DNA from: Ignavibacteria bacterium RIFOXYB12_FULL_35_14
GTDB taxonomy: Bacteria > Bacteroidota > Ignavibacteria > Ignavibacteriales > Ignavibacteriaceae
Assembly (NCBI GenBank): GCA_001803045.1
Contig: MHAR01000012.1
Location: 62,001 to 126,000, forward strand
Direction: 5' to 3'
DNA: 64,000 nucleotides
The translations under genes were made by a program, and so were the position numbers. Positions 1 through 64,000 of the stretch are shown here, piece by piece. The notes under the pieces are model-generated. The model had not been told where the DNA came from. It was given only the letters and a program-made list of their open reading frames with translations, and did no database searches. Numbering within the stretch: position 1 is the first letter of the stretch; each line of letters opens with the position of its first letter.

Positions 1-73
1 CCATTCCTCATCTGTGGCGAACGCCTCGAATGGTGGCAGGCCAAAGGGGAAGGGAGTTTTGTATTTTTGAGGT

Positions 74-171
74 TGACCAAAAAGTAACATTTATCTTTGA
101 ATGGAACGCAGACGACGCTGATTTTAAACGATTTTCGCAGATTTTTTTATTGAATAATTACTTTTTGGTCA
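74..171. repeat. 14-bp inverted repeat enclosing a degenerate repeat copy
   Basis: The arms TGACCAAAAAGTAA (74-87) and TTACTTTTTGGTCA (158-171) are perfect inverted repeats. They enclose, at 99-145, a degenerate motif whose minus-strand reading (ATCTGCG...ATCAGCGTCGTCTGCG then TTCCATTC) matches two further copies at 1328-1371 and 1792-1843. The small size, terminal inverted repeats and lack of coding capacity make it look like a small non-autonomous element. Nothing else is recognised in 1-178. Confidence 0.45.
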
Positions 172-178
172 CCCCCGA

Positions 179-1324
179 TTAAGGGGCAGGCAAACTTATT
201 GCGTTATATCCAAACTTATCTCTAATTCGTGTAACTGCTCTAAACATTTTTTTTCTTTTTATTTCTTCGTCTTCGAATAAAAATTCCTGTTCAGAATATT
301 CTGAAAAGTTTGACAATCCCACACCAACTAATCTTACTGCAACTCTTCTTATGTGAGCTTTGCTTAACAATTGCCATGCAGTGTCAAAAACTATTTTATC
401 ATCATCTGTTGGTTTAATGGTTCGTGAGCGAGTTAGAGTTTGAAAATCGGAATATCGCAATTTTACATTGACTGTTGAGGCAATCCATCCGTGGTTTCGC
501 ATTGTTTGGCAAATTTTTCCGGTAAGTTCAAACAATGTTTTTTTAAGGACCTCATTGCTCGTAACATCCTCACCAAAGGTTGTTTCCTTTGAGATACTTT
601 TTCGTTCCCGCTGGATAGTCAGATACTCAGTTCCTTCTCCACTTGCTTTACGCCATAAATCAATTCCGTATTTGCCATAAGCAGCAGCAAAATATTCTTG
701 AGGAAGTGAAGTAATATCGCTAATCTTATAAATACCTTTGCTGTTCAAATCTTTCAGCATTACATTGCCGACTCCGGGAATTGTTTCAATCGGCATTGGA
801 CTTAAAAATTCTTTCTCCATTCCAGGCAAAACATAAGTAATTCCTGTCGGCTTCATGCAGTCGGAAGCAATCTTCGCAATAGTTTTGTTGCTGCCAATTC
901 CAATTGAGCATGGAAGCGATAGCTTTGTCCATATTTCTTTTTGAATAAATGAAGCAAAGGAAAATATTGATCCGTAAATCTTCTGGCAGCCGGTCATGTC
1001 CAAATAAAATTCATCAATTGATGCTTGTTCAACTAAGGGAGCATATTTCAATAAGATATTTTCTACAGCATCTGAAAATCGGCTATACTCTCCATGGCTT
1101 CCATGAATATAAATTCCATTCGGACACAAACGATACGCTGTTCTTATTGGCATTGCTGAGTGTAATCCGTATTGTCGTGCTTCGTATGAACAAGCTGCTA
1201 CTACTCCCCTTCCGTATTTCGGATCGCCGCCAACAATCACGGGCTTGCCCTTCAGTTTCGGATTGAGTATCCGCTCAACTGAAACAAAAAATGCATCTAG
1301 ATCTAGGTGAAGGATTAAACGCAT
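179..1324 (-). CDS. dinB: DNA polymerase IV (Y-family translesion polymerase)
   Basis: This is a Y-family polymerase that inserts nucleotides opposite damaged bases. At 381 residues it has a typical DinB length. The catalytic acidic residues are visible: D8 in HLDLDAFF near the N terminus, with the aromatic steric-gate position just after it, and D104/E105 in SIDEFYLD. The N-terminal half is the palm and fingers, IPGVGNVMLKDL at about residue 180 is the helix-hairpin-helix region, and the C-terminal third is the little-finger domain. The start is the ATG at 1324. The SOS repressor gene lexA lies about 4 kb away on the same strand, but no copy of the candidate LexA palindrome from 5811 was seen in the short upstream region, so SOS control is unproven. 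Upstream sequence is replaced by the degenerate repeat that borders the GxxExxY gene. Confidence 0.95.
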   Translation of the reverse strand: MRLILHLDLDAFFVSVERILNPKLKGKPVIVGGDPKYGRGVVAACSYEARQYGLHSAMPIRTAYRLCPNGIYIHGSHGEYSRFSDAVENILLKYAPLVEQASIDEFYLDMTGCQKIYGSIFSFASFIQKEIWTKLSLPCSIGIGSNKTIAKIASDCMKPTGITYVLPGMEKEFLSPMPIETIPGVGNVMLKDLNSKGIYKISDITSLPQEYFAAAYGKYGIDLWRKASGEGTEYLTIQRERKSISKETTFGEDVTSNEVLKKTLFELTGKICQTMRNHGWIASTVNVKLRYSDFQTLTRSRTIKPTDDDKIVFDTAWQLLSKAHIRRVAVRLVGVGLSNFSEYSEQEFLFEDEEIKRKKMFRAVTRIRDKFGYNAISLPAP

Positions 1325-1327
1325 AAG

Positions 1328-1371
1328 TCAATGGCACACTGATGACACAGATTAGACTGATTAACACAGAT
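1328..1371 (-). repeat. Degenerate ATCTGTG-type repeat, left flank of the GxxExxY gene
   Basis: Read on the minus strand this runs ATCTGTGTTAATCAG...GTCATCAGTGTGCCATTGA, a short-period degenerate repeat. It matches the copy at 1792-1843 in the opposite orientation and the copy at 99-145 in the same orientation. The copies at 1328 and 1792 both read outward from the GxxExxY gene, so they form imperfect inverted flanks around it. Confidence 0.6.
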
Positions 1372-1375
1372 AAAA

Positions 1376-1762
1376 CTATATCCGTTTATCATTTGTAAAT
1401 ATTTTCCTTTTGATTTCTGGTTTCCTACCAAAGTTTAATAGCAGTCCAACTTCAATATTGGTTGCTTTTAAATAATTTATTAATTGAAGTTCGTGTTCTT
1501 CAATCAAAGTTTCTGCTGCTTTCAATTCAATTATTACTTTATCTTCAACTATCAAATCTGCAAAATATTCGCCGACTAATTTATTATCATAATAAACATT
1601 AATTGGTTTTTGTCTACCAATCTTCAATTCATTCTTTGTCAATTCAATCAAAAGAGCATTCTCATAAACCTTTTCTAAAAATCCAAAACCAAGCTTATTA
1701 TAAACCTTATAAAAACAAGAGATGATTTGTGAGGTTAAATCCTGGTATAAGTACTCTTCCAT
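1376..1762 (-). CDS. GxxExxY family protein
   Basis: This 128-residue protein carries the family's namesake motif as G27-F-L-E30-K-V-Y33. It is followed by a PD-(D/E)xK-like arrangement, D69 then E79-L-K81, suggesting a nuclease-type fold. The biological role of the family is not established. The gene starts at the ATG at 1762 and sits alone between dinB and the DUF72 gene. It is closely bordered on both sides by outward-reading copies of the same degenerate repeat (1328-1371 and 1792-1843), so gene plus flanks look like one inserted unit. Family assignment is confident. Nuclease activity is an inference from the acidic/lysine pattern. Confidence 0.85.
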   Translation of the reverse strand: MEEYLYQDLTSQIISCFYKVYNKLGFGFLEKVYENALLIELTKNELKIGRQKPINVYYDNKLVGEYFADLIVEDKVIIELKAAETLIEEHELQLINYLKATNIEVGLLLNFGRKPEIKRKIFTNDKRI

Positions 1763-1791
1763 TTAAATACCTTTCTAATTTGTAATTTAAA

Positions 1792-1843
1792 ATCTGTGAC
1801 TATCTGTTAAATCAGCGTCATCCGTGCCTGCCACTATGTGGTG
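1792..1843 (+). repeat. Degenerate ATCTGTG-type repeat, right flank of the GxxExxY gene
   Basis: The plus strand reads ATCTGTGACTATCTGTTAAA, then TCAGCGTCATCCGTG. It continues to GTGCTATTGA at the 3' end of the DUF72 gene, parallel to GTGCCATTGA in the left copy. Orientation is opposite to the copy at 1328-1371. Confidence 0.6.
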
Positions 1844-2740
1844 CTATTGATTCATCGCAGCGAGCAACGTTTCCAACCTTGGATATGCTTTAACTATCGT
1901 GCTTGGCATTTGGACTTTGTCCTTCTCCTCAAGCAGATGAATCAGCTCGAAAGCATTTGCAATGGCATCACCCTGGGGATGATTATTCATGATAACATAA
2001 ACTTCTTTAACTTTTTCTTGAATAGATTTTATCTTCTGATCAATCTCAACCAATTCACCGGGAGAATAAAGATACTTGTAACGCTCACTCTGTTCTTCAT
2101 AGGATTGCTGCTTACCAAAATTGTTAATTGATTTAAGCCATGCTTTCACATTTCTTCCATGAAAACGCAGATATGCTTTATCGTTAGTTATGATTGGCTC
2201 AAATGGAATTGCTTCGTCAATTTGCGGCTGATCAATTGTGCAATAAGTTAAGTTGAGTTTCTTAAACATTTCTAAAGCTTCTTTCTTTAACCAGGACTTA
2301 TGTCTCACCTCAACAAAACAATTATAGCTTTGAAAAATATCCTTAAGCACTCTCACGTAGTCTGCTGTCGTGTTATCAAACGAAAATGAATATGGAAATT
2401 GAATTAACAAACCGCCGAGCCGTTCAGCTTGTTTCAGCAAATCAAGATTGGAATTAACCGTCTTTATTTTTTGCTGGTCAAAATCCTTCTTGTGAGTGAA
2501 ATCCTGATGCAGCTTAATCGTAAACAGGAAATCATCTGAGTCGGTTACTTTCCTAATCCATCCCTCAACAATTTTAGGACTTATGTAGGTGTAATAAGTA
2601 GAGTTCACTTCAACACAATTGAAGTAATGCGAATAAAATTGCAGCCAATCAAATCCGGCTGATTGATTTTTAGGATAAAACGAAGGAACCCAGTCCTTGT
2701 AGGACCATCCCGCTGTTCCGATGTGGTATTTAGGCGACAT
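1844..2740 (-). CDS. DUF72 domain-containing protein (YecE-like)
   Basis: This 298-residue protein matches the DUF72/YecE family, a TIM-barrel-like fold of unknown biochemical role. Characteristic segments are the N-terminal HIGTAGWSYKDW, YFNCVEVNSTYY at about residue 40, LLIQFPYSF near 112, FVEVRHKSW near 142, and AYLRFHGRN near 190, where the family has a conserved RxHG motif. The start is the ATG at 2740. Its last codons run into the degenerate repeat that borders the GxxExxY unit, so the insertion may have trimmed or rewritten the extreme C terminus. It is probably transcribed alone. Confidence 0.88.
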   Translation of the reverse strand: MSPKYHIGTAGWSYKDWVPSFYPKNQSAGFDWLQFYSHYFNCVEVNSTYYTYISPKIVEGWIRKVTDSDDFLFTIKLHQDFTHKKDFDQQKIKTVNSNLDLLKQAERLGGLLIQFPYSFSFDNTTADYVRVLKDIFQSYNCFVEVRHKSWLKKEALEMFKKLNLTYCTIDQPQIDEAIPFEPIITNDKAYLRFHGRNVKAWLKSINNFGKQQSYEEQSERYKYLYSPGELVEIDQKIKSIQEKVKEVYVIMNNHPQGDAIANAFELIHLLEEKDKVQMPSTIVKAYPRLETLLAAMNQ

Positions 2741-2794
2741 TGTTTAATTGTTAAATTGTCCGTTGGTTAACGGATTGCTAAATTGCTATTTTTA

Positions 2795-2840
2795 ATCAAA
2801 TATACTAAGTTAGCAGTAGTGTTAATTATCTATATTTGAT
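2795..2840. promoter_or_regulatory. Candidate AbiEi operator (10-bp inverted repeat)
   Basis: ATCAAATATA (2795-2804) and TATATTTGAT (2831-2840) form a perfect inverted repeat ending 3 bases before the abiEi start codon. AbiEi antitoxins are known to autoregulate by binding inverted repeats upstream of their operon, and this arrangement fits. A second small palindrome, CCGTTGGTTAACGG, lies at 2760-2773. No clear Shine-Dalgarno sequence precedes the ATG. Confidence 0.45.
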
Positions 2841-2843
2841 AAA

Positions 2844-3437
2844 ATGAGAACCTTTGAACTAAATAAATCAGAAAAAATTATATTAAGCGTTGAAGATATT
2901 TCTAAGCTTCTTTCTATCAATAAAGAATCTGCAAAGGTTACTGCCAACCGTTATATTCAAAGCAAACAGTTGATACGACTAAAAAGAAATTTTTATATAA
3001 CGTCGGCTAAATTCGAAAAACTAAAAGAAGAAGAATACTTCAGTTTAGCCAACATGATGCAAGTTCCTTCCTATATTTCGTTAACAACAGCTTTAAGCTA
3101 TTACAACATCACTACACAGCAAACACAAGGAATTATCGAATCAATTGCATTAAAAAGAACAGCCAACATAAAAATTAAAAACTTTGAGTTTAAGTATTTA
3201 CTTATCAAGAAAGATTTATACTCTAATTTTATTTTAGAAAATAAATTCTTTATTGCCGTTCCCGAAAAAGCATTAGCCGATTCAATTTATTTAACCTCAT
3301 TAGGAAGATATAACTGTGATTTCGAAGCAATCAGCTTTGAAAAAATCGACAAGCAAAAAGTAAATGAGATTATTAAGCGTACAAACAACAAAACAAAATT
3401 ATTTTGGCAAAGTCTATGCAAGCGTTACAAGATTTAG
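2844..3437 (+). CDS. AbiEi-type antitoxin / transcriptional regulator
   Basis: This 197-residue protein is the first gene of a type IV toxin-antitoxin pair. The N terminus (about residues 1-70) is a winged-helix-like segment, with VEDISKLLSINKESAKV followed by a basic strand (LIRLKRNFYI). The central and C-terminal part (ISLTTALSYYNIT, then VPEKALADSIYLTS) matches the AbiEi antitoxin domain. In this family the antitoxin represses its own operon and blocks the AbiEii nucleotidyltransferase without being its substrate. The downstream gene overlaps its 3' end, as expected for co-translated pairs, and an inverted repeat lies just upstream of the start. Confidence 0.85.
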   Translation: MRTFELNKSEKIILSVEDISKLLSINKESAKVTANRYIQSKQLIRLKRNFYITSAKFEKLKEEEYFSLANMMQVPSYISLTTALSYYNITTQQTQGIIESIALKRTANIKIKNFEFKYLLIKKDLYSNFILENKFFIAVPEKALADSIYLTSLGRYNCDFEAISFEKIDKQKVNEIIKRTNNKTKLFWQSLCKRYKI

Positions 3438-4087
3438 AAATTTTTGAAATTGAAGTACTTGAATTACTTAACAGCATAAAAGTGCTTGATAAGCTTTATT
3501 TTGGCGGCGGAACTATGCTCCGGCTTTGTCACAATCTTAATCGGTATTCCACCGATCTGGATTTTTGGCTCAATTCTTTAGAAGATTCTAAATCAATTTT
3601 TCTCACCATAAAAAATACTATTGCCGATAACTATAAATTGATTGATGCCGCTAATAAAAAATTCACTTTACTGTTCGAAATTAAAACCCCATCGGTTAAC
3701 CGTAGCTTGAAAATTGAAATTAGAAAAGAGCAAATTGACTTTGAATGGGAACGAAAAATTGCTTTCTCAAAATATGCACACAAGCAAGTCATGATTAAAG
3801 GTTTAACTCTCAATCAAATGATGAAGAACAAAATTGATGCGCTTCTTTCACGGAAGATAATTCGTGATGCATTTGACATTGAATTTTTAATAATGCGCGG
3901 CGTTGAACTGCCAAGTGATAAAAATAAACTCGAATCTACCTTACAAATAATTAACAACTTTAAAGAACAAGAATATAAAGTAACTCTTGGCTCTATTTTA
4001 GAAGAGAAGGATCGCAAGTTCTATTTAGAAAATAGGTTTAAGTTTTTAAAGGAAGAATTAGCAAAGAATATCAATCGCTTGAGTTAA
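3416..4087 (+). CDS. AbiEii/AbiGii-type nucleotidyltransferase toxin
   Basis: This is the toxin partner of the upstream AbiEi-like gene, of about 223 residues. It shows the nucleotidyltransferase motifs expected for the family: FGGGTMLRL (GG motif), then YSTDLDFWL (the S/T-D-x-D metal-binding motif), and later KIDALLSRKIIRDAFDIEFL with the conserved Lys and R-D-x-F-D. AbiEii-type toxins (such as MenT enzymes) transfer nucleotides to RNA or protein targets, blocking growth or phage multiplication. The ATG at 3416 overlaps the antitoxin stop by 22 bases. A TTG at 3404 in the same frame is an alternative start. Translational coupling is likely. Confidence 0.86.
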   Translation: MQALQDLEIFEIEVLELLNSIKVLDKLYFGGGTMLRLCHNLNRYSTDLDFWLNSLEDSKSIFLTIKNTIADNYKLIDAANKKFTLLFEIKTPSVNRSLKIEIRKEQIDFEWERKIAFSKYAHKQVMIKGLTLNQMMKNKIDALLSRKIIRDAFDIEFLIMRGVELPSDKNKLESTLQIINNFKEQEYKVTLGSILEEKDRKFYLENRFKFLKEELAKNINRLS

Positions 4088-4123
4088 AATGATATACAAT
4101 CAATAATTTTGGATAATCTCCAT

Positions 4124-4989
4124 CTAATTAATCGAAAACTTAACTCCGACCGAAGCACTAAACACACGCTTTAATCCATCAACATTAACCTCCCTTTTTA
4201 TGAAGGGAATCGCAAATTCTCCCACTAGAGAATATATTCCGTCGAAATCATATTCCAATACAGTTAACAAATTCAACTGAGTTTGATCGCTTTTATCAAC
4301 CTCAATAAATTTTTCTGCAGGCGAGTTGAAGTCAACAATGCTGGATTTTGAAAGTCGTTTTATGAATAAAAGCTGAGGAGTTATACTTACTTCTCCAAAA
4401 GCTAAACTGTAAGCGCCTCTCAATAGCAAATCATCCCCTCTTTTTAACTTCAAAACATTATCATTTCTTCCGCCGGCTAATTGATAACCGGCACTGAAAC
4501 TAATGGAGTTGTAAGAATAACTTAAGTGAACAGTAAATCATTAGAACCGAGTCCGCTTTGATAAAGTTGAGGCAAACTATTTTTATTATCACTACCCGTT
4601 GCAAGCTTAATACCAAGTGAAGCATTGAGTGAAGAACTTTCATACGAAAGTAAATTTTGATTCCAGCTTATAATTAAATCACCAAGTCCGCTTACATTGC
4701 CTCCTGGACCGGATTGAATATTGTAAGGAATCAAAAACTTGATTGAACTATTAGTAAATAAATTATAATTGCCATTCAACTGTAATGAATGGAATTGAAC
4801 ATCATCTTCTTTACCGCTGCTTCCAAATTTGTACGCCACTGAAACATCAAGCGAAGTGTTGTTTTCAATATCGAATGAATGATCACTCAATCGGCAAACT
4901 CCGGCATCGGAGCACTGGGCTAAAACACAGTAGTTGATTAATAAAATAAAAAGAAACAAAACCGGAATATTTACACTGTTGTTTTTCAT
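4124..4989 (-). pseudogene. Outer-membrane barrel protein gene, interrupted by a frameshift
   Basis: Two consecutive minus-strand frames make one protein. 4522-4989 supplies a signal peptide (VLFLFILLINYCVLAQ) and the first half (DVSVAYKFGSSGK, FLIPYNIQ, GLGDLIISWN). The second half, ending FSASVGVKFSIN, lies in another frame that is open across the junction (VHLSYSYNSISFSAGYQL). One extra base near 4525-4540 (for example GATTTAACTG instead of GATTTACTG) restores a continuous product of about 288 residues. The alternating beta-strand pattern and LGDLIISW-type motif resemble transporter-like outer-membrane barrels. Either the gene is a recent pseudogene or the base is a sequence error. The substrate is unknown. 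Confidence 0.7.
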
Positions 4990-5069
4990 ATCTCGCCTTT
5001 AATTAACTTTTATTTTTTTTATACAAGAATAGAATAGTAGTGTGCTCTGCATTTTTCAATCATAAAATT

Positions 5070-5693
5070 TCACCCTGCCTTCTTTGTCATACTTCTATAA
5101 ACACCAACCACAATTCCAACTAACTTAAAGGAAGGATATTTTTTATCTATCACAATCGGTTTGAACTCAGGGTTCTCAGAGACAAGCTCAATTTCATTTT
5201 TCTTTTTGTAAAATCTTTTTACAACTGCGGCATCGTCTAAAACGGCAACAACTATTTGTCCGTTCTTCGGTTCAAGATTAGGATTAACAATTACAATATC
5301 GCCGCTGAAAATGTAAGCGTCTTTCAAGCTGTCACCTTTTACCCTAAGCAAAAAGGAATCCTTCGGCATTCTTACAATTGTTGGAAGCTCTATCGTATCA
5401 ATTGCATCGGGATAAATTGTTAGCGGATTACCCGCAGCAACTTCACCAAGAATCGGACGAGGAATGAAGAATTTATCTTCCAAAGTAAGCTCTATTGCTC
5501 TCGAAAGCTTGGGATTCTTTTTAATAAATCCTTTCTTCTCCAAAGCCTGTAAATGCTGCTGAACAGTTGAACGATTCTTATAACCAAAATGAGCAGCAAT
5601 TTCAGCTAATGTCGGTTGAATTCCCCGCGATACTTTTTGTTCTATCAAATGATCGAGAAGTTGTCTCTGAATTTTTGTTAATTCTTTAGCCAT
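5070..5693 (-). CDS. lexA: LexA repressor (SOS regulator, self-cleaving)
   Basis: This is the repressor of the DNA-damage response and undergoes RecA-stimulated autocleavage. At 207 residues it has a typical length. Residues 1-68 form the winged helix-turn-helix (PTLAEIAAHFGYKNRSTVQQ). The cleavage site is A87-G88 in EVAAGNP, with catalytic serine S122 in KGDSLKDA and catalytic lysine K159 in AAVVKRFY, each offset by three from the E. coli positions. The start is the ATG at 5693. A perfect 16-bp palindrome at 5811-5826 upstream is the best candidate operator. The intervening leader contains a purine-rich stretch of imperfect AAGATG repeats. Confidence 0.96.
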   Translation of the reverse strand: MAKELTKIQRQLLDHLIEQKVSRGIQPTLAEIAAHFGYKNRSTVQQHLQALEKKGFIKKNPKLSRAIELTLEDKFFIPRPILGEVAAGNPLTIYPDAIDTIELPTIVRMPKDSFLLRVKGDSLKDAYIFSGDIVIVNPNLEPKNGQIVVAVLDDAAVVKRFYKKKNEIELVSENPEFKPIVIDKKYPSFKLVGIVVGVYRSMTKKAG

Positions 5694-5810
5694 GACACAC
5701 CTTCGGTTTGTGGGTTACAGGTTAGGATGAAGATAAAGATTAAGATGAAGATGAAGATGAAGAGAAAAATTAAAATGTGTTTTTCTTAATCTTTATCCTA
5801 ATCTAAAATG

Positions 5811-5826
5811 CCATACATTTGTATGG
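5811..5826. promoter_or_regulatory. Candidate LexA box
   Basis: CCATACATTTGTATGG is a perfect 7-bp inverted repeat with a 2-bp spacer, 118 bases upstream of the lexA start in the short gap to the next gene. LexA genes are normally autoregulated through such palindromes, and the box sequence varies between phyla. No second copy was noticed upstream of dinB or the helicase gene, so the assignment rests on position and symmetry. Confidence 0.4.
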
Positions 5827-5896
5827 TAAAATAAAAAGTATAAATGAATATGTCAATAGAAGAATTTGGTCAGAGAGAAAATGATGTGCGGAAAAT

Positions 5897-8800
5897 TTAA
5901 GATTGTTTAGGTTCGTTAAATACTTCGGCTAAATGATCAATCATCTGATCGCGGAAAATTGGCTTGGAGATGAATCCGTTGAATCCGGCAAGTACAAATT
6001 TCTGCTGATCACCTGGCAGAACGTAAGCAGTAACCGCAAATACCGGGATATTTTCATAACGTGGCATGGTACGGAGTATTCTGAGTATGTCCAAACCATT
6101 GTACGAACCTTGGAGATTTATATCGATAACAATAAAATCATAATTTCCTGAGTCAAGTAGCGGTAAACTTTCCTCAAAACTAACTGCAAAATTCAGGTTC
6201 TTTAATCCTTTCATTTGGACACGGAATAAAACTTGGGAATCAATTTGATCTTCAAAGTATAGACAACTGAGATTGGATATGTCCACCTTCTCGTCCGTTT
6301 GTTTTACTACAGCAGGTTGAGGAGCTTTTTCTTTTTGGGCGGAAGTTTCGATGACCTCAATTTCTTCCTCTTCTATTTGATCATCCAAATTTTCTTGTAA
6401 GTCCACATCAAAATATTCAACTGCATCCTCAATTAATTCATCGTCAGCAGATTCTTTAAAAATATCATCATTATCATCTTTAATTCTTCTATGTTTCTTC
6501 TGCGCCTCTCTCTTTCGAATCTTTTCACGAAGAGCCTCGATTTTTAATTCATTCTGGAGTTTCGCCGCTAACTCATCAGCTTCATTTAATTTAACTTTTA
6601 GTTTTTTATCCGATTCTGGTTGTAAAGTCGCGGTTTTTATATCATCTTTTTTTTCAAAATTTTCAAAACCATCTGCTTGATTAATTTCCTCAATTATCGT
6701 TTTGCTATAATTAATCGGGAATACAATACCATAATCATTTTTATCTTTTTCTTCGCTGATGATTAGGAATTTTCCTTTTAAGATTTTTAGAAGTTTTTGA
6801 GCCACAAGGAGAGAGATTTTTAATACTTCAAACTCCTTATTAGGAATAATCTCTTTACTGTGGAAGATATTATTAAGTTGGTTTACTAGTGATTTTGAAC
6901 AATGTGTTTGTAAATCTCTAAAGGTTACAAGAAAGTAATCTTTATCTAGTGCATAGGCAGAAAAATAAATCTTTCTCTGGTCTGAAAGCTTGGCTGTAAT
7001 TTTCAATAGGAGCAAAAGGAAATATTTAAATCTTTGTCGATCAGTTTCAAATTTTAATGATGATGAAATTTTACCATAAGCAAATTCAACATCTAAAGTA
7101 CCCTTTAATTCAACAACATCTTTTAGTAATTGATCGATTACATCTGTGATTTTTGTCTCAGCCGGCAACAAATTCAATCGTGTTTCTGAAAGCGAAGCAT
7201 ATTCAATTGCTGCATTCATCGATTGAAGCAAATTGGTCCTATTTTGCCTGATAATTTCTGATGCTTCTTTCTGTTCAGCTGTTGGCTTGTCTATACTATC
7301 GGTTATATCTTGAGCAAAACCTAAAATCACATTTATAGGCGTTAATAGTTCATGGAAAAGATCTGCTAAATATTTTGAGCCTATTGTTCCTTTTAACGGA
7401 GAATCTTCCGCTGTTTTATTTATTGCTTCCGATTCGGCAGAAACAATATTCTGTTTCACTTTTCCAATCAGTGTAAATGATTCTATCTTTTTACTGAAAT
7501 CTAGAATTGGAGAAGCAATAACATTAACAGTAAGCAATCTTCCATCAACTGTTTTGAGATTAATTGATATGGAAGATTCACCCTTTTTGTTTGAGTGAAA
7601 AATTGAAAGATTAATGCGGCTTCTGTCTTCATCAGAAGAAAGTGAAGCAAATGAGGAATTTATCAACTCATTTTTTGTAAAACCGAGTACTTTCGTAACC
7701 TGTTGGTTGATGGATTGTATGAAACCCGATGAATCTGTAATGAAAATTAAGTCATCTGTGTTATCAAATGCAGTTTTAAAAGATTGATTTCTTTTTTCAA
7801 CTTCCAGCCTGTCAGTGATATTTCTAATTAAATTAAAATGAGCTTCACGATCTTGAAATTTCACACTGTATCGACTCATTTCAACCAAGATTATCGCTCC
7901 ATCTTTTTTCTTGTGTTTATACGGTCCCTGGAAGGATCCTTCTCTTACATTTGCGCTCGATGAATCCAGTAAAAGCTGGATATCTTCAGTAGAATAGAGA
8001 TCAGTGAGATCCATTTGTAAGAATTCGTCTCTTCTGTACCCATAGAGATTTATTGCTATCTCATTTACTTCAAGGAATTTCAGGTTCTCTTTATCACAAA
8101 TAAGAACTGCATCCGGATTATTTCTAATTAAATTTTCTATCATACCTAAATTGCTCTGTTGTTCTGCTACAAGTTCTTCGGTTATTTCATTTTTGACACC
8201 GAGCATAATTGCAGCAGTCTTATTATTTTCATCAAATATCTTGCCTAATAAAATAGACAATGGATATGGTTGATTTGGAAATAATTCTAAGGATTTGATT
8301 GCAAACTCGGTTTCCTTAGAAGCGATAAAATCCTTATAAATCCGAATAAAATTAGGTAAGAAAACTTCGTTTATCAATGAATTTTCAAATTCATTACTTT
8401 TGACACCATATAATTCCTGAAATTTTGAGTTTATCTTAATTATAGAACCGGTATTTGATAGAATGGCTGCAACAAAGGGGAATTGCTTTAGGTTTATTCT
8501 TTTTTGCTGATAATTTTCCACTATCTCACTCTTTTTTTCCTCATTAGGTTGAATCGAAAAGCAAATTAATGCAATAACGGTATCTTCTCCATCAATTATG
8601 GGAATGTCGATCAGATTAAATTTTTCTTCTTTTTCTTTATCAACAAATTTGATTCCTTCTATACGTACCGCTTCCTTTGTTTCACATGTAATATTATTAA
8701 AGGATTTTATTATTCGATGAGTTTCAACCGAAAAAAATAATTCTTCGTGATTTCCCTCTAGCTGAGCAAAATCTGTATTAAAATATTCAGTCAGCTTTCG

Positions 8801-9034
8801 ATTAACTATTTCAATAAAGCCGAATTTATTTTTAATCCAGAAAAAATTATCAAGTTTATCAATTTTTTGTCTTATACCTTCCTGTTCGAGAAAAGTAAAC
8901 GGATAGTTGACTTCTATTTGAGATAGGATTTTAATTATCTCTCCACTTAATCCTTCAGAAATTAATTCTCGAATATAATCGTTGTTAAGCAAAGTATAAG
9001 TTGTATTTTGACAAAGAATTCCAGGAAATTTCAT
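5897..9034 (-). CDS. Multi-PAS hybrid histidine kinase-like protein with degenerate ATPase domain and C-terminal receiver
   Basis: This 1045-residue protein lacks clear membrane segments. Several PAS-type repeats (for example DNTDDLIFITDSSGFIQSIN and NPDAVLICDKENLKFLEVNE) precede a dimerisation helix with the phosphoacceptor H561 in LFHELLTPINVILGF. The expected ATPase domain follows, but the N-box region reads LLLLLLKITAKLSD instead of N-x-x-x-N-A, and no G-boxes (DxGxG, GxGLG) are visible. A long acidic, coiled linker (about 800-915) leads to an intact receiver: acidic pair E-D in YFEDQID, phosphoacceptor D971 in FIVIDINLQ, T in FAVTAY and K in FISKP. It is the last gene of the exopolysaccharide run. 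It may act as a phosphatase, scaffold or receiver rather than a kinase. Confidence 0.8.
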   Translation of the reverse strand: MKFPGILCQNTTYTLLNNDYIRELISEGLSGEIIKILSQIEVNYPFTFLEQEGIRQKIDKLDNFFWIKNKFGFIEIVNRKLTEYFNTDFAQLEGNHEELFFSVETHRIIKSFNNITCETKEAVRIEGIKFVDKEKEEKFNLIDIPIIDGEDTVIALICFSIQPNEEKKSEIVENYQQKRINLKQFPFVAAILSNTGSIIKINSKFQELYGVKSNEFENSLINEVFLPNFIRIYKDFIASKETEFAIKSLELFPNQPYPLSILLGKIFDENNKTAAIMLGVKNEITEELVAEQQSNLGMIENLIRNNPDAVLICDKENLKFLEVNEIAINLYGYRRDEFLQMDLTDLYSTEDIQLLLDSSSANVREGSFQGPYKHKKKDGAIILVEMSRYSVKFQDREAHFNLIRNITDRLEVEKRNQSFKTAFDNTDDLIFITDSSGFIQSINQQVTKVLGFTKNELINSSFASLSSDEDRSRINLSIFHSNKKGESSISINLKTVDGRLLTVNVIASPILDFSKKIESFTLIGKVKQNIVSAESEAINKTAEDSPLKGTIGSKYLADLFHELLTPINVILGFAQDITDSIDKPTAEQKEASEIIRQNRTNLLQSMNAAIEYASLSETRLNLLPAETKITDVIDQLLKDVVELKGTLDVEFAYGKISSSLKFETDRQRFKYFLLLLLKITAKLSDQRKIYFSAYALDKDYFLVTFRDLQTHCSKSLVNQLNNIFHSKEIIPNKEFEVLKISLLVAQKLLKILKGKFLIISEEKDKNDYGIVFPINYSKTIIEEINQADGFENFEKKDDIKTATLQPESDKKLKVKLNEADELAAKLQNELKIEALREKIRKREAQKKHRRIKDDNDDIFKESADDELIEDAVEYFDVDLQENLDDQIEEEEIEVIETSAQKEKAPQPAVVKQTDEKVDISNLSCLYFEDQIDSQVLFRVQMKGLKNLNFAVSFEESLPLLDSGNYDFIVIDINLQGSYNGLDILRILRTMPRYENIPVFAVTAYVLPGDQQKFVLAGFNGFISKPIFRDQMIDHLAEVFNEPKQS

Positions 9035-9085
9035 TTTGTTTCAGCAGTGATTGAGATATAAGAATGATTTTTTTGATAGGAATTT

Positions 9086-10816
9086 TTAAAAGCTGATGCT
9101 CACTAGCTTTGTTTCTTTGGAGCGAATGACCGGAACAGCTACTTTAATTTTTTGTGTGACAAAATCTGATGCATAATCAAGACTTCTACCATCCAGCATG
9201 ATTTCAATTGTACTCAAATCGGAAAAATTCTTTTTAGAAAGGCTTAGCACAACATCATCAATATCTGCTTCGCCTCCATTTTCAATTTCAACAATATAGT
9301 TTTTATCTCCTATAAGTTTTGTCTTCAATTCAAGTTTATTTTTTTTTAACCACCAATCATAAACATGATTGTGTGTAGTTATCCAAACATCTTTTGATTT
9401 AATTTCCTGAATTGGCTGTATTAAAGCATCCACAAATTCCTTAAGACATTGCATTTGTGTATGGAAGTTCAAGCTGTACAAGCCACCCTCTTCATGAGTT
9501 CTGTTGAAGTCCAAAATATATCTATTGGCTTGCTCATTGATGCTTTCAATTTTTAATCTTTGAAAGATATCATAATCGTCAAACCCGGTTTTGGGAATAA
9601 CCAGTAATTTAGGATGACTTTCTAAGAACTGAGGAACAGCTCGATCTTCAATATTATCCGAAGCTAAGATATTTAGACTCAAAGCATCCATAGCATCTAA
9701 TGTTACTTTGTCGTAAAAGGTTTCCGGCGGACGAAATGCAATTGGTTTTCTTCCCATTCCTTTTTCTAAAGTAATGATCCCATTCGAAAGCCTGCTTAAC
9801 TGAGAATTGTGATCTTGCCATTTGAATAAAAGATGATCATCTCCGTGAAGACCAACATCGCCAACTTTCTTTAATCTTTCAAAACTTGGATAATCAATTG
9901 CTTCAGTGAGAATGTAAAATTGCGACGGCAGATTTTCTTGCTCAAGTAAATCTAATGCATTGTTAATATAATTGAATTTGAATTCGACATCGCATGAAAG
10001 GACTGCAGCACTTTGTTTTCCGTTTGGCCAAGTTTCCAATTGAACAACAAGTTCATCAGTTAGCCAATGAATAATATTCTTGAACAATTGGTTGGAGGTT
10101 TTCTGATGTTCTTTTGCTCCAACAACGGCAGAGAACTCAAACCCGAGCCAAACAAAATTTCCTTTTCCATAATTGCCAAAAACAGCAGAAGTGGTGTTAT
10201 CAATCTTATTCTTTCCTTCAAAAGGTATTATAGAATTTTGCCAGTATCCTAACGGGAAAGTATTTTCTGACATTATTCTAACTTCAACCGGTTTATCGTA
10301 AGTAGTGATTTGCAAACGAAAACCCGGAGGAATATTTGAGGAAATTGGAGTTGCGCCAAATAATGTATGAATTCTGCTTCCTTCCTTCTGTGTGATTTCG
10401 GAAACAAAGCTCACTCCAAATATTTGTTCTAAATCACCCCAACCTTTCCACTTTCCAACAGGATCGAAAACCCCTATCCCTAAAGTTGATAAAATAGAAT
10501 TTCCTTCATTCATGAATTCTTTTATTGAACGAATTTCATTTTCGGTTAGACATTTTGCGGCGGGCAAAATAAGTAAAGTGTATTCATCCGATAAACCATC
10601 TTCTAGATCATCATCTATTATTATTTCGTACTTGTACTTATTCTGAATTAGGAACAATTCCCAACGATAAAAATTATCAGTTAACCATAATGTATTCTCG
10701 CTTGGCAATGCTATTGTGTTTTGAGGATAAAGCAGGGCAATCTTTTTTTGTTGGGCCGATAAATTGGTGCAGAAGATTGTAATGAATATTAATATATAAC
10801 CAAGATTTATCTTCAT
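9086..10816 (-). CDS. Polysaccharide deacetylase-domain protein with N-terminal GATase1-like domain
   Basis: A 576-residue exported protein. I chose the ATG at 10816 because it begins a clean signal peptide (GYILIFITIFCTNLSAQ); a longer frame from 10903 would overlap the upstream gene. The first half resembles a glutamine-amidotransferase/ThuA-like fold (LLILPAAKCLTENEIRSIK). The second half is a NodB-type deacetylase: VLSCDVEF supplies the acidic residues, HGDDH (324-328) the two metal-binding histidines, and AFRPPETF the substrate-groove arginine motif. The C terminus forms a beta-rich domain. It probably deacetylates a periplasmic or surface polysaccharide made by the neighbouring glycosyltransferase, a PgaB-like role. 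Its upstream neighbour is a full-length paralogue without the metal ligands. Confidence 0.78.
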   Translation of the reverse strand: MKINLGYILIFITIFCTNLSAQQKKIALLYPQNTIALPSENTLWLTDNFYRWELFLIQNKYKYEIIIDDDLEDGLSDEYTLLILPAAKCLTENEIRSIKEFMNEGNSILSTLGIGVFDPVGKWKGWGDLEQIFGVSFVSEITQKEGSRIHTLFGATPISSNIPPGFRLQITTYDKPVEVRIMSENTFPLGYWQNSIIPFEGKNKIDNTTSAVFGNYGKGNFVWLGFEFSAVVGAKEHQKTSNQLFKNIIHWLTDELVVQLETWPNGKQSAAVLSCDVEFKFNYINNALDLLEQENLPSQFYILTEAIDYPSFERLKKVGDVGLHGDDHLLFKWQDHNSQLSRLSNGIITLEKGMGRKPIAFRPPETFYDKVTLDAMDALSLNILASDNIEDRAVPQFLESHPKLLVIPKTGFDDYDIFQRLKIESINEQANRYILDFNRTHEEGGLYSLNFHTQMQCLKEFVDALIQPIQEIKSKDVWITTHNHVYDWWLKKNKLELKTKLIGDKNYIVEIENGGEADIDDVVLSLSKKNFSDLSTIEIMLDGRSLDYASDFVTQKIKVAVPVIRSKETKLVSISF

Positions 10817-10835
10817 CGTTTCGATGTTATTATAC

Positions 10836-12740
10836 TTAAATATTTTTTGTATTGTCATAATCAATATAATATATTCGGGATTCGTGAGGTTTAAGTTCGT
10901 CAATCGTTAAACGAATTAGACTGCCTCCATTTAGTTTTTTAAACTTTGGGAGTTTCGTTCCAATAATTTCTGTGGATAGCAATATATTGTTTATAATTTC
11001 GGATAGATCAGCATCAACTTCAATTTTTTCAGCTATGCTTTCACCCGAATTTGAAACTGTTAATCTTACTCGCCTGCTTCCCATTCTCTTAACACCAACT
11101 TCTATTTGAGTTTTTGTATTGAACCAACTGCTGATTTCGGAGGCAGTTGCTATCCAATAATTCTTTTTTCTTAAATCGTCAATTACGTTATTAATCACAT
11201 TAATATTTTGGGGCTGAAGTTGATATGAAGAAATAGACTTGAGCATATATAATCCGCCTTCAAATAATAGTCTATCAATATCTTCCTGGTATGTGTAAAA
11301 TTGATAAACGGAATCAGTTAAACCGAAATTTCCTATTATATCATTGTCATCACGGGAGGATTTATACATTCCTATAATTCTTTGGTTCTTCCAGGACAAA
11401 GTTTTAGGAAGTGAATTACCATTTATTGAATCTGAAATTAAGTAATTACAATCGGCACTTGTTAAAGCTTTTAATGTGCTTTTGTCATAAAGACCAAACA
11501 TTGGTAAAACTCCAGTAACTTTTTTAGCTGCTATTTCTTCAATTAAAGATTTACATCTTGTTATGCTTTGAAATTGTGTTTGATAATCAAATAAATTTCT
11601 TGTAGTGTCGTAGAGAGTAAAAGGAAATCCAAAAGCTATTGCTGGAATTATTTCTCCATATTGTGAGAGAAGTTTCAATTGGTGCTTGTTATCATTTCTA
11701 ATTTGATCCTGATCTATCACAAAAGTTGGGCTGATCTTTTTTTTCTTCACAATATCAAGTAAAGCATAAGTTGAGGAAAAATCAGTTCCAAAGTAAGGCA
11801 GAAAAATTGCAGCAGCATTAAAATCATTTGGCCAGTCTCTCACATAAGCAATTGGATTTCTGCAGAGCCAGTTTAACGAATTTCCAAGAAGACGTTCGAG
11901 ATATACATGATTATCTATCGAACCGATGATAGAATTAATTTCAAATCCCATCCAAATGAATCTGCCTTTCCCATACTCGCCATAAACAATTCCTGCACTC
12001 TTTTTAATTTCTTCTCTTACTAAACCTTCCTCGTATTTATAATTGTACCAGTAACTCACTTGAATTGATCTTGGTTCTAAAACCTCAGCAGCTATTGGAC
12101 GATCCCAAGTTGCTACTCTTAGTGAATAACCTGCTGGAATATTTGCTGTTAACGGCAGACCACCCCTAATTGTATGCACTTTTGAGATCTCATCGCTTTT
12201 AATTTCTTTAGCGAATCGAATTCCAAAAACCTCAGAAAAGAAGTTCCATCCTCTCCATTTCCCGTCATTCGAGTAAGATGCTGTACCGCTGGTTGCTAAA
12301 ACATTTCCACCCTGTTCTAAATATTTTTTAATCCGGATTATTTCTTTATCACTTAATGATTTTGATCCCGGCAGAATTAGTAAATCAAATTCTGAAAGCC
12401 CATTTGTCTCTATTAAATCATCAGAAATAATTTCATATTCATAGCCAAAATTGTTTGTGAACTTTTCCCATGTTTTCAAATTATCTTCGAGCCATGTGCT
12501 GCCTTCTGGTAAAAGATTTTTCGTATAAATGGAATTTAATATTGCTACCTTCTGTTTTTGAGATGTAAAAAAAGTATGAAGAGTATTAATGTTTGGTATT
12601 AATTCGTCAGATGTAAATATTCCATAAACTCCTTGAAGAATTAAGTAAAAATTTGCAACCGCTAATAAAACGATAATGAAACCTAGAAAAAGAGGAAAGC
12701 TCTGCCTGAGCAAACTTACTTTCTTTTTAGTTACTTCCAC
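10836..12740 (-). CDS. Membrane-anchored paralogue of the deacetylase, metal ligands missing
   Basis: This 634-residue protein has the same architecture as the next gene: one N-terminal transmembrane helix (FPLFLGFIIVLLAVANFYLI), a GATase1-like domain (LLILPGSKSLSDKEIIRIKK), then a region aligned with the deacetylase domain. The expected metal-binding motifs are replaced. AAIFLPYFGTDF stands where VLSCDVEF occurs in the paralogue, no H-x-x-x-H is present, and MFGLYDKSTLKAL replaces FRPPETFYDKVTLDAM. It is probably a non-catalytic partner or polysaccharide-binding subunit anchored in the inner membrane. It overlaps the upstream small membrane gene by 10 bases and is followed by the active-looking paralogue after 19 bases. 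Confidence 0.7.
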   Translation of the reverse strand: MEVTKKKVSLLRQSFPLFLGFIIVLLAVANFYLILQGVYGIFTSDELIPNINTLHTFFTSQKQKVAILNSIYTKNLLPEGSTWLEDNLKTWEKFTNNFGYEYEIISDDLIETNGLSEFDLLILPGSKSLSDKEIIRIKKYLEQGGNVLATSGTASYSNDGKWRGWNFFSEVFGIRFAKEIKSDEISKVHTIRGGLPLTANIPAGYSLRVATWDRPIAAEVLEPRSIQVSYWYNYKYEEGLVREEIKKSAGIVYGEYGKGRFIWMGFEINSIIGSIDNHVYLERLLGNSLNWLCRNPIAYVRDWPNDFNAAAIFLPYFGTDFSSTYALLDIVKKKKISPTFVIDQDQIRNDNKHQLKLLSQYGEIIPAIAFGFPFTLYDTTRNLFDYQTQFQSITRCKSLIEEIAAKKVTGVLPMFGLYDKSTLKALTSADCNYLISDSINGNSLPKTLSWKNQRIIGMYKSSRDDNDIIGNFGLTDSVYQFYTYQEDIDRLLFEGGLYMLKSISSYQLQPQNINVINNVIDDLRKKNYWIATASEISSWFNTKTQIEVGVKRMGSRRVRLTVSNSGESIAEKIEVDADLSEIINNILLSTEIIGTKLPKFKKLNGGSLIRLTIDELKPHESRIYYIDYDNTKNI

Positions 12741-13126
12741 TGCAAATCTCCAGATGAGCGGTCTTTATTAAATGATGAATAACCCTCCGAAGTGTATTTT
12801 CTATACTTTGATATACCTTTTTTTTCAATTTTTACTTTTCTTGTTGTATCGTTAGTTCTCATATCTTTTTCGTCTATTTCCATTTCAAAATCGTTGAAAA
12901 AAACTCGAGGGCGATTTGAACTTCCAGCCGGTTGACGAACCTCATTAAAATCCTCTTGTTCACGAACGGTTACCAGTTCGGCTTTAGTTGTACCCACATT
13001 TTTCAAAAGTGGTTTTTGCTCTCTCCTACTTCTTATTTTATAAAGGATATAGGCACCAATAGATAAAATAAAAGTGCTTATGGTGGCAATTAAAATAATG
13101 GTTGACAAAATTGTTATAAGTTCCAT
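12731..13126 (-). CDS. Small single-span membrane protein of the exopolysaccharide run
   Basis: This 131-residue protein has one N-terminal transmembrane helix (ILIATISTFILSIGAYILY) and a charged cytosolic tail rich in Lys, Arg, Asp and Ser. No family was recognised. It sits between the glycosyltransferase and the deacetylase-like genes, 29 bases after the former and overlapping the latter by 10. PgaD, the small accessory subunit of poly-N-acetylglucosamine synthase, occupies a comparable position in the pga operon, but PgaD has two membrane helices and no sequence similarity is claimed. Confidence 0.6.
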   Translation of the reverse strand: MELITILSTIILIATISTFILSIGAYILYKIRSRREQKPLLKNVGTTKAELVTVREQEDFNEVRQPAGSSNRPRVFFNDFEMEIDEKDMRTNDTTRKVKIEKKGISKYRKYTSEGYSSFNKDRSSGDLQWK

Positions 13127-13155
13127 GATTCACCTCTCAGATGCTATTTAAAAAT

Positions 13156-14547
13156 TTATGCGCCCGTTCTTTCCAATTTTCCCCATGTCATTTTAATCCC
13201 TAAAAACTCTTCCGTAGTTGACATGGCTTTACAAATATCAATGACTAAAATGAAGAACATTCTGTAGATTATAGTGTAAGGAAGCAATCTTACTTCTTCC
13301 TTTTCAACAACAATGCAGTAAAGAGCCGATAAAAAATCAAGCAGAGCTAAACCGATCCACCAAAAAATTATTAAAGATGAAAATCCAAATACCAACGCTG
13401 CAATTATGAAAAACAAATGAGCAGCGATATTCATTGGAGGCCAAATCAATGCTTCATAAAACATTGACCAAAGAATGACTGTATTTCGAAAATTTATTGT
13501 TGGATTTACAAGCAACCTTTTGTGTTTTCTAATTGATTGGATAATTCCCCTCGTCCATCGATATCTTTGTTTTAACAACTGTTGAAAACTTGATGGTGCC
13601 TCTGTAAATGAAATCGCTCTCGGTTCGTAGTATATCTTCCATCCTTTCGCAAGGATTTTTAACGTTAAATCTGCATCTTCAGCAAAAGTATCGCTTGAAT
13701 AATATCCTGCTTGAATGATTACATTTTTTCTAAACAATCCGATTGGTCCGGGAATAATATTAACAGCCCGAATAAAACTTTGGGCGCTTCTTGCCATATT
13801 CAATCCTTCAATGTATTCAAGCGCCTGAAGATCCGTCAGAAATCTTTTTCTATTAAATACTTTTACATTTCCGGCAACTGCACCAATTTCGTGATCTTTA
13901 AAATGACGAACTGCTCTTTTAAGTGAGTCAGGCGACAGTTGTGAATCGCCATCCATACACAAAACAAAATCGGCAGTTGAATATTGTATCCCCACATTTA
14001 ATGCAGTAGCTTTCCCGCCATTTTCTTTATTGATTAAAGAAATTTTTATTGGGTTGAATTTCCCTTCCATGTATCCGACAAAACTTTCAGCAATTTCTTT
14101 TGTATTATCAGTCGAACCATCGTTTACAATAATAATTTCATAGTCTCGATAATTTAAGTCCAGCAATGATTGAAGCGATAGCTTAAGTACTTTTGCTTCA
14201 TTAAAAACCGGAACTATTATTGATACAAACGGAGAAAAATTATTTTCTTCAAGAAATGTGTATTCATTCACATAAAGGTAAGCCAAAAATAAAATCACAA
14301 AGTACCTTACCAAAAGAATGATAAGAAAAAGCACCAAGCTTACAATTATGGAGTATTCCAGTAATGAGGTTACTGATAAAATTGTTTTAGGAAGAGTATA
14401 AATTATTATAAATAGCAAGAAAACAGACAACAATCCGCTAACTATCATTCTTTGCAAATATAGCTTTCCCGTGTCCTTTACAGAACCATTTTCATGTTCC
14501 TCATCAATCAAGAAAGGAATTTTCTGAATTTGGCGTAGTTTTTCCAT
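13156..14547 (-). CDS. Processive family 2 glycosyltransferase (PgaC-like)
   Basis: A 463-residue inner-membrane synthase. Two N-terminal membrane segments (residues about 35-90) precede the GT2 catalytic domain: FVSIIVPVFNEA, IIIVNDGSTDNT, the DxD-type CMDGDSQL, TFAEDADLTLK, and the product-binding QRYRWTRG (Q-x-x-R-W). Two or more membrane helices follow (from about 365), giving the layout of PgaC/hyaluronan-synthase type enzymes that polymerise and export beta-linked polysaccharides. The downstream deacetylase and upstream TPR/outer-membrane barrel protein point to a synthase-dependent exopolysaccharide. The sugar cannot be read from sequence. A 210-base gap upstream may hold its own promoter. 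Confidence 0.88.
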   Translation of the reverse strand: MEKLRQIQKIPFLIDEEHENGSVKDTGKLYLQRMIVSGLLSVFLLFIIIYTLPKTILSVTSLLEYSIIVSLVLFLIILLVRYFVILFLAYLYVNEYTFLEENNFSPFVSIIVPVFNEAKVLKLSLQSLLDLNYRDYEIIIVNDGSTDNTKEIAESFVGYMEGKFNPIKISLINKENGGKATALNVGIQYSTADFVLCMDGDSQLSPDSLKRAVRHFKDHEIGAVAGNVKVFNRKRFLTDLQALEYIEGLNMARSAQSFIRAVNIIPGPIGLFRKNVIIQAGYYSSDTFAEDADLTLKILAKGWKIYYEPRAISFTEAPSSFQQLLKQRYRWTRGIIQSIRKHKRLLVNPTINFRNTVILWSMFYEALIWPPMNIAAHLFFIIAALVFGFSSLIIFWWIGLALLDFLSALYCIVVEKEEVRLLPYTIIYRMFFILVIDICKAMSTTEEFLGIKMTWGKLERTGA

Positions 14548-14757
14548 AAAATAGATAACGTTCCCTCAGTGCTAAAAAACCAATTATAGTGCCAGCTTAA
14601 TAAAAGATACAATGAAAAGAAATAACCCTAATAAGTGTCTAACTTGAAACAAATCCTCTGTCACGTTTTGAATTAATGCAGAGTAAAATGAAACTATAAA
14701 GCAAAATAGATACGATTCTGAGCCAAGTACATTCAATAATTTTTCAACTGAAATAAT

Positions 14758-17631
14758 TTAAAACACCCAAAAAGCCGTTAATGAAATAGAGGTTGAACGA
14801 TAATTTACTTGCTCTCGTGCATTCTCACTGAAGACTAAGTGGCCTTGTAAAGTAAACGATTCAAAAAGTTTTAACGCTAATTTCGAGTTGAATTCTTTAA
14901 TCAATACATCATTGTTGGGTACTATTCCAATTTTTCCGCCAATATAAAAATCTATCACTTCATCACGAATAATATTAAAATCTCCCCATAAGCCGTGAGA
15001 TTCAAATTTATCTGGTGAATAATAAAGCGGGGTTTCAAAATCGTAACTCAAATTATAGTATTCATAACCCGCAATAAAATCGCTGCTGAACTTTCTGCCA
15101 ATTCTTAAAACAAGCAGATTACTTTTATTATCATCGGTTATTTTCTTGAAAGAATATTCTCCGGATAAAACCATTTGTGTTGGGGTGTTATATGAACCTT
15201 CAACAGAGTAGTCGGTGACTCTTAATTCTGAACCAATGAGAAACGGTGAATATAATGTTTGAGGGGCATCGCTTGAGCGGTATCGCCCAACCAAAGAATA
15301 CCGATCTTTAATTTCTGATTTGAGAGAAACTTCAGAAACATTTTGGCTCTGATTATTCAGATATTTTGTCTGACCAAAAGAAAACATCGCTGTAATCGAT
15401 TTTATTGGGATCACAATCAAGTTTGCAATTATCGTATTAAAATTTTCCTTTAGCGAATCAGAAGAAACATCTCCACGGTAAATTGAGCCTCCAAATGAAA
15501 TAAACTTCGTAAGCCCAAGTTCCGCCCGCAATCCTTGAAGATTATATTTAAAGCTTAAATTATCCTTGAAGTAATATGCTTCGGGAGTAAGTAAAATATA
15601 CGAAGGGAAGCTTGAAATGAATGAAGAAAACGATCCATCCAATTCGGAATCTTGGGGTAGCCAGCTTAACCTAGTTTTAATAAGCATTGATGATGGAGAA
15701 TCAGTCAATAGTTCAGAATACATTTTTTTAGCGTTCGAATAATCTTTCATCTTAAAATAGGAATCACCTAAAAATAGTTTTACTTCAGCATCATCATTAT
15801 TTAAAGCATACAATGATTTGAACTCCTTCAGTGCATTTACAGAATCACCTTTCCAGAAATACCATTTAGCTCTTTGCTTAACTAAATCGTAATCATATTT
15901 TTTTTCGATGAGGGATGTGTAAATCTTAATTGCATTTGAATAATCACTCGCACAAACGTAAGCGTTTGCTAATTCAAAATATATCTTCTCGTTATCTGGG
16001 GCTTTTAATAAATAATCTTTGAATGATGCAATAGCTTCTTCACATTTTTTTTCAGTTAGTAAATTTCGAGCATTCTGCAGCAGATTAAATAATTGATCAT
16101 CCTCAAATTGCTTTTGCTGAAGAAATAAATTGTATTTAAGCTCTTTTGCATCAGTATTTGCCGGATCAATTTTTTCAATTTGGGCAATAAAGCTTTCGGA
16201 TTCTGTAAACTTTTGTGTTTGATAACTTAAAATTGCTAAACTTATGAGTGCTTGCAAATTCTTCGAATCTTTATTTATAACTTTATAAAGTAGTGTGTAA
16301 GCCAAATCGGGATCCTTGTTCGTCCAAACTGCTATTTGTCCACGTAAAAGCTGGTATTCTGCTTTACCTGGATTTATTTCTAAGAGAACATCCGCATGAT
16401 TTTTTGCTTTATCAAATTCTTTGAACCAGGATAATTTTCTAGCAAGTTCAAATCTTATCTCATCGTCATCTGGATTAATATTTAAGTAGCTTGAATAAAC
16501 ATACTCTGCAGAATCAATATTACTATTTAAAACAAAATAATTAGCAAGTTCATTAACAGATTTTCGATCACCCTGGTTTGAGTTAAATTTTAACTTGGTG
16601 TCTTCAATCCTTCTACTTAGATACTGTTTCAGCTTCGCACTAATTTCTTCCTCTAAAGCCGAAAACGTAAAATCATCAACTTTATTTTTGTTTATCAGGT
16701 TTATTTGCTGTTTAGCTTCTTCCAATCGATTTACTTTTACTAATTCATTAATGAGTAAAATTCTAATTGAATCATTCGAAGTATTTTGCTTCAATATTTT
16801 TAAATATCTATCGATTGGATACTCATGTCCTTTTCGCTTTTGAAAAGTACCAGTTAATTTGTTATAACGATATGAAGTATCATTTACAGTGTACACTGAA
16901 CCTCTTCCCTGAGCCAGATTCAGCCCATCAATTGCTTCCTTAAAGAATGGACGAAATTGTAAAGCATCAGTAAATGCCGCAATAGAAATTTTATTCTTGC
17001 CCAACCATAAAGTAAAGTAACCGTACCTCGACAATAGCCTATGATCCTCCGGATATTTTTTTACATACTCCTTTAAAATGACTTCGCCTTTGGTAATGTG
17101 ATTATTTTTCGCAAGAATTTCAGTATAACGAATTACTTCATCGGCAGAGGGTTCTTCCAGCAAAAGATACTTATCATACCATTCTTCAGCTTCGTTCCAG
17201 TTACCTAAATTTTTATAGCATTTTCCTATTTCCAAATAATTCACGGGTTTACTCGGATAGAGGACAATTTCTCTTTTATGCCCTTCAATTTTATTGTATA
17301 GCTGGGTATACCAAACTTCAGTAATTCGCTCAAGCGCATTTGCTATTTTTTGATCATTTCGATTTAATTTAAAGGCAGAACGAAGATCGTAAACAGCAAA
17401 TTCATATTGCCCACGTGCTTCGTAGCATATTCCGCGTAAATAATAGCCTTCGGAATTTCGTGGATATTCGGAAATAAATTTATTGATAAGACCGATTGCT
17501 TCACCATAACGGCCTGCATTCATATGTACTGTTGCATTGCGTTTAAATTTATCTATAGGAGACTGAGCATGGAGGGAACGATCTGACTCTGAAAATAAAA
17601 TAATTACGCACAGTATAATTACTATTTTCAT
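14758..17631 (-). CDS. TPR protein with C-terminal outer-membrane beta-barrel (PgaA/YaiO-like)
   Basis: This 957-residue exported protein has a signal peptide (VIILCVIILFSESDRSLHAQ), then about 650 residues of tetratricopeptide repeats (such as GRYGEAIGLINKFISEYPRN and YSNAIKIYTSLIEKKY). The C-terminal 280 residues alternate as beta strands and end in the aromatic TAFWVF, typical of an outer-membrane barrel. This is the layout of PgaA/PelB/YaiO-type exopolysaccharide export proteins: periplasmic TPRs bind the polymer and partner enzymes while the barrel provides the exit pore. It lies 16 bases after the KaiC-like gene and upstream of the synthase gene, consistent with co-transcription. It was recognised by architecture rather than close homology. 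Confidence 0.75.
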   Translation of the reverse strand: MKIVIILCVIILFSESDRSLHAQSPIDKFKRNATVHMNAGRYGEAIGLINKFISEYPRNSEGYYLRGICYEARGQYEFAVYDLRSAFKLNRNDQKIANALERITEVWYTQLYNKIEGHKREIVLYPSKPVNYLEIGKCYKNLGNWNEAEEWYDKYLLLEEPSADEVIRYTEILAKNNHITKGEVILKEYVKKYPEDHRLLSRYGYFTLWLGKNKISIAAFTDALQFRPFFKEAIDGLNLAQGRGSVYTVNDTSYRYNKLTGTFQKRKGHEYPIDRYLKILKQNTSNDSIRILLINELVKVNRLEEAKQQINLINKNKVDDFTFSALEEEISAKLKQYLSRRIEDTKLKFNSNQGDRKSVNELANYFVLNSNIDSAEYVYSSYLNINPDDDEIRFELARKLSWFKEFDKAKNHADVLLEINPGKAEYQLLRGQIAVWTNKDPDLAYTLLYKVINKDSKNLQALISLAILSYQTQKFTESESFIAQIEKIDPANTDAKELKYNLFLQQKQFEDDQLFNLLQNARNLLTEKKCEEAIASFKDYLLKAPDNEKIYFELANAYVCASDYSNAIKIYTSLIEKKYDYDLVKQRAKWYFWKGDSVNALKEFKSLYALNNDDAEVKLFLGDSYFKMKDYSNAKKMYSELLTDSPSSMLIKTRLSWLPQDSELDGSFSSFISSFPSYILLTPEAYYFKDNLSFKYNLQGLRAELGLTKFISFGGSIYRGDVSSDSLKENFNTIIANLIVIPIKSITAMFSFGQTKYLNNQSQNVSEVSLKSEIKDRYSLVGRYRSSDAPQTLYSPFLIGSELRVTDYSVEGSYNTPTQMVLSGEYSFKKITDDNKSNLLVLRIGRKFSSDFIAGYEYYNLSYDFETPLYYSPDKFESHGLWGDFNIIRDEVIDFYIGGKIGIVPNNDVLIKEFNSKLALKLFESFTLQGHLVFSENAREQVNYRSTSISLTAFWVF

Positions 17632-17647
17632 TGCTGCAAATGGATCA

Positions 17648-18889
17648 TTATAAACGAAATTTGCTTTTTCCTTTTAATTCATCAGTTCTTAATTCTTTTA
17701 GTAGATCTTCTGAGGTATTAACAGACTCATCTACACGTAACGCATAAACTGAAATGTGAGATAATAGTTTCATCATTTCCGAATTATCTTCTGCGAAAAG
17801 ATTGCTTTTTACTCGTGCGATCAAACCGGTAATATCCTTTTGTTCCTCTTTTGGCAGAAGAACAATTATTTTATTTGAGACTACACATATTTTATCTTTT
17901 TTCTCGACCGATAATCTAACTGCATTTCTTAATTGATTTATGGATATGATTCCATCCTTCTCAGCCGATTCATCGATCTTTAATGAAATTAATGTGAACA
18001 CTTGACCGGTACTTTTATAAAATGCGATCTGATTATTCACAATCAAATTGAAGTCTTCATAATTATACAAATTTGAAATTAAATACTCCTCTTTGGGTGT
18101 GATAATTTCCGATAACGATTTGTACTTCGATTCAACCGCGGTAGACTGACCATTTGAATAATATCTTGAAGACGTAAAATTCTTCGAACCAAAGCTAAAT
18201 CCTTTTCCGGGAATTATGCTGTAATTAGACTTAAATTTACCTTCAGAGTGACCCATGTTCGGTGTGATTGCCATTATTCCGGAGGGTATTCTATCATCGC
18301 CATTATTTCCTTTTTGAAGATAAATAATTCCAGTAGAATGACTTGCTAAAATATCCACAATTCTTTTTGCTGCAGAAGTTATGGGATCACCAAGAATAAT
18401 CAAACTAGTAACACCAAAATCTTCAATAGCTTCAAATGTTTTGTCAAATGTTTCCTCTAATAACTTGATATCCTTGAATCCTAAAAAAGGAGTTAATTCA
18501 TCAAATACAATTTTTGCTGGTTGATATTGTTCCACAAGACTTACTATGCCCTTGATATAGTCAGCTAAAACAAAATCCGGCTCACGTGACTCGCTTAAGC
18601 TGATTGAAGATTCAACTCTTACTATCACGACATTGTTTTGTGCAATATAAGTTTGTAAATCAAAATTTATTGAAGCAGCATGTAAAATTAAATCTTTGGG
18701 TCGCCGCGTTGTAAAGTAAAGACATACTTCTTTTTGCTCAATACATTCTTTAACAAATTCTAAACCAAGTGTGGTTCTTCCGGACTTGTGTGCACCCACA
18801 AGTAAATATGTGCCTCCCTGATATAAACCACCCCAAGCTTTATCAATCAGCGAAATACCAGACGGCAGAATTTGGATTTTCTGTTTCAT
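17648..18889 (-). CDS. RecA/KaiC-like (RAD55-type) ATPase with GGDEF-like C-terminal region
   Basis: This 413-residue cytosolic protein appears to open the exopolysaccharide run. Residues 8-220 match the KaiC/RAD55 P-loop domain: SLIDKAWGGLYQGGTYLLVG, a Walker A of G-A-H-K-S-G-R38-T with arginine instead of the usual lysine, and a Walker B-like KIVFDEL. After a linker, residues about 285-395 resemble a diguanylate cyclase fold (FTLISLKIDES, NQLRNAVRLSVEKKDKIC, IIVLLPKEE), but the GG(D/E)EF loop is replaced by VVSNK. It may therefore sense or gate rather than synthesise c-di-GMP. The KaiC-like part is clear. The GGDEF relation is an inference from fold pattern. Confidence 0.7.
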   Translation of the reverse strand: MKQKIQILPSGISLIDKAWGGLYQGGTYLLVGAHKSGRTTLGLEFVKECIEQKEVCLYFTTRRPKDLILHAASINFDLQTYIAQNNVVIVRVESSISLSESREPDFVLADYIKGIVSLVEQYQPAKIVFDELTPFLGFKDIKLLEETFDKTFEAIEDFGVTSLIILGDPITSAAKRIVDILASHSTGIIYLQKGNNGDDRIPSGIMAITPNMGHSEGKFKSNYSIIPGKGFSFGSKNFTSSRYYSNGQSTAVESKYKSLSEIITPKEEYLISNLYNYEDFNLIVNNQIAFYKSTGQVFTLISLKIDESAEKDGIISINQLRNAVRLSVEKKDKICVVSNKIIVLLPKEEQKDITGLIARVKSNLFAEDNSEMMKLLSHISVYALRVDESVNTSEDLLKELRTDELKGKSKFRL

Positions 18890-19164
18890 ACTCTCAATAA
18901 TTTTACTTTATTATTCCCAAAACTATGCCTTAGAAAGGCCCTCAAATACTTCAGTTATAAAGACTTAACTGGATAAAATGAGACAGATTATCAACTACTG
19001 TGTAATTATGCGACACTAATTTTTAAGCATTTATGGCAGAAATTTTCAGTGATTTGCCCTCACAAAAATTTAGATTGAGTAGGAAATAGAATAATAAAAA
19101 AACAAGCAACTCAATTGAAAACGATTAAGTATTGCGAAAAAACAACTCGACAATCAATTCATAA

Positions 19165-19824
19165 TTAATTTTCTTGTGGATTAACCTCTTTTTTATTTCT
19201 GTTTTGCAAGAAATTTGTACCAATGATTATATCCCACAATGGTGTACTAACTCCAAATCCCTTTGACGGATCCTGGTAATGGTGTTTCATATGATGATTT
19301 TTAATAGCCAACCAAATTCTGCCATGCATATTAAAATGATGAATTGCATAGTGGCTCATATCATAAAACAAATAACCAATTAAAAATCCCACAAAAAACG
19401 GAGCAACAAACGATACACCTAAAATCGTCCTGAATAAAAAATATAATAATGCCGCAAGCGGTAAACTCACAGATGGCGGCATTACTAAACGTTTGGAGTC
19501 ACTAGGATAATCGTGATGCACACCATGAAAAATGAAATGTAACCGTTGTCCCAATTTCGATTTAGGTTGAAAATGAAAAATAAACCGGTGCAATGTGTAT
19601 TCGGTTAAAGTCCAAACAAAAAGTCCAATAATGATTAATGAAATTATACTTAAAAATTTAACTTCGAACATCCAAATTGACCAATAAAGGAAATAAAATA
19701 TTATCGGTAAAAAGATATAAAGAGGAACAGTGAAATGAACTCGAGAGATTGCTTCGAAGAGATCACTCTTGAACATTCTTACTGTTTTATCTTTATTCGA
19801 CACAAAATTTTTAGGCATATTCAC
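19165..19824 (-). CDS. Fatty acid hydroxylase / sterol desaturase superfamily membrane protein
   Basis: This 219-residue integral-membrane di-iron enzyme resembles fatty acid 2-hydroxylases. Histidine clusters are visible: HRFIFH at about residue 89, HFIFHGVHHDYP at about 107, and HHFNMH followed by NHHMKHHY at about 165-185. Four hydrophobic segments surround them. Members hydroxylate acyl chains or desaturate sterols using O2, with the His clusters ligating iron at the membrane face. The substrate here is unknown; acyl-chain hydroxylation of lipids is most likely given the small, Scs7-like catalytic core. It starts at the ATG at 19824, after a 63-base gap from the epimerase gene. The gap 18890-19164 upstream of the KaiC-like gene showed nothing recognisable. 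Confidence 0.85.
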   Translation of the reverse strand: MNMPKNFVSNKDKTVRMFKSDLFEAISRVHFTVPLYIFLPIIFYFLYWSIWMFEVKFLSIISLIIIGLFVWTLTEYTLHRFIFHFQPKSKLGQRLHFIFHGVHHDYPSDSKRLVMPPSVSLPLAALLYFLFRTILGVSFVAPFFVGFLIGYLFYDMSHYAIHHFNMHGRIWLAIKNHHMKHHYQDPSKGFGVSTPLWDIIIGTNFLQNRNKKEVNPQEN

Positions 19825-19887
19825 CTCACTAAATGTTTATGATAAAATTAAAATATTTATTAAAAAATCAAAAACTGAAATCGCTGA

Positions 19888-21024
19888 TTAAGTTTTAACA
19901 ACCCCAATTCCCGGTCGGTCTGTAAGTGTAACTTTACCATCAATAACTTTAGTTCCATCAAAAACATCATTCTTAATCAGCAAAGCACCATCCAGGTCTG
20001 CCCAATCAACCATTGGTGATAGATGAGAAGCTGCTGAAATGGCGCATGAAGTTTCTGTCATACATCCAAGCATTACCTTCATACCAAGTGCACGAGCCAT
20101 CAAAATCATTTTATGTGCTTCTCTCATTCCGGTGCATTTCATTAGTTTGATGTTAATACCTGAAAACACGCCGTGTGCTTTTATCACATCTTCTAACCTC
20201 TGAACAGATTCATCGCCGATTGTTGGAAGAGGGCTTCTTTCCGTTAGCCAAGCCATATCATCGATTTGTGTTTTAGGCATGGGTTGTTCAACAAATAAAA
20301 CGTATCTCTCTTTAAGCCAATGAATCATTTCTAAAGCAAAGTTTTTGTCTTTCCAACCTTGATTAACATCAACAGTTATTGGTGTATCAGATACCGATCG
20401 TATCGTTTCAATCATTTCTTTATCAGTTTCTCTTCCCAACTTTACTTTTAGAATTTTATATTCTTCAGCTTCTTTTACTTTAGTTCGTACAACGTCAGGT
20501 GTATCAATACCAATAGTGAAGGAAGTGTAAGGCGTTTTTTCTTTATCAAATCCCCAGATATTATACCACGGCTGATTCAATAGTTTTCCAACAAGGTCGT
20601 GCAAAGCAATATCAACAGAAGCTTTTGCAGCAGTGTTACCAGGAGCAATTTTATCAATATCATTTAACATATTTTCCAAGTTAAAAACATTTTCATATTT
20701 ACTTAAATCAATTTTGGATAAAAATTCTGAAACTGTTTGATGAGATTCACCGAGATATGGCGGCAAGGATGCTTCACCGTATCCAATGATACCTTCGTAT
20801 TCAACTTCAGTTAATACAACAGGTGTGGTTGTTCTGGAACTAGTTGCAATTGTAAAAACGTGTTTAAGGTCGAGTGTGTAAGGTTTATATGATAGCTTAA
20901 GTTTACCGTTCATTTTTAATCCATTAGATTTTTGCAGAAGTGATTTAGCCGGGTAAGATGCCGTAATGGCAGTTCCAACTAATAAGCCGGTGGTTTTTAG
21001 AAAATCTCTTCTTTTCTGTTTCAT
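19888..21024 (-). CDS. Dipeptide epimerase (enolase superfamily, Ala-Glu epimerase type), Tat-exported
   Basis: This 378-residue enzyme interconverts L-Ala-D-Glu and L-Ala-L-Glu during murein peptide use. Family residues are visible: KxK in KILKVKLGRE, metal ligands in ITVDVNQGW, LFVEQPMP and IGDESVQ, the second catalytic lysine in GINIKLMKC, and the C-terminal WADLDGALL with the substrate-binding DxD. The N terminus carries a twin-arginine-type signal (KQKRRDFLKTTGLLVG), so it probably acts in the periplasm. Exact dipeptide specificity cannot be read. The next upstream gene encodes an NlpC/P60 peptidase and ends 8 bases before this one, so the pair likely releases and epimerises murein dipeptides together. 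Confidence 0.9.
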   Translation of the reverse strand: MKQKRRDFLKTTGLLVGTAITASYPAKSLLQKSNGLKMNGKLKLSYKPYTLDLKHVFTIATSSRTTTPVVLTEVEYEGIIGYGEASLPPYLGESHQTVSEFLSKIDLSKYENVFNLENMLNDIDKIAPGNTAAKASVDIALHDLVGKLLNQPWYNIWGFDKEKTPYTSFTIGIDTPDVVRTKVKEAEEYKILKVKLGRETDKEMIETIRSVSDTPITVDVNQGWKDKNFALEMIHWLKERYVLFVEQPMPKTQIDDMAWLTERSPLPTIGDESVQRLEDVIKAHGVFSGINIKLMKCTGMREAHKMILMARALGMKVMLGCMTETSCAISAASHLSPMVDWADLDGALLIKNDVFDGTKVIDGKVTLTDRPGIGVVKT

Positions 21025-21031
21025 ACCATTT

Positions 21032-22204
21032 TTAGTTTTTGTCTAAATCCTTCATGAGTTTTACCCCATTGCTTCCAAGCAAGCTTAAAATCCTTTTCGC
21101 TTTGATAAAAGTTTTTAATCTGCCTTCGGCGAAATTACTTTTTGTTTTATCAAAACTATTAATTCTTACCCTTCCCGAGGCATGAATAAATTCTAAATTT
21201 CCCAAATAGATTGCAACGTGAGTTATTCTTTCTTTACCTGAACTTTGATCTTTCGACCCAAAAAACAGCAGATCGCCGGGTAAAAGATTATCAAATCCAT
21301 TTTTAGTATCAACTAATTCACCAATGTGAACCTGCTGTGAAGCATCACGAGGAAGCTGCACACCATTTAACTGAAATACAATTTTAGTAAATCCACTGCA
21401 ATCCAAACCTTTGATTGAAGTTCCTCCCCACACATAAGGAATTCCCATCATCATGTGAGCAGTTGGATTAATAGCATCATAGGACTGAATTCGAGTATCT
21501 AACCATTCTTTATAATCTTGTACATACATATTCATAATAAAAGCAATTCGTCCATCGGGAAATTCAACTTTTGCAAAGCTGCCTTCCTGAGAAATGAATT
21601 TTAATATATTACCCTGAACAACATCTGAGACTGGTGCAGAGTTTACATTTGCTTCCGAATAAGAAAAAGTAAATGGTGTGGTTACAATAATATTGTTTAC
21701 TTTGTCCCACTCGTCAACTCCCTGTTGATCCATAAGATAAACACCATCATCATCCATCCATCCGATGTATTCATCCTCACATTGCACCAGGTACCACTCA
21801 CCCGATGATTTTAATATTTTTACTCTCGATCCTAATAAAACCTGTGTTGCCAGTTCTGCAGAGTGCTCTGGTTTGGTTCGTACATTTGCAACTGAAAGAT
21901 TTACAATTCCATATATTTTAGTTCCAATCTCTTTTGACGGAAGCAGATTTATTTGGTCTACGACATCTGATTTTTCCAGATAGCATAAAAGTTCTTTCTT
22001 GGCTTCGGGCAGATTGGTTTCGCCTAAAAGGTGAATATAGTTTTCTTCCAATGTATAGCTTACATTAAATATTGCTGTTCTTTTATCAGGAGCATATTTT
22101 GATTGAACCTCTTCAATGATTTTCGGAATATCTTCCAAATTTATTTGTGCTGCTGATTCGTGTGCCATTAATAAATAAATGAAAAATGAAAATAATAATT
22201 TCAT
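21032..22204 (-). CDS. NlpC/P60 (C40) peptidase with SH3-like domains
   Basis: A 390-residue exported cell-wall peptidase with signal peptide FSFFIYLLMAHESAAQ. Residues about 100-160 and 170-230 are bacterial SH3-like domains (GIVNLSVANVRTKPEHSAEL). The C-terminal catalytic domain has Cys269 in LDCSGFTK, His in THVAIYLG and a third polar residue in EFIHASG; YVWGGTS precedes the cysteine as in gamma-D-Glu-dipeptidyl endopeptidases. It likely cuts murein stem peptides at the D-Glu-diamino acid bond, releasing L-Ala-D-Glu, the substrate class of the epimerase encoded 7 bases downstream. Confidence 0.9.
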   Translation of the reverse strand: MKLLFSFFIYLLMAHESAAQINLEDIPKIIEEVQSKYAPDKRTAIFNVSYTLEENYIHLLGETNLPEAKKELLCYLEKSDVVDQINLLPSKEIGTKIYGIVNLSVANVRTKPEHSAELATQVLLGSRVKILKSSGEWYLVQCEDEYIGWMDDDGVYLMDQQGVDEWDKVNNIIVTTPFTFSYSEANVNSAPVSDVVQGNILKFISQEGSFAKVEFPDGRIAFIMNMYVQDYKEWLDTRIQSYDAINPTAHMMMGIPYVWGGTSIKGLDCSGFTKIVFQLNGVQLPRDASQQVHIGELVDTKNGFDNLLPGDLLFFGSKDQSSGKERITHVAIYLGNLEFIHASGRVRINSFDKTKSNFAEGRLKTFIKAKRILSLLGSNGVKLMKDLDKN

Positions 22205-22370
22205 ACTACCATACTAAAATCAGGTTTACAATGCTCAAGCTTAGGAAATAAATATAAATGTTCCCAGCGAAGGTTCTAAAATTTGTTTTATTAACCATGT
22301 AAGTTTTCAATTAAAATTCATATTTTACATCAGAACTTTTCAATGATTCAATAATTTTAAGGATAAAATT

Positions 22371-22478
22371 ATGACCACAGAAGGATACATTTTCATGTTT
22401 TTAGCTTGGGGAATCATTCTATCACTAACAATTTTTTGCTTTTACAAAGTTTTTAAAATCGAAAGAAGAAATAATTGA
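22371..22478 (+). CDS. 35-residue single-span membrane protein
   Basis: A small plus-strand frame in the gap between the NlpC/P60 and phosphofructokinase genes. It reads MTTEGYIFMFLAWGIILSLT, then IFCFYKVFKIERRNN: one transmembrane helix followed by a positive tail. A good ribosome-binding site (AAGGA in TTTTAAGGATAAAATT) precedes the ATG at a suitable distance. Such tiny membrane proteins often act as accessory subunits of transporters, but none is encoded next to it and no function is claimed. The rest of 22205-22519 holds nothing else I could identify. Confidence 0.6.
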   Translation: MTTEGYIFMFLAWGIILSLTIFCFYKVFKIERRNN

Positions 22479-22519
22479 GCTGATTCTTACGAGCAATAAT
22501 TTGTTTTGTACTGAAGTAC

Positions 22520-23899
22520 TTAGTTAGAAAATCCATTCGTATCCTCATTCATACTATTCAAGCTTCTAAGAGAGGGTTTATATGCAGTATTAGTTTCAGT
22601 TGCCGCAAGCTTTATTTTTCCACTCTCAAGATTCTTATATAGTAAATCATTTTCAATCAAATAATAAAATTGGTTTCTAAAATCCTCCAAGGAAATTCCA
22701 CACGTTGCTGCGTATTTCGCAAGCTCGTGCGGATCTTCAAAATCAGCCTGGTTTAATCGGAGCATATATCTGCGTGCAATGTAAAATGATTCTGATGAGG
22801 GATCAACCATTCTAACTCTTGTTCTTTTAGTAGCCGGATCGATAATTTCATTAAAAAATAATGGTACAAAATATCCATTTTGAATTGATACCATTGCGGC
22901 ATTTCCGCCATTCAGAATAAATTGTGCTGCAGCAAAACCTAAATCACGTGTGTATTCCATATCATATGGAATAGGATCAGCACAGCGAAGCTCGTATCCA
23001 ATATTTTTTGCAACAATGGTAGTTTTTATTCCAAAGTTATGCAATCGTTCCTGAACTTTATACTTTAATATTTCACCAAAATTAACTTCCGCAATTCTAA
23101 TATTATCATGGGCATCTCTTTCAACATTAACCAACATTTCAAGATCTTTAGGATCCAAATGCTCAACTAAACCTTCAGCTAAGATAGCAACTCCATCATT
23201 GCGACCATAACTTAGACGCTTAATTATCGCTCCGACAAGAATATCTACCATATGATTTATACTTATGATCTTTGATGGAAATTCTTCCGGGATAAGAGTT
23301 AATGTTGCACCTGTTGCCTTTCCAATTCCTAATGCAAGATGCCCGGCTTTTCTCCCCATTGTAACAACAAAATACCATCTTGAAGTAGTTTGTGCATCGA
23401 CCATTAAATTTTTTACAACTTCAACTCCGATGTGGCGTGCTGTCTGAAATCCAAAAGTTGGAATTCCATGTGGAAGATCGAGATCATTATCAATTGTTTT
23501 GGGAACGTGAACGACATGTATTCTCCCCGAAGCCATTTCTTCAACCTTGAGAGCACTGAATGCGGTATCATCTCCACCGATTGTAATTAACTTATCCACA
23601 TTTAATCTTAGAAGTGAAGTGACCGTATTTTCAAGATGTCTTTTATCTTTAGTCGGATTATTTCTTGCAATTCCAATGTAAGAACCTCCTCTAAAATGTA
23701 TCCGACTAACATTCTGAATTGTAAGTTCTCTAACATGAGAAATATCGCCTTCCATTATCCATTTAAAGCCATCTTTAATTCCGATAACTTCAACACCTTC
23801 AAGTTCTGCCCTGATTGTTGCCGCACCTATTACACTGTTTACACCAGGTGCCGGACCTCCACCGACCAGAATTGCCAATTTTTTTGGAGCAACTGACAT
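22520..23899 (-). CDS. pfp: 6-phosphofructokinase, PPi-dependent type
   Basis: A 459-residue group A phosphofructokinase acting at the fructose-6-P/fructose-1,6-bisP step of glycolysis. Visible motifs are LVGGGPAPGVNSVIG (phosphoryl-donor loop), TIGGDDTAF (108-111 GGDD), VPKTIDNDL (133-139), and MGRKAGHLALG. In ATP enzymes the first motif is GGDG and the second PGTIDND. The Asp at 111 and Lys at 134 are the classical determinants of pyrophosphate use, so I predict a reversible PPi-dependent enzyme. The C-terminal extension (about 400-459) is longer than in short ATP-PFKs. It stands alone between the 35-residue ORF and a T9SS-domain remnant. Confidence 0.88.
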   Translation of the reverse strand: MSVAPKKLAILVGGGPAPGVNSVIGAATIRAELEGVEVIGIKDGFKWIMEGDISHVRELTIQNVSRIHFRGGSYIGIARNNPTKDKRHLENTVTSLLRLNVDKLITIGGDDTAFSALKVEEMASGRIHVVHVPKTIDNDLDLPHGIPTFGFQTARHIGVEVVKNLMVDAQTTSRWYFVVTMGRKAGHLALGIGKATGATLTLIPEEFPSKIISINHMVDILVGAIIKRLSYGRNDGVAILAEGLVEHLDPKDLEMLVNVERDAHDNIRIAEVNFGEILKYKVQERLHNFGIKTTIVAKNIGYELRCADPIPYDMEYTRDLGFAAAQFILNGGNAAMVSIQNGYFVPLFFNEIIDPATKRTRVRMVDPSSESFYIARRYMLRLNQADFEDPHELAKYAATCGISLEDFRNQFYYLIENDLLYKNLESGKIKLAATETNTAYKPSLRSLNSMNEDTNGFSN

Positions 23900-23944
23900 T
23901 CTATTATCTCCTACTTCCTTAGTTCTTAATAACCGTTTCTATTT

Positions 23945-24115
23945 TTATAGTATAATTTTAATTGATTCGTAAACATTTCCCTGCACTAAATTTACTAAAT
24001 AAATTCCTGAAGTTAATTGTGCAGAATTCATCTTAATGTCCAAGTAATTGGTACTCAATATTTCCGGGTGCTTTTCAATTAAAAAATTCAAATTCCGTAA
24101 TTTTAAATGTGAGAT
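23945..24115 (-). pseudogene. Remnant of a T9SS C-terminal sorting domain
   Basis: On the minus strand an open frame of 56 codons between in-frame stops ends SAQLTSGIYLVNLVQG, then NVYESIKIIL and stop. The pattern (I/L-x-SGIY-x-V-x-L-x-x-G, then a basic strand ending in hydrophobics) is that of the T9SS type A sorting domain. No upstream protein body is attached; the helicase gene follows immediately. It is most simply the 3' stump of a deleted secreted-protein gene. Confidence 0.5.
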
Positions 24116-24135
24116 CTAACCATAACTCAAAGCCC

Positions 24136-26316
24136 TTAGAGGACTTTTAACTTAGCAAACCTAAGCATTAACTGCTTTAAATTATTTCCTTCAAAAATTA
24201 CAGTAGCTTTCAGCATGTCGCCATTACCTGAAACCTGAGTTACTTTTCCAAGGCCAAATTTCTCATGCATTACCCGGCTGCCAGGTTTCAATCCTTTATA
24301 ATCTTGATCAAAATCTTCATAATCAACTGTTTCGAAATATTCATAATACATTTCTTTTTTGGATTTACGGTTTAGGTTTTTGCGTCCGATTCCACCGTTA
24401 ACTTCTGCAATTGTTTCCGGATCTACCTCATCAATAAAACGTGAACGACTTTGATAGGCGACTTCTCCAAATCTATAACGTGATCGTGCATGCGAAAGAT
24501 AAATTTTATGCTTTGCGCGTGTTATTGCCACATAAAATAATCTTCTTTCTTCTTCAAGACGAGTATCAGAGCTAAATTTGTTTGAAAGAGGGAAAATGTC
24601 CTCCTCGCAGCCAGAAATAAATATGATCGGGAATTCCAATCCTTTAGCGCTATGAACAGTTAATAGTGTAACGGCGTTCCTCTCCTCATCATAATTATCT
24701 ACATCCGCAACAAGTGAAACTTCTTCAAGGTAAGTTTCAAGTTTTGCATCTTTATTTTCGTTTGAGAATTCGCTTAGTGACGATAATAGTTCATTAATAT
24801 TATCCCATCGTGAAATGGATTCAGGAGTATTTTCTTCTTTAAACATTCTTAAAATTCCTAACTCGTCCACTAGAGCACGAGAGAGCTCGCCAACGGATAA
24901 TTTATCCTTTAACCCAATGTACTTATCTAAAAGAACACGAAATTGTTTTACATTCTTTTGAATTCTTTCTTTGATGTCTATTACTTCAAATACCCGTGCC
25001 ATTGTTTCAAAAAGATTAAGCTCATGTTTTCTTGCAAAGGAAATCATCCGATTTAATGTTGTGCTTCCAATGCCTCGTTGAGGAAAATTCATTATTCTCA
25101 GCAGGCTCTCTTCATCATTTTGGTTCGAGATAACCCTTAGATATGCAATAACGTCTTTTACTTCTTTGCGTTTGTGAAATTCAATCCCACCTAATATCGT
25201 GTAAGGAATTTTTTCTTTTCTGAAGACATCCTCAAGCGCACGAGATTGTGCATTTGTTCGATATAAAACTGCAAAATCATTTAAAGAAAGCTTCTTTTTA
25301 GAAATTTCTTTCTTAATGTACTTTGCAATCTGGAATGCTTCATCTTTCTCATCGGCACATCGCACTAAGGTTAGAAGTTCACCATCGTTGTTTTCAGTCC
25401 ACAATGTCTTAACAATTTGTTCTTTGTTGTGCCGGATGACCGAATCTGCAGCTTGTAGAATAACTTTTGTCGAACGGTAGTTTTGTTCGAGCTTAAATAT
25501 TTTGTGCTTAGGAAAATCTTTTTCAAAGTCTAATATATTTTTAAAATTAGCTCCTCGCCAGCTGTAGATGCTTTGTGCATCATCACCAACAACACACAGT
25601 TTTCCATTCCTGGAGACTAACATTTTAATCAACTCGTACTGCGCTTTGTTGGTATCTTGAAATTCATCCACCAGTATGTAGTCAAAAGTTTTACGGTACT
25701 TTTGGTGTATCCTTTCATTTCTGTTGAATAGTTCGATAGGTTTAAGCAGAAGATCTTCAAAATCCATTGAATTATTTGCAAACAAACGTTTCTGAAATTC
25801 ATCATAAATATCTGCAATTTTTTCGTCGATGAACGAAGTCACATGTTTTTTTCTGAATTCCCTGGGCATGATCATATGATTCTTCAAATAACTTATACGA
25901 TGCCTTACAGCATTAGAAGATAATGATTCGATTTCAATGTTAAGATTGGACATGACATTTTGAACCAACGATTGCGAATCATCAGTATCATAGATTGAAA
26001 AATTGGGGCGATAATCTAAATGCTTTGCTTCAATCCTAAGTATTCTCGCAAAAATTGAGTGGAAAGTGCCCATCCAGAGAGCATCGGATTTGTTACCAAT
26101 TAGCTCCTTTATCCTTTCCTTCATTTCATTAGCTGCTTTATTCGTAAAAGTCAGCGCTAATATATTTTCAGGAGGAGAACCGTTGTCAATTAAGTAGGCG
26201 ATTTTATAAGTAAGTACTCTCGTTTTTCCGGAACCTGCACCGGCAACAACCATTACAGGTCCATCATTATATTCTACTGCTTTTCTTTGTTCTGAATTCA
26301 GTGCTTTAAGGTTCAC
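24136..26316 (-). CDS. pcrA: UvrD/PcrA-type ATP-dependent DNA helicase
   Basis: A 726-residue superfamily 1A 3'-5' helicase for repair and replication-fork clearance. Motifs in order: Q motif LNSEQRKAVEY, Walker A VVAGAGSGKTRVL, TFTNKAANEM (Ia), VDEFQDTNKAQYEL (II), GDDAQSIYSWRGAN (III), LEQNYRSTKVIL (IV), LLTVHSAKGLEF (V) and FYVAITRAKHKIYLSHA (VI). The C terminus (LKPGSRVMHEKFGLGKVTQV) is the Tudor-like tail found in PcrA proteins, which contacts RNA polymerase. The start is the ATG at 26316. The 273-base divergent gap to ferritin contains very A/T-rich promoter-like DNA but no palindrome matching the putative LexA box. Confidence 0.95.
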   Translation of the reverse strand: MNLKALNSEQRKAVEYNDGPVMVVAGAGSGKTRVLTYKIAYLIDNGSPPENILALTFTNKAANEMKERIKELIGNKSDALWMGTFHSIFARILRIEAKHLDYRPNFSIYDTDDSQSLVQNVMSNLNIEIESLSSNAVRHRISYLKNHMIMPREFRKKHVTSFIDEKIADIYDEFQKRLFANNSMDFEDLLLKPIELFNRNERIHQKYRKTFDYILVDEFQDTNKAQYELIKMLVSRNGKLCVVGDDAQSIYSWRGANFKNILDFEKDFPKHKIFKLEQNYRSTKVILQAADSVIRHNKEQIVKTLWTENNDGELLTLVRCADEKDEAFQIAKYIKKEISKKKLSLNDFAVLYRTNAQSRALEDVFRKEKIPYTILGGIEFHKRKEVKDVIAYLRVISNQNDEESLLRIMNFPQRGIGSTTLNRMISFARKHELNLFETMARVFEVIDIKERIQKNVKQFRVLLDKYIGLKDKLSVGELSRALVDELGILRMFKEENTPESISRWDNINELLSSLSEFSNENKDAKLETYLEEVSLVADVDNYDEERNAVTLLTVHSAKGLEFPIIFISGCEEDIFPLSNKFSSDTRLEEERRLFYVAITRAKHKIYLSHARSRYRFGEVAYQSRSRFIDEVDPETIAEVNGGIGRKNLNRKSKKEMYYEYFETVDYEDFDQDYKGLKPGSRVMHEKFGLGKVTQVSGNGDMLKATVIFEGNNLKQLMLRFAKLKVL

Positions 26317-26589
26317 AATTTTACCTTCAAAGTGGAGAATAACTAATTTTTTGAGTGCAAATATATTGAAATGTTCACCGAATAAAAAGGTAAGTAATTG
26401 GTGTATCGCGCGTTTATTTCTTTAATTGCAGTATGTCTGAAAATTTAATCGGAAAAGATAAATAATTTACTAGACAGACTTGCGCATATTTTGATTGATT
26501 ATTAAAATTTTTTTTTGAATAATCTTGCAGTCTTTTTTTTAATTATATAGATTCAAGTAACAAATTTTTACAAATAAATTAGGCATCTA

Positions 26590-27078
26590 ATGATCAAGGA
26601 AAAAATTCTAAATATTCTTAACAAACAAATAAATGAAGAATTATTTTCATCTTATTTGTACTTATCTATGTCCAATTTTTTCAGCTCGCAGAATTTGGAT
26701 GGATTTGCAAAATGGATGCGAATGCAATCGCAGGAAGAATACGGACATGGAATGAAAATTTATGACTATATTCTTCAAAGAGATGGAAAAGTTGTACTTA
26801 TAAAAATTGAAACACCAAAAGCTGTTTGGAAATCTCCCTTAGAAGTTTTTCAGGAAACACTAAAACATGAGCAGCATATCTCAGCCTGTGTGAATAACAT
26901 TGTCAACCTAGCAATTCAGGAAAAAGACCATGCAACAACTCAATTTTTTCAATGGTTTGTTGGTGAACAAGTTGAAGAAGAAGCAAATGCAATTAATATA
27001 GTGGAAAAAATGAAAATGATTGGCGATAACAAGAGTGGGATTTTTATGCTCGATCGTGAACTAGGACGAAGGCAGTAA
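26590..27078 (+). CDS. ftnA: Bacterial non-haem ferritin
   Basis: A 162-residue four-helix iron-storage protein that forms a 24-mer shell and oxidises Fe(II). The ferroxidase residues are visible: E in NEELFSSYLYLS (helix A), E50 and H53 in SQEEYGHGMKI (helix B), E94 in KHEQHIS, and Q/E in FFQWFVGEQVEEE (helix D). The length matches FtnA and no haem-binding Met as in bacterioferritin is apparent. The gene is monocistronic, divergent from the helicase gene and convergent with nuoF. A 52-bp palindromic repeat immediately after the stop may serve as a bidirectional terminator. Confidence 0.94.
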   Translation: MIKEKILNILNKQINEELFSSYLYLSMSNFFSSQNLDGFAKWMRMQSQEEYGHGMKIYDYILQRDGKVVLIKIETPKAVWKSPLEVFQETLKHEQHISACVNNIVNLAIQEKDHATTQFFQWFVGEQVEEEANAINIVEKMKMIGDNKSGIFMLDRELGRRQ

Positions 27079-27086
27079 TTCTCGTT

Positions 27087-27138
27087 AGATATGCCAGATT
27101 TATGGATTTGTCCATCACATCGGAAATCTGGCATATCT
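27087..27138. repeat. AGATATGCCAGATTT palindrome, copy 1
   Basis: AGATATGCCAGATTT (27087-27101) and AAATCTGGCATATCT (27124-27138) are perfect 15-bp inverted arms. An inner hairpin, ATGGATTTGTCCAT, lies in the loop. The element sits between convergent ferritin and nuoF genes. The same arms recur at 35590-35642 and 42051-42101. The left flank CTCGT is shared with the reverse complement of copy 3. Confidence 0.85.
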
Positions 27139-27148
27139 CCTAGACTAT

Positions 27149-28471
27149 TTAATTCTTAATTTCAGCGAGAGGAAATTCGGTCTTTCTCATTGAATGAACT
27201 TTATTAGCGACTGGTAATTTTATTTCCTTACTAACTCTCTCTTCAAAATAATCTCTAAATCTTTCAATCATAAATTTTACAGGCCAAGCCGCGGCATCGC
27301 CTAAAGCACAAATTGTATTCCCTTCAATATTGTTAGCAACGGAAATTAAAAGGTCAAGATCATTCACTGATCCTTCACCTCTTAAAATTCTATTTAAGAT
27401 TTTAAGCATCCAGCCAGTTCCTTCTCTGCATGGAGTACATTGCCCACAACTTTCATGATAGTAAAATTTAGTAATCCTCGCGAGAACTTTTACTAGATCA
27501 GTATCTTCATCCATGACCATAACTCCACCTGTACCGATTGCAGATCCGGCAGCTTTAAGTGATTCAGCATCCATTTTAATTCCTTCAAGTTGATCACCGC
27601 GTAACGGAGGCATTGAGCTGCCGCCTGGAATAACACATAAAATCTTTTTATTACCTGGTACTCCACCTGCATAGTTGTAAATCAAATCGGTAAGTAATGT
27701 CCCTGAAGGGAGTTCATAAACACCTGGTTTGTTAACATGACCGCTAATTCCAAAAAGAATAGTACCAGGATGTTTCGGTTCACCTATTTTAGCAAACCAA
27801 TTCCAACCATTAGAAATAATTGGAGGAACATTTGCAATTGTTTCAACATTATTAACTGTAGTTGGACACCCCCACAAACCATACTGAGCTGGAAACGGAG
27901 GTTTAACGCGCGGATATCCTCTTTTACCTTCGATAGAATTCATGAGGGATGATTCTTCACCGCAGATATAAGCTCCTGCTCCTTTATGAACATAAATCTC
28001 ACAGCTAAAATCGGTATTAAATTTTTCTTTCATCTGTTCACCAGCGAATCCATGCCGATATGCATCTGCAAGGGCATTCTCCATTAGCCTTATCCATTTA
28101 TGATATTCGCCGCGAATGTAAATGTAGCATGTCTTTGCACCAATAGCATAACATGTAATCAATATGCCTTCAATTAATTGATGCGGGTTGAATTCAAATA
28201 TCTGTCTGTCTTTGAAAGAACCCGGTTCGCTTTCATCACCATTAACACACAAGTATTTTGGTTTAGTGGTTGTCTTTGGCATGAAGCTCCACTTCAAACC
28301 CGCAGAAAAAGCAGCACCGCCTCTGCCACGTAATCCGGATTTTTTTACCTGATCAATAATGTCATCGGGAGATTGACTGAATGCTTTTCTGGCGGCATTA
28401 AATCCACCGTTTGCAAGGTAGACATCAATTAAGTGAAGGTGTTTTATTTCGGGAAGAACAATTTTTTCCAT
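27149..28471 (-). CDS. nuoF: NADH-quinone oxidoreductase subunit F
   Basis: The NADH-binding 51-kDa subunit of complex I, about 440 residues, carrying FMN and the N3 iron-sulfur cluster. Motifs: RGRGGAAFSAGLKWSFMP (FMN/NADH loop), DESEPGSFKDR, ICGEESSLMNSIEGKRGYPR, and the cluster cysteines in ESCGQCTPCREG with a fourth in TICALGD. I place the start at the ATG at 28471 (MEKIVLPEI); the frame extends upstream to 28522, but that part is encoded by a CCCCTAAATCCCCCGAAGG-type intergenic repeat and is not family-like. It is the last gene of the nuoABCDEF block; nuoG and membrane-arm genes do not follow in this window. Confidence 0.95.
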   Translation of the reverse strand: MEKIVLPEIKHLHLIDVYLANGGFNAARKAFSQSPDDIIDQVKKSGLRGRGGAAFSAGLKWSFMPKTTTKPKYLCVNGDESEPGSFKDRQIFEFNPHQLIEGILITCYAIGAKTCYIYIRGEYHKWIRLMENALADAYRHGFAGEQMKEKFNTDFSCEIYVHKGAGAYICGEESSLMNSIEGKRGYPRVKPPFPAQYGLWGCPTTVNNVETIANVPPIISNGWNWFAKIGEPKHPGTILFGISGHVNKPGVYELPSGTLLTDLIYNYAGGVPGNKKILCVIPGGSSMPPLRGDQLEGIKMDAESLKAAGSAIGTGGVMVMDEDTDLVKVLARITKFYYHESCGQCTPCREGTGWMLKILNRILRGEGSVNDLDLLISVANNIEGNTICALGDAAAWPVKFMIERFRDYFEERVSKEIKLPVANKVHSMRKTEFPLAEIKN

Positions 28472-28480
28472 AGATAAAAA

Positions 28481-28509
28481 CCCCCTAAATCCCCCGAAGG
28501 GAGACTTTA
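28481..28509. repeat. GC-rich intergenic repeat (CCCCCTAAATCCCCCGAAGG type)
   Basis: This short G/C-rich, partly palindromic stretch stands out in AT-rich DNA directly upstream of the nuoF start. The CCCCTAAATCCCC...GGGGACTTT pattern is familiar from dispersed intergenic repeats in Bacteroidota genomes. It provides the spurious N-terminal extension KSPFGGFRGF of the open frame. Confidence 0.5.
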
Positions 28510-28582
28510 ATAAAAAAACCATTATTAATTAAGTATAGCATCAGAAAACGAAAACGAATAATTGTGTTTGATTTCATACCAT

Positions 28583-29083
28583 TTATACTCCCTCTTCTTT
28601 GGAGAGGGTTAGCGTGAGGCTTTTTAATATTTCCTCTATTTTCTCCACTGTTAAATTTTCATAATAATCTTCATTAACGGCAATCATTGGAGCACTGCCG
28701 CAAGAACCCATACACTCAACTTCTTCAAGAGAAAATTTTTTATCGGCAGTAACTTGCATGTTTTCAATGCCTAGACTTTTTTTAACAGTTTCGTAAATGT
28801 CATAAGCACCGCGTAACATACATGACACATTAGTACAAACTTGTAGATGATATTTCCCCACTGGTTCTTGATGGTACATTGTGTAAAAAGTTACAACGCC
28901 TAAAACATCTTCAGGATTTATCTCTAAAACTTTAGCAATCTCTTGCATAACTTCATTGGATATCCAGCCATTTTGTGCTTGAGCGATCCAAAGAGCGTGC
29001 ATTACGGCAGCTTGTTTGTCGGGATACCTTTTGATGGCATCATTTATTTTATCTAAATTTTCTCGAGTAAACTTAAAATCCAT
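28583..29083 (-). CDS. nuoE: NADH-quinone oxidoreductase subunit E
   Basis: The 24-kDa [2Fe-2S] subunit of complex I, 166 residues. The N-terminal helical bundle (YPDKQAAVMHALWIAQAQNG) precedes a thioredoxin-like fold with ligand cysteines in QVCTNVSCML and EVECMGSCGSAPM. The enzyme module NuoE-NuoF oxidises NADH. It starts at the ATG at 29083, 26 bases after nuoD. The last dozen residues (SLTLTLSKEEGV) are encoded by a GC-richer dispersed repeat and are probably a neutral extension acquired by repeat insertion at the 3' end. Confidence 0.95.
   Translation of the reverse strand: MDFKFTRENLDKINDAIKRYPDKQAAVMHALWIAQAQNGWISNEVMQEIAKVLEINPEDVLGVVTFYTMYHQEPVGKYHLQVCTNVSCMLRGAYDIYETVKKSLGIENMQVTADKKFSLEEVECMGSCGSAPMIAVNEDYYENLTVEKIEEILKSLTLTLSKEEGV
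28585..28620. repeat. Dispersed repeat overlapping the 3' end of nuoE
   Basis: CTCCCTCTTCTTTGGAGAGG followed by GTTAGCGTGAGGC resembles the CCCTCTCCTTTGGAGAGGG-type intergenic repeats common in Bacteroidota. Here it lies inside the reading frame and encodes the NuoE tail SLTLTLSKEEG. Confidence 0.45.
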
Positions 29084-29109
29084 TTGATTAAAATTATATC
29101 TTGAAATTA

Positions 29110-30363
29110 TTATTTATCTGCTTCACCCATTACGGGATCGATGCTTCCGATGATAGCAACAACATCTGAAACCATATATCCTTTCACAAGATGTGGAACA
29201 GACTGCAAATTATTGAACGAAGGTGATCTGATTTTACATTTCCACGGATGACCTTCACCTTTACTTACGAAATAAAATCCAAGTTCACCTTTTGGATTCT
29301 CAACGGCATGATATACTTCTCCGTCGGGCGGATTTATTCCAAAGTTAACTATCATAAAATCATGGATCAGCTCTTCCATTTTGGAGTAAACTTCATGTTT
29401 TTTCGGAAGAACTTTTTTGGGTTGATTTGCTTGAACATCACCTTGAGGAATTTTATCCAAAATTTGTTTAACGATCTTGGCACTTTCCCTCATTTCATCT
29501 ATCCTAACAAAATAACGAGCTAAGCAATCACCTTCAGTGTAAGTCGGGATCTTAAAATCCATTTCATTATAAAATAAATACGGTTGGTAACGTCGTATAT
29601 CATAGTCAACACCGCTGCCACGCAAACTTGGACCAGTCAACCCTAAGTCCAAAGCATCTTCTCCCGATATAACTCCAACACCTTCCAATCTATCAATGAA
29701 AATCCGATTAGCATTTAAAAGTTTTTCGCATTCTTCCAGATTTTCATCAAACTGATTTATGAACCACTGAACTTTTGCTTTAGCTTCAGGCTGCATATCA
29801 TTTGCAACACCGCCAATCCGGGTATAACTATTTGTGAATCGTGCACCGCAAATAATATCCCATATATCAAGAATTTTTTCTCGCTCTCTAATAGTCCACA
29901 AAAAAACAGTCAGCGCACCAACATCCATTGCCATTGAACCAACTGCAATTAAATGGGAAGCAATCCTCGAAAGTTCAGATATGAGCATTCGAATATATTG
30001 TGCTCTTGGAGGGGCTTGTATACCAGCCAGCTTCTCTACGGCTAATACCCATGCAACATTATTACATAATGGGGCTAAGTAATCTAATCGATCTGTATGC
30101 GGAATGAATTCATAGTAAGACATATTCTCAGCCATTTTCTCATATCCGCGATGTAAATAGCCAAGTTCAGGAACACAAGCAATAACAGTTTCACCATCAA
30201 GACGCAGAACGAGCCGCAAAACACCGTGAGTTGCCGGATGCTGCGGACCCATATTCAAAATCATTTCATTCTCAAGAGCATCATCACTAGACAGCCCGGC
30301 ATCAGTTTTAAGTAACGCTTCTATAATTTTAGGATGAACCTCGTCTCTGTCTGCAATTTCCAT
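29110..30363 (-). CDS. nuoD: NADH-quinone oxidoreductase subunit D
   Basis: The 49-kDa subunit of complex I, 417 residues, forming the quinone-reduction site with NuoB. Recognisable segments are MGPQHPATHGVLRLVLRLDG near residue 33, ELGYLHRGYEKMAENM, and the hydrogenase-like C-terminal region (EGHPWKCKIRSPSFNNLQ). The terminal VVAIIGSIDPVMGEADK closely matches the family consensus, in which the Asp in IGSIDPVMGE is conserved. It lies 6 bases after nuoC and 26 before nuoE in the minus-strand operon. Confidence 0.96.
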   Translation of the reverse strand: MEIADRDEVHPKIIEALLKTDAGLSSDDALENEMILNMGPQHPATHGVLRLVLRLDGETVIACVPELGYLHRGYEKMAENMSYYEFIPHTDRLDYLAPLCNNVAWVLAVEKLAGIQAPPRAQYIRMLISELSRIASHLIAVGSMAMDVGALTVFLWTIREREKILDIWDIICGARFTNSYTRIGGVANDMQPEAKAKVQWFINQFDENLEECEKLLNANRIFIDRLEGVGVISGEDALDLGLTGPSLRGSGVDYDIRRYQPYLFYNEMDFKIPTYTEGDCLARYFVRIDEMRESAKIVKQILDKIPQGDVQANQPKKVLPKKHEVYSKMEELIHDFMIVNFGINPPDGEVYHAVENPKGELGFYFVSKGEGHPWKCKIRSPSFNNLQSVPHLVKGYMVSDVVAIIGSIDPVMGEADK

Positions 30364-30369
30364 ATTAAA

Positions 30370-30852
30370 TTATTTTTTTGGTAATGGTAAGGAACCAGGA
30401 ATGCCTAGCACCGGAAAATCTTTTCTTAATGGATGATATTCAAATTCCTCAGGCATATACATTCTTCTTAAATCGGGATGGAAATTGAATGTGATACCGT
30501 ACATATCATAAACTTCCCTCTCATGCCAATTTGCTGATCTCCAAACTGACGACACGGTATCTATGTTACAATCTGATTCATCCACATCTGCTTTAACAAC
30601 CAACTGGAATTTATTTTTTAGAGAAAAGAGATGATACACAACAGTAAATCTATCTTTTCTTCTTGCCCAGTCAATCGCAGTTACATCTATACAATGAATA
30701 AATTTTAATTCGCTGTCATTCTTCAGTACTTTACAAACCTCAACAATATCTTTTTTTTGAACTTGAATAGTTAATTCATCTTTGAATTCAGAAGTCTCAA
30801 CCTGAATATTTGGTAAACTTGCATTGAGTTGGTTTAGGATTATTTCTTTCAC
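30370..30852 (-). CDS. nuoC: NADH-quinone oxidoreductase subunit C
   Basis: The 30-kDa subunit of complex I, 160 residues, part of the peripheral arm between NuoB and NuoD. The family signature is visible: WHEREVYDMYGITFNFHPDL followed by RMYMPEEFEYHPLRKDFP. The N-terminal domain is the usual alpha/beta fold with VYHLFSLKNKF. It is separate rather than fused to nuoD (unlike E. coli). It lies 10 bases after nuoB and 6 before nuoD. Confidence 0.95.
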   Translation of the reverse strand: MKEIILNQLNASLPNIQVETSEFKDELTIQVQKKDIVEVCKVLKNDSELKFIHCIDVTAIDWARRKDRFTVVYHLFSLKNKFQLVVKADVDESDCNIDTVSSVWRSANWHEREVYDMYGITFNFHPDLRRMYMPEEFEYHPLRKDFPVLGIPGSLPLPKK

Positions 30853-30862
30853 AATAATAATC

Positions 30863-31384
30863 TTAATTATTTTGAATTACGTTAAGTTCAGACAGAGGTT
30901 TGTTCTGGAAGTCTCTTCCTTTTGTTCTTCCAATTTTTTCCTGGATTTGAATCAAGGCATTTAAAAGATTATCGGGACGTGGAGGACATCCGGCTAAATA
31001 AATATCGACTGGTAAGAACTGGTCTATTCCTTGCACAACCGGATATGATCTGTACATTCCGCCTGAAGAAGTGCATGCCCCCATTGCTATTACCCATTTT
31101 GGATCAGGCATTTGATCATATATTTTTTTCACTACATGAGACATTTTATAAGTCACAGTTCCCGCTACAATCATCAAATCGCATTGCCTTGGTGTGAATC
31201 TCATTACCTCAGATCCAAAACGAGCTATGTCATACTTCGGACCACCAACAGCCATCATTTCGATAGCACAGCATGAAATTCCCATTGGCATTGGCCATAC
31301 AGAACTTTTTCGTGACCATGCGAGTAATGCATCTATTTTTGTTGTTAAAAATCCATCTTGAGTTAATTTCGCTTCTAATCCCAT
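30863..31384 (-). CDS. nuoB: NADH-quinone oxidoreductase subunit B
   Basis: The subunit carrying the terminal [4Fe-4S] cluster N2 of complex I, 173 residues. Cluster cysteines appear as the tandem pair in [11 protein letters not shown], one in [12 protein letters not shown] and one in [12 protein letters not shown]. The start at 31384 overlaps the nuoA 3' end by 10 bases, indicating translational coupling. The C-terminal tail is short and charged. Confidence 0.96.
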
Positions 31385-31743
31385 TTGAAACCACCTTTTT
31401 TGTAAACGTAAAGATAACCTATTTCAAATATCACTAAAAAAATAAACATAGATATGAAGACAGAAATTCCAAACTCATGGAATAATTTTTTGAACTGAAC
31501 TGCCCATGGATAAACGAAGATTACTTCCAAATCAAAAATGATAAAAAGCATTGCTATCAGATAATATTTTATGGAGACTCGTTCCTTTGTGGTGCCAACG
31601 GGTTTCATACCACTTTCATAGGTGGAAAGTTTTTCAGTAGTTGGTCTTTGCGGTCCAAATATTATCGAAGAAAGAACGGTTGCAACCCCAAACACTATGG
31701 CGATTCCAAGCACAATAAAAACCGGTAAATACTGCTCTAACAT
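31375..31743 (-). CDS. nuoA: NADH-quinone oxidoreductase subunit A
   Basis: A small membrane subunit of complex I, 122 residues, with three transmembrane helices. The conserved loop between helices 1 and 2 reads [20 protein letters not shown], followed by [18 protein letters not shown] with the conserved acidic residues inside the second helix. It is the first gene of nuoABCDEF. Its promoter should lie in the 147-base divergent gap to the FN3 lipoprotein gene. Confidence 0.95.
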
Positions 31744-31890
31744 TTATTTTATGATCAATTTTTGATTTCAAAACTTATCCAAAAAATGACTGATTGTCAA
31801 TTTAAACCCCTTGCATCTTTGCGAATTTAATGATGATTTTTGTTTAAATAATAAATATCATTGTGATAAAAAGAATTCGTTAACTATTCG

Positions 31891-32922
31891 ATGCCGGAAA
31901 ATTTCAGTTTTAGGACTTTATTCCTGTTTGATAAAATAAAATCTTGGTGGGTTATACTCATCTCTTTTTCGATGATATCTTCAATTATCTACATTGGATG
32001 CGAACGCCCAACTGATGCCAATCAAAAAGATGATGGAATTCCACCAGCAGTTCCAATTGGAGTTCAGATATCTTATACTTCTGATGGAGAAATATTAGTT
32101 GAGTGGCTTCCTAATTCCGAGATTGATTTGAGAGGTTACAACGTTTATCGTAAAACCAATAAAACCGATTATATATTTTTAACATTCACACCAAACAGTT
32201 ATTGGTTTGATGATTCATTAAGCTATGATGAAGAATATTCATATAGGATATCGGCAGTCGATATTTGGGGTGAAGAAAGTCAGAGATCCGCTGAAGTATC
32301 TGCTACTCCGCTCAATCGCTTTAATCCCAAAAAGCCAAGGTATATAACTATCAATGCAAGAAATTGGGAAGGAAGAATCTCTATAGTTCTTAGTTGGGAA
32401 CCAAATAATGAAAGTGATGTTGCAGGTTTTAATATTTATCGAAGCTTGAGTTCTTCTTTTATTGCTGACAGCACTAATCTTGTTAGATTTACCAGTGATA
32501 TTCAATTTGATGACACTTCCAGCATCTTATTCTATAAAGATTATTATTATAAAATTCGGGCTGTTGATAAGGGTGGATTAATGAGCGATGAAAGTGACTT
32601 GCTAACAGATCAGGTTTACGACATGGCTGAACAGGTCTTTCCATCTAACGATTCAATTGTTAATTATTTTGACGATTTTTTAATTAAAACAATAAAAAAA
32701 CCCGCAAATTATAGAATACTTGCTCAAACCAATGAATATTACGGAGAATTTTGGTCTACAGATTTTTCTTCCAGTATCGTTGATGATACCATCAAAGTTA
32801 AATTTAATCCTCCATATTTGTACCCGTTTGTTTACTATTATTGGCGTGTCATCACGTTCTCCAATAATTCATCTTTACCAAACAGCATTTCACCTCTTTA
32901 CAAATTCAAGGTTAAACCTTGA
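31891..32922 (+). CDS. Fibronectin type III domain lipoprotein
   Basis: This 343-residue protein has an N-terminal hydrophobic segment (WWVILISFSMISSIIYIG) ending in a lipobox-like IYIGC, suggesting a lipid-anchored envelope protein. Two FN3-type domains follow (about 50-145 and 150-245), each with the pattern I-x-V-x-W-x-P-N-x-E-x-D-L/V-x-G-Y/F-N-(V/I)-Y-R; a third beta domain occupies the C terminus. Function unknown; such modules bind proteins or carbohydrates at the surface. Its stop codon overlaps the start of the next gene, so the two are likely co-translated. Confidence 0.75.
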   Translation: MPENFSFRTLFLFDKIKSWWVILISFSMISSIIYIGCERPTDANQKDDGIPPAVPIGVQISYTSDGEILVEWLPNSEIDLRGYNVYRKTNKTDYIFLTFTPNSYWFDDSLSYDEEYSYRISAVDIWGEESQRSAEVSATPLNRFNPKKPRYITINARNWEGRISIVLSWEPNNESDVAGFNIYRSLSSSFIADSTNLVRFTSDIQFDDTSSILFYKDYYYKIRAVDKGGLMSDESDLLTDQVYDMAEQVFPSNDSIVNYFDDFLIKTIKKPANYRILAQTNEYYGEFWSTDFSSSIVDDTIKVKFNPPYLYPFVYYYWRVITFSNNSSLPNSISPLYKFKVKP

Positions 32923-34880
32923 GTTGTGATCAAAAAAAAATATTGACTGATCTTATCAGTAACACTAATCGACCTTATTTTTACAGAACTTACGAAATTC
33001 TTTTTATTCTTATTTTCTTCTCACAAATTTCTTATTCACAAACAACAGATAGCTTAGAGCTTATTCGAAGCACAAATTTAGGAAACTTTTTAACCACCAG
33101 GTTTATTAAGCAGCTAAGCACTCATAATCTTAATACTCGGTTTGATATTTCGAAAACATGGGGTGATTTCGATATTCGTCTAAACGAAAATTTCAACTCA
33201 ACATTTGTCAGATCAATTGAAAAAAGTATTAGAGACGAACAACAGTTAACATTACAAACTAAATATAGGATTATTCCGGAGACAAATTTAGGAATTGGAT
33301 TAAGCAGCAGCATTTTTTCCGACAGCAGAAAAATTGGGATAAACCAGGCATCGGCAAACCAAGTATTTCTCTTTTCAAGGATTGAACCCAACGATAATTT
33401 TTACTTAGCGCCTTTTCTCGGTTACATGAATAATAAACAAGTGCTGAATGACGATAATGGTTTACTATACGGTACAGAAGCTCAGTTAAATAATTCTAGA
33501 ATTTCCGATTTAATTATTTCTTCCGATATCAAGTTTCGTAATGAGGACATTTCACCAAGAAAAAATACAATCAGGCATTACGATCTCCGGCTGAACAGCG
33601 AATTCACAAACGATGTATCGAATATCGTAAGCGCTAGTTATTCACAAAACCGAAAAGATTTTTATTTTGAAGCCGATTCTATCACATCACAAGAGTTCAA
33701 TGTTGCCAACAATATTCAAAGCCGGATTGAAACAAGCTACCTCATTCAAGATAGCCTGCACTACAATAATTTATTTAGTATGTTTTCCTTGGATGTTGCT
33801 GGAATAGTAAATTGGAGAAAAGTCGAGAGAGATACGAGATACAAATCTATCCAAAATGCAACATCATCAATTTTTGACACTGAAATAAATGAATTAAAAT
33901 TAGACTTTGAATCAATGCTAAGTTATGAATCAAGAAATTTCAATGGATTGCTTCGCTTACTTTATTCTGAACGTGATGAAAAAAACCTAGCAAAAAGATT
34001 ACCTCTGGTATCAGAAAATCTTTACCAGGATCGCTTGCAGCTTGAAGGAAGAAAAAATAATAACTCAATCCGGGCTTCACTTTCATTCCTTGGAAATTTA
34101 AGGTTATCTCAGTCGGATCAATTTTATATCAGCGTTCTGCATAACAAGCTAAGATACGATACACCAAGTAAGGATAATTTTGATGACCGTGATGAACTTC
34201 TCTCAATCGTTAGGTTACGTTATACCAGGCAATTCACCCCATTTTTTGAGGGATTTATAAATACGGAAGGAACCTATAATCAGACGGTTTATATCTTCTC
34301 ACAAAAAAGTTCTAACAACAACATCAACAGGATATTAAAGCTTGCCGCCGGCGGTTCTTACAGAGGAGCTAATTTGACTTCAGTGAATAGCTTTGAGGTC
34401 TCTGCAAATTACACGGTATATGATTTCCAGGATTTGAATCCGAACATCAAAAGCTACTCCTTTAGACAATTCACCGCATCTGACTCAACTAATTACCTGT
34501 TTAATAAAAAATTAAAACTTTCATTATATGGTTATGTTAAGTTATCCGAACAAGGCGATTTGCAATGGAATGAATTTACATCCCGTCCCACGAGATATCT
34601 TCAAGAAATATATTGCGAACCACGGCTGACGGTTGCATACAGCATAATTCAATACTCTTTAGGAATAAGATATTTTTCGCTATCTACATTTAATTTTAAA
34701 TCGAATAATAAGTTCTTAGATTCAGAATTCAGAAGTGTTGGACCAATTACCGAAATATTGATAGCTAATAGCGCCAGCCTCTTCCTTAAAATCTACGGAT
34801 GGTATGAATTTATAACAATAGACAGCAGCTTTAAAAAAGAACAAACAAACTTAAATGTAGAGATGACCTGGAGTTTTTAG
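32919..34880 (+). CDS. Exported beta-rich protein, probable outer-membrane barrel
   Basis: A 653-residue protein starting at a TTG that overlaps the FN3 lipoprotein stop by 4 bases (TTGA); a slightly later start is possible. A signal-peptide-like segment (ILFILIFFSQISYSQ) is followed by long alternating polar/hydrophobic strands with many Asn, Ser and aromatic residues, ending in NLNVEMTWSF with a terminal Phe, typical of outer-membrane barrels. No named family was recognised. The overlap with the lipoprotein gene and the following regulator gene suggest one transcript. Confidence 0.65.
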   Translation: MSCDQKKILTDLISNTNRPYFYRTYEILFILIFFSQISYSQTTDSLELIRSTNLGNFLTTRFIKQLSTHNLNTRFDISKTWGDFDIRLNENFNSTFVRSIEKSIRDEQQLTLQTKYRIIPETNLGIGLSSSIFSDSRKIGINQASANQVFLFSRIEPNDNFYLAPFLGYMNNKQVLNDDNGLLYGTEAQLNNSRISDLIISSDIKFRNEDISPRKNTIRHYDLRLNSEFTNDVSNIVSASYSQNRKDFYFEADSITSQEFNVANNIQSRIETSYLIQDSLHYNNLFSMFSLDVAGIVNWRKVERDTRYKSIQNATSSIFDTEINELKLDFESMLSYESRNFNGLLRLLYSERDEKNLAKRLPLVSENLYQDRLQLEGRKNNNSIRASLSFLGNLRLSQSDQFYISVLHNKLRYDTPSKDNFDDRDELLSIVRLRYTRQFTPFFEGFINTEGTYNQTVYIFSQKSSNNNINRILKLAAGGSYRGANLTSVNSFEVSANYTVYDFQDLNPNIKSYSFRQFTASDSTNYLFNKKLKLSLYGYVKLSEQGDLQWNEFTSRPTRYLQEIYCEPRLTVAYSIIQYSLGIRYFSLSTFNFKSNNKFLDSEFRSVGPITEILIANSASLFLKIYGWYEFITIDSSFKKEQTNLNVEMTWSF

Positions 34881-34925
34881 GTTCGATGATTTTTAGTATT
34901 TTGATGGCTCAAAAATGGATATAAA

Positions 34926-35348
34926 TTGGCAGAAGAAAATTATTCTCTAGAAATCGAAAGTAATCCTAATAATCTTATAACTGTTGAGGAGTTTGTAAAT
35001 TATTTTGCAAAGAATATCGGCATTCCGGAAGCTAGAATGAACGGGTTAATGTTATCGGTTACAGAGGCAACAACTAATGCTATCAAGCATGCCAATAAAT
35101 GCGACGAAAGTAAGCGTGTAAAAATCAATGTTAAAGTTGAAGATGGTAAGGTTATTATATCGGTAATAGATGAAGGAGTTGGTTTTGATCCTTTGAAAAT
35201 TCCAGATCCTACCGAACCGGAAAATTTATTGAAAGATTCCGGACGAGGAGTTTACCTAATGAAATTTTACATGGACGATTTAAAATATAACGTCACTCCG
35301 ACCGGTACTGAAACAATTTTAGTGCTCAATTTGAATAAGCAAGCTTAG
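34926..35348 (+). CDS. RsbW-like serine kinase / anti-sigma regulatory ATPase
   Basis: This 140-residue protein has the GHKL ATPase fold in its small anti-sigma form. The N-box reads SVTEATTNAIKHANK, the G1 box VIDEGVGFDP and the G2 region SGRGVYLMKFYMD. RsbW/SpoIIAB proteins bind a sigma factor and phosphorylate an STAS antagonist; neither partner is encoded nearby. I accept the TTG at 34926 because the frame starts at MAEENYSLEIES just as family members do, and the nearby ATG at 34915 is out of frame. It follows the putative barrel gene after 45 bases. Confidence 0.85.
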   Translation: MAEENYSLEIESNPNNLITVEEFVNYFAKNIGIPEARMNGLMLSVTEATTNAIKHANKCDESKRVKINVKVEDGKVIISVIDEGVGFDPLKIPDPTEPENLLKDSGRGVYLMKFYMDDLKYNVTPTGTETILVLNLNKQA

Positions 35349-35530
35349 CAGTTTCTTCCACTTCCTTCCCTAACCTTAGCAATCTAGAATCACCTCTAAT
35401 GCCTTAACCTTACTGTCTTCTTATGAAACACTAATTGAAATAGAAATTACATTTATGCTGATAAGGTTGAAACGCTTAATGGCAATCTGAGTCACTAAAG
35501 TTAAATAATTTGATAAATCTCCTCAGTTAA

Positions 35531-35581
35531 CTAACCCAGTTTCTCACGATGGCAATATGCAATTCTAAGAAACTGGGTTAG
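35531..35581. repeat. AACCCAGTT-type palindrome, copy A
   Basis: CTAACCCAGTTTCT (35531-35544) and AGAAACTGGGTTAG (35568-35581) are perfect 14-bp inverted arms around a 23-base loop. Related palindromes occur at 36727-36780, 53599-53650 and 56961-57011. It directly precedes an AGATATGCC palindrome. Confidence 0.8.
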
Positions 35582-35589
35582 TAGTTTTT

Positions 35590-35642
35590 AGATATGCCAG
35601 ATTTTAGCAGACGATCTAAGCGAAGCCAAATCTGGCATATCT
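35590..35642. repeat. AGATATGCCAGATTT palindrome, copy 2
   Basis: AGATATGCCAGATTT (35590-35604) and AAATCTGGCATATCT (35628-35642) are perfect arms identical to those of copies 1 and 3; the loop sequence is unrelated. It lies in the same gap as copy A of the other palindrome family. Confidence 0.85.
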
Positions 35643-35743
35643 ATTTGAACTCAACTTCTTTACTTTGAATTGGTTTCATTCATAATTATTTTAAATATGA
35701 GTGTTTTAAAATTAACCACAAAACAATCATAGGGAGAATTATC

Positions 35744-36709
35744 ATGTCTAGAAAAAAAATTGCTATCATCGGCGGGGGACAAATCGGAGGCGTCCTCACT
35801 CAACTAATTGCTCAAAAACAACTTGGAGATGTCGTTCTATTCGATATAGTCCAGGATATGCCGCAAGGAAAAACTCTTGATATTGCCGAAGCTGCACGTG
35901 TTGATCTTTTTGATGTAAATATTAAAGGAACCAACGATTATCAAGATATTAGCGGAGCTGACATTATCATTATCACTGCAGGTTTGCCAAGAAAACCCGG
36001 TATGAGCCGTGATGATTTGCTTACCACAAATGCTCAGATTATGAAAACCGTTGCAGAAAATATTAAGAAGTTCGCTCCAAATTCAATCGCAATTATCATC
36101 TCTAATCCTCTTGATGCAATGGTAACCTTATTCACTAAAGTAACAGGATTTCCAACCAACCGAGTTGTTGGACAAGCGGGCATTCTCGATTCCTCACGCT
36201 TTGCGACTTTTATTGCCTGGGAACTTGGAGTTTCGGTAAAAGATATCAATGCGTTGGTTTTAGGCGGACACGGAGATACAATGGTTCCAATTGTAAGATA
36301 TGCAAATGTTAATGGAATTCCTGTTATGGAACTACTTGAGAAAAAATATAATGACAAAACAAAAGCTAAAGAAGTTATGACTGCTCTCGTTGAGAGAACA
36401 AAACAAGCCGGCGGTGAAGTTGTGAAATTATTAAAAACCGGATCAGCATTTTACTCCCCCTCCTCCTCTGCAATTGCGATGACTGAAGCTATTATTTATG
36501 ATGAAAAAAGAGTATTACCTGTCTGTGCTTACCTAAATGGCGAATATGGAGTGAAAGGTTACTTCGTTGGTGTTCCCGCTGTCTTGGGAGCTAATGGAGT
36601 TGAAAAGATCATTGAATTTGCTTTGAATGAAGAAGAACAATCGCTGCTCAATAATTCGGTGAATGCCGTTAAATCTCTCGTAGTTGATATGGAGAGGTTG
36701 GGATTTTAA
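35744..36709 (+). CDS. mdh: Malate dehydrogenase (LDH-like type)
   Basis: A 321-residue NAD-dependent enzyme interconverting malate and oxaloacetate in the TCA cycle. Visible features: dinucleotide-binding [16 protein letters not shown], the aspartate ending strand 2 in [10 protein letters not shown] (NAD preference), the substrate loop [14 protein letters not shown] with arginines diagnostic for malate rather than lactate, [19 protein letters not shown], and the catalytic histidine in [10 protein letters not shown]. Length and sequence style resemble the homotetrameric MDHs of Chlorobi and Bacteroidota. A good ribosome-binding site (AGGGAG) precedes the ATG. It appears monocistronic with a palindrome 20 bases after the stop. 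Confidence 0.95.
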
Positions 36710-36726
36710 GACTATTGTATTTATTT

Positions 36727-36780
36727 ACGAACCCAATTTCTTCACTATAAAAATTCCGTATGTCAAGAAATTGGGTTTGT
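36727..36780. repeat. AACCCAATT-type palindrome, copy B
   Basis: AACCCAATTTCTT (36730-36742) and AAGAAATTGGGTT (36765-36777) are perfect inverted arms; AC/GT pairing extends them past one mismatch. It lies just after the mdh stop and could terminate mdh transcription. It belongs to the family at 35531, 53599 and 56961. Confidence 0.75.
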
Positions 36781-36854
36781 TTGTGTTTAAAAGATTGTGA
36801 TCAGATTTACTAGACATTTACTTTTCCTCTTTAGTTTTATGTTTTTGAAACTAG

Positions 36855-37106
36855 ATGAAATTGGAGTTCCACTTGGATAAAAGTAAAATATATCCGTGTG
36901 TTTATACAAGTACAACATTTGGGAAAGGTGTCCTACACTTAGATAATGGAAATGGTAAGCCTTGTTGCGGGCACAGAAAATATGCTGTAAAAAAGTGGTA
37001 TAAACAGAATTCGTTTCCAGAATGTATAAGGTGCGCACTTAAACAACCTGATTTAGAATTAAGAAAAGAAATTTTAGATATACAATGTAACAAAACAGCC
37101 ATATAA
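36855..37106 (+). CDS. Small Cys-rich protein, first gene of cassette-like array
   Basis: An 83-residue protein of no recognised family. Cysteines in PCCGHRKY and ECIRCALK could form a zinc site (C-C-x-H ... C-x-x-C). It is preferred over opposite-strand frames because it has a cassette-like setting: 14 bases upstream stands GTTTTATG (36834-36841), and its stop codon lies inside CATATAAC (37100-37107), nearly the exact reverse complement. This pairing of start and end cores is what integron cassettes show. It has the same orientation as the next three genes. Coding status is plausible but not certain. Confidence 0.5.
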   Translation: MKLEFHLDKSKIYPCVYTSTTFGKGVLHLDNGNGKPCCGHRKYAVKKWYKQNSFPECIRCALKQPDLELRKEILDIQCNKTAI

Positions 37107-37291
37107 CTCGCGTCTCAGCCCGCCCGCTTTTTCAAAACGGTCGTAGTGAGTTTTTCGGGTTTGGTTTTTCAAAGTAAGTTGTTCTTAAAAGTGTGATTGT
37201 AATACAAAACTGATTTATAAAAATAATGTTGCGTTGACTTTTGCTGCATTGTCGTTTTGGGCGGCGGGCTAAACGCAACTACATTATACGG
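37100..37291 (+). repeat. attC-like site 1 (integron-type recombination site)
   Basis: This begins at the R''-like CATATAAC overlapping the stop of the preceding gene and ends at the R'-like ATTATACGG before the DUF4238 gene. Inner arms pair: AGCCCGCC (about 37117) with GGCGGGCT (37263-37270), plus flanking AAAACG/CGTTTT. Its right half (AATAATGTTGCGTTGACTTT, then TGCTGCATTG) is homologous to the right half of site 2. The length of about 190 bp is near the upper end for attC sites. Confidence 0.6.
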
Positions 37292-37298
37292 TAATATA

Positions 37299-38252
37299 AT
37301 GGGTTCTCCCAAAAAGCAACATTTTGTATCGCAATTTATTCTTCGGAATTTCTCAATTGATAATAAAGACCAATTATGGGTTTACGATAAGTGGGAAGAA
37401 AAAGAATATAAATCTTCAATTCGTGATTCTGCCAGTGAAAATTATTTTTATGAATTTAGTAAAGATGAAAATCAAACTAATACTGAGCTTAAATTGTCAC
37501 GACTAGAATCAGATTGTAAATCGATCTTTAAAAAGATTATCGAAGAAAAAAGTATAAAAAGCTTAACTAACGTAGAACATTTAATGATTTGTTTATTCAG
37601 TGCTGTGCAATATTTACGAACGAACAAGTCAAGAGAACTAATTGAACAAATGAATAAAGGACTCGTTGATAAAGTTCTGGAGAGGAGAAACCTTATCGAT
37701 GATTTTGAAAAAATAATGAATCTTTCCAAAGATGAGATTAGAGATATTAGCATTATTGAACTTAATAGTTCTGCTGGGAAATTAGCACCTTATTTTGTTG
37801 AGAAAGAGTTTGCCTTAGCTGAATCCCTATCGGATGAATATTTCTATATTTCTGACAATCCAATTACTTTATATAATCATTTGCCTCGTCCTTTCAGAGG
37901 GAACTTGGGATTGAAGCTAAAGGGAATAGAAATCCAATTCCCAATATCTTCTAAATTATGTATTGTATTTATGTGTCCAGATGTTGTTAATGAAGTTCGA
38001 TTAAGTATTGCGAAAGCAAATTCATATAAAGAATGCCCCGTTGACATGAGGGTAGCAGAAGAGTATTTAGCATTATTTGATGATTGCATCTGCGCCAAAT
38101 TCACAAGAGAAAATGTCGAATATCATAACTCTCTTCAAGTCAATCAATCATCAAGATATATTTATAGTTGCACAAATAATTTTGATCTTGTAAAAGATAT
38201 GATAAAATCAGATCCAGAATTAAAGAATCCTAAAAGAATTGATTTCTTCTGA
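37299..38252 (+). CDS. DUF4238 domain-containing protein (cassette gene)
   Basis: This 317-residue protein matches the DUF4238 family by its N terminus, PKKQHFVSQFILRNFS, and the LWVYDKWEEK that follows; the central part is helical (IFKKIIEEKSIKSLTNVEHL) and FYISDNPITLYN around residue 188 is a conserved strand. The biochemical function of the family is unknown, though members are common in accessory DNA. I use the ATG at 37299; the frame runs back to a TTG at 37257 inside the attC-like site. The unit is bounded by TTATACGG (37284-37291) and CCGTATAA (38257-38264), exact reverse complements. Confidence 0.82.
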   Translation: MGSPKKQHFVSQFILRNFSIDNKDQLWVYDKWEEKEYKSSIRDSASENYFYEFSKDENQTNTELKLSRLESDCKSIFKKIIEEKSIKSLTNVEHLMICLFSAVQYLRTNKSRELIEQMNKGLVDKVLERRNLIDDFEKIMNLSKDEIRDISIIELNSSAGKLAPYFVEKEFALAESLSDEYFYISDNPITLYNHLPRPFRGNLGLKLKGIEIQFPISSKLCIVFMCPDVVNEVRLSIAKANSYKECPVDMRVAEEYLALFDDCICAKFTRENVEYHNSLQVNQSSRYIYSCTNNFDLVKDMIKSDPELKNPKRIDFF

Positions 38253-38256
38253 TATA

Positions 38257-38449
38257 CCGTATAACAAGTTCTTCAAGGCCGACCGCTTTAAACTGTTTCG
38301 GCATTTGTGTAATTAAAAAATTGTGGTGTAAAAGTTAGTTGCTCATTAAAGATAGTTAACAAAACAAATTTATAAATAATTATTGGCGTTAGCTTTTCAA
38401 TGCTGCATTGCTGTGTTGGACGTCGGTTTAAAAACAACGCCGTTATGCC
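38257..38449 (+). repeat. attC-like site 2
   Basis: The R''-like CCGTATAAC (38257-38265) is just after the DUF4238 stop and the R'-like GTTATGCC (38442-38449) just before the HNH gene. Inner arms include AAGGCCGACCGC paired imperfectly with GACGTCGGTTT. The segment TTATAAATAATTATTGGCGT, then TAGCTTTTCAATGCTGCATT, is clearly related to site 1. Start TATAACAAG and end GCCGTTATGCC are typical of Vibrio-type attC repeats. Confidence 0.65.
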
Positions 38450-38453
38450 TATA

Positions 38454-39215
38454 ATGATGAATAATATTTTTATAAGATTAACAAAAATCCAACAAGAGGT
38501 TTTAGAACTTCTTTTTGATGGAACTATTATGACAATTGATAGGATGAATCTGGCATCAATTGGAAACAGAAATGTTGCTCCGAATACACGTTACTTTCTT
38601 ACAGACAATAATCTTGTAACAAGAAAAGATAAAACTAAGTCAATTAACACAAAAGGTAATGGATACATCATTTCGGAAAAAGGACGATATACTTTAAATG
38701 AAAATAGGAATATAAAAAGAAGAGGAACGCCAAGAATTTTATTAGAAGAAAAAAAATGTGGAAAGTGTAAAATTATTAAACCTATTTCCGATTTTGTTTC
38801 AATCTATGGTTTTAAAAATCCTCGTGGAAAATATTGTCATGATTGCTTCCTGTCAATTCAACAAGATCACGCTATTTCATTAATGGAAGGAAAGAATTTT
38901 TGTCTCTATTGCGGCGAGAAAATTTCCAAAGCATATGATTGGACAATAGATGGGAAATCAACCAAAACATATCTTCATAGAGATCATATGGATCCGCTTT
39001 CACTTGGTGGAGAAGATATTGATAATAACACAGTTTATTGTTGCACAAACTGCAACATAAAAAAAGGGAATAAAACTTTTAGTGAGTGGTTGAAAACGCT
39101 TGAATCTAATTATGCAGATTTAGCAAGAGAAATATATATCAAAAAGCATAAATATATTCCAGAGGAATTTAAACCTTCTCCAACAGAAATAATAATTACA
39201 CTAAGTATAAAATAG
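38454..39215 (+). CDS. HNH endonuclease domain protein (cassette gene)
   Basis: A protein of about 253 residues. The N-terminal 90 residues resemble a DNA-binding helical domain (LTKIQQEVLELLFDGTIMTI). A cysteine cluster follows (CGKCKIIKPISDF, KYCHDCF), then the HNH core: CLYCGEKIS, HRDHMDPLSLGGEDIDNN as the catalytic H-D-H segment, and CCTNCNIKKGNKTF. HNH proteins cut DNA in restriction, homing and phage-defence settings; the target is unknown. I start at the ATG at 38454 because the upstream frame lies in the attC-like site. The unit is bounded by GTTATGCC and GGCGTAAC, complementary with one mismatch. Confidence 0.82.
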   Translation: MMNNIFIRLTKIQQEVLELLFDGTIMTIDRMNLASIGNRNVAPNTRYFLTDNNLVTRKDKTKSINTKGNGYIISEKGRYTLNENRNIKRRGTPRILLEEKKCGKCKIIKPISDFVSIYGFKNPRGKYCHDCFLSIQQDHAISLMEGKNFCLYCGEKISKAYDWTIDGKSTKTYLHRDHMDPLSLGGEDIDNNTVYCCTNCNIKKGNKTFSEWLKTLESNYADLAREIYIKKHKYIPEEFKPSPTEIIITLSIK

Positions 39216-39373
39216 GCGTAACATCTTTAATAAGTAAAAAGTCAATAGGATGCACTAATTCTAAAGTAAATAATATTTGCAAAAAAGTTCTTTGTTCTAT
39301 TTAAGAGTGATTTGAAATCACTAGTTTCAAAAACAATCGGCTGTTGTGTTTTAACATAACATGCCGTTAGGCG
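39215..39373 (+). repeat. attC-like site 3
   Basis: The R''-like GGCGTAAC (39215-39222) overlaps the HNH stop. The site ends at the R'-like GTTAGGC (39366-39372), which fits the integron core GTTRRRY exactly. The right arm TGTTTTAACATAACATGCCG resembles the right arm of site 2. The middle is AT-rich with an internal hairpin (AGTGATTTGAAATCACT). Confidence 0.6.
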
Positions 39374-39396
39374 GTTAAGCCTTCTATGGAATTACT

Positions 39397-39825
39397 ATGG
39401 CATTGAATAGGATCGAAAAGAGATCCCAAAAAGGCATTCAAAAGGTTCTCAAAAAAATAGAGAACGGAACTTTCATTTGTAAATCGCGTCAAGCGGTCGG
39501 TAGTTCAGCGATTGGAAAACCAGTCGATTTACAAATTTCTAACAAGTCTACAAAAAGAAATCTTGTTGCTGTCGAAATTTCAAATGTGAATACAACTCAA
39601 CTAGTAGGCGAAGCTACTCGATTATACTTTGATTCCATACCGCTGAAACTTCTCGTTCTTCACCGCGGTAATACGCCAAAGAATGGGAAGGAGACATCCG
39701 AAAAAATTCTTTGCGCTCTTTATGGGCAAAAACAAATCCAAGATACACCTTCCCGTGTTACTTGGTACAATGATAAAAAATCTCTGGATGCTGTGTTACG
39801 AGAACTCTTAAATAAATTGACTTAA
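39397..39825 (+). CDS. Hypothetical protein, fourth cassette gene
   Basis: A 142-residue basic protein of no recognised family. The central stretch KPVDLQISNKSTKRNLVAVE followed by ISNVNTTQLVGEATRLYFD has a D-x(13-16)-E pattern somewhat like PD-(D/E)xK nucleases, but the final lysine is missing, so no activity is claimed. It starts at the ATG at 39397. The unit begins with GTTAGGCGGTTAAG (39366-39379) and ends with CTTAACCGCTTAAC (39821-39834), reverse complements with one mismatch, and the stop codon lies inside the end core, as in the other three units. Confidence 0.65.
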   Translation: MALNRIEKRSQKGIQKVLKKIENGTFICKSRQAVGSSAIGKPVDLQISNKSTKRNLVAVEISNVNTTQLVGEATRLYFDSIPLKLLVLHRGNTPKNGKETSEKILCALYGQKQIQDTPSRVTWYNDKKSLDAVLRELLNKLT

Positions 39826-40047
39826 CCGCTTAACCCCTTTGATAAATAAAAAGCCCCTCTAAAGGCGGGTAAGCAATAGGAAATAGTAGTACCATGCAAA
39901 ATTCCACTTTGGCGGATTGCAAAAAGTTTTCAACCTTAGGTTGATAAAATTGAGTTTTTATTAGACCGACTTAAACAACAAACCGATGCAATTAATTATA
40001 GATAGACTCAAGGGTTGTAAAGAATTTTCGAATTCAGCCCAACAAAA
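39826..40047. other. Non-coding tail of the cassette-like array
   Basis: This starts with the R''-like GCTTAAC (39828-39834) of the fourth unit; no matching R'-like core or further gene was found, so a fourth attC-like site, if any, is degenerate. A small palindrome TCAACCTTAGGTTGA is present at about 39938. The region ends at the duplicated rpmA terminator. Confidence 0.5.
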
Positions 40048-40073
40048 AACCCTCCGAGCGGAGGGTTCTTTTA
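40048..40073. terminator. Duplicated rpmA-type terminator hairpin
   Basis: AACCCTCCG (40048-40056) and CGGAGGGTT (40059-40067) form a 9-bp stem with A and T tracts on either side, so it could act in both directions. It is a near copy of the hairpin after intact rpmA at 41345-41369 and is followed by a decayed copy of the rpmA 3' end. Confidence 0.75.
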
Positions 40074-40090
40074 TAAACTGTGTTTCGTGA

Positions 40091-40222
40091 TTATGCGGGG
40101 TCGATATTGATTTATTTTCTCTCGCCTCTTTTAGTTTCAAACTTTACCTTTCCATCTTTTACAGCAAATAGAGTGTCATCGCCCGCACGCATTACATTTC
40201 TGCCAGCATGAAATTTTGTTCC
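40091..40222 (-). pseudogene. Decayed duplicate of the rpmA (L27) 3' end
   Basis: The minus strand reads [20 protein letters not shown], then [16 protein letters not shown], a stop, and INIDPA, matching the last 44 residues of L27 encoded at 41388-41642 with a few substitutions and a TAA where the intact gene has TAT (Tyr). Upstream of GTKF the similarity ends. Together with its terminator, the block 40037-40222 is a diverged direct copy of 41333-41520. It is non-functional as a ribosomal protein gene. Confidence 0.85.
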
Positions 40223-40296
40223 ACTTGGGCTAACAAAACATTTTTGAGAAATGGCAATAAATAAATTTTATGATGTCTTGAAATAAAACCTTATAA

Positions 40297-40312
40297 GGAC
40301 TATATTTAGTCC
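40297..40312. promoter_or_regulatory. Candidate Phd operator palindrome
   Basis: GGACTATATTTAGTCC is a perfect 6-bp inverted repeat with a 4-base centre, 17 bases upstream of the antitoxin start. Phd-type antitoxins autoregulate by binding short palindromes in this position. AAAGGAG shortly before the ATG is a strong ribosome-binding site. Confidence 0.5.
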
Positions 40313-40329
40313 ACATAAAGGAGTAAATA

Positions 40330-40608
40330 ATGAAACTAAGCGAATCGGTAAAATCAATAAGTTACCTAAAAGCTAATGCTGCACAGTTGATAGAGGATGC
40401 AAATAAAAATCAAAAAACATTTGTCATTACTCAAAATGGAGAGGCAAAAGTAATTGTGCAGGACATTAAAGCTTATGAAAAAACTCAAGAAACCTTAGCT
40501 CTTCTAAAAATATTGTCAATGAGCAGCGAGAACATAGAAAATTCAAAAGCTAAAGGAATAAAAGAAACTTTTTCTGATATCAGAAAAGAATTAAAAATTC
40601 ATAAATAA
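40330..40608 (+). CDS. Phd/YefM family antitoxin
   Basis: A 92-residue antitoxin with the Phd fold: an N-terminal DNA-binding part (SVKSISYLKANAAQLIEDAN), a beta strand pair (TFVITQNGEAKVIVQDI), and a helical toxin-binding C terminus. It neutralises the adjacent ParE/RelE-like toxin and represses the operon. The toxin gene starts 2 bases after its stop. The pair lies between the intact and decayed copies of the rpmA 3' end, in the same orientation as the cassette-like genes. Confidence 0.88.
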   Translation: MKLSESVKSISYLKANAAQLIEDANKNQKTFVITQNGEAKVIVQDIKAYEKTQETLALLKILSMSSENIENSKAKGIKETFSDIRKELKIHK

Positions 40609-40610
40609 AA

Positions 40611-40934
40611 ATGAACTACAAATTGCTGATTGATCCCTTAGCTAAAAAAGATATTATAGAGATTTACAATTATGTCGCTGTAGACGATTCCGTCGAAAAT
40701 GCCGACAAATTGCTCAAGAACTTGGAAAGAACATATTTAAGCTTAGAAAAACTTCCATTGAGAGGACATATTCCAGAAGAATTAAGAGGTACTGGTATAA
40801 AAAGATTTCTTGAAATTCATTTTAAACCTAATCGAATAATCTATGAAATAATAGATAACATTGTATATGTTCATTGTGTAGTAGATGGAAGAAGAAATAT
40901 GCAGGAGCTATTATCCAGCAGATTGCTTAGGTGA
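40611..40934 (+). CDS. RelE/ParE family toxin
   Basis: A 107-residue toxin with the ParE/RelE fold: LLIDPLAKKDIIEIYNYV (N-terminal helix), SLEKLPLRGHIPEELRGTGI (loop), FLEIHFKPNRIIYEI and VYVHCVVDGRRNMQELL. ParE toxins inhibit DNA gyrase and RelE types cut mRNA on the ribosome; the sequence alone does not decide. The PLRGHIPEEL and final R-R-N-M-Q-E-L-L pattern is common in ParE-type members paired with Phd antitoxins. It is tightly coupled to the antitoxin upstream and overlaps the next frame by 4 bases. Confidence 0.88.
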   Translation: MNYKLLIDPLAKKDIIEIYNYVAVDDSVENADKLLKNLERTYLSLEKLPLRGHIPEELRGTGIKRFLEIHFKPNRIIYEIIDNIVYVHCVVDGRRNMQELLSSRLLR

Positions 40935-41323
40935 AGTTGATGAGAATCCTTAAATATTTTTTTCTAGTATTTTTTTTATTGCTGCTAAGTAATTGTAGTG
41001 AATTAATTCAAACTAATGGTTTTTCAGATGATTTAAATTATCGACCCAATTATCCTATTTCTGAAACACTTCAGACACCTACATTGAGTTTCGGTATTGG
41101 TATTGAAACGGGTGAAAGTTTTATCCATTGGACAAATGTTGAAAGTGTAGATTTTTATGAACTTGAAAAAAGTTATACTGAAGGTTTTGAATCATCATGG
41201 TTAATATTCCGTGGATCAGAAATAAGTTTTACTGAACCTGGTTCGCTAATCAGGTACTACTATCGAGTAAGAGTCATCTATAATTTAAGTGCTAGTAAAT
41301 GGAGTAATATTGTTCATAATTAA
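40931..41323 (+). CDS. Small putative lipoprotein
   Basis: A 130-residue protein with an N-terminal hydrophobic segment and lipobox (FFLLLLSNCSEL), then a beta-rich domain resembling a single FN3 module (GESFIHWTNVESVDFYELEK, YYYRVRVIYNLSASKWSN). The GTG at 40931 overlaps the ParE stop by four bases; the ATG at 40940 is an alternative start. Function unknown. It shares the interval between the two rpmA copies with the toxin-antitoxin pair. Confidence 0.65.
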   Translation: MKLMRILKYFFLVFFLLLLSNCSELIQTNGFSDDLNYRPNYPISETLQTPTLSFGIGIETGESFIHWTNVESVDFYELEKSYTEGFESSWLIFRGSEISFTEPGSLIRYYYRVRVIYNLSASKWSNIVHN

Positions 41324-41344
41324 ATTCTAATTTTGCCAACAAAA

Positions 41345-41369
41345 AACCCTCCGCGTGGAGGGTTCTTTT
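41345..41369. terminator. Terminator of rplU-rpmA
   Basis: AACCCTCC (41345-41352) and GGAGGGTT (41357-41364) form a stem. On the minus strand it is followed by a run of T and lies 19 bases after the rpmA stop. The plus-strand side has CTTTTA, so it may also end the lipoprotein transcript. Confidence 0.75.
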
Positions 41370-41387
41370 ATAAATTTTTCTTTGTGA

Positions 41388-41642
41388 TTATGCGGGGTCG
41401 ATATTAATATATTTTCTTTCGCCTCTTTTAACTTCAAACTTAACTTTACCATCTATTAAAGCAAACAGAGTGTCGTCACCAGCGCGCATTACATTTCTGC
41501 CAGCATGAAATTTTGTCCCTCTTTGACGAACAATAATATTCCCGGCTAAAACTTGCTCTCCGCCAAATCTTTTAACACCCAAACGCTGAGCATTGCTGTC
41601 TCTTCCATTACGAGTTGAACCTTGACCTTTTTTATGTGCCAT
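41388..41642 (-). CDS. rpmA: 50S ribosomal protein L27
   Basis: An 84-residue component of the large ribosomal subunit near the peptidyl-transferase centre. The sequence [30 protein letters not shown] and [15 protein letters not shown] is canonical. The start is the ATG at 41642, so no cleavable Firmicutes-type N-terminal extension is present. It follows rplU by 12 bases in the usual L21-L27 operon. A second, broken copy of its 3' half lies 1.3 kb downstream at 40091-40222. Confidence 0.98.
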
Positions 41643-41654
41643 TATTAATCTCTC

Positions 41655-41963
41655 CTATCCGATCTTTGTAATTTCAATTTTCGTTAACTGCTGACGGTGT
41701 CCTCTTTTTTTCTTGTAACCGGTTCGGCGTTTCTTTTTGAAGATGATCACCTTATCATCTTTTACATGCTCAAGAACTTTAGCAGAAACTGCCATACCGT
41801 TTAGAAAAGGAGAACCAACTTTGGTTGCTTTCCCATCGTTAAAAAGAAGCACCGAATCAAACTTTAATGTTGCATCAACTTCAGCCATTAGCTTAGGAAC
41901 ATAGTACTGTGCATTTTCTAAGACTTTGAATTGATGACCTTTTATATCAACCACTGCGAACAT
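41655..41963 (-). CDS. rplU: 50S ribosomal protein L21
   Basis: A 102-residue 23S rRNA-binding protein of the large subunit. MFAVVDIKGHQFKVLENAQY and the basic C-terminal KKKRRTGYKKKRGHRQQLTK are diagnostic. It is the first gene of the rplU-rpmA operon. Its upstream gap contains copy 3 of the AGATATGCC palindrome (42051-42101). Confidence 0.98.
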   Translation of the reverse strand: MFAVVDIKGHQFKVLENAQYYVPKLMAEVDATLKFDSVLLFNDGKATKVGSPFLNGMAVSAKVLEHVKDDKVIIFKKKRRTGYKKKRGHRQQLTKIEITKIG

Positions 41964-42050
41964 TCTTACCTCGTAATTTTCAAATTTTAGAGCACAAATT
42001 TAGTTATTATGTGCTATCAAGTCAATGAAAGAATAAAAAATAATGCGGCT

Positions 42051-42101
42051 AGATATGCCAGATTTTGTCACATAATGGCGAACGTTAAATCTGGCATATC
42101 T
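42051..42101. repeat. AGATATGCCAGATTT palindrome, copy 3
   Basis: AGATATGCCAGATTT (42051-42065) and AAATCTGGCATATCT (42087-42101) are identical to the arms of copies 1 and 2. Its right flank, reverse-complemented, reads GCTCGTTAGATATGCC, matching the left flank of copy 1 (TCTCGTTAGATATGCC). It sits between the histidine kinase 3' end and rplU. Confidence 0.85.
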
Positions 42102-42140
42102 AACGAGCATTCTTAAATCTAGCAGATCTAAAGGACAATC

Positions 42141-43187
42141 TCACTTTTTTAATGTAAATGAAAATTCAGAACCCTCCCCTATCTTACTTTTAACGGATAT
42201 TTTTGAACCGTGAGCTTCGACGATGTGCTTTACAATAGCTAATCCTAAGCCTGTACCGCCAACTTCTCTGGATCGTGCTTTATCAACCCGGTAAAACCGT
42301 TCGAAAATTCGGCTTAAATCTTCATCCGGAATTCCTATGCCTGTATCACGAACAATTATTCTTCCAAATTTTTTATCCTCTTCAACAAGAACTTCAACTT
42401 TACCGGTTTCAGTATATTTTATCGCATTAGTAATTAAGTTATCCAATGCCTGCTTCAATTTATATTTGTCGCCGAAAAGCTTAAGATTAGCTCGGCATGG
42501 ATGATAAATTAGTTCTAAATGTTTTTCGTCAGATAAAGATTTTAAATGATTAACAATCGCCTGGAGAAATTCATTGACCTCGAAATACCTATAGCTTAAT
42601 CTCATCTCACCAGATTCGATCATTGAGATGTCAATCAAATCATTTAGAAGGTTACTTAGGTTGATAGTATGTTCGTTCGCTTTTTCAAGAAAATGTTTAT
42701 TCACTTTTGGATCATCAATTGCTCCGTCATGCAGTGTTTCAATATATCCTTGAATTGCAAAAATTGGATTTCTCAATTCATGCGAAACGTTTCCTAGAAA
42801 TTCTGTCCGGATTCTCTCAAGCTTTTTAAGATACTCTATATCGGTTTTGTTCTTTATAAACATTTCTTTTATTTCATCTTCAAGATTCTGCAAATATTTT
42901 CCGAGCTTTATCTCTGATGAGTCCTTCAGTTCATTTTTTCTTATACCTCCAATTATCTTTTTAATATCCTCTACTTCCGCATTTCTTTTCTTACCGATTT
43001 GGAAGAAATAGATTAAGCTTAAAATCAAAATAATAATTACAAGCGGAACGAGAATAGTTATTCTGTTCTCAAGAAGAATTATGAAAATTAATATGAAGAG
43101 ATTAAAAAGCAGAAACTCTTTGAGGTAAACGCGAGAGGAATAAAGATTATGCTTTACTTTTTTCCACAGACTTGAATTTATATCCAA
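42141..43187 (-). CDS. PhoR-like sensor histidine kinase
   Basis: A 348-residue inner-membrane kinase. Two adjacent transmembrane helices (EFLLFNLFILIFIILL and ILVPLVIIILILSLIYFF) are separated by only a few residues, so it has no periplasmic sensor domain. The catalytic core is complete: H-box FLGNVSHELRNPIFAIQG, N-box LDNLITNAIKYT, G1 VRDTGIGIPDED, and G2 EVGGTGLGLAIVKHIV. Its start overlaps the response regulator 3' end by 41 bases; a later start would still retain the first helix. It forms a two-component system with the gene upstream. The stimulus is unknown, and the phosphate-type name is by domain similarity only. Confidence 0.9.
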   Translation of the reverse strand: MDINSSLWKKVKHNLYSSRVYLKEFLLFNLFILIFIILLENRITILVPLVIIILILSLIYFFQIGKKRNAEVEDIKKIIGGIRKNELKDSSEIKLGKYLQNLEDEIKEMFIKNKTDIEYLKKLERIRTEFLGNVSHELRNPIFAIQGYIETLHDGAIDDPKVNKHFLEKANEHTINLSNLLNDLIDISMIESGEMRLSYRYFEVNEFLQAIVNHLKSLSDEKHLELIYHPCRANLKLFGDKYKLKQALDNLITNAIKYTETGKVEVLVEEDKKFGRIIVRDTGIGIPDEDLSRIFERFYRVDKARSREVGGTGLGLAIVKHIVEAHGSKISVKSKIGEGSEFSFTLKK

Positions 43188-43851
43188 CTCCTTTCACAGT
43201 TTCGATAAGATTAGCATGCTTTCGTAATTTTTCTCTTATTTTTCTAATGTGAACGTCCACAGTTCTATCGACAACATAAACGTCCAATCCCCAAACATCT
43301 TTAAGCAAGGTATCCCTATCAAAAACTTTTCCCGGATTATTTGCTAGATAATACAATAGTTCAAATTCTTTTCGTGGAAATATTTTTTCTGCGCCATCTA
43401 TGTTCACCAAATATTTATTTCTATCAATATAAAGAAGACCTATTTTGATATGTGCAGGAAAGGATTTTTCTTCAGATTTTTTAATATCTTTTCTTAAGTT
43501 GGAATTGACTCGTGCGATCAACTTCTTTGGAGAGATTGGTTTTTGAATGAAATCATTTGCACCAATTTCCAACCCTCGGATCTCATCAACTTCACTAGAT
43601 TTTGCTGTTAGAAAAATAACCGGTGTTTGACGAAACTCCGGAAGGGATCTTAATTTTTTACAAACATCATATCCGTTAAGCTGCGGCATCATTATATCAA
43701 GAATTACCAAATCGGGTTTTTCGGAAAGCTTTTTAAGTGCCTCCATTCCATTGTAAGCAGTAATTACCTCAAATCCCTCATGAATCAAATTGTATTGAAG
43801 AAACTCAACTATATCTTTCTCGTCATCAACAAGCAGTATTTTTGTTTTCAT
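43147..43851 (-). CDS. PhoB/OmpR-family response regulator
   Basis: A 234-residue transcription factor. The receiver has the acidic pair in LLVDDEKDIVEF, phosphoacceptor Asp in LVILDIMMPQLNG, T in VIFLTAKS and K in DFIQKPISP. The C-terminal winged helix shows EFELLYYLANNPGKVFDRDT, LLKDVWGLDVYVVDRTVDVH and IRKIREKLRK, as in OmpR/PhoB proteins. The phosphodonor is the kinase encoded immediately downstream. The gene begins 3 bases before the oxidoreductase 3' end, so it may be in the same transcript as dxs. Confidence 0.92.
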   Translation of the reverse strand: MKTKILLVDDEKDIVEFLQYNLIHEGFEVITAYNGMEALKKLSEKPDLVILDIMMPQLNGYDVCKKLRSLPEFRQTPVIFLTAKSSEVDEIRGLEIGANDFIQKPISPKKLIARVNSNLRKDIKKSEEKSFPAHIKIGLLYIDRNKYLVNIDGAEKIFPRKEFELLYYLANNPGKVFDRDTLLKDVWGLDVYVVDRTVDVHIRKIREKLRKHANLIETVKGVGYKFKSVEKSKA

Positions 43852-43854
43852 ACA

Positions 43855-44856
43855 TTAGATTTTTATCTCACGATTCCACAAAGCAGATTTGTACATAGAA
43901 TCAATAATTTTCATTCGCAAGAGAGCTTCCTCACCAGATGAAAAAACCGGATTTAACCCGCGAACTGCTCCAATAAATGATTTAAGCTCGTTCAGATAAG
44001 ATTTCTTAAATAACGTTAATGGGCTTTCCAGATGTGATGGTGTTAAATCCATGGACTGATCGTCTATCTTCCTATATACTCGGAATGGATTAAGCGTTGC
44101 ATAACCTTTTGTTCCATAAACATTCACATAAAATTTATCTCTATCCAGAACCAACGACCAACTGGTTTCCAATAAGATGACCGAAGAATTTTTAAACTTT
44201 ATAAAACTCATGGAAGTATCTTCAACATCTTTTGTGTTGTGACTAAAATTTTTTGTTGAGACTGAATGAACGGATGGATAATCAAGCAGCCATAAAGACA
44301 CATCAAGAAGCAAGATTCCCAAGTCAAATATTACTCCACCACCGGATTCTGTTTTACGCGTGAACCATTTCTGAGTGCTGCTCTGTCTCCTTATCCATCC
44401 GCATTTAACATAAAACGGGTCCCCTATTTCACCAGAGTTTAATAGACTTCTTAAAAGCATTGCATCAGGCCGAAATCTTAAATTCATGCCAACCATTAAT
44501 TTCTTTTTATACTTTTTTGCCGCCGCAAGAATAAATTTTGCCTCATCAGAAGAACGAGCTAAGGGCTTTTCAACGAGAACATTTTTCTTTGCCTTCAAAC
44601 ACTCGATTGCAACATCTTTATGTGTACTTGTTGGTGTGGCAATTATAACAGCATCACAATCATTTTTTGCAAGCAGCTCTTTATAATCGGTGTATCTTTC
44701 TTTTATATTGAATTTATCTGCAATAGTATTCAATCGGTTTTTATTTATTTCGGCAACAGCAGTAACTGACACAGTACCTATTCTTAATAAGTTCGGAAGA
44801 TGAATTAATTGTGCAACTCCCCCAAGACCAATGACCGCAACTTTAGTTTGATCCAT
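43855..44856 (-). CDS. Gfo/Idh/MocA family oxidoreductase
   Basis: A roughly 333-residue NAD(P)-dependent sugar or cyclitol dehydrogenase-type protein. The nucleotide-binding motif AVIGLGGVAQLIHLPNL is at the N terminus and the family EKPLARS motif near residue 97; GGVIFDLGILLLDVSLWLL belongs to the C-terminal substrate domain. I start at the ATG at 44856, which precedes the canonical MDQTKVAVIG; a longer frame from 44931 lies inside dxs. It overlaps the dxs stop by 14 bases, so it is probably co-translated with it. Substrate unknown. Confidence 0.85.
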   Translation of the reverse strand: MDQTKVAVIGLGGVAQLIHLPNLLRIGTVSVTAVAEINKNRLNTIADKFNIKERYTDYKELLAKNDCDAVIIATPTSTHKDVAIECLKAKKNVLVEKPLARSSDEAKFILAAAKKYKKKLMVGMNLRFRPDAMLLRSLLNSGEIGDPFYVKCGWIRRQSSTQKWFTRKTESGGGVIFDLGILLLDVSLWLLDYPSVHSVSTKNFSHNTKDVEDTSMSFIKFKNSSVILLETSWSLVLDRDKFYVNVYGTKGYATLNPFRVYRKIDDQSMDLTPSHLESPLTLFKKSYLNELKSFIGAVRGLNPVFSSGEEALLRMKIIDSMYKSALWNREIKI

Positions 44857-46774
44857 TGACAATAACCTCTTCAGTAAAATCTTTGGTATTGCAATATAAT
44901 TTAACTTTTTCAGCGATGGATTGCGGATCAATTCCTATAAGTTTGTGTAACTCTTCCTGTGTACCGTGATCGATGAAATAATCTGGTAAACCAATTCTCA
45001 ACAAATCGTTCTTATATTTTTTATCTGCAAAATATTCAGAAACTGCACTGCCAAATCCACCTGCGAGCGAATTTTCTTCCAACGTAACTATTTTCTTAAA
45101 CTTGTTAGCAATATCATCCAATCTTTGCGTATCGAGTGGTTTTGCAAAACGCATGTTGATCAATTCACATGAGACAGAACTTTCACCAAGAAGTTTACTC
45201 GCCTTTTTTGCATAATCAACCATGGAACCTAAAGCAAGCAATGCAACATCATTTCCATCTTCTAATTTTTCGCTCTTTCCAACTTCAATCAAATCGAATC
45301 TTTCTTTTACTGGAACACCAAGAGCTGATCCCCGTGGGTATCTTAACACGATGGGACCCTTTTTATACATTATAGCTGTGTAAAGCATATCTCTCAATTC
45401 CGATTCATCTTTTGGAGCCATGATAACAATTCCAGGTATAAATCGTAAGTATGAAATATCAAACGAACCATGATGTGTTGGACCATCAGCACCAACTAAG
45501 CCGGCACGATCAAGAACAAATACAACATGCAATTTTTGAAGGCTTACATCATGAATTATTTGATCAATAGCCCGCTGAAGAAAAGTGGAATATATAGCAA
45601 CCACTGGAATCACATTTTGGGTTGCCAGCCCAGCAGCAAATGTTACGGCATGTTCTTCAGCAATTCCTACATCAAAATAATTTGCTGGGAATAGTTTTTG
45701 CACAATATCCATTCCTGTTCCATCAGGCATTGCTCCAGTAATACCAACGACAGCAGGATTATCTTTGATTATTTGAGCGAGCGCATTTCCAAAAATAGTT
45801 GTGTATGAGGTCGCTGCTCCCGCTTTTTTATGCGCCTGTCCCGTCAGTTTATCGAACGGTGTTGATGCATGAAGCTTTTGTGTGTGCTCTTCTGCCGGTT
45901 TGTATCCTCTGCCTTTTTCAGTTAAGGTATGAACAAGAATTGGTCCTTTAAGATCTTTTATCTGCTCAAATATTTTTAATAATTGGTGAAGGTTATGTCC
46001 ATTGATCGGACCGAAATATCTAAAACCCAACGCTTCGAATAACATTCCCGGTGTTATAACAGCTTTAATTCCACTTTCAAGCCGAACAGCTATTCTTCTT
46101 AATCTATCTCCAAATTGATCAAGCTTACCGGTCAAATCCCAAATTTGACCCTTGAATTTATTGTAGTCGGGATGTGAAATCATTTCAGTAAAGTAGTTCG
46201 AAATTTGCCAAACATTAGGTGCGATAGACATATTATTATCGTTAAGAACTACAATTAAATCTGATTTGAGTATTCCTGAATTATTCATTGCCTCATAAGC
46301 CATACCTCCGGTCATCGCACCATCGCCAATTATTGCAACAACCTTCTTCTTCTCTTTACGAATATCTCTTGCGACAGCCATTCCCAGAGCCGCCGATATA
46401 GAGGTAGAAGCATGCCCTGCGCCGAATGCATCATATTCGCTTTCAGTTCTTTTAAGAAACCCGCTTATACCGTTTAACTGCCTAATTGTTTTAAGAAAAT
46501 CCTTTCTGCCGGTTAAAATTTTATGAGGATAAGCTTGATGACCAGTATCCCACACAATAAGATCATTAGGTGTGTTGAAAACTTTATGCAATGCAACCGT
46601 AAGTTCAACAGTTCCTAAACCGCCGCCAAAATGTCCGCCAACTTCAGAAATAGTATCAATTAAAAATTCCCGGATATCGGAGCAAAGAGTTTTTAGCTGT
46701 GCAAGATCTAATTGTTTTATATCGGAAGGTAAATTTACTTTTGAGAGTATTTCGTATTTAGTGCTGTCATTCAT
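44843..46774 (-). CDS. dxs: 1-deoxy-D-xylulose-5-phosphate synthase
   Basis: A 643-residue thiamine-diphosphate enzyme that condenses pyruvate and glyceraldehyde-3-P in the first step of the MEP isoprenoid pathway. Motifs: GTVELTVALHKVFNTP, TGHQAYPHKILTGR, the ThDP motif GDGAMTGGMAYEAMNN through LNDNNMSI, EEHAVTFAAGLA (catalytic Glu), DRAGLVGADGPTHHG and LEENSLAGGFGSAV. Full length, no anomaly. It is encoded 2 bases after xseB, a common gene order (xseA-xseB-isoprenoid gene). Confidence 0.97.
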   Translation of the reverse strand: MNDSTKYEILSKVNLPSDIKQLDLAQLKTLCSDIREFLIDTISEVGGHFGGGLGTVELTVALHKVFNTPNDLIVWDTGHQAYPHKILTGRKDFLKTIRQLNGISGFLKRTESEYDAFGAGHASTSISAALGMAVARDIRKEKKKVVAIIGDGAMTGGMAYEAMNNSGILKSDLIVVLNDNNMSIAPNVWQISNYFTEMISHPDYNKFKGQIWDLTGKLDQFGDRLRRIAVRLESGIKAVITPGMLFEALGFRYFGPINGHNLHQLLKIFEQIKDLKGPILVHTLTEKGRGYKPAEEHTQKLHASTPFDKLTGQAHKKAGAATSYTTIFGNALAQIIKDNPAVVGITGAMPDGTGMDIVQKLFPANYFDVGIAEEHAVTFAAGLATQNVIPVVAIYSTFLQRAIDQIIHDVSLQKLHVVFVLDRAGLVGADGPTHHGSFDISYLRFIPGIVIMAPKDESELRDMLYTAIMYKKGPIVLRYPRGSALGVPVKERFDLIEVGKSEKLEDGNDVALLALGSMVDYAKKASKLLGESSVSCELINMRFAKPLDTQRLDDIANKFKKIVTLEENSLAGGFGSAVSEYFADKKYKNDLLRIGLPDYFIDHGTQEELHKLIGIDPQSIAEKVKLYCNTKDFTEEVIVNGSN

Positions 46775-46776
46775 TT

Positions 46777-47031
46777 TTAGTCGTCTCTGCCCTTATTCTT
46801 TTTTGATGGCTCTTTGCCTTCGAGGCTAATCGAGTCAATCTTTTTCTTTAGTTCTGTAATTTTTAATTCCGCATTTTTAAGTGTTGTTAAGCAGTCCTGA
46901 GAAAGTTCAATCCCTTCTTCAAAAAGCGCTATTGCATCTTCAAGCTGTGTGTCTTCAGCTTCTAACAAATCGGAAATTTCTTCCAATCTTAAAATTTTTT
47001 TTTCGAAATTATCGGTTTCCTTTTTCTTCAT
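46777..47031 (-). CDS. xseB: Exodeoxyribonuclease VII small subunit
   Basis: An 84-residue helical subunit of exonuclease VII. The signature FEKKILRLEEISDLLEAEDT followed by LEDAIALFEEGIEL and LKNAELKITEL is typical. The C-terminal basic tail is variable. It lies between xseA (35-base gap) and dxs (2-base gap). Confidence 0.94.
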   Translation of the reverse strand: MKKKETDNFEKKILRLEEISDLLEAEDTQLEDAIALFEEGIELSQDCLTTLKNAELKITELKKKIDSISLEGKEPSKKNKGRDD

Positions 47032-47066
47032 AAATATTTTTTGAAATTACAAATAGAAGTGAAATT

Positions 47067-48269
47067 TTAATTACTTTTTTTCATTATTTCGACATCACCA
47101 TCAATAAATTGTAGTATTGCCGGTTTATCAGCCTTTAGTTTTTCCGCCCTCTTCACAAAATGTGAATCTTGATTTACTAAAACATATCCTTTCTTAAGAG
47201 TTTTTTGAACACTGTGGGACTGGATAATCTTATAATTAAGTAAAATTACGTTATTATAATAAACAAACTTTTTATCTATTCCATTTAGAATTTTGTAGAT
47301 CAAGATATCGGTTAACTGAGAATTCTTTCTTACCAAATCAAATGGATATCGAAAGCCGTAGCTGCTCAAAATTTGATTAACCTCTCTCCGATTTTCACTG
47401 CAAAGCTCTTCAAGTTTTTGCGATGAATTATATGAAAATTCATTAATAAAGACAAAAAAATCATCTTTATCGGGAGTAGCAATTTCCATTGCAGCAGAAG
47501 GAGTTGGCGCTCTGAGATCAGCTACAAAATCAGAGATAGTAAAATCGACCTCGTGTCCGATTCCGGTAATGATTGGAATCTTAGATGCAAAAATTTCTCG
47601 TGCAACAATTTCTTCATTAAAAGCCCAAAGATCCTCAATGCTACCCCCACCGCGAGCAATGATAATTAAATCAATATCTTTTTGCTTGTTGAGAAGCTTT
47701 ATGCTCTCAACAATACTCTCTGCTGCACCGCTTCCTTGAACCCTTGCAGGTGAAATTACAAGTTCAACCAACGGGAATCTTCTTTCAGCAACACTAATCA
47801 TGTCCTGAAATGCAGCACCGTCTTTAGCAGTTACAATCCCAATCTTCTGGGGGAAAGAAGGCATTGGCTTTTTATGAATTTCATCAAACAAACCTTCATC
47901 AGCAAGTTTACGTTTCAACATCTCAAAAGCGGCTTGCAATTCACCGACTCCTGCAGGTTTCATTGAGCGCACATCAATCTGGTAGCTGCCTCTTGGAGGA
48001 TAAACAGTAATTCTGCCCGATACAATAATCTTCATTCCATCTTGCGGTGTGAAAAAAACATAATTGTTTAATCCTTTCCACATTGCACATGAAATTACAG
48101 CATTAGCATCCTTCAAATTAAAATACCAGTGACCGGAAACATGTGCTTTGAAATTTGACATCTCCCCAATTACGGAAACCTCAGAGAAATTTTCCTCCAA
48201 TGTAAGCTTGATTTGCTTTGTTAACTCTGAAACGCTAATAGTTTTTATGTTCGTAAATAAATCTTGCAT
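47067..48269 (-). CDS. xseA: Exodeoxyribonuclease VII large subunit
   Basis: A 400-residue catalytic subunit of the single-strand-specific exonuclease VII. An N-terminal OB-fold (residues 10-110, FSEVSVIGEMSNFKAHVSGH) precedes the catalytic domain: GIVTAKDGAAFQDM, IIARGGGSIEDLWAFNEE, IITGIGHEVDFTISDFVADL and RAPTPSAAME with the conserved Asp/His/Arg residues. The C-terminal coiled region that binds XseB is somewhat short. It starts immediately after the methyltransferase stop, suggesting one transcript. Confidence 0.96.
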   Translation of the reverse strand: MQDLFTNIKTISVSELTKQIKLTLEENFSEVSVIGEMSNFKAHVSGHWYFNLKDANAVISCAMWKGLNNYVFFTPQDGMKIIVSGRITVYPPRGSYQIDVRSMKPAGVGELQAAFEMLKRKLADEGLFDEIHKKPMPSFPQKIGIVTAKDGAAFQDMISVAERRFPLVELVISPARVQGSGAAESIVESIKLLNKQKDIDLIIIARGGGSIEDLWAFNEEIVAREIFASKIPIITGIGHEVDFTISDFVADLRAPTPSAAMEIATPDKDDFFVFINEFSYNSSQKLEELCSENRREVNQILSSYGFRYPFDLVRKNSQLTDILIYKILNGIDKKFVYYNNVILLNYKIIQSHSVQKTLKKGYVLVNQDSHFVKRAEKLKADKPAILQFIDGDVEIMKKSN

Positions 48270-49139
48270 CTATTTTTTCTCTTTTCTAAAAATTAAGCAG
48301 TATTGATGATGCCGATTTGCCACCCATGCATTGTTCACTCCAAGAGCTACTAACGGCTTATCGTCCTGTAGCCAAATTTTTTCGTCTTTAAGGACCCAAG
48401 ACTTTTCACCGCGATTAGATAATGAAACTGCGGTATCGAATGCAAGCGGAAAAAGTCTTCCATTGAAATAAACATTATTTGTAATAATCGTTAGATAACC
48501 GTTGGGTTTTGTGCAATCAAAAACATTGTCAAAAATCTCTGCTTGCCTTTGAATGAAATCCTGATAATCCTTTACATTTCCTAAATCATTCTTATTTTCA
48601 GAATATTTTGTTGATAGTCCTTTTTCCAACCTAACTTTTTGTCGTAATGAATTTCGTTCAAGCTGATTCCAGTAAGGAGGAGAAGTAATTACATAATCAA
48701 ACAAGATATTTTTCTTAAGATTTGAGTTTATCAGTTCACCTAAATTCTCAGATGCCCCGCAAATAGAAACCAGTTCAGTAGAAAAATTATTTCTTTTAAT
48801 TCGTCTTCTGGCAGAATCATAATAATCTTTAGAAAGTTCTATTCCAACTGCATTTCTGTTCAATTTACCTGCAGCCAGCATTGTACTTCCAGTCCCTAAA
48901 AATGGGTCTAAGATCCACTCCCCTTCTTTTGTAAAGAAGGAAATGAATTCTTCAATAAGCGATTCCGGAAATTTTGCTGGATGTAAAAGCTCCTCTTCCT
49001 TTCTTCTTGGAGGACGGTGCACAAACCATGACTTGGAAAACTTGATCCATTCTTTGCCGGTAAGATCATTCAGTTTGTTCCTCGTATTATATCTTCCTCT
49101 GTCACCAAAATCGACGTATGTATTTTTCTTTTCGGGCAT
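48270..49139 (-). CDS. Orphan DNA methyltransferase (amino-methylating type)
   Basis: A 289-residue S-adenosylmethionine-dependent DNA methyltransferase. Motif X-like HPAKFPESLIEEFI is followed by motif I ILDPFLGTGSTMLAAG, GIELSKDYYDSARRR, and motif IV DYVITSPPYWN. The SPPYW form is typical of N4-cytosine enzymes, with (D/N)PPY more usual for N6-adenine. Motif order X-I-IV is the gamma-like arrangement. No restriction nuclease gene is adjacent, so it may be an orphan or regulatory methylase. It is fused transcriptionally to xseA with zero spacing. Confidence 0.88.
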   Translation of the reverse strand: MPEKKNTYVDFGDRGRYNTRNKLNDLTGKEWIKFSKSWFVHRPPRRKEEELLHPAKFPESLIEEFISFFTKEGEWILDPFLGTGSTMLAAGKLNRNAVGIELSKDYYDSARRRIKRNNFSTELVSICGASENLGELINSNLKKNILFDYVITSPPYWNQLERNSLRQKVRLEKGLSTKYSENKNDLGNVKDYQDFIQRQAEIFDNVFDCTKPNGYLTIITNNVYFNGRLFPLAFDTAVSLSNRGEKSWVLKDEKIWLQDDKPLVALGVNNAWVANRHHQYCLIFRKEKK

Positions 49140-49187
49140 TTAAATAAGTCCAGGTAAAAGTTTTACTAATTTTTATAGACAACCTAA

Positions 49188-51713
49188 TCAAAATTTAACA
49201 CTAAATCCTAAAGTTGGAATAATCGGGAACATAGTATTTGCTTCGCGTCCTAATGTTAAATCAGAATTAACATAATAATTGTATGCAATTATATTCGATT
49301 TATTATAAGCATTAATTACATCAAGATAAAAGGTCCAATTCAAACCCCAAAATTCTGAAAGCGCTGTGAAACGAACATCCAATCTATGGTACTCAGGTTT
49401 GCGAGACTTTAATTTATTATCTGCGAAATCAATATCGTAAATTACTTCTTGATCAGTAGGATTACCAAAATTTTTCCTTGTTGCAATTACCGGAGTTTCA
49501 GGTTTGCCATCTAAATCATTATCTGCAAGAATTATACGAGGTTTTATTCCGATAGCCTCTGAGTAGGGAAATCCCGAGCCATACTGCCATCGAAGACCAA
49601 TATCCAGCCAGCTATTAATTTGATAGTTCAACACAACATTGATTGTGTTCCTCTGATCAAAGCGAAATGGTAATTTTTCCGAATTCTCAAATCTATTTGC
49701 CCAGGCAAGCGAGTATGATATCCAACCGGATAATCGGCTTTCATTCATGATATTCTTTTTTGATAGGAAGAACTCCAAACCATAGGATTCACCGTAGGAA
49801 TCATTAATCGGAATTTGAGTTAATGAATCACCGCTAATTATCAGTGGCCTTGTCCAGCCGCTCACAAATTTTGGATCTTTACCCGGAACGGCTTCTGTAA
49901 AGTATCTTGTACCTTGCACTATTTTTTGTTTGATTAAATTATCAAAACTTTTGTAGTAGCCCTCTAATCGCAGACTCCATTCGCTGCTCAGCCATCTTTC
50001 AATTCCTAAAACATAGTGCAGAGCATTTTCGGCATCAAGCTGTTTTGTGTACCGATCGCTCAAATCGTACAAAACATTCTGATCGATAATTTTTTCATAT
50101 CCCGGTGATTGAAAATAGACTCCGAAGACTGCACGCAAAATCGTTACTTCATCTATACCAAACGAAAGAGAAACCCGTGGAGCAAGATATACTTTATCCA
50201 GAATATCGTAGTAATCAAATCTTAAGCTCGGTTGAATGAAAAGATTTTCTACGATCTTAAAATTATTCTGAACAAAAATTCTATAACGATTATAGTCACG
50301 AGTATTTTTCAAATCTTTAAGAGCAGTTCTAAACAGAGGGTTTGATAACAGTATTGCTTCAAGCTCAGGATCAAGCTTAAATTTGAAGTTGATTAATGTT
50401 CGCATGATATCAACTCCGGCACCTGCTTCAAAAACATTTTCACCCCACAGGCAGGTGAATTTATCATCTATGGAATATTTTCGAAAGGAGAAATCTGCAT
50501 CAAATTTGAAATTTAAAAGATAAGGTGACAGAGTATCGGGAATAATCTCCTTAAAATCCTCTCTGTTCAATGATGGATCTAAAATTTGTGAATCGAAATT
50601 TGTTGCGCCGCTGTTGCGATACCAAGAAACCACAAACTTATTTAGCAGGTTTCTGCTAGGAGCAAAATGCCACGATAAACCAAGCACATCATTTTTGGTT
50701 AGGTTATAAACATCAATGCTATCTGGAGTTTTTCGATTGTCAGCGCTTAGTACATCAACCCCATCGCGTGAATAAATTCCGTTAAATAAAAATTTATGGC
50801 TGTTGTAAGGTCCAATGACTATTTTAGTTTGAAAATCATAAAAGTTCGGGAAGGTTACATTCTCATCCACAAGACCGGCGTTCTTAACGAATGGTTCGAT
50901 TATTAAATCATAATAAGTTCTTCGAGAATTTACCAGCCAACTTCCATTTAAGTTAAAAGGATTTTTACCCTCGAAAACAAGATTTGCATCAATTATCGAA
51001 GCATTAATATTACCCGATAAATATTTTTTTGAATCACCTTCACGATTAGTTACATCAAGAACAGCCGACAAACGATCACCATACTTTGCGGGAAATCCTC
51101 CTGAAATAAGATTTATATCTGAGACTGCGTCGGGATTGAACATGCTTATCACACCATATAATCTGTAAGGATTAAATATTTCGACATTGTCCATTATAAT
51201 TAAATTTTGATCGGGACCGCTTCCTCTAACAATTAATTGAGAAGAAAAATCATTTGCAGATAAAACGCCTGGCAGTGACTGCAAGGTTCTCAAAACATCT
51301 TCACTTGCGCCGGGAAGTATCTTTGCACTTCTGGGATTTAAGTCAATCAAACTTGTTCGCGTATCGCTTAATTCCTGTTGTTTTAACCCTGTAACTTGAA
51401 CTTCACCAAGCTCAATCATTTTTGAATTCAACTTTACATCAAGTTCTACTGTTTTATTTGGCAGGACAGTAACATTAAAAAATTGTGTTTCATAACCCAC
51501 AATACTGAAACGCAATTCATATTCGCCAATAGGAATTGAACTGAGCAAATAATGTCCATTTATATTCGATACTGTACCCATGTTCTCACCAACGATCAAG
51601 ATATTTACTGATGGGATTGATGCTGTGCCATCTGTTACTTTACCTTTAACCGAACCGGTTTGTGCAAAAATTGAGCTGGCAGTGAAAAGAATTAAGATGA
51701 ATATGTATTTCAT
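49188..51713 (-). CDS. TonB-dependent receptor with carboxypeptidase-like regulatory domain
   Basis: A roughly 841-residue outer-membrane transporter. The start is the ATG at 51713, giving the signal peptide YIFILILFTASSIFAQ. Residues 20-110 form the CarboxypepD_reg-like domain (GSVKGKVTDGTASIPSVNIL, GHYLLSSIPIGEYELRFSIV). A plug domain follows (GASEDVLRTLQSLPGVLSAN, QLIVRGSGPDQNLIIMDNVE), then a long barrel ending in PTLGFSVKF with the terminal Phe. Members import substrates using TonB energy; the cargo is unknown and no SusD partner is adjacent, so it is not a classical SusCD pair. Confidence 0.9.
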   Translation of the reverse strand: MKYIFILILFTASSIFAQTGSVKGKVTDGTASIPSVNILIVGENMGTVSNINGHYLLSSIPIGEYELRFSIVGYETQFFNVTVLPNKTVELDVKLNSKMIELGEVQVTGLKQQELSDTRTSLIDLNPRSAKILPGASEDVLRTLQSLPGVLSANDFSSQLIVRGSGPDQNLIIMDNVEIFNPYRLYGVISMFNPDAVSDINLISGGFPAKYGDRLSAVLDVTNREGDSKKYLSGNINASIIDANLVFEGKNPFNLNGSWLVNSRRTYYDLIIEPFVKNAGLVDENVTFPNFYDFQTKIVIGPYNSHKFLFNGIYSRDGVDVLSADNRKTPDSIDVYNLTKNDVLGLSWHFAPSRNLLNKFVVSWYRNSGATNFDSQILDPSLNREDFKEIIPDTLSPYLLNFKFDADFSFRKYSIDDKFTCLWGENVFEAGAGVDIMRTLINFKFKLDPELEAILLSNPLFRTALKDLKNTRDYNRYRIFVQNNFKIVENLFIQPSLRFDYYDILDKVYLAPRVSLSFGIDEVTILRAVFGVYFQSPGYEKIIDQNVLYDLSDRYTKQLDAENALHYVLGIERWLSSEWSLRLEGYYKSFDNLIKQKIVQGTRYFTEAVPGKDPKFVSGWTRPLIISGDSLTQIPINDSYGESYGLEFFLSKKNIMNESRLSGWISYSLAWANRFENSEKLPFRFDQRNTINVVLNYQINSWLDIGLRWQYGSGFPYSEAIGIKPRIILADNDLDGKPETPVIATRKNFGNPTDQEVIYDIDFADNKLKSRKPEYHRLDVRFTALSEFWGLNWTFYLDVINAYNKSNIIAYNYYVNSDLTLGREANTMFPIIPTLGFSVKF

Positions 51714-51769
51714 GTTGAATATTGAGGCATAATTGCTTAGATAAAAGTAGAACAATTTTGGGGAAAAAA

Positions 51770-52120
51770 TTATTCCATAATTTTTTCATATCTCCAAAAT
51801 ACTCGTTCGACTTTTGATTCAACGTTGTGCATATAAAAAGGAATAGAACTAACCCATGGAATAATTGCTTTCACAAATCCCATTTCTTTCATGTCTGTGA
51901 GGCATTTTTTAAGCAAAATGCTACCAATACCTTTTCCTCTGAGTCCGGTATCGGTGCCCATTGGACCAAACCAACCTGTTCCTTTATTGTTTCCTTCGTG
52001 GGCAGAAAATGCTTTCAACTGTCCATCAATCTCACAAATGAATACTGTGAACGGATTATTCTGATAAGCTGAAGATACTTCACCAATCCAAGCAGAAAAT
52101 TTTACTTCAAGCCATTTCAT
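51770..52120 (-). CDS. GNAT acetyltransferase domain, C-terminal half of a split double-GNAT gene
   Basis: A 116-residue frame with the acetyl-CoA-binding signature GLRGKGIGSILLKKCLTDM, then FVKAIIPWVSSIPFYMHNVE, but without a complete GNAT N terminus. The frame is open upstream of its ATG as SQSEISDKENI and joins the neighbouring GNAT frame if one T is added to a T5 run at 52153-52157. I therefore read it as the second domain of one two-GNAT protein of about 302 residues, broken by a 1-base frameshift or sequence error. The acyl acceptor is unknown. Confidence 0.75.
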   Translation of the reverse strand: MKWLEVKFSAWIGEVSSAYQNNPFTVFICEIDGQLKAFSAHEGNNKGTGWFGPMGTDTGLRGKGIGSILLKKCLTDMKEMGFVKAIIPWVSSIPFYMHNVESKVERVFWRYEKIME

Positions 52121-52137
52121 GATATTTTCTTTATCAC

Positions 52138-52677
52138 TTATTTCGCTCTGCGAAAAACTATCTTTTCTTCCAATAATTTTTTTTCTTCGGATTCGGTGTC
52201 AAAACTTTGTAATGAAAGATCGGCAACTAAATTCGATGTGTCGCCTATTTTTTTGTAACCGAGCCGTTCAAAAAAGCAAACAGCTTCAGTATAAAAAGGA
52301 TCAATTCCGGGCATGAAATAATTTGGGTAAGATTCATAAACACGGATTTGCTTAACGTTTTGTTTCTTCATCTTTTGTTCAACATTTTCATAGAGCATTC
52401 TCGCATGACCTTTTCTCCTCTCATTCGAATCAACACACAGCAATTTAATGTAACCGACTTTTCCGTCTGCTCTTTTTCTTACTACCCCTTGAATAAATGC
52501 GATTGGTAATTCCCTATTTTCAATTTTACCAACCAGAGTCAATTCCGGGTCATAATCGGGATCACCAAAAGTTTTTTCATTTAACAAAAAATCCGGCATA
52601 ATATCTCGATCCATATTTTGCCGGCATAGTTTAGCAACAGGCTTAAGGTATTCCTGGGAGAAATGTGTAACGATCAT
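52138..52677 (-). CDS. GNAT family acetyltransferase, N-terminal half of a split double-GNAT gene
   Basis: A 179-residue GNAT domain: N-terminal helices (HFSQEYLKPVAKLCRQNM), central strands (YIKLLCVDSN) and the acetyl-CoA loop ERRKGHARMLYENVEQKM, then YTEAVCFFERLGYKKIGDT. It could work alone, but it ends abruptly in IVFRRAK where an extra T in the preceding T run would carry the frame into the second GNAT domain. Two-domain GNATs of about 300 residues are a known arrangement. It lies 4 bases after the next upstream gene. Confidence 0.85.
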   Translation of the reverse strand: MIVTHFSQEYLKPVAKLCRQNMDRDIMPDFLLNEKTFGDPDYDPELTLVGKIENRELPIAFIQGVVRKRADGKVGYIKLLCVDSNERRKGHARMLYENVEQKMKKQNVKQIRVYESYPNYFMPGIDPFYTEAVCFFERLGYKKIGDTSNLVADLSLQSFDTESEEKKLLEEKIVFRRAK

Positions 52678-52681
52678 TTGG

Positions 52682-53515
52682 TTAAAAATAAATTGCGAAG
52701 AAACCGGAATATAATCCTATAGATATTTCATGAAACTCGCTTCCAGGATCGCCGGGCTTGGCATTAAATCGATAACGAGCATAGACAGTGAACGTATTGA
52801 ATATCCTGAATAATCCAAGTGAAATTTCCGGACTTATTCCATTAAATCCTTTAAAGTTTGTTACATAATTTAGTCCGGGCGAAACATACTCCACTCCGGG
52901 AATCTCAACAATGTGTTTGTACCCGGTTCTAAAAAAATTCTTTATTGGCGCATTTATTATATGTGAATACTCAACTGAGAAATAGCCATTAGGATAATTA
53001 TACCCGCTTGATTTAAGAAATATAAGCGGAATTTCTTTTGTTAAGCTGAAGTATTGATTTTCTTTTGTAAGAATATAAACAGGCGATGGAAGTGCAAATA
53101 CGACCCCGCCAAATAAGCAGAACATAAGGAAATTAGACCCGCCTTCAACTATAACTTCTTTGGGAATTTCAAACTCATCCTTTTCGCTTGTGTAAGTCTT
53201 CCCTAGTGTATCCTCAACAATAATTGTAAAGTAATTCGCTTTTGGTTTTAAGGTATAACTCGTCAAGTCAACCTGAATTTTGTGATTGTCCGTCGATAAA
53301 CTTGATATTACAATCTCATTTGTTCCATTGATGTTTAACTTGGACTTACAAACTTCACTTGTAAAAAACGAAAGCATAAGCTTGTTAGGTAATTCGGGAG
53401 TTACAAAATTATCGATTATGTAAATTTCAATTGTGTCTTGTTGTGCGCTCAATGAGCTTGAAAAATTTATTACAAGCACAAAGACTAATGCTAAGCTTAA
53501 TCTGATTTGTTCCAT
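52682..53515 (-). CDS. Exported hypothetical protein
   Basis: A 277-residue protein with a clear signal peptide (LALVFVLVINFSSSLSAQ). The N-terminal half is beta-rich (TIEIYIIDNFVTPELPNKLM, ISSLSTDNHKIQVDLTSYTL), suggesting an Ig-like domain; a hydrophobic segment (FLMFCLFGGVVFALPSPVY) at about 128-146 could be a membrane helix; the C-terminal half has strand-like GYFSVEYSHII and RYRFNAKPG, resembling small barrel proteins. No family recognised. It lies upstream of the split GNAT gene and may be co-transcribed with it. Confidence 0.65.
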   Translation of the reverse strand: MEQIRLSLALVFVLVINFSSSLSAQQDTIEIYIIDNFVTPELPNKLMLSFFTSEVCKSKLNINGTNEIVISSLSTDNHKIQVDLTSYTLKPKANYFTIIVEDTLGKTYTSEKDEFEIPKEVIVEGGSNFLMFCLFGGVVFALPSPVYILTKENQYFSLTKEIPLIFLKSSGYNYPNGYFSVEYSHIINAPIKNFFRTGYKHIVEIPGVEYVSPGLNYVTNFKGFNGISPEISLGLFRIFNTFTVYARYRFNAKPGDPGSEFHEISIGLYSGFFAIYF

Positions 53516-53598
53516 GGAAATTCTTTTTCGTGTTCTTAAATAATGTAATTACTCAATTGAAATTTAGTTATAAGTCACCTTATGCAAAAGTAAAGAAT

Positions 53599-53650
53599 AC
53601 AAACCCGGTTCATAACACCTGGTCCTAAAAATCAAAGGAACTGGGTTTGT
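53599..53650. repeat. ACAAACCCAGTT-type palindrome, copy C
   Basis: ACAAACCCGGTTC (53599-53611) and GAACTGGGTTTGT (53638-53650) pair with one mismatch. It sits in the gap between the CGL gene's 3' end and the upstream region of the hypothetical gene. Flanks (CTTATGCAAAAGTAA on the left, TTACTTTTAGTAGCGTGA on the right) resemble those of copy D. Confidence 0.75.
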
Positions 53651-53699
53651 GTGTGAATATTCCTTATTACTTTTAGTAGCGTGATTATTGATCAGAAAA

Positions 53700-54833
53700 T
53701 TACTTTAGAGCATTTTCAACATCTTGAATAAGGTCTTCAATATCTTCCAACCCAACCGAAAAACGAACTAAGCTATCTGTAAGCCCCATTTGTTCACGCT
53801 CTTGCTTTGGAACAGAAGCATGAGTCATCGTTGCAGGATGACTAATTAAACTCTCAACTCCACCCAGACTTTCTCCAAGAGTAAATAATTTAACATTATT
53901 AAGAATTTTTTTTGCGATTTCTATGTCTCCAAAATCAGCAGAGATCATTCCGCCAAATCCTCGCATTTGCTTCTTTGCAAGCTCATGCTGTGGATGACTC
54001 ACTAATCCCGGGTAATAAACTTTTTTAGCAATTCCGGAATTCATAAGGTAGTTCGTGAATTGCTGAGCATTGTAGTTGTGTCTTTCCATTCTTACTGCAA
54101 GAGTTTTAGTCGATCGCAGTATTAGCCAGCAATCAAATGGTGAAGGAACTGAACCAACAGCATTTTGAATATATCTTAATCGAGAATGAATTTTATCATC
54201 ACTTGTGACTAAGATTCCGCCGATAACATCGCTGTGGCCATTTATATATTTAGTTTGACTATGAAGCACAATATCGCAGCCGAATGTAAGCGGATTTTGA
54301 AAGTAGGGGCTCATAAAAGTATTATCGACTATGCTAATCAGATTATTCTTCTTACATATTTTTGCCGTGCCGTCAAGATCTGTTAGGTTAAGCATTGGAT
54401 TAGTCGGCGTTTCTATAAAAACCATTTTGGTATTTGGTTTAATTACTAACTCGATGTTCTTAATGTCCGAAGTATTAACCCAGGAAAAATCAATTCCGTA
54501 ATCCTTCATGTTCAGTTCATACAACCGATAAGTTCCACCGTAAACATTGTTTGAAACGATTACATGATCTCCGCTTTTAATAAGACTCATGAGAGCGTGA
54601 GTTGCTGCAAGTCCTGAAGAAAATGCAATCCCATATTTTCCCTTTTCAAGTGCTGCTACATTAGCTTCCAAAGCACTTCGTGTTAAATTATGGGTTCTTC
54701 CATATTCAAATCCCTTATTTTTTCCGAGCGCTTCTTGTGCATAAGTAGATGTTTGATAAATTGGTGTAATAACTGCCCCGGTTGTGGGATCAGGAATTTG
54801 TCCGGCATGAATTGCATCAGTTGAAAAGCCCAT
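53700..54833 (-). CDS. Cystathionine gamma-lyase/synthase-type PLP enzyme
   Basis: A 377-residue Cys/Met-metabolism enzyme of the aspartate-aminotransferase fold. The PLP lysine is K195 in HSQTKYINGHSD; FEYGRTHNLTRSALE and FSSGLAATHAL bind the phosphate, and IVDNTFMSPYFQNPL carries the PLP-ring aspartate. Gamma-synthases and gamma-lyases are hard to separate by sequence. Location beside a cystathionine beta-synthase suggests a lyase role completing homocysteine-to-cysteine conversion. The first nine codons are duplicated 650 bases upstream at 55459-55485, beyond an inserted four-helix-bundle gene. Confidence 0.9.
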   Translation of the reverse strand: MGFSTDAIHAGQIPDPTTGAVITPIYQTSTYAQEALGKNKGFEYGRTHNLTRSALEANVAALEKGKYGIAFSSGLAATHALMSLIKSGDHVIVSNNVYGGTYRLYELNMKDYGIDFSWVNTSDIKNIELVIKPNTKMVFIETPTNPMLNLTDLDGTAKICKKNNLISIVDNTFMSPYFQNPLTFGCDIVLHSQTKYINGHSDVIGGILVTSDDKIHSRLRYIQNAVGSVPSPFDCWLILRSTKTLAVRMERHNYNAQQFTNYLMNSGIAKKVYYPGLVSHPQHELAKKQMRGFGGMISADFGDIEIAKKILNNVKLFTLGESLGGVESLISHPATMTHASVPKQEREQMGLTDSLVRFSVGLEDIEDLIQDVENALK

Positions 54834-55485
54834 TATTAATTCGTCCTTATTTAATGATTAACTCATGAATTTGAATATCGAATATCGAACAGTTCTCCGC
54901 CTCTGTTGGAAGGAATAATGAATGTAAAAGTGAAAAAGAATCGATTGAACTATTTACGGTTTTCATTATTCCTCTTTGCAGTTTCAATACTTTTAACAAA
55001 TATTGAAATAAGCTCATTGCATTCTATTAATGCTTTATCCACCAAATCCATTTTCTTAGTTAAAAGAACTCTCCTTATTATTTTTAATGAAACAAGAGAT
55101 TCCCTTAGTTCCTTTAATGAAATTATTAATTTGTATATAAAATCATTTCTTGATTCAGCACCTTGGGCTTCCCCGTACTGCAATGCGGGTGAAGTGCCTG
55201 ATCTTACTAATTGTCCTGAAATGTGATTCCCTGCTCTTGTATTGTATAAGCTCTCAGTAATCTCAATTATGAGAACTGCAAATACAATCAATCTATCTTC
55301 AAGGTCAAATATTTTATTTTTTTGTTCGTCCATAAAAGTAAATCTTAAATTTTAAAAAAATTATTTAATAGCTGTTAAGGTGAAAATTGCCTGAAAGTCA
55401 AACTTCATAATTCGTTATTCCTTATTCGATATTCTTCCCTCGAGTCAAATTCTCCTCAATGAATTGCATTAGTTGAAAAGCCCAT
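54807..55485. mobile_element. Inserted unit carrying a four-helix-bundle gene, bounded by a 27-bp direct repeat
   Basis: The 5' end of the CGL gene (54807-54833) recurs at 55459-55485 with a single mismatch. Between the two lie the four-helix-bundle gene and imperfect inverted flanks: GAATATCGAATATCGAACA near 54870 and TTATTCGATATTC near 55420. The arrangement suggests that the unit inserted between CBS and CGL, duplicating the CGL start. No transposase is present. Confidence 0.55.
54950..55333 (-). CDS. Four-helix-bundle (S23/IVS-like) protein
   Basis: A 127-residue all-helical protein of the family first found in 23S rRNA intervening sequences and related to the Avd protein of retroelements. 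Diagnostic parts: IFDLEDRLIVFAVLIIEITE, the motif ISGQLVRSGTSPALQYGEAQ (conserved R-S-x-x-S-x-x-x-N/Q-x-x-E), SRNDFIYKLIISLKELRES and LISIFVKSIETAK. Such orphan copies are widespread and their function is unknown. It is flanked by inverted GAATATCGAATA-type repeats and lies within a unit that duplicated the start of the CGL gene. The opposite-strand frame is a shadow. Confidence 0.88.
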   Translation of the reverse strand: MDEQKNKIFDLEDRLIVFAVLIIEITESLYNTRAGNHISGQLVRSGTSPALQYGEAQGAESRNDFIYKLIISLKELRESLVSLKIIRRVLLTKKMDLVDKALIECNELISIFVKSIETAKRNNENRK

Positions 55486-55508
55486 AAATAATTTCCTAAT
55501 AGTTTATG

Positions 55509-56876
55509 TTAAGAAAGTTTTGCATGCCGCAGAATGTCATATCTCGTGACTATATCTATAATTCTTCCATATTCCGTAACTAGAACTGCAGGAAAATCGC
55601 CTAGATATTTTCGAACGGCTTCAATTTCAGTTCTTTGATCTAATGCCGGAAATCCTGCTTCCATAACTTGGTCCACAGTGTAATCAAAAAGCTTTGGGTC
55701 TTTCACTAGACGGCTCATCAATTTTGCTTCTTTAACACTCCCTATTGATTCACCATGGTCAATTACGGGAATTTGCGAAAAGCCTGATTCATTAATCAAT
55801 TCGAATGCTTTTATCACTTTATCTGTTGGATATAAAAACGCCAAAGCTTTGCTGCCCTCATTTCGTTTAGATGAAACAATATCTTGAAGCGTTCGAATTT
55901 CAGCCGGCATAAGCCGCATGTCTCGAAGCCACTCATCACTATGGAATTTGGAGAGATATCTTTCGCCTGTATCACAAACTATAAAAACAATCACATCATT
56001 TTTATCCAGCTCTTTGGCAAGCTGTAGAGCAGCTGAGATAATAGTTCCGGTACTTCCTCCGCAAAATATTCCTTCTTCACGCGATAGAATTCGTGCATAA
56101 TTAAATGAGTCAAGATCATTTACGTTGATTATTCTATCGATGTATTCAAACATAACATTTTGTGGAAGGCAGTCTTGACCAATTCCTTCAACAAGATATG
56201 GAACACCTGAAGTTAACTCGCCTTTTTCTTTATAAGATTTAAAAATGGATCCAATTGGATCGGCGCCAATGATTTGAATTTTTTTATTTTTTTCTTTTAA
56301 ATACTTGCCAACTCCGCTTATTGTGCCGCCTGTTCCAATCCCCGATACAAAGTGAGTTATTTTACCCTCAGTTTGATCCCATATTTCAGGTCCGGTTGTT
56401 CTATAATGGATTTCAGGATTTGCCGGATTTGAATACTGATACATGAATAAGGAATTCGGTGTTTCTTTATTTATTCTTTTGGCTACGTTAATGTAATATT
56501 CAGGTGAATCTTGTTTGACCGCATTTGAAACAACAATCACCTCGCCGCCTAAAGCTTTCAGGTAATTTATTTTTTCTGTGCTGACTTTATCTGTAACAAC
56601 AAAAATAGACTTGTAACCTTTCACTGCACACGCAAGAGCCAAACCGATTCCTGTGTTTCCGCTTGTGGCTTCAATTACCGTTCCACCTGGTTTAAGTAAG
56701 CCTTGCTTTTCAGCATGTTCGATCATTGAAATGCCAATGCGATCCTTCACGCTTCCGCCAGGGTTATGAGATTCTAGCTTCGCAAATATCTGTGGTTTAA
56801 GATTTTTATTTATTCGATTCAGCTTAACCAGCGGAGTTTTTCCCACGGCATCTAAAATTGTCTTATGATATTTCAT
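55509..56876 (-). CDS. Cystathionine beta-synthase
   Basis: A 455-residue fold-type II PLP enzyme with a C-terminal pair of CBS domains. The PLP lysine is K44 in [23 protein letters not shown] binds the substrate carboxylate and [16 protein letters not shown] the cofactor phosphate. Residues about 335-455 are CBS domains ([34 protein letters not shown]) that probably bind an adenosyl ligand. The CBS pair distinguishes it from plain cysteine synthase. With the neighbouring gamma-lyase-type gene it forms a reverse transsulfuration pair (homocysteine + serine to cystathionine to cysteine). Confidence 0.9.
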
Positions 56877-56960
56877 TCATTCTTATTTTCTTTTTTTTAA
56901 CTATAACACATTTTTTCAACTAATAATTCACTTATGCAGGGTGCTGAGGAAGATTCGCAA

Positions 56961-57011
56961 ACAAACCCAGTTCCTTTGACTTTAATATTATGCTTTAGGA
57001 ACTGGGTTTGT
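56961..57011. repeat. ACAAACCCAGTTCCT palindrome, copy D
   Basis: ACAAACCCAGTTCCT (56961-56975) and AGGAACTGGGTTTGT (56997-57011) are perfect 15-bp inverted arms. The flanks extend the family: GAGGAAGATTCGCAA on the left resembles AAGGAAAATTCGTAA at about 58650, and ACTAACGTGAGTAAT on the right is related to GTAACTCACGTTAC at 58626. It lies between fmt and the cystathionine beta-synthase gene. Confidence 0.8.
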
Positions 57012-57042
57012 AGTCTTCACTTTTACTAACGTGAGTAATAAT

Positions 57043-57951
57043 TCATTGGATTGAAAAACTGTGACCTCGTAAAAATTCAGCTATGGTCATTTTTTTTCTT
57101 CCTTCGGATTGAATCTCTAAAATTTCTATGCTACCCTTACTGCAACCGACAAATAGTTGATCTCTCTTTTCAAGAATTTTTCCAGCAGCGAGATTCATAG
57201 AATTATCAATTCTAGTTCTATAAACTTTTATCAATTTCTCTTGGTGGGTAAAAAATGCTCCTGGAAAAGGAGAAAATGCTCTGACTAAATTGTGAATTTC
57301 TTCAGCGGATTCATTCCAATTTATCTGCATATTCTCCTTAGTAATTTTTGGTGCTGGGGATGCCAATTCATCGGATTGTTTTTGCATTTGAGCAGTGCCG
57401 TTTTCAATTAAATTTACTGTTTCCAGAACAACCTCAGCACCCAATAAACTTAATTTATTGTGAAGTGTGCCAAAGTTATCTTCCGAAAGAATTTGGATTT
57501 TCTTTTGAAGATAAATATTTCCCGTATCGACTTTATCCTCAAGGGCAAAGGTTGTTACACCTGTTTCAGTTTCACCTTTAATTAAAGTCCATTGGATTGG
57601 TGCCGCACCCCTAAACTTCGGAAGCAGCGAAGCATGTAGATTGAATGAACCAAATTTTGGAATTGTGAAAATTTCTCTCGGTAAAATTTTGAATGCCACT
57701 ACAACATACACATCGCAATCAAATGCTTTCAGATTGTTTATAAAATCTTCTGCTTTTAGTTTATCTGGTTGAAGCACTGGAATATGATTTTGTATTGCGA
57801 ATTCTTTTACGGCAGTGAAGGTCACTTTTTGACCTCTGCCCCGTTCTTTATCGGGTGAAGTTACAACCGCTAAAATTTGATGATTATTTTCGAGAAGAAT
57901 TTTTAAAGACGGGACAGCAAAGTCAGGTGTACCCCAAAAGATGATTTTCAT
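57043..57951 (-). CDS. fmt: Methionyl-tRNA formyltransferase
   Basis: A 302-residue enzyme that formylates initiator Met-tRNA using 10-formyl-THF. The N-terminal motif IIFWGTPDFAVPSLKIL is canonical; the active site FNLHASLLPKFRGAAPIQW contains the Asn and His, and LEDKVDTGNIYLQ the catalytic Asp. The C-terminal OB-like domain (about 205-302) binds tRNA. It overlaps def by 4 bases (ATGA), the normal def-fmt arrangement. Confidence 0.97.
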   Translation of the reverse strand: MKIIFWGTPDFAVPSLKILLENNHQILAVVTSPDKERGRGQKVTFTAVKEFAIQNHIPVLQPDKLKAEDFINNLKAFDCDVYVVVAFKILPREIFTIPKFGSFNLHASLLPKFRGAAPIQWTLIKGETETGVTTFALEDKVDTGNIYLQKKIQILSEDNFGTLHNKLSLLGAEVVLETVNLIENGTAQMQKQSDELASPAPKITKENMQINWNESAEEIHNLVRAFSPFPGAFFTHQEKLIKVYRTRIDNSMNLAAGKILEKRDQLFVGCSKGSIEILEIQSEGRKKMTIAEFLRGHSFSIQ

Positions 57952-58511
57952 TTAAGTTGATAGTTTCTTTTTTGGAATATCGGATATTCTGTTTCGATTT
58001 CCCTCTTTTTAATTTTATCTAAAGATTTTTTCAATTTCTTTTTTACATCTTCATCCAAGTGATCAGTGAACAAAACTCCGTTGAGATGATCTTGCTCATG
58101 CTGAAAAACACGCGCAAATAGCTTAGTTGCTTCGAATGTTTGTTCCTTTAAATCAGTATCATAATAAGTGATATAAATTGTTTCAGGTCTTTCAACTTCA
58201 TACCGAACTTCGGGAATACTTAGGCAGCCTTCTTCAATAGCAATTTTTTTCTCTGAAAAATCTAAAATCTTAGGATTGATAAGAACCATTGGTTTTGACT
58301 TTTCATACTCTTCAACCGGAGATAAATCAACCACAAAAACGGATTGATCTATACCGACTTGAGTAGCTGCAAGACCAATACCATTTGCATTACGCATAGT
58401 TTCGAACATATTTCTTATCAGCTCGATAGTAAGGAAATCAACGTTTTTAACTAACTGAGCTTTTCTTCTCAATATTTTATCGCCATAAACGGAAATTGGA
58501 ATTACAGACAT
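57948..58511 (-). CDS. def: Peptide deformylase
   Basis: A 187-residue metalloenzyme that removes the N-formyl group from nascent proteins. The three motifs are visible: GIGLAATQVG (motif 1), EEGCLSIPE (motif 2, metal-binding Cys) and VFQHEQDHLNG (motif 3, HExxH). Full length with a basic C-terminal tail. It is the first gene of the def-fmt pair. A terminator-like hairpin at 58594-58620 lies between it and the upstream GHL10 gene. Confidence 0.97.
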   Translation of the reverse strand: MSVIPISVYGDKILRRKAQLVKNVDFLTIELIRNMFETMRNANGIGLAATQVGIDQSVFVVDLSPVEEYEKSKPMVLINPKILDFSEKKIAIEEGCLSIPEVRYEVERPETIYITYYDTDLKEQTFEATKLFARVFQHEQDHLNGVLFTDHLDEDVKKKLKKSLDKIKKREIETEYPIFQKRNYQLK

Positions 58512-58593
58512 TTAGATTCTAAATTTTTTTTCAATTTATTTTTGAACAAAAATAAAGAAATGATTTGCAAGAAAAAAGATAATATCAATCAAT

Positions 58594-58620
58594 AAAAAAG
58601 GCGACCTGAAGACCGCCTTT
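58594..58620 (-). terminator. Rho-independent terminator after the GHL10 gene
   Basis: On the minus strand AAAGGCG (58620-58614) and CGCCTTT (58103-58097 in complement terms; positions 58597-58603) form a 7-bp stem with a 10-base loop, followed directly by TTTTATT. It lies about 50 bases after the GHL10 stop on the same strand. Confidence 0.75.
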
Positions 58621-58625
58621 AATAA

Positions 58626-58669
58626 GTAACTCACGTTACGCAAGGTAATAAGGAAAATTCGTAAACAAA
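58626..58669. repeat. Half-element related to the ACAAACCCAGTT palindrome family
   Basis: GTAACTCACGTTAC, a short palindrome in its own right, is followed by GCAAGGTAATAAGGAAAATT and CGTAAACAAA. This matches the left flank of copy D (GAGGAAGATTCGCAAACAAA), but the second arm is absent because the GHL10 3' end follows. It is probably a truncated copy of the same element. Confidence 0.5.
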
Positions 58670-58670
58670 A

Positions 58671-61079
58671 TTATTTCAAGAACATCATTTTCTTGGTTTG
58701 TACAAATTTTCCGGCAATAATTCTGTAGATATACATTCCGGATGCAACTTGAGAACCGAAGTTGTTTGATCCATTCCATTCAAGTCTATAAGCACCGGCT
58801 GGCTGCTCACTATTTACTAACGTCTTCACTTCCCTTCCCAAAATATCATATATCTTTAACTGAACATTTGAGAGCTGAGGCAGAGTGTAACAAATTTGTG
58901 TTACCGGGTTAAATGGATTAGGATAGTTTTGTTCAAGAGAATTTATATCCGGATTTATAACTTCTTCGTCTACACCTGTTGGATTAATCGTTTTAAATCT
59001 CCAAATCACACTCCAATTACTCGTTCCATATTGATTAATTGCTTTTACCTTCCAAAAATAAAAAGTGTTATTATTTAAACCAGTAACTGAAAATGATGTG
59101 TCTATCAAACCAGTAGTATCCGTAAAAATTGTATTTTGAGCAAAATCGGCTCCACGTGCCAGCATGAGATCATAAGAAACAGCTGAAGGTGCAGAATGCC
59201 AATAAAGAACAGTATCAACCGGAATATTTCCTGTATTATTAACTGGATAAGATAATTCTGGTGTGCTTGGAAATCCTGTTGTAAAATTAAAATTACTTGA
59301 GAAGTCACTTGTTCCACCGGCATTAGTAGAATTCACTCGCCAATAATATTGTGATTGTCCTTCCAATCCGGTAACCACTCTAAATGTATCTGTAATATTA
59401 TTTTGATCTAAAAATATTCCTGAAGTAAAAGTGGAATCAATGGAAATTTGTAATCTGTATGAAGACGCAATGTTTGGATAATCCCACTTTAAAGTAATTG
59501 TATCTTCTATATTCACTGCATCATTAATGGGATAAGCTAAAACAGGAATTGATGGAGGATTAACCGTGAGAACATTACCAGTTTCACTTTCATTATTATT
59601 TCTATCAAGAGAAGTAACAACAAAATAATAAGGCCCGGATGTTGAAGGCGGTTCACCTGGGATGCTCTGTTTCTGTCCTTCAATGTTGAAAATATTTGCT
59701 GGATTTTCCAGATCGTTGGGTTGTATGTTTGAATAGTTGAATCTGTAGACGACATACCGAGAGGCGGAATCACCGTCCGGTGCAGTTTGCGGAAGGTCCC
59801 ATTTCAGTCCTCCCTGCCCATTTGCCAATCTTTCAAATCTTAAATTTAGAACTGGATTAGGAGGTACAATATCTTTCCAATTCATTCCTGGATTTAGAGA
59901 AATAAATCTGTAAAGATCATTTTTTAATGTATCGGTCACACCTTTATAATTGGCTGTGAAACTTTTTGCTCTAAAAAATACTCCACCTTGCACTTTAGAA
60001 TTAGCTCGATCAAACCTAATTTGACGGGGAATTTCGTTTGCTGCCCAATTACCATTACTTGGATCGACACGGTACAGAGCATGACCTGGATAAAAATGCC
60101 TTCCATTAGCTGCTACGGAATCTGCCCACCATGGTTGGAGCTTTGCGTAATCCTGTCCACCACCAAAGGGCCAATAAAGTTGTGGAGTTAGATAATCGAT
60201 AGATAGATTGTGCAACCATGCAATCGCATCACAATAAATTGTAGAGTATGCATCCAATCCTGTAATTCCTAGTGGAACTCCGTTTTTCCAAATTCCAAAT
60301 GGACTCATACCAAACTTGACCCAAGGTTTTACATATTGAATTGTATCATTTATTTGCTTGATAAGAATATTAACATTATCTCTCCTCCAATCATTCTTAT
60401 CTGAAAATCCTCTTGGGTCAGAAGCAAATGCAGCATCGTCTAAAGAATTATTAGCCGAACTTGCTGTCATATGATTTGGCGGATAAGGATAGAAATAATC
60501 ATCAAAGTGGACTCCATCAATATCGTATCTATTGACAACATCATAGATCACTGAAGTAACATAATTTCTTACCATTGGTAAACCGGGGTTGAGAAATTTC
60601 AATGTTGAAATTTGAATTACCCACTCCGGGTGTAAAACTGTAACGTGATTAGCAGCTTTAGGATAATTTCCAACACTTCTTTCCGCTCGATATGGATTGA
60701 ACCAGGCATGTAATTCCATTCCTCTTTTGTGCGCTTCTTCAATAGCAAATTCAAGTGGATCATAATATGGTGAAGGCGGAGTTCCCTGTGAACCTGTTAA
60801 CCAATACGACCACGGATCGATTGATGAATTATAAAGCGCATCACATTCTGTTCTAATTTGGAATATTATGGTATTAATACCATCACGTTTTAATTCATCA
60901 AGCAGGTCTATTAATTCCTGTTTCTGCTGAGCTGGAGTAAGTACATTTGAGCTTGGCCAATCGAGGTTTACAACTGTAGCTATCCAGGCAGCTCTAAATT
61001 CTCTTTTAGGTGGAATTGATTGTGAAAACAGATTTGCGTAAAGAAATACTACTAAAACTAAAGTGATAAGATTTTTCAT
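58671..61079 (-). CDS. GHL10 family glycosyl hydrolase-like protein with T9SS sorting domain
   Basis: An 802-residue secreted protein. A signal peptide (LVLVVFLYANLFSQ) is followed by the GHL10 (DUF187) TIM-barrel domain (REFRAAWIATVVNLDWPSS, ELHAWFNPYRA, DGVHFDDYFYPYP, YLTPQLYWPFGG), probably acting on glycans. Residues about 410-720 hold FN3-like modules, two of them tandem (YRLQISIDSTFTSG and YDLMLARGADFAQN). The C terminus (LEQNYPNPFNPVTQICYTLP through LKIYDILGREVKTL, GMYIYRIIAGKFVQTKKM) is a T9SS type A sorting signal, so it is exported across the outer membrane by the type IX system. The substrate is not predictable. Confidence 0.92.
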   Translation of the reverse strand: MKNLITLVLVVFLYANLFSQSIPPKREFRAAWIATVVNLDWPSSNVLTPAQQKQELIDLLDELKRDGINTIIFQIRTECDALYNSSIDPWSYWLTGSQGTPPSPYYDPLEFAIEEAHKRGMELHAWFNPYRAERSVGNYPKAANHVTVLHPEWVIQISTLKFLNPGLPMVRNYVTSVIYDVVNRYDIDGVHFDDYFYPYPPNHMTASSANNSLDDAAFASDPRGFSDKNDWRRDNVNILIKQINDTIQYVKPWVKFGMSPFGIWKNGVPLGITGLDAYSTIYCDAIAWLHNLSIDYLTPQLYWPFGGGQDYAKLQPWWADSVAANGRHFYPGHALYRVDPSNGNWAANEIPRQIRFDRANSKVQGGVFFRAKSFTANYKGVTDTLKNDLYRFISLNPGMNWKDIVPPNPVLNLRFERLANGQGGLKWDLPQTAPDGDSASRYVVYRFNYSNIQPNDLENPANIFNIEGQKQSIPGEPPSTSGPYYFVVTSLDRNNNESETGNVLTVNPPSIPVLAYPINDAVNIEDTITLKWDYPNIASSYRLQISIDSTFTSGIFLDQNNITDTFRVVTGLEGQSQYYWRVNSTNAGGTSDFSSNFNFTTGFPSTPELSYPVNNTGNIPVDTVLYWHSAPSAVSYDLMLARGADFAQNTIFTDTTGLIDTSFSVTGLNNNTFYFWKVKAINQYGTSNWSVIWRFKTINPTGVDEEVINPDINSLEQNYPNPFNPVTQICYTLPQLSNVQLKIYDILGREVKTLVNSEQPAGAYRLEWNGSNNFGSQVASGMYIYRIIAGKFVQTKKMMFLK

Positions 61080-61172
61080 GCCGTATCAATTTTTATGATT
61101 GAATGCTAATGCAAAATTAAACATCTTTTTCTTTAAGATGAACTGCACAATAATTTTTATTAGTAATAAAAA

Positions 61173-61197
61173 AGCCCCGATTTCTCAGGGCTAAAAA
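61173..61197 (-). terminator. Rho-independent terminator after the IPT/TIG gene
   Basis: AGCCC (61173-61177) and GGGCT (61188-61192) form a stem. The minus-strand reading ends in TTTTTTATTA. It lies about 40 bases after the stop of the 61237-62457 gene. Confidence 0.7.
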
Positions 61198-61236
61198 ACA
61201 AAAGATTAATTTCTCAATTTCCTCATTAGTTACTTT

Positions 61237-62457
61237 CTATTGTCCATAATACGGAGCACCGATTCTTTCCATTTCAACTCTAATCGGCGTCTGAGAAACC
61301 AAGATTTTAGTACCAGCAGCATCTCTCTCCTCACCTCTCACAAAAAATAAACTTGTGCCGGTCGTAGGCCAATACATTGATACTACTGAATTAGCACCAA
61401 TAACGTCAGGATAGAGTTCGGTACTCGATTTATCCGGTTTTACAACTAATATTGGATTAGGACCTTTATCGGTTCCGATTATCAAATCTCCATCGGCAGC
61501 AAAAGCAATTGCTGTAACTTTAGCTGCAGTTTTAACGTTAGTTATGTCGAAGTACAATTCTTCGGTTCCTAAATCACCAGTAGGCAAGATTGGGATTTTC
61601 CAAACTCCTTCAATATTATCTTTAGTAGCACCCACATAAATTGCATTATCAAATATTCTTATTGCTCGTAGTACACCAGTGAAAGGAAAAGAAGTGATTG
61701 TTTTATCTTGTTTAATTCTAAATAGATTATTACTTGCATTCAATGCCCAAATATTTTGTTGATTATCAAATTCCAATGCAATCAATGTACCCGCTGAAGG
61801 TGCAGCCCAAGGAGATGCTGGTGCAACATTTTCTACAAGTTTCCATATTCCTCTTGCAGATCGGGCACCATAAAGTTCATTAGCAGGGCCAAACCTGAAA
61901 TTGTCCCATTTCTGTGTATTCCCTTTTGGTATATATAAAGTTTTTTGTTTATTAGGAGTAATTTTCCAAATTCCAATGTCGAATAAGTTAACTAAAAGGT
62001 TCCCACTATTATCGATAATAATACCATAAGCTTTTTCAGCAATAGGATCGAATGGATAATATTCTTCCCATGCTGTTACTAGTTTATATGGATATATGTT
62101 GCTAAACTTGTCAGATTGCAATACAGCCATTTTTACGAGGATGGTGTCTGCCACCACATTTGGTGCTAAAACAACAAGTTGAGTTGAGGTTGCTGAGAGC
62201 ACTGTTCCCGGTTTTCCATTAAAGTAAACAAAATTATTTTTTGCTGTGGCCGAGAAATTTGAACCACTAATTGTAAGTGGAGTAATCCCCGCAAGTCCTT
62301 GATTAGGCGGTGTAATTGAAGTTATCACCGGCGTAGCTATACTTTGTGAGGAGAGATCGTAAAGACTCGGTGTGACATCTTCTGAGCAGCTCACAAAGAA
62401 GAATAATGCAAGGCTAACACTTGATACTGCTATGATTTTGTAAATATTTTGTTTCAT
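61237..62457 (-). CDS. IPT/TIG domain lipoprotein
   Basis: A roughly 406-residue envelope protein. I start at the ATG at 62457, which gives a lipoprotein signal (IAVSSVSLALFFFVSCSED) with a Cys-containing lipobox. Residues about 45-125 are an IPT/TIG domain (TPVITSITPPNQGLAGITPL, TISGSNFSATAKNNFVYFNG). The remainder looks like a beta-propeller-type repeat region (AYGIIIDNSGNLLVNLFD, LIALEFDNQQNIWALNASNN, VTAIAFAADGDLIIGTDKG). It may bind ligands at the surface. It lies between the GHL10 gene and the PorV-like gene, both linked to type IX secretion; the connection is positional. Confidence 0.85.
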   Translation of the reverse strand: MKQNIYKIIAVSSVSLALFFFVSCSEDVTPSLYDLSSQSIATPVITSITPPNQGLAGITPLTISGSNFSATAKNNFVYFNGKPGTVLSATSTQLVVLAPNVVADTILVKMAVLQSDKFSNIYPYKLVTAWEEYYPFDPIAEKAYGIIIDNSGNLLVNLFDIGIWKITPNKQKTLYIPKGNTQKWDNFRFGPANELYGARSARGIWKLVENVAPASPWAAPSAGTLIALEFDNQQNIWALNASNNLFRIKQDKTITSFPFTGVLRAIRIFDNAIYVGATKDNIEGVWKIPILPTGDLGTEELYFDITNVKTAAKVTAIAFAADGDLIIGTDKGPNPILVVKPDKSSTELYPDVIGANSVVSMYWPTTGTSLFFVRGEERDAAGTKILVSQTPIRVEMERIGAPYYGQ

Positions 62458-62497
62458 TTTAATCCCGAACTTAATTTTCAATTAATAAGATACTAGT

Positions 62498-63562
62498 CTA
62501 ATAAGCAAAATTAATTGTGATACGATGAACACTATTGAATACACCAAAATCGGTGTATGAATAGTCAACCCCGAGACTTAATCCTTCAAAACTCTGTTTA
62601 AGACCTATTCCCGCGGTGATATCTCTTTCATCATTTGGTGCAGAATAACCGCCTCGCAAGGATATTAAATTCATAAATGTATACTCAAAACCGATAAGTA
62701 TTTGCTCTGGAAAGTCCCTAGGGTGGTTTGCATCAGCTGTTAGTAATATTGAATGTTCGTTTTTATCCAACTCTAACAAATCGGAAAAATTAAAGGATGA
62801 ACCAAGCTGAAATATCAACGGCAGCTGAAATCCTTCCTCCTTGTATTTAACCTCACGCGAAAAATTCCGAATGCTCATTCCAATGTTAAGACTCTTAAAT
62901 CCAGTTTTATAAATCACGCCGAAATCAAAAGCAAGAACATCAAGCTTATTGTCCTGAGTGGTTCCGCTGGCATAGTCTGTTGTAGCCGGATTGAGTGCAA
63001 CATTACCAACAACGCTTGTTCCTAATGATTGTCTTACGTATTTGACATTACCGCCAACGGCAAATTTTTCCGATAGTGCTATAGCATAACCTAAACCAAC
63101 TGAGACAGCGGTCGGACTGAAAGTACCAACATCTAAAAACCCTTGATCATTGTCAGCTCGAACCGTTCCAAAAAAATCACCATAATCAACAGATACGAGA
63201 CCTAAACCGATTACTCCATAATCGCCCTCGAAAGGAGCAAAAGCAATGCTGGCGTTATAATAGTTAATGTCTGCGATCCATTTAGTTTGACCAAGTGAGA
63301 CATCAGCATAACCTTCAAAACGAGCCATAGCAGCCGGGTTATAAAACATAGCACTTGAGTTACTTTCTAAGGATGTAACAGCATCTCCAAATGCGCTCGC
63401 ACGGGCATCAAGAGAAACATTTAAAAATTTCATTCCTGTCTGCCCTAACTTTTGTCTCTGAGGAAAAATATTTTGGCTCTGAATTAAAATCATTAGAAAC
63501 ATCAGAGCAAAAATTGTTATTGTATTTTTTGTTATTGTTCTCATAAAATTTTTTATCTCCAT
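62498..63562 (-). CDS. PorV/PorQ family protein
   Basis: A 354-residue outer-membrane barrel protein. A signal peptide (ITIFALMFLMILIQSQNIFP) is followed by the family hallmark GQTGMKFLNVSLDARASAFG, then NSSAMFYNPAAMARFEG, and the protein ends in RITINFAY. PorV is the attachment-complex shuttle of the type IX secretion system; related PorQ-like proteins occur in several copies in Ignavibacteria, so this need not be PorV itself. It starts at or just inside 63562, directly after the upstream partial gene, with which it is likely co-transcribed. Confidence 0.88.
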   Translation of the reverse strand: MEIKNFMRTITKNTITIFALMFLMILIQSQNIFPQRQKLGQTGMKFLNVSLDARASAFGDAVTSLESNSSAMFYNPAAMARFEGYADVSLGQTKWIADINYYNASIAFAPFEGDYGVIGLGLVSVDYGDFFGTVRADNDQGFLDVGTFSPTAVSVGLGYAIALSEKFAVGGNVKYVRQSLGTSVVGNVALNPATTDYASGTTQDNKLDVLAFDFGVIYKTGFKSLNIGMSIRNFSREVKYKEEGFQLPLIFQLGSSFNFSDLLELDKNEHSILLTADANHPRDFPEQILIGFEYTFMNLISLRGGYSAPNDERDITAGIGLKQSFEGLSLGVDYSYTDFGVFNSVHRITINFAY

Positions 63563-64000
63563 TTATCTAATGATTACAAATTTTACGATCTTATTTAAAC
63601 CTGTAGCGAGGTCTTCAATAACCGCAAGGTAAATTCCACTTACTACAATTTGTCCCGAAGAGGTTAATGAATCCCAAGCTTGATCACCGCTGCCGTCTGT
63701 ATGTTCAATTGTTTCAATCAGTTCTCCTAATTCGGAATAAATCTTAATATTACATCTGCCAGGTATATTAAAGAAATAAAGTCTATTTTGAGCTAAATCT
63801 CCATAACCCAACTCTTTGGCAGCCGATATATTATAAGGATTTGGAACTACCCTGATATTATCTAATGCTTCCTGTTTAGTTGGTATACCACCCTTTGAGA
63901 TTCCGGGAGATAATCCGAGTGCAGAATATGCATTATCAGCAATATCCATAATTTCTATTTTTGAATCATTACCGATTGAGGGGGAAGTGAACCAGAGGTA
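63563..64000 (-). CDS. 3' end of a large secreted protein gene (partial)
   Basis: The frame is open to the window edge (residues before MDIADN read WFTSPSIGNDSKIEI), so only the C-terminal part of about 145 residues is present. VVPNPYNISAAKELGYGD followed by RLYFFNIPGRCNIKIYSELG resembles T9SS/FlgD-like C-terminal domains (I-x-I-Y-x-x-x-G-E-L), and SGIYLAVIEDLATGLNKIVK is the terminal strand pair with a basic end. A type IX-exported or surface-anchored protein is likely. It is encoded immediately upstream of the PorV-like gene. Confidence 0.7.
   Translation of the reverse strand, partial: YLWFTSPSIGNDSKIEIMDIADNAYSALGLSPGISKGGIPTKQEALDNIRVVPNPYNISAAKELGYGDLAQNRLYFFNIPGRCNIKIYSELGELIETIEHTDGSGDQAWDSLTSSGQIVVSGIYLAVIEDLATGLNKIVKFVIIR

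Follow-up and report, generated by a model that had tools for sequence, protein, structure and literature searches.

Integron integrases (IntI) recombine the folded bottom strand of attC sites, cutting between G and TT of the R' core, and an extrahelical base in the L'' arm is a feature of the attC sites that have been studied. Chromosomal integrons in which intI points in the direction of the cassettes are a known kind. Cassette arrays with no integrase nearby, for which IntegronFinder uses the term CALIN, are roughly as common as complete integrons (PMC9024848). The same work has already reported complete integrons in Ignavibacteriae, and IntegronFinder seeks no attI outside class 1 integrons (PMC9024848). 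It has also been proposed that IntI can act in trans on CALINs (PMC9668308). CALINs may be integron wrecks, secondary-site insertions or working satellites.

The window analyzed here is a stretch of 64,000 nucleotides (contig C12, positions 62001-126000) from a genome of 4.1 Mb in 95 contigs. The source belongs to the order Ignavibacteriales, in agreement with the initial annotation, which had called the chromosome Ignavibacteria-like from the sequence alone. Between mdh and rpmA the window holds four plus-strand genes with non-coding sites between them, and we consider it very probable that they form a CALIN, an array of integron cassettes that lacks an integrase, with four cassettes and in partial decay. 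The left chromosomal flank is mdh (35744-36709, plus strand; malate/lactate dehydrogenase family), whose orthologue is closely followed by rpmA in most relatives; rpmA (41388-41642, minus strand) is the opposite flank. All four same-strand genes that had been annotated were confirmed. Cassette 1 (gene at 36855-37106, plus strand) encodes a cysteine-rich protein of 83 aa with no family, cassette 2 (37299-38252, plus strand) a DUF4238 protein (PF14022, E 1.4e-40), cassette 3 (38454-39215, plus strand) an HNH endonuclease (PF01844, 9e-8, and HNH families in PHROGs), and cassette 4 (39397-39825, plus strand) a protein of 142 aa with no family, for which no PDB or plasmid relative was found. As to a defence role of the cassettes, we found HNH-domain similarity only and no PADLOC system.

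Further features were observed around the array. Directly behind it, at 40330-40934, lies a Type II toxin-antitoxin pair consisting of a Phd/YefM antitoxin and a ParE toxin; toxin-antitoxin pairs are frequent in integron arrays. The 3' end of rpmA is duplicated together with its terminator (40039-40236 and 41336-41533, 86% identical), and a toxin-antitoxin pair and one further ORF lie between the two copies. The partial copy is nearer to the rpmA of its own genome than to that of G001, a genome of the same genus. Similar intergenic hairpins, AACCCAGTTTCTT..AAGAAACTGGGTT, occur at 35529-35583, 36726-36781 and 56960-57012, one of them just 3' of mdh, and are probably terminators or a small repeat family.

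The non-coding segments that had been annotated between the genes correspond to attC sites at 37100-37291 (site 1), 38258-38450 (site 2) and approximately 39213-39374 (site 3), all on the plus strand. Sites 1 and 2 are of type A and score 160 and 185 bits, respectively, with covariance model R1, values that are partly by construction because the model was built from sites of the window genome including these two. Site 1 has a covarying stem and matches a site on contig C42 of the same genome at 69%, and its bottom strand would be the predicted recombining strand; site 2 is 77-78% identical to C42 sites. The two are alike over about 120 bp (71%), which bears out the earlier claim that they share homologous sequence, and both are homologous to sites on C42 and C52 that lie directly behind integron integrase genes. 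In the bottom-strand stem of the seven seed sites, changes on both sides were seen in 12 of 20 pairs, and an unpaired, extrahelical G in the L'' arm (column 232) is invariant across all seven, sites 1 and 2 included. By homology and covariation, then, these two sites provide at least two attC with a conserved bottom-strand stem. Over 62 related sites, the stem is paired in 91.6% of cells as against 72.9% for shuffled and 34-43% for slid alignments, with 222 double changes as against 68; the alignment of the 62 sites was fitted to the structure, so that the pairing figures lean towards it. When sites 1 and 2 were folded as single strands, their energies were no better than those of shuffles. 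As R' is part of the following cassette, a naive scanner for R''/R' palindromes failed to pick up sites 1 and 2; it gave mostly chance hits or terminator hairpins and was replaced by the covariance model.

Of the large attC-like sites that had been proposed, the first two stand, whereas site 3 is a degenerate attC of a different type (type B) and the array ends in a half-site. Site 3 was not detected by the type A covariance model, and both of its halves are common to a site at 82.4 kb of contig C21 in the same genome. The terminal half-site (39821-39850, plus strand) consists of an end core, complementary to the cassette start at 11 of 12 positions, and the left half of a type B attC that resembles those of site 3 and of the C21 and C52 sites; no right half was found by the model. 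We also considered site 3 and the last half-site as the two ends of an IS110/IS1111-type element inserted in an attC, an idea prompted by the same left half adjoining an IS110-like transposase on C52, and dropped it as the main reading: on C21 both halves of the site are present although no IS is. On C52 itself (L042, 3465-4890) an apparently damaged IS110-like transposase gene lies between a type B attC left half and a type A attC without R'', and looks like an IS that targets attC sites.

Because IntI cuts between G and TT, the TTRRRY of a cassette's own site is expected at its front and the remainder at its back, as is the case in this array. Comparing the start core (R') with the cassette's own end core (R'') over 12 positions, we found complementarity at 10 of 12 for unit 2, 10 of 12 for unit 3 and 11 of 12 for unit 4, where 0.012, 0.007 and 0.002 such matches, respectively, are expected by chance in 150 bp. 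The proposed start core of unit 1 (GTTTTATG, 36834-36841, plus strand) is unreliable: it is complementary to its own end at 8 of 12 positions, which is not above chance (0.33 expected in 150 bp; such a match arises about every 450 bp). The initial annotation had described every unit as beginning with a core complementary to its own end. This holds far above chance for units 2-4 and fails for unit 1, whose core had already been called weak and which has no reliable start core. In a larger set of 26 cassettes from 12 arrays of the window genome and its relatives, the agreement between a start core and its own end is 7.8 of 9 positions, compared to 5.1 +/- 0.26 for shuffled partners and 6.1 in the best of 10,000 shuffles; the cores, which had been noted to differ between units, are unit-specific by this test. 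Complementarity to the own end is a mark of cassettes that circularize through their own attC. Three end cores had been placed at stop codons and do overlap the stops of genes 1, 3 and 4, and the end core of gene 2 lies a few bases past its stop codon.

The sites are repeated, palindromic and intergenic, and an Rfam search found no family that matches them, all of which would also suit a family of palindromic intergenic repeats lying between unrelated genes with no relation to integrons. However, their orientation with the genes is strict, their cores are unit-specific, the same sites are found in order behind IntI and attI, and the cassettes are replaced unit by unit. The core test and the order IntI-attI-attC effectively refute such a repeat family, and we regard it as extremely improbable.

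No integron integrase (TIGR02249 match) was found on contig C12, so that the absence of an integrase near the array, as annotated initially, extends to the whole contig, and no intI adjoins the array. The search of the full genome that had been suggested at that stage did reveal IntI genes on other contigs, namely on C11/C42 and on C68 or C51/C52, the contig ends overlapping exactly by 45-57 bp. On C42 and C52, intI precedes the cassettes in the same orientation, and attI comes after the stop codon of intI. Among 41 genomes, 18 have both attC and IntI, 12 have neither, nine have attC only and two have IntI only (p=0.0025, a value that ignores the relatedness of these genomes). GIY-YIG elements split the IntI genes of the window genome, which makes the current activity of these genes doubtful. 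These mini-elements are 278-315 bp long, with perfect inverted repeats of 11-13 bp (CCCGTGAGATA..TATCTCACGGG) and one intact GIY-YIG ORF of 85-88 aa. The copies found lie at 700-1010 of L038 (C11), 43-320 of L043 (C42), 18118-18433 of L041 (C68), 1-279 of L042 (C52) and 13116-13394 of L045 (C79). All 5 of 5 are in tyrosine recombinase genes, at differing positions: integron integrase genes on C11, C42, C68 and C51/C52, and a XerC-like gene on C79. Removal of each element restores the reading frame, and the elements are possibly spliced, bypassed or simply disruptive.

The stops of mdh and rpmA are about 50-130 bp apart in 20 relatives. In the same-genus genome G001, whose mdh is 92% identical, the gap holds a different cassette array, with genes that we named by inspection as a PLD-like protein, a small membrane protein, a trypsin-like protein and others. 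This array is split over two contigs whose ends overlap by 20 bp; the cassette that spans the break bridges them through its core pair GTTATACCTC/GAGGTATAAC. A homologue of the DUF4238 protein of cassette 2 was found in one of 78 relatives (G027, 27% identical), where it is itself a cassette, flanked by an attC site on either side and with the perfect cores GTTATGTGT/ACACATAAC. From the different cassettes of G001 and the DUF4238 relative as a cassette it follows that exchange proceeds unit by unit, at least from species to species, and it is between species only that such gain and loss was seen. The initial annotation had raised two cases that would speak against an array, namely four genes kept as a fixed block and a lack of similar sites elsewhere. 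Both came out in favour of the array: at the mdh-rpmA gap, G001 has other cassettes, so that in this comparison between species the genes are not a fixed block, and similar sites are present elsewhere in the window genome, where they directly follow true IntI genes, as well as in 27 of 41 related genomes. When genome records were scanned with a portion of the attC consensus, most of what came up were MAGs of Ignavibacteria/Ignavibacteriales and Bacteroidetes, together with Stygiobacter.

In order to define attI, the stretch from the IntI stop to the first cassette was compared in several genomes, giving a sequence of about 140 bp (GGATGATAGATATGCA..TATTTTTAAATA..TTGGAACGTATATATGCAGCTGC.GCATATATACGTTCC..CAGTATAAGTAATA, followed by GTTA). 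This attI is absent from the window array and present at the orthologous locus of G001. Without intI, it heads integrase-less arrays at this mdh locus of G001, on C21 in the window genome and, three times, in G002, and since G002 is a single-contig genome, its three copies are no binning artefact. Orphan copies of this kind in the window genome and relatives lie at 7297-7439 of L136 (C21, minus strand), 2549-2690 of L078 (G001, minus strand), 7309-7457 of L143 (minus strand), 2213-2360 of L144 and 3542-3686 of L147. With a cut-off of at least 31 bits, the attI model found 34 copies in the 41 genomes, 27 of them without intI; 11 of these 27 have a listed same-strand attC behind them, and in none is an attC wrongly placed. 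A re-scan of selected loci added five to those with a correctly ordered attC; one of the five is weak, and another is truncated by the end of its contig.

The lack of attI at the window locus could mean that there was never one between mdh and rpmA and that IntI put the cassettes straight into a secondary, attG-like site there; several single attC elsewhere in the genome are likewise without an attI. However, the orthologous array of G001 starts with a full attI at the same place, and direct insertion appears unlikely to us.

A second attI type, ending in TAATCGGCTCAATTAATA before GTTAT, was found after IntI genes in the window genome (L043 on C42, 366-587; L042 on C52, 558-777) and in G018. 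That it differs from the type of the orphan copies suggests a turnover of integrases in Ignavibacteriales. In both the window genome and G002, the attI type of the resident IntI differs from that of the orphan copies, as would be expected if old integrons had lost intI. The array may accordingly be what remains of a complete integron, with intI, attI and cassettes, which the ancestor of the genus carried in the mdh-rpmA gap and whose intI was lost, and CALINs are commonly read as degraded integrons (PMC9024848). Although this origin is quite possible, we hold it to be somewhat short of probable: no intI remnant was detectable upstream of any of 16 orphan attI sites (0.3-2 kb of sequence searched), and the attI homology begins close behind the point where the stop codon of intI would be.

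More tentatively, the integrase-less arrays of Ignavibacteriales might be satellite platforms, each with its own attI of about 140 bp, a sharp boundary and no intI remnant, several per chromosome and served by one intI in trans; the mdh-rpmA gap would then be one such platform, decaying in the window. The absent intI remnants favour satellite platforms, whereas the relic of a full integron is favoured by the mismatch in attI type between resident IntI and orphan copies, seen in the window genome and in G002. If the resident IntI uses orphan attI, one integrase would feed several cassette platforms per chromosome. The attI of an order could here be defined by comparison, and it heads integrase-less arrays that include the sister array at the mdh locus.

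The claim of a CALIN-type array is supported by the homology of its attC to IntI-associated sites, the covariation of the stem, the complementarity of the cores, the exchange of cassettes in G001, the attI at the same locus there, the DUF4238 relative as a cassette in G027 and the joint presence of IntI and attC among the 41 genomes. Against it stand a locus without attI or intI, a unit 1 core at chance level, a site 3 that is weak under the type A model, the interrupted IntI genes, the folding energies of the first two sites and an exchange of cassettes seen between species only. We propose as the most likely course that each cassette was taken up individually at an attI behind mdh, through an IntI in trans or through an intI that was later lost; attI is still found at the orthologous locus of the sister species G001. 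In the window lineage, attI would afterwards have been lost, the front core of unit 1 would have become unrecognizable and the last site would have been left without its right half. We infer this order of events, with an array that may by now be mostly frozen.

Compared to the described systems, the array resembles the CALINs of IntegronFinder in having several attC, same-strand cassettes and no integrase nearby, and differs from a typical CALIN in that only two of its sites are well-formed attC and that the orthologous array of a congener begins with attI (PMC9024848). As with the Xanthomonas CALINs, arrays that lack an integrase sit at several set positions of the chromosome while intI lies in another part of the genome; in the portion of that account considered here, no attI is described before the Xanthomonas arrays, whereas attI copies were found in Ignavibacteriales (PMC12444791). 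The integrons on C42 and C52 of the window genome, with intI upstream on the same strand and attI after its stop, are like the same-direction chromosomal integrons, unlike the window array, which has neither intI nor attI. The window array is itself an ordinary, eroding CALIN of a known kind, and the unusual parts are the orphan attI sites and the GIY-YIG mini-elements that interrupt IntI genes.

Follow-up and report, generated by a model that had tools for sequence, protein, structure and literature searches.

A short integrase-less cassette array between mdh and rpmA of an Ignavibacteria bacterium, with a DUF4238 gene as candidate anti-phage cargo

An insertion downstream of mdh

The DNA analysed (the window) is a stretch of 64,000 nucleotides from contig C12 of Ignavibacteria bacterium RIFOXYB12_FULL_35_14, i.e. 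the source genome. After mdh, four ORFs of 83, 317, approximately 252 and 142 codons follow one another on the plus strand, and the last of these is followed by a phd/parE pair and a 130-aa lipoprotein-like ORF (Table 1). The reading frame of each of the four ORFs was the best of six when judged by the codon usage of nearby genes, with the 83-aa ORF at a merely neutral score of -0.002 per codon; coding by the 142- and 83-aa ORFs is supported by this codon usage. A first-pass annotation had proposed the three larger genes and these proved to be real, the first two matching the PF14022 and HNH models, respectively, above the cut-offs. The 83-aa ORF lies just outside the coordinates of that annotation (i.e. 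37299-39825).

Table 1. Coordinates of the features at the locus (positions in the window)
Feature	Position	Strand	Details
mdh	35744-36709	+	
Insertion between mdh and rpmA	36710..41335		Cassettes, with a separate phd/parE block to the right
83-aa ORF, orphan	36855..37106	+	First cassette gene after mdh
attC site 1	37099..37290	+	192 bp; R2 104.2 bits, E 2.9e-19
DUF4238 protein, 317 aa	37299..38252	+	PF14022 E 1.4e-40; candidate single-gene anti-phage protein
attC site 2	38257..38449	+	193 bp; R2 155.2 bits, E 2.1e-29
HNH endonuclease-like protein, 252 aa	38457..39215	+	Pfam HNH E 1.1e-7
attC site 3, degenerate/atypical	39214..39374	+	RYYYAAC-like and GTTAGGC ends kept, inner arm missing
142-aa basic protein, orphan	39397..39825	+	No attC found after the gene
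rpmA	41388-41642	-	

Loci containing mdh were found in 18 relatives (21 genomes were searched, the source genome included). In 11 of these 18, rpmA is convergent to mdh across a gap of 50-429 bp (i.e. an empty site), and the gap is 50-128 bp in 10 of the 11, indicating that the 4.6 kb between mdh and rpmA in the window is an insertion. No rpmA was found within the 1.3-1.5 kb examined at mdh in four of the 18, including a relative from the same genus (G001), and three of the 18 have mdh homologues of ~54% identity with rpmA on the opposite side. In G001, mdh is followed by a PLD-like gene (PLDc_2, E 1.3e-6), an attC site, a 198-aa membrane-protein-like gene, another attC site and more up to the contig end; this cargo is wholly unlike that of the window.

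The 3' end of rpmA and its terminator are duplicated in the window (40039-40236 and 41336-41533; 198 bp, 86% identical). The duplicates flank the phd/parE toxin-antitoxin pair and the lipoprotein-like ORF (40330-41323), which hints at a further insertion or recombination next to the cassettes and independent of them.

attC sites and the class of the array

The spacers between the ORFs recur across the source genome and align as a family of ~190 bp that is bounded by RYYYAAC and GTTRRRY and has complementary arms. As a guard against circularity, a covariance model (R2) was built from seven sites, none of which is in the window. Sites 1 and 2 were detected by R2, whose best match in the 64-kb window beyond these two had an E-value of 0.34. 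Both have the features that define attC (i.e. RYYYAAC...GTTRRRY ends with complementary inner arms), the GTT box of site 1 having A instead of G as its first base, and copies of site 2 with 78-81% identity occur elsewhere in the source genome. Site 3 was classed as degenerate because the end boxes are kept and the inner arm is missing. This site falls outside the attC definition on its inner arms and on the independent model R2, which gave a partial match only (39259-39372, E 0.83); the E-value of 2.5e-14 obtained with model R1 comes from a model that contains site 3. Downstream of the 142-aa gene, an unfiltered scan of 39826-40300 revealed no attC (best E 1.1-1.8). A 14-bp inverted repeat (39366-39379 and 39821-39834; 93% complementary) brackets the 142-aa ORF, and inverted repeats as long as this arise by chance too around this ORF.

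In an alignment of 10 sites, 91.6% of stem cells were paired as compared to 30-39% in slid controls, and both-sided changes were present in 13 of 23 stem pairs; this alignment includes the three window sites and takes its structure partly from its own consensus. R2 identified 47 sites in 28 loci of the source and related genomes, seven of which are the model's own. With R1, there were at least 21 sites at E <= 1 and at least 18 at E <= 0.005 across the source genome, these figures being lower bounds from the scoring of 150 of 4,935 candidates. In two relatives (G012 and G054), R2 sites directly follow the 3' end of an intact TIGR02249 integrase gene and share its strand. The first-pass annotation had placed its genes in a mobile cassette setting, and this is borne out by the two window sites found with R2 and by the presence of different cassettes at mdh in G001.

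None of the 21 TIGR02249 matches at E <= 0.001 in the source genome lies on contig C12. Only matches above the model's cut-off were counted since weaker ones occurred in 14 of 14 ordinary control genomes; those above the cut-off were on C11 and C51, in both cases at contig ends. Pieces of integron integrase were observed on C11, C51, C52 and C68, mostly at contig ends and two of them with stops, so the source genome probably contains more than one integron locus, some of them decayed. CALIN are described in the accessible text of PMC9024848 as clusters of attC sites without an integrase, and the same text already reports integrons in Chlorobi and Ignavibacteriae. The window array is a CALIN because integrases occur elsewhere in the genome and none was matched on C12: two R2 sites lie on a contig with no TIGR02249 match, corresponding to the minimum of at least two attC sites with no integrase nearby, whereas a complete integron has its integrase next to the array and the nearest integrase matches are here on other contigs. 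The shortness of the array and its degenerate last site would fit a decaying array.

The cassette genes

The DUF4238 ORF starts 9 bp past attC site 1. Its product is a member of the family, PF14022 spanning residues 6-292 with a score of 139.9 bits as compared to a Pfam gathering cut-off of 27. The conserved polar residues of the family were for the most part retained: relative to 16 aligned members, H8, Y51, E63, E70, R107, S185, D186, P188 and N277 were kept, and departures from most members comprised Ile for Tyr14 and Ile for Thr184. No PADLOC family matched the window protein, DUF4238-Pers included; this last model matches the cassette protein of G404 (E 7.8e-42) and neither the window protein nor that of G063. 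The family has a patchy distribution, occurring in three of 97 relatives, 20 of 391 class genomes and 679 of 72,556 plasmid records, and in none of 50,697 phage records (tblastn). Plasmid homologues exhibited ~30% identity to the window protein, and inspection of two plasmid neighbourhoods revealed a Ppl anti-phage protein near one DUF4238 gene and an Abi-family protein near the other. In both G063 and G404, the DUF4238 gene sits between R2 attC sites (E 1.4e-20 and 2.4e-14; E 4.8e-7 and 1.2e-17, respectively), and three of the four DUF4238 genes found in the order are cassette-borne, the fourth (G009) being without a site.

A structural model of the DUF4238 protein was obtained with a pLDDT of 77.6 and a pTM of 0.80. 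Foldseek gave no PDB match below an E-value of 0.19, and a PDB profile search produced a coiled-coil match (E 0.0087) and chance matches only. In a second structure comparison, the best match was to helices of SecA2 (Z 5.1, 105 residues, rmsd 6.9) and was taken to reflect a common helical arrangement; the fold is thus without a clear relative among solved structures. A single strong match was present in BFVD, to protein V9IQH5 of phage Smp131 (E 2.3e-9, TM 0.60/0.63), which is presumably Smp_43, a protein of matching length. Smp_43 of the P2-like Stenotrophomonas phage Smp131 (L199:30939-31835; 298 aa) adjoins an integrase and is a divergent DUF4238 relative, matching the DUF4238 profile with a probability of 89.9 and an E-value of 1.7e-6 over 91 columns. 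That the best viral match comes from a P2-like phage agrees with the P2 hotspot published for DUF4238.

According to the accessible text of PMC9122126, one DUF4238 protein on its own made E. coli strongly resistant to T7, and the first-pass proposal of a defence role for the family holds to this extent. The E. coli system, which comes from a hotspot of P2-like prophages, shares with the window the Pfam domain at nearly full length and the arrangement as a single gene in a small variable site between conserved genes; as far as that text describes the system, the window gene differs in being an integron cassette and not part of a prophage hotspot. The window protein is not matched by DUF4238-Pers, and its anti-phage activity is a prediction.

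The HNH ORF was initially listed from 38400 (271 aa). A start at 38454 or 38457 (252-253 aa) is favoured because the ATG at 38400 falls inside attC site 2. Matches to HNH, HNH_5 (E 4.1e-7) and HNH_4 (E 5.2e-5) were all above the Pfam cut-offs, with PF01844 at 32.3 bits as compared to 21.4, placing the protein in the HNH superfamily. The HNH core (149-218) is preceded by zinc-ribbon-like Cys pairs at residues 101/104 and 127/130, and the N-terminal region appears winged-helix-like by eye. The best PHROGs match was to phrog_1035, endonuclease VII (E 2.5e-14), and likeness to Cas9/IscB models was restricted to the HNH core. Phage HNH endonucleases (i.e. the endonuclease VII and HNH groups of PHROGs) have this core in common with the window protein and differ from it in the N-terminal region and Cys pairs, the likeness being at domain level only. 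Matches were found in 48 of 97 relative genomes, including its own, and were confined to the HNH core except in G054, where a lone gene encodes a partial relative with 55% identity over residues 93-240; no attC was detected within 10 kb around this gene. Searches of the plasmids, viral contigs and genome_contigs yielded no relatives of the HNH protein. Judged by its sequence, the protein is likely a stand-alone DNA endonuclease and may, with less certainty, restrict phage DNA. Taken by itself, the HNH core would fit a homing endonuclease, or one of another kind, equally well, and a role as a defence gene is plausible.

The 142-aa protein is basic, as the first-pass annotation had stated, with a pI of 10.0 and 25 Lys and Arg residues as compared to 12 Asp and Glu. 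It had no match in Pfam (E up to 10), NCBIfam, PADLOC or PDB sequences and reached chance level only in PHROGs (best E 0.17). Relatives were absent from plasmids, phages, viral contigs and genome_contigs, and from 96 relatives and 394 other phylum genomes (two overlapping sets), the degenerate-pattern scans for this protein being sensitive to close relatives only. A single-sequence structure model had a pLDDT of 37. The first-pass annotation had seen a weak nuclease-like acidic pattern in the protein, which would be a putative one: by eye, a D-x(n)-ExS pattern can be discerned, in which the Lys of the PD-(D/E)xK motif (D...ExK) is absent. The 142-aa gene is a putative cassette gene since attC site 3 fails with R2 and there is no downstream attC. 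The 83-aa protein contains six Cys and three His residues. This second orphan had no Pfam, NCBIfam or PADLOC match, and no relatives in the others of 391 class genomes, in plasmids or in viral contigs.

Related arrays and the role of the cargo

The cargo of related arrays was examined using 54 R2 sites and the 51 ORFs upstream of them, of which 48 were scanned and three short ones dropped. These ORFs start mostly a few to ~80 bp past the preceding site, with one per interval. Among the matches listed for the 48 cassettes were a BglII-type restriction enzyme, PDC-M16B (E 5e-200), PDC-M57B, two UvrD/GajB-like helicases and DUF4238 (twice), and the non-defence cargo included Por secretion tails, in at least five of the 48, as well as various other enzymes. 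As the 48 cassettes mix both kinds, defence-type cargo is common and not exclusive in related arrays. A comparable situation exists in Vibrio: according to the accessible text of PMC12409362, which describes integrons as stores of anti-phage genes, protection was provided by at least 16 of the 179 cassettes. On the window's contig, an attC also follows a 511-aa ORF (L032:1960-3492, i.e. G000:C12:29959-31491) that has weak Olokun OloB and Mrr-type nuclease matches (E 2.3e-9 and 0.1).

Additionally, the neighbourhoods of DUF4238 genes were compared for 17 regions (15 other genomes) and 16 control regions, leaving out weak or very short DUF4238 matches in G287, G267 and G247. Once the DUF4238 ORFs were removed (17 of 176), 159 ORFs were set against 185 from the controls; one of the 159 (L117:8257-8562) overlaps a split DUF4238 gene in its second piece. 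Strong matches near DUF4238 comprised Druantia DruA, HmaA/HmaB, DrmD/DrmA, a type IIG restriction enzyme and an E1-E2 protein. The controls also contained defence-library matches, namely a methyltransferase, PDC-S02, an HKD and Snf2 protein and RtcR-like regulators. Enrichment of DUF4238 near defence genes, a check put forward in the first-pass annotation, is at most suggestive, with strong defence matches present in the 17 regions and defence-library matches occurring in the 16 controls too. Sites of attC type were present in two of the 17 regions and none of the 16 controls, a difference that was not significant (Fisher P = 0.48).

The reading we favour, and hold to be probable, is that an integrase-less cassette array lies between mdh and rpmA in which the DUF4238 protein acts as a stand-alone anti-phage protein, the HNH protein as a DNA-restricting endonuclease and the other genes as independent cargo. 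A short CALIN would have been inserted between the two conserved genes, each cassette consisting of one promoter-poor ORF with its own ~190-bp attC. The cassettes were probably placed by an integron integrase that is encoded elsewhere in the genome and acts in trans, and this enzyme may be able to swap them. The product of the DUF4238 cassette is most likely an anti-phage protein that works alone, a role shown for one homologue; on infection, it would detect the phage or be activated by it and then block phage replication, possibly through a site formed by the His, Glu, Arg and Asp residues that are conserved in the family. The HNH cassette would, with less confidence, encode a stand-alone DNA endonuclease that restricts incoming DNA, and the 142- and 83-aa genes would be further independent cargo. 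Nothing suggests that the cassette genes cooperate. Their independence, as supposed in the first-pass annotation, agrees with their separation by attC sites and with the other genes carried at this position by the sister species.

An alternative, which we consider unlikely, accepts the cassettes and takes their cargo as general accessory baggage, with an HNH protein of phage or intron type and a window DUF4238 protein that has no defence role. The likeness of the HNH core to endonuclease VII and other phage HNH families, the confinement of the Cas9/IscB likeness to this core and the many non-defence genes in related arrays agree with such cargo; against it stand the member of the DUF4238 family that was tested as anti-phage, the additional N-terminal region and zinc-ribbon-like Cys pairs of the HNH protein and the absence of phage or intron genes beside the HNH gene. 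It is highly improbable that DUF4238, HNH and the 142-aa gene constitute one multi-gene defence system. The three genes are adjacent, on the same strand and similarly spaced, but attC separates DUF4238 from HNH, the DUF4238 cassettes of G063 and G404 occur without either partner in the stretches examined, and one BLAST search found no relatives of the HNH or 142-aa proteins next to any DUF4238 gene, leading us to reject a joint system. That the repeats between the ORFs are another dispersed repeat and not attC is likewise highly improbable and was rejected. Their length exceeds that of most attC sites and R2 misses site 3, but they have RYYYAAC/GTTRRRY ends, paired covarying arms, one closely spaced ORF per interval and, in two relatives, an adjoining intact integron integrase.

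Returning to the array as a set of independent cassettes, a bolder proposal can be made, tentatively and as something possible rather than probable. The mdh-rpmA junction may be a recurrent landing site in this genus for single defence cassettes distant from their integrase (i.e. DUF4238, HNH and the orphans here, and a PLD-type nuclease in the sister species), in which case the orphans would be novel anti-phage proteins acting alone and DUF4238 would have been captured repeatedly by integrons of the order.

DUF4238 is counted among defence systems in surveys, as indicated by the accessible text of PMC10855318, PMC11291487 and PMC12629846. The role of integrons as reservoirs of defence genes and that of DUF4238 in defence are already known separately from published work, and in the open-access literature, to which the survey was confined, no paper joins DUF4238 with integrons. 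Darracq and Kieffer, both in 2025, have reportedly described anti-phage cassettes in chromosomal and mobile integrons. Those integrons likewise have single-ORF cassettes that end in attC and a cargo made up partly of defence genes; the window array differs in its lineage, its ~190-bp attC sites, the lack of an integrase in cis and the DUF4238 cargo. The present array would extend the idea of integrons as defence reservoirs to another lineage and add the DUF4238 defence family to the cargo of integron cassettes. As neighbouring cassettes in such arrays supply short single-gene defences, the orphan 142- and 83-aa genes and the HNH gene would be cheap candidates for testing.
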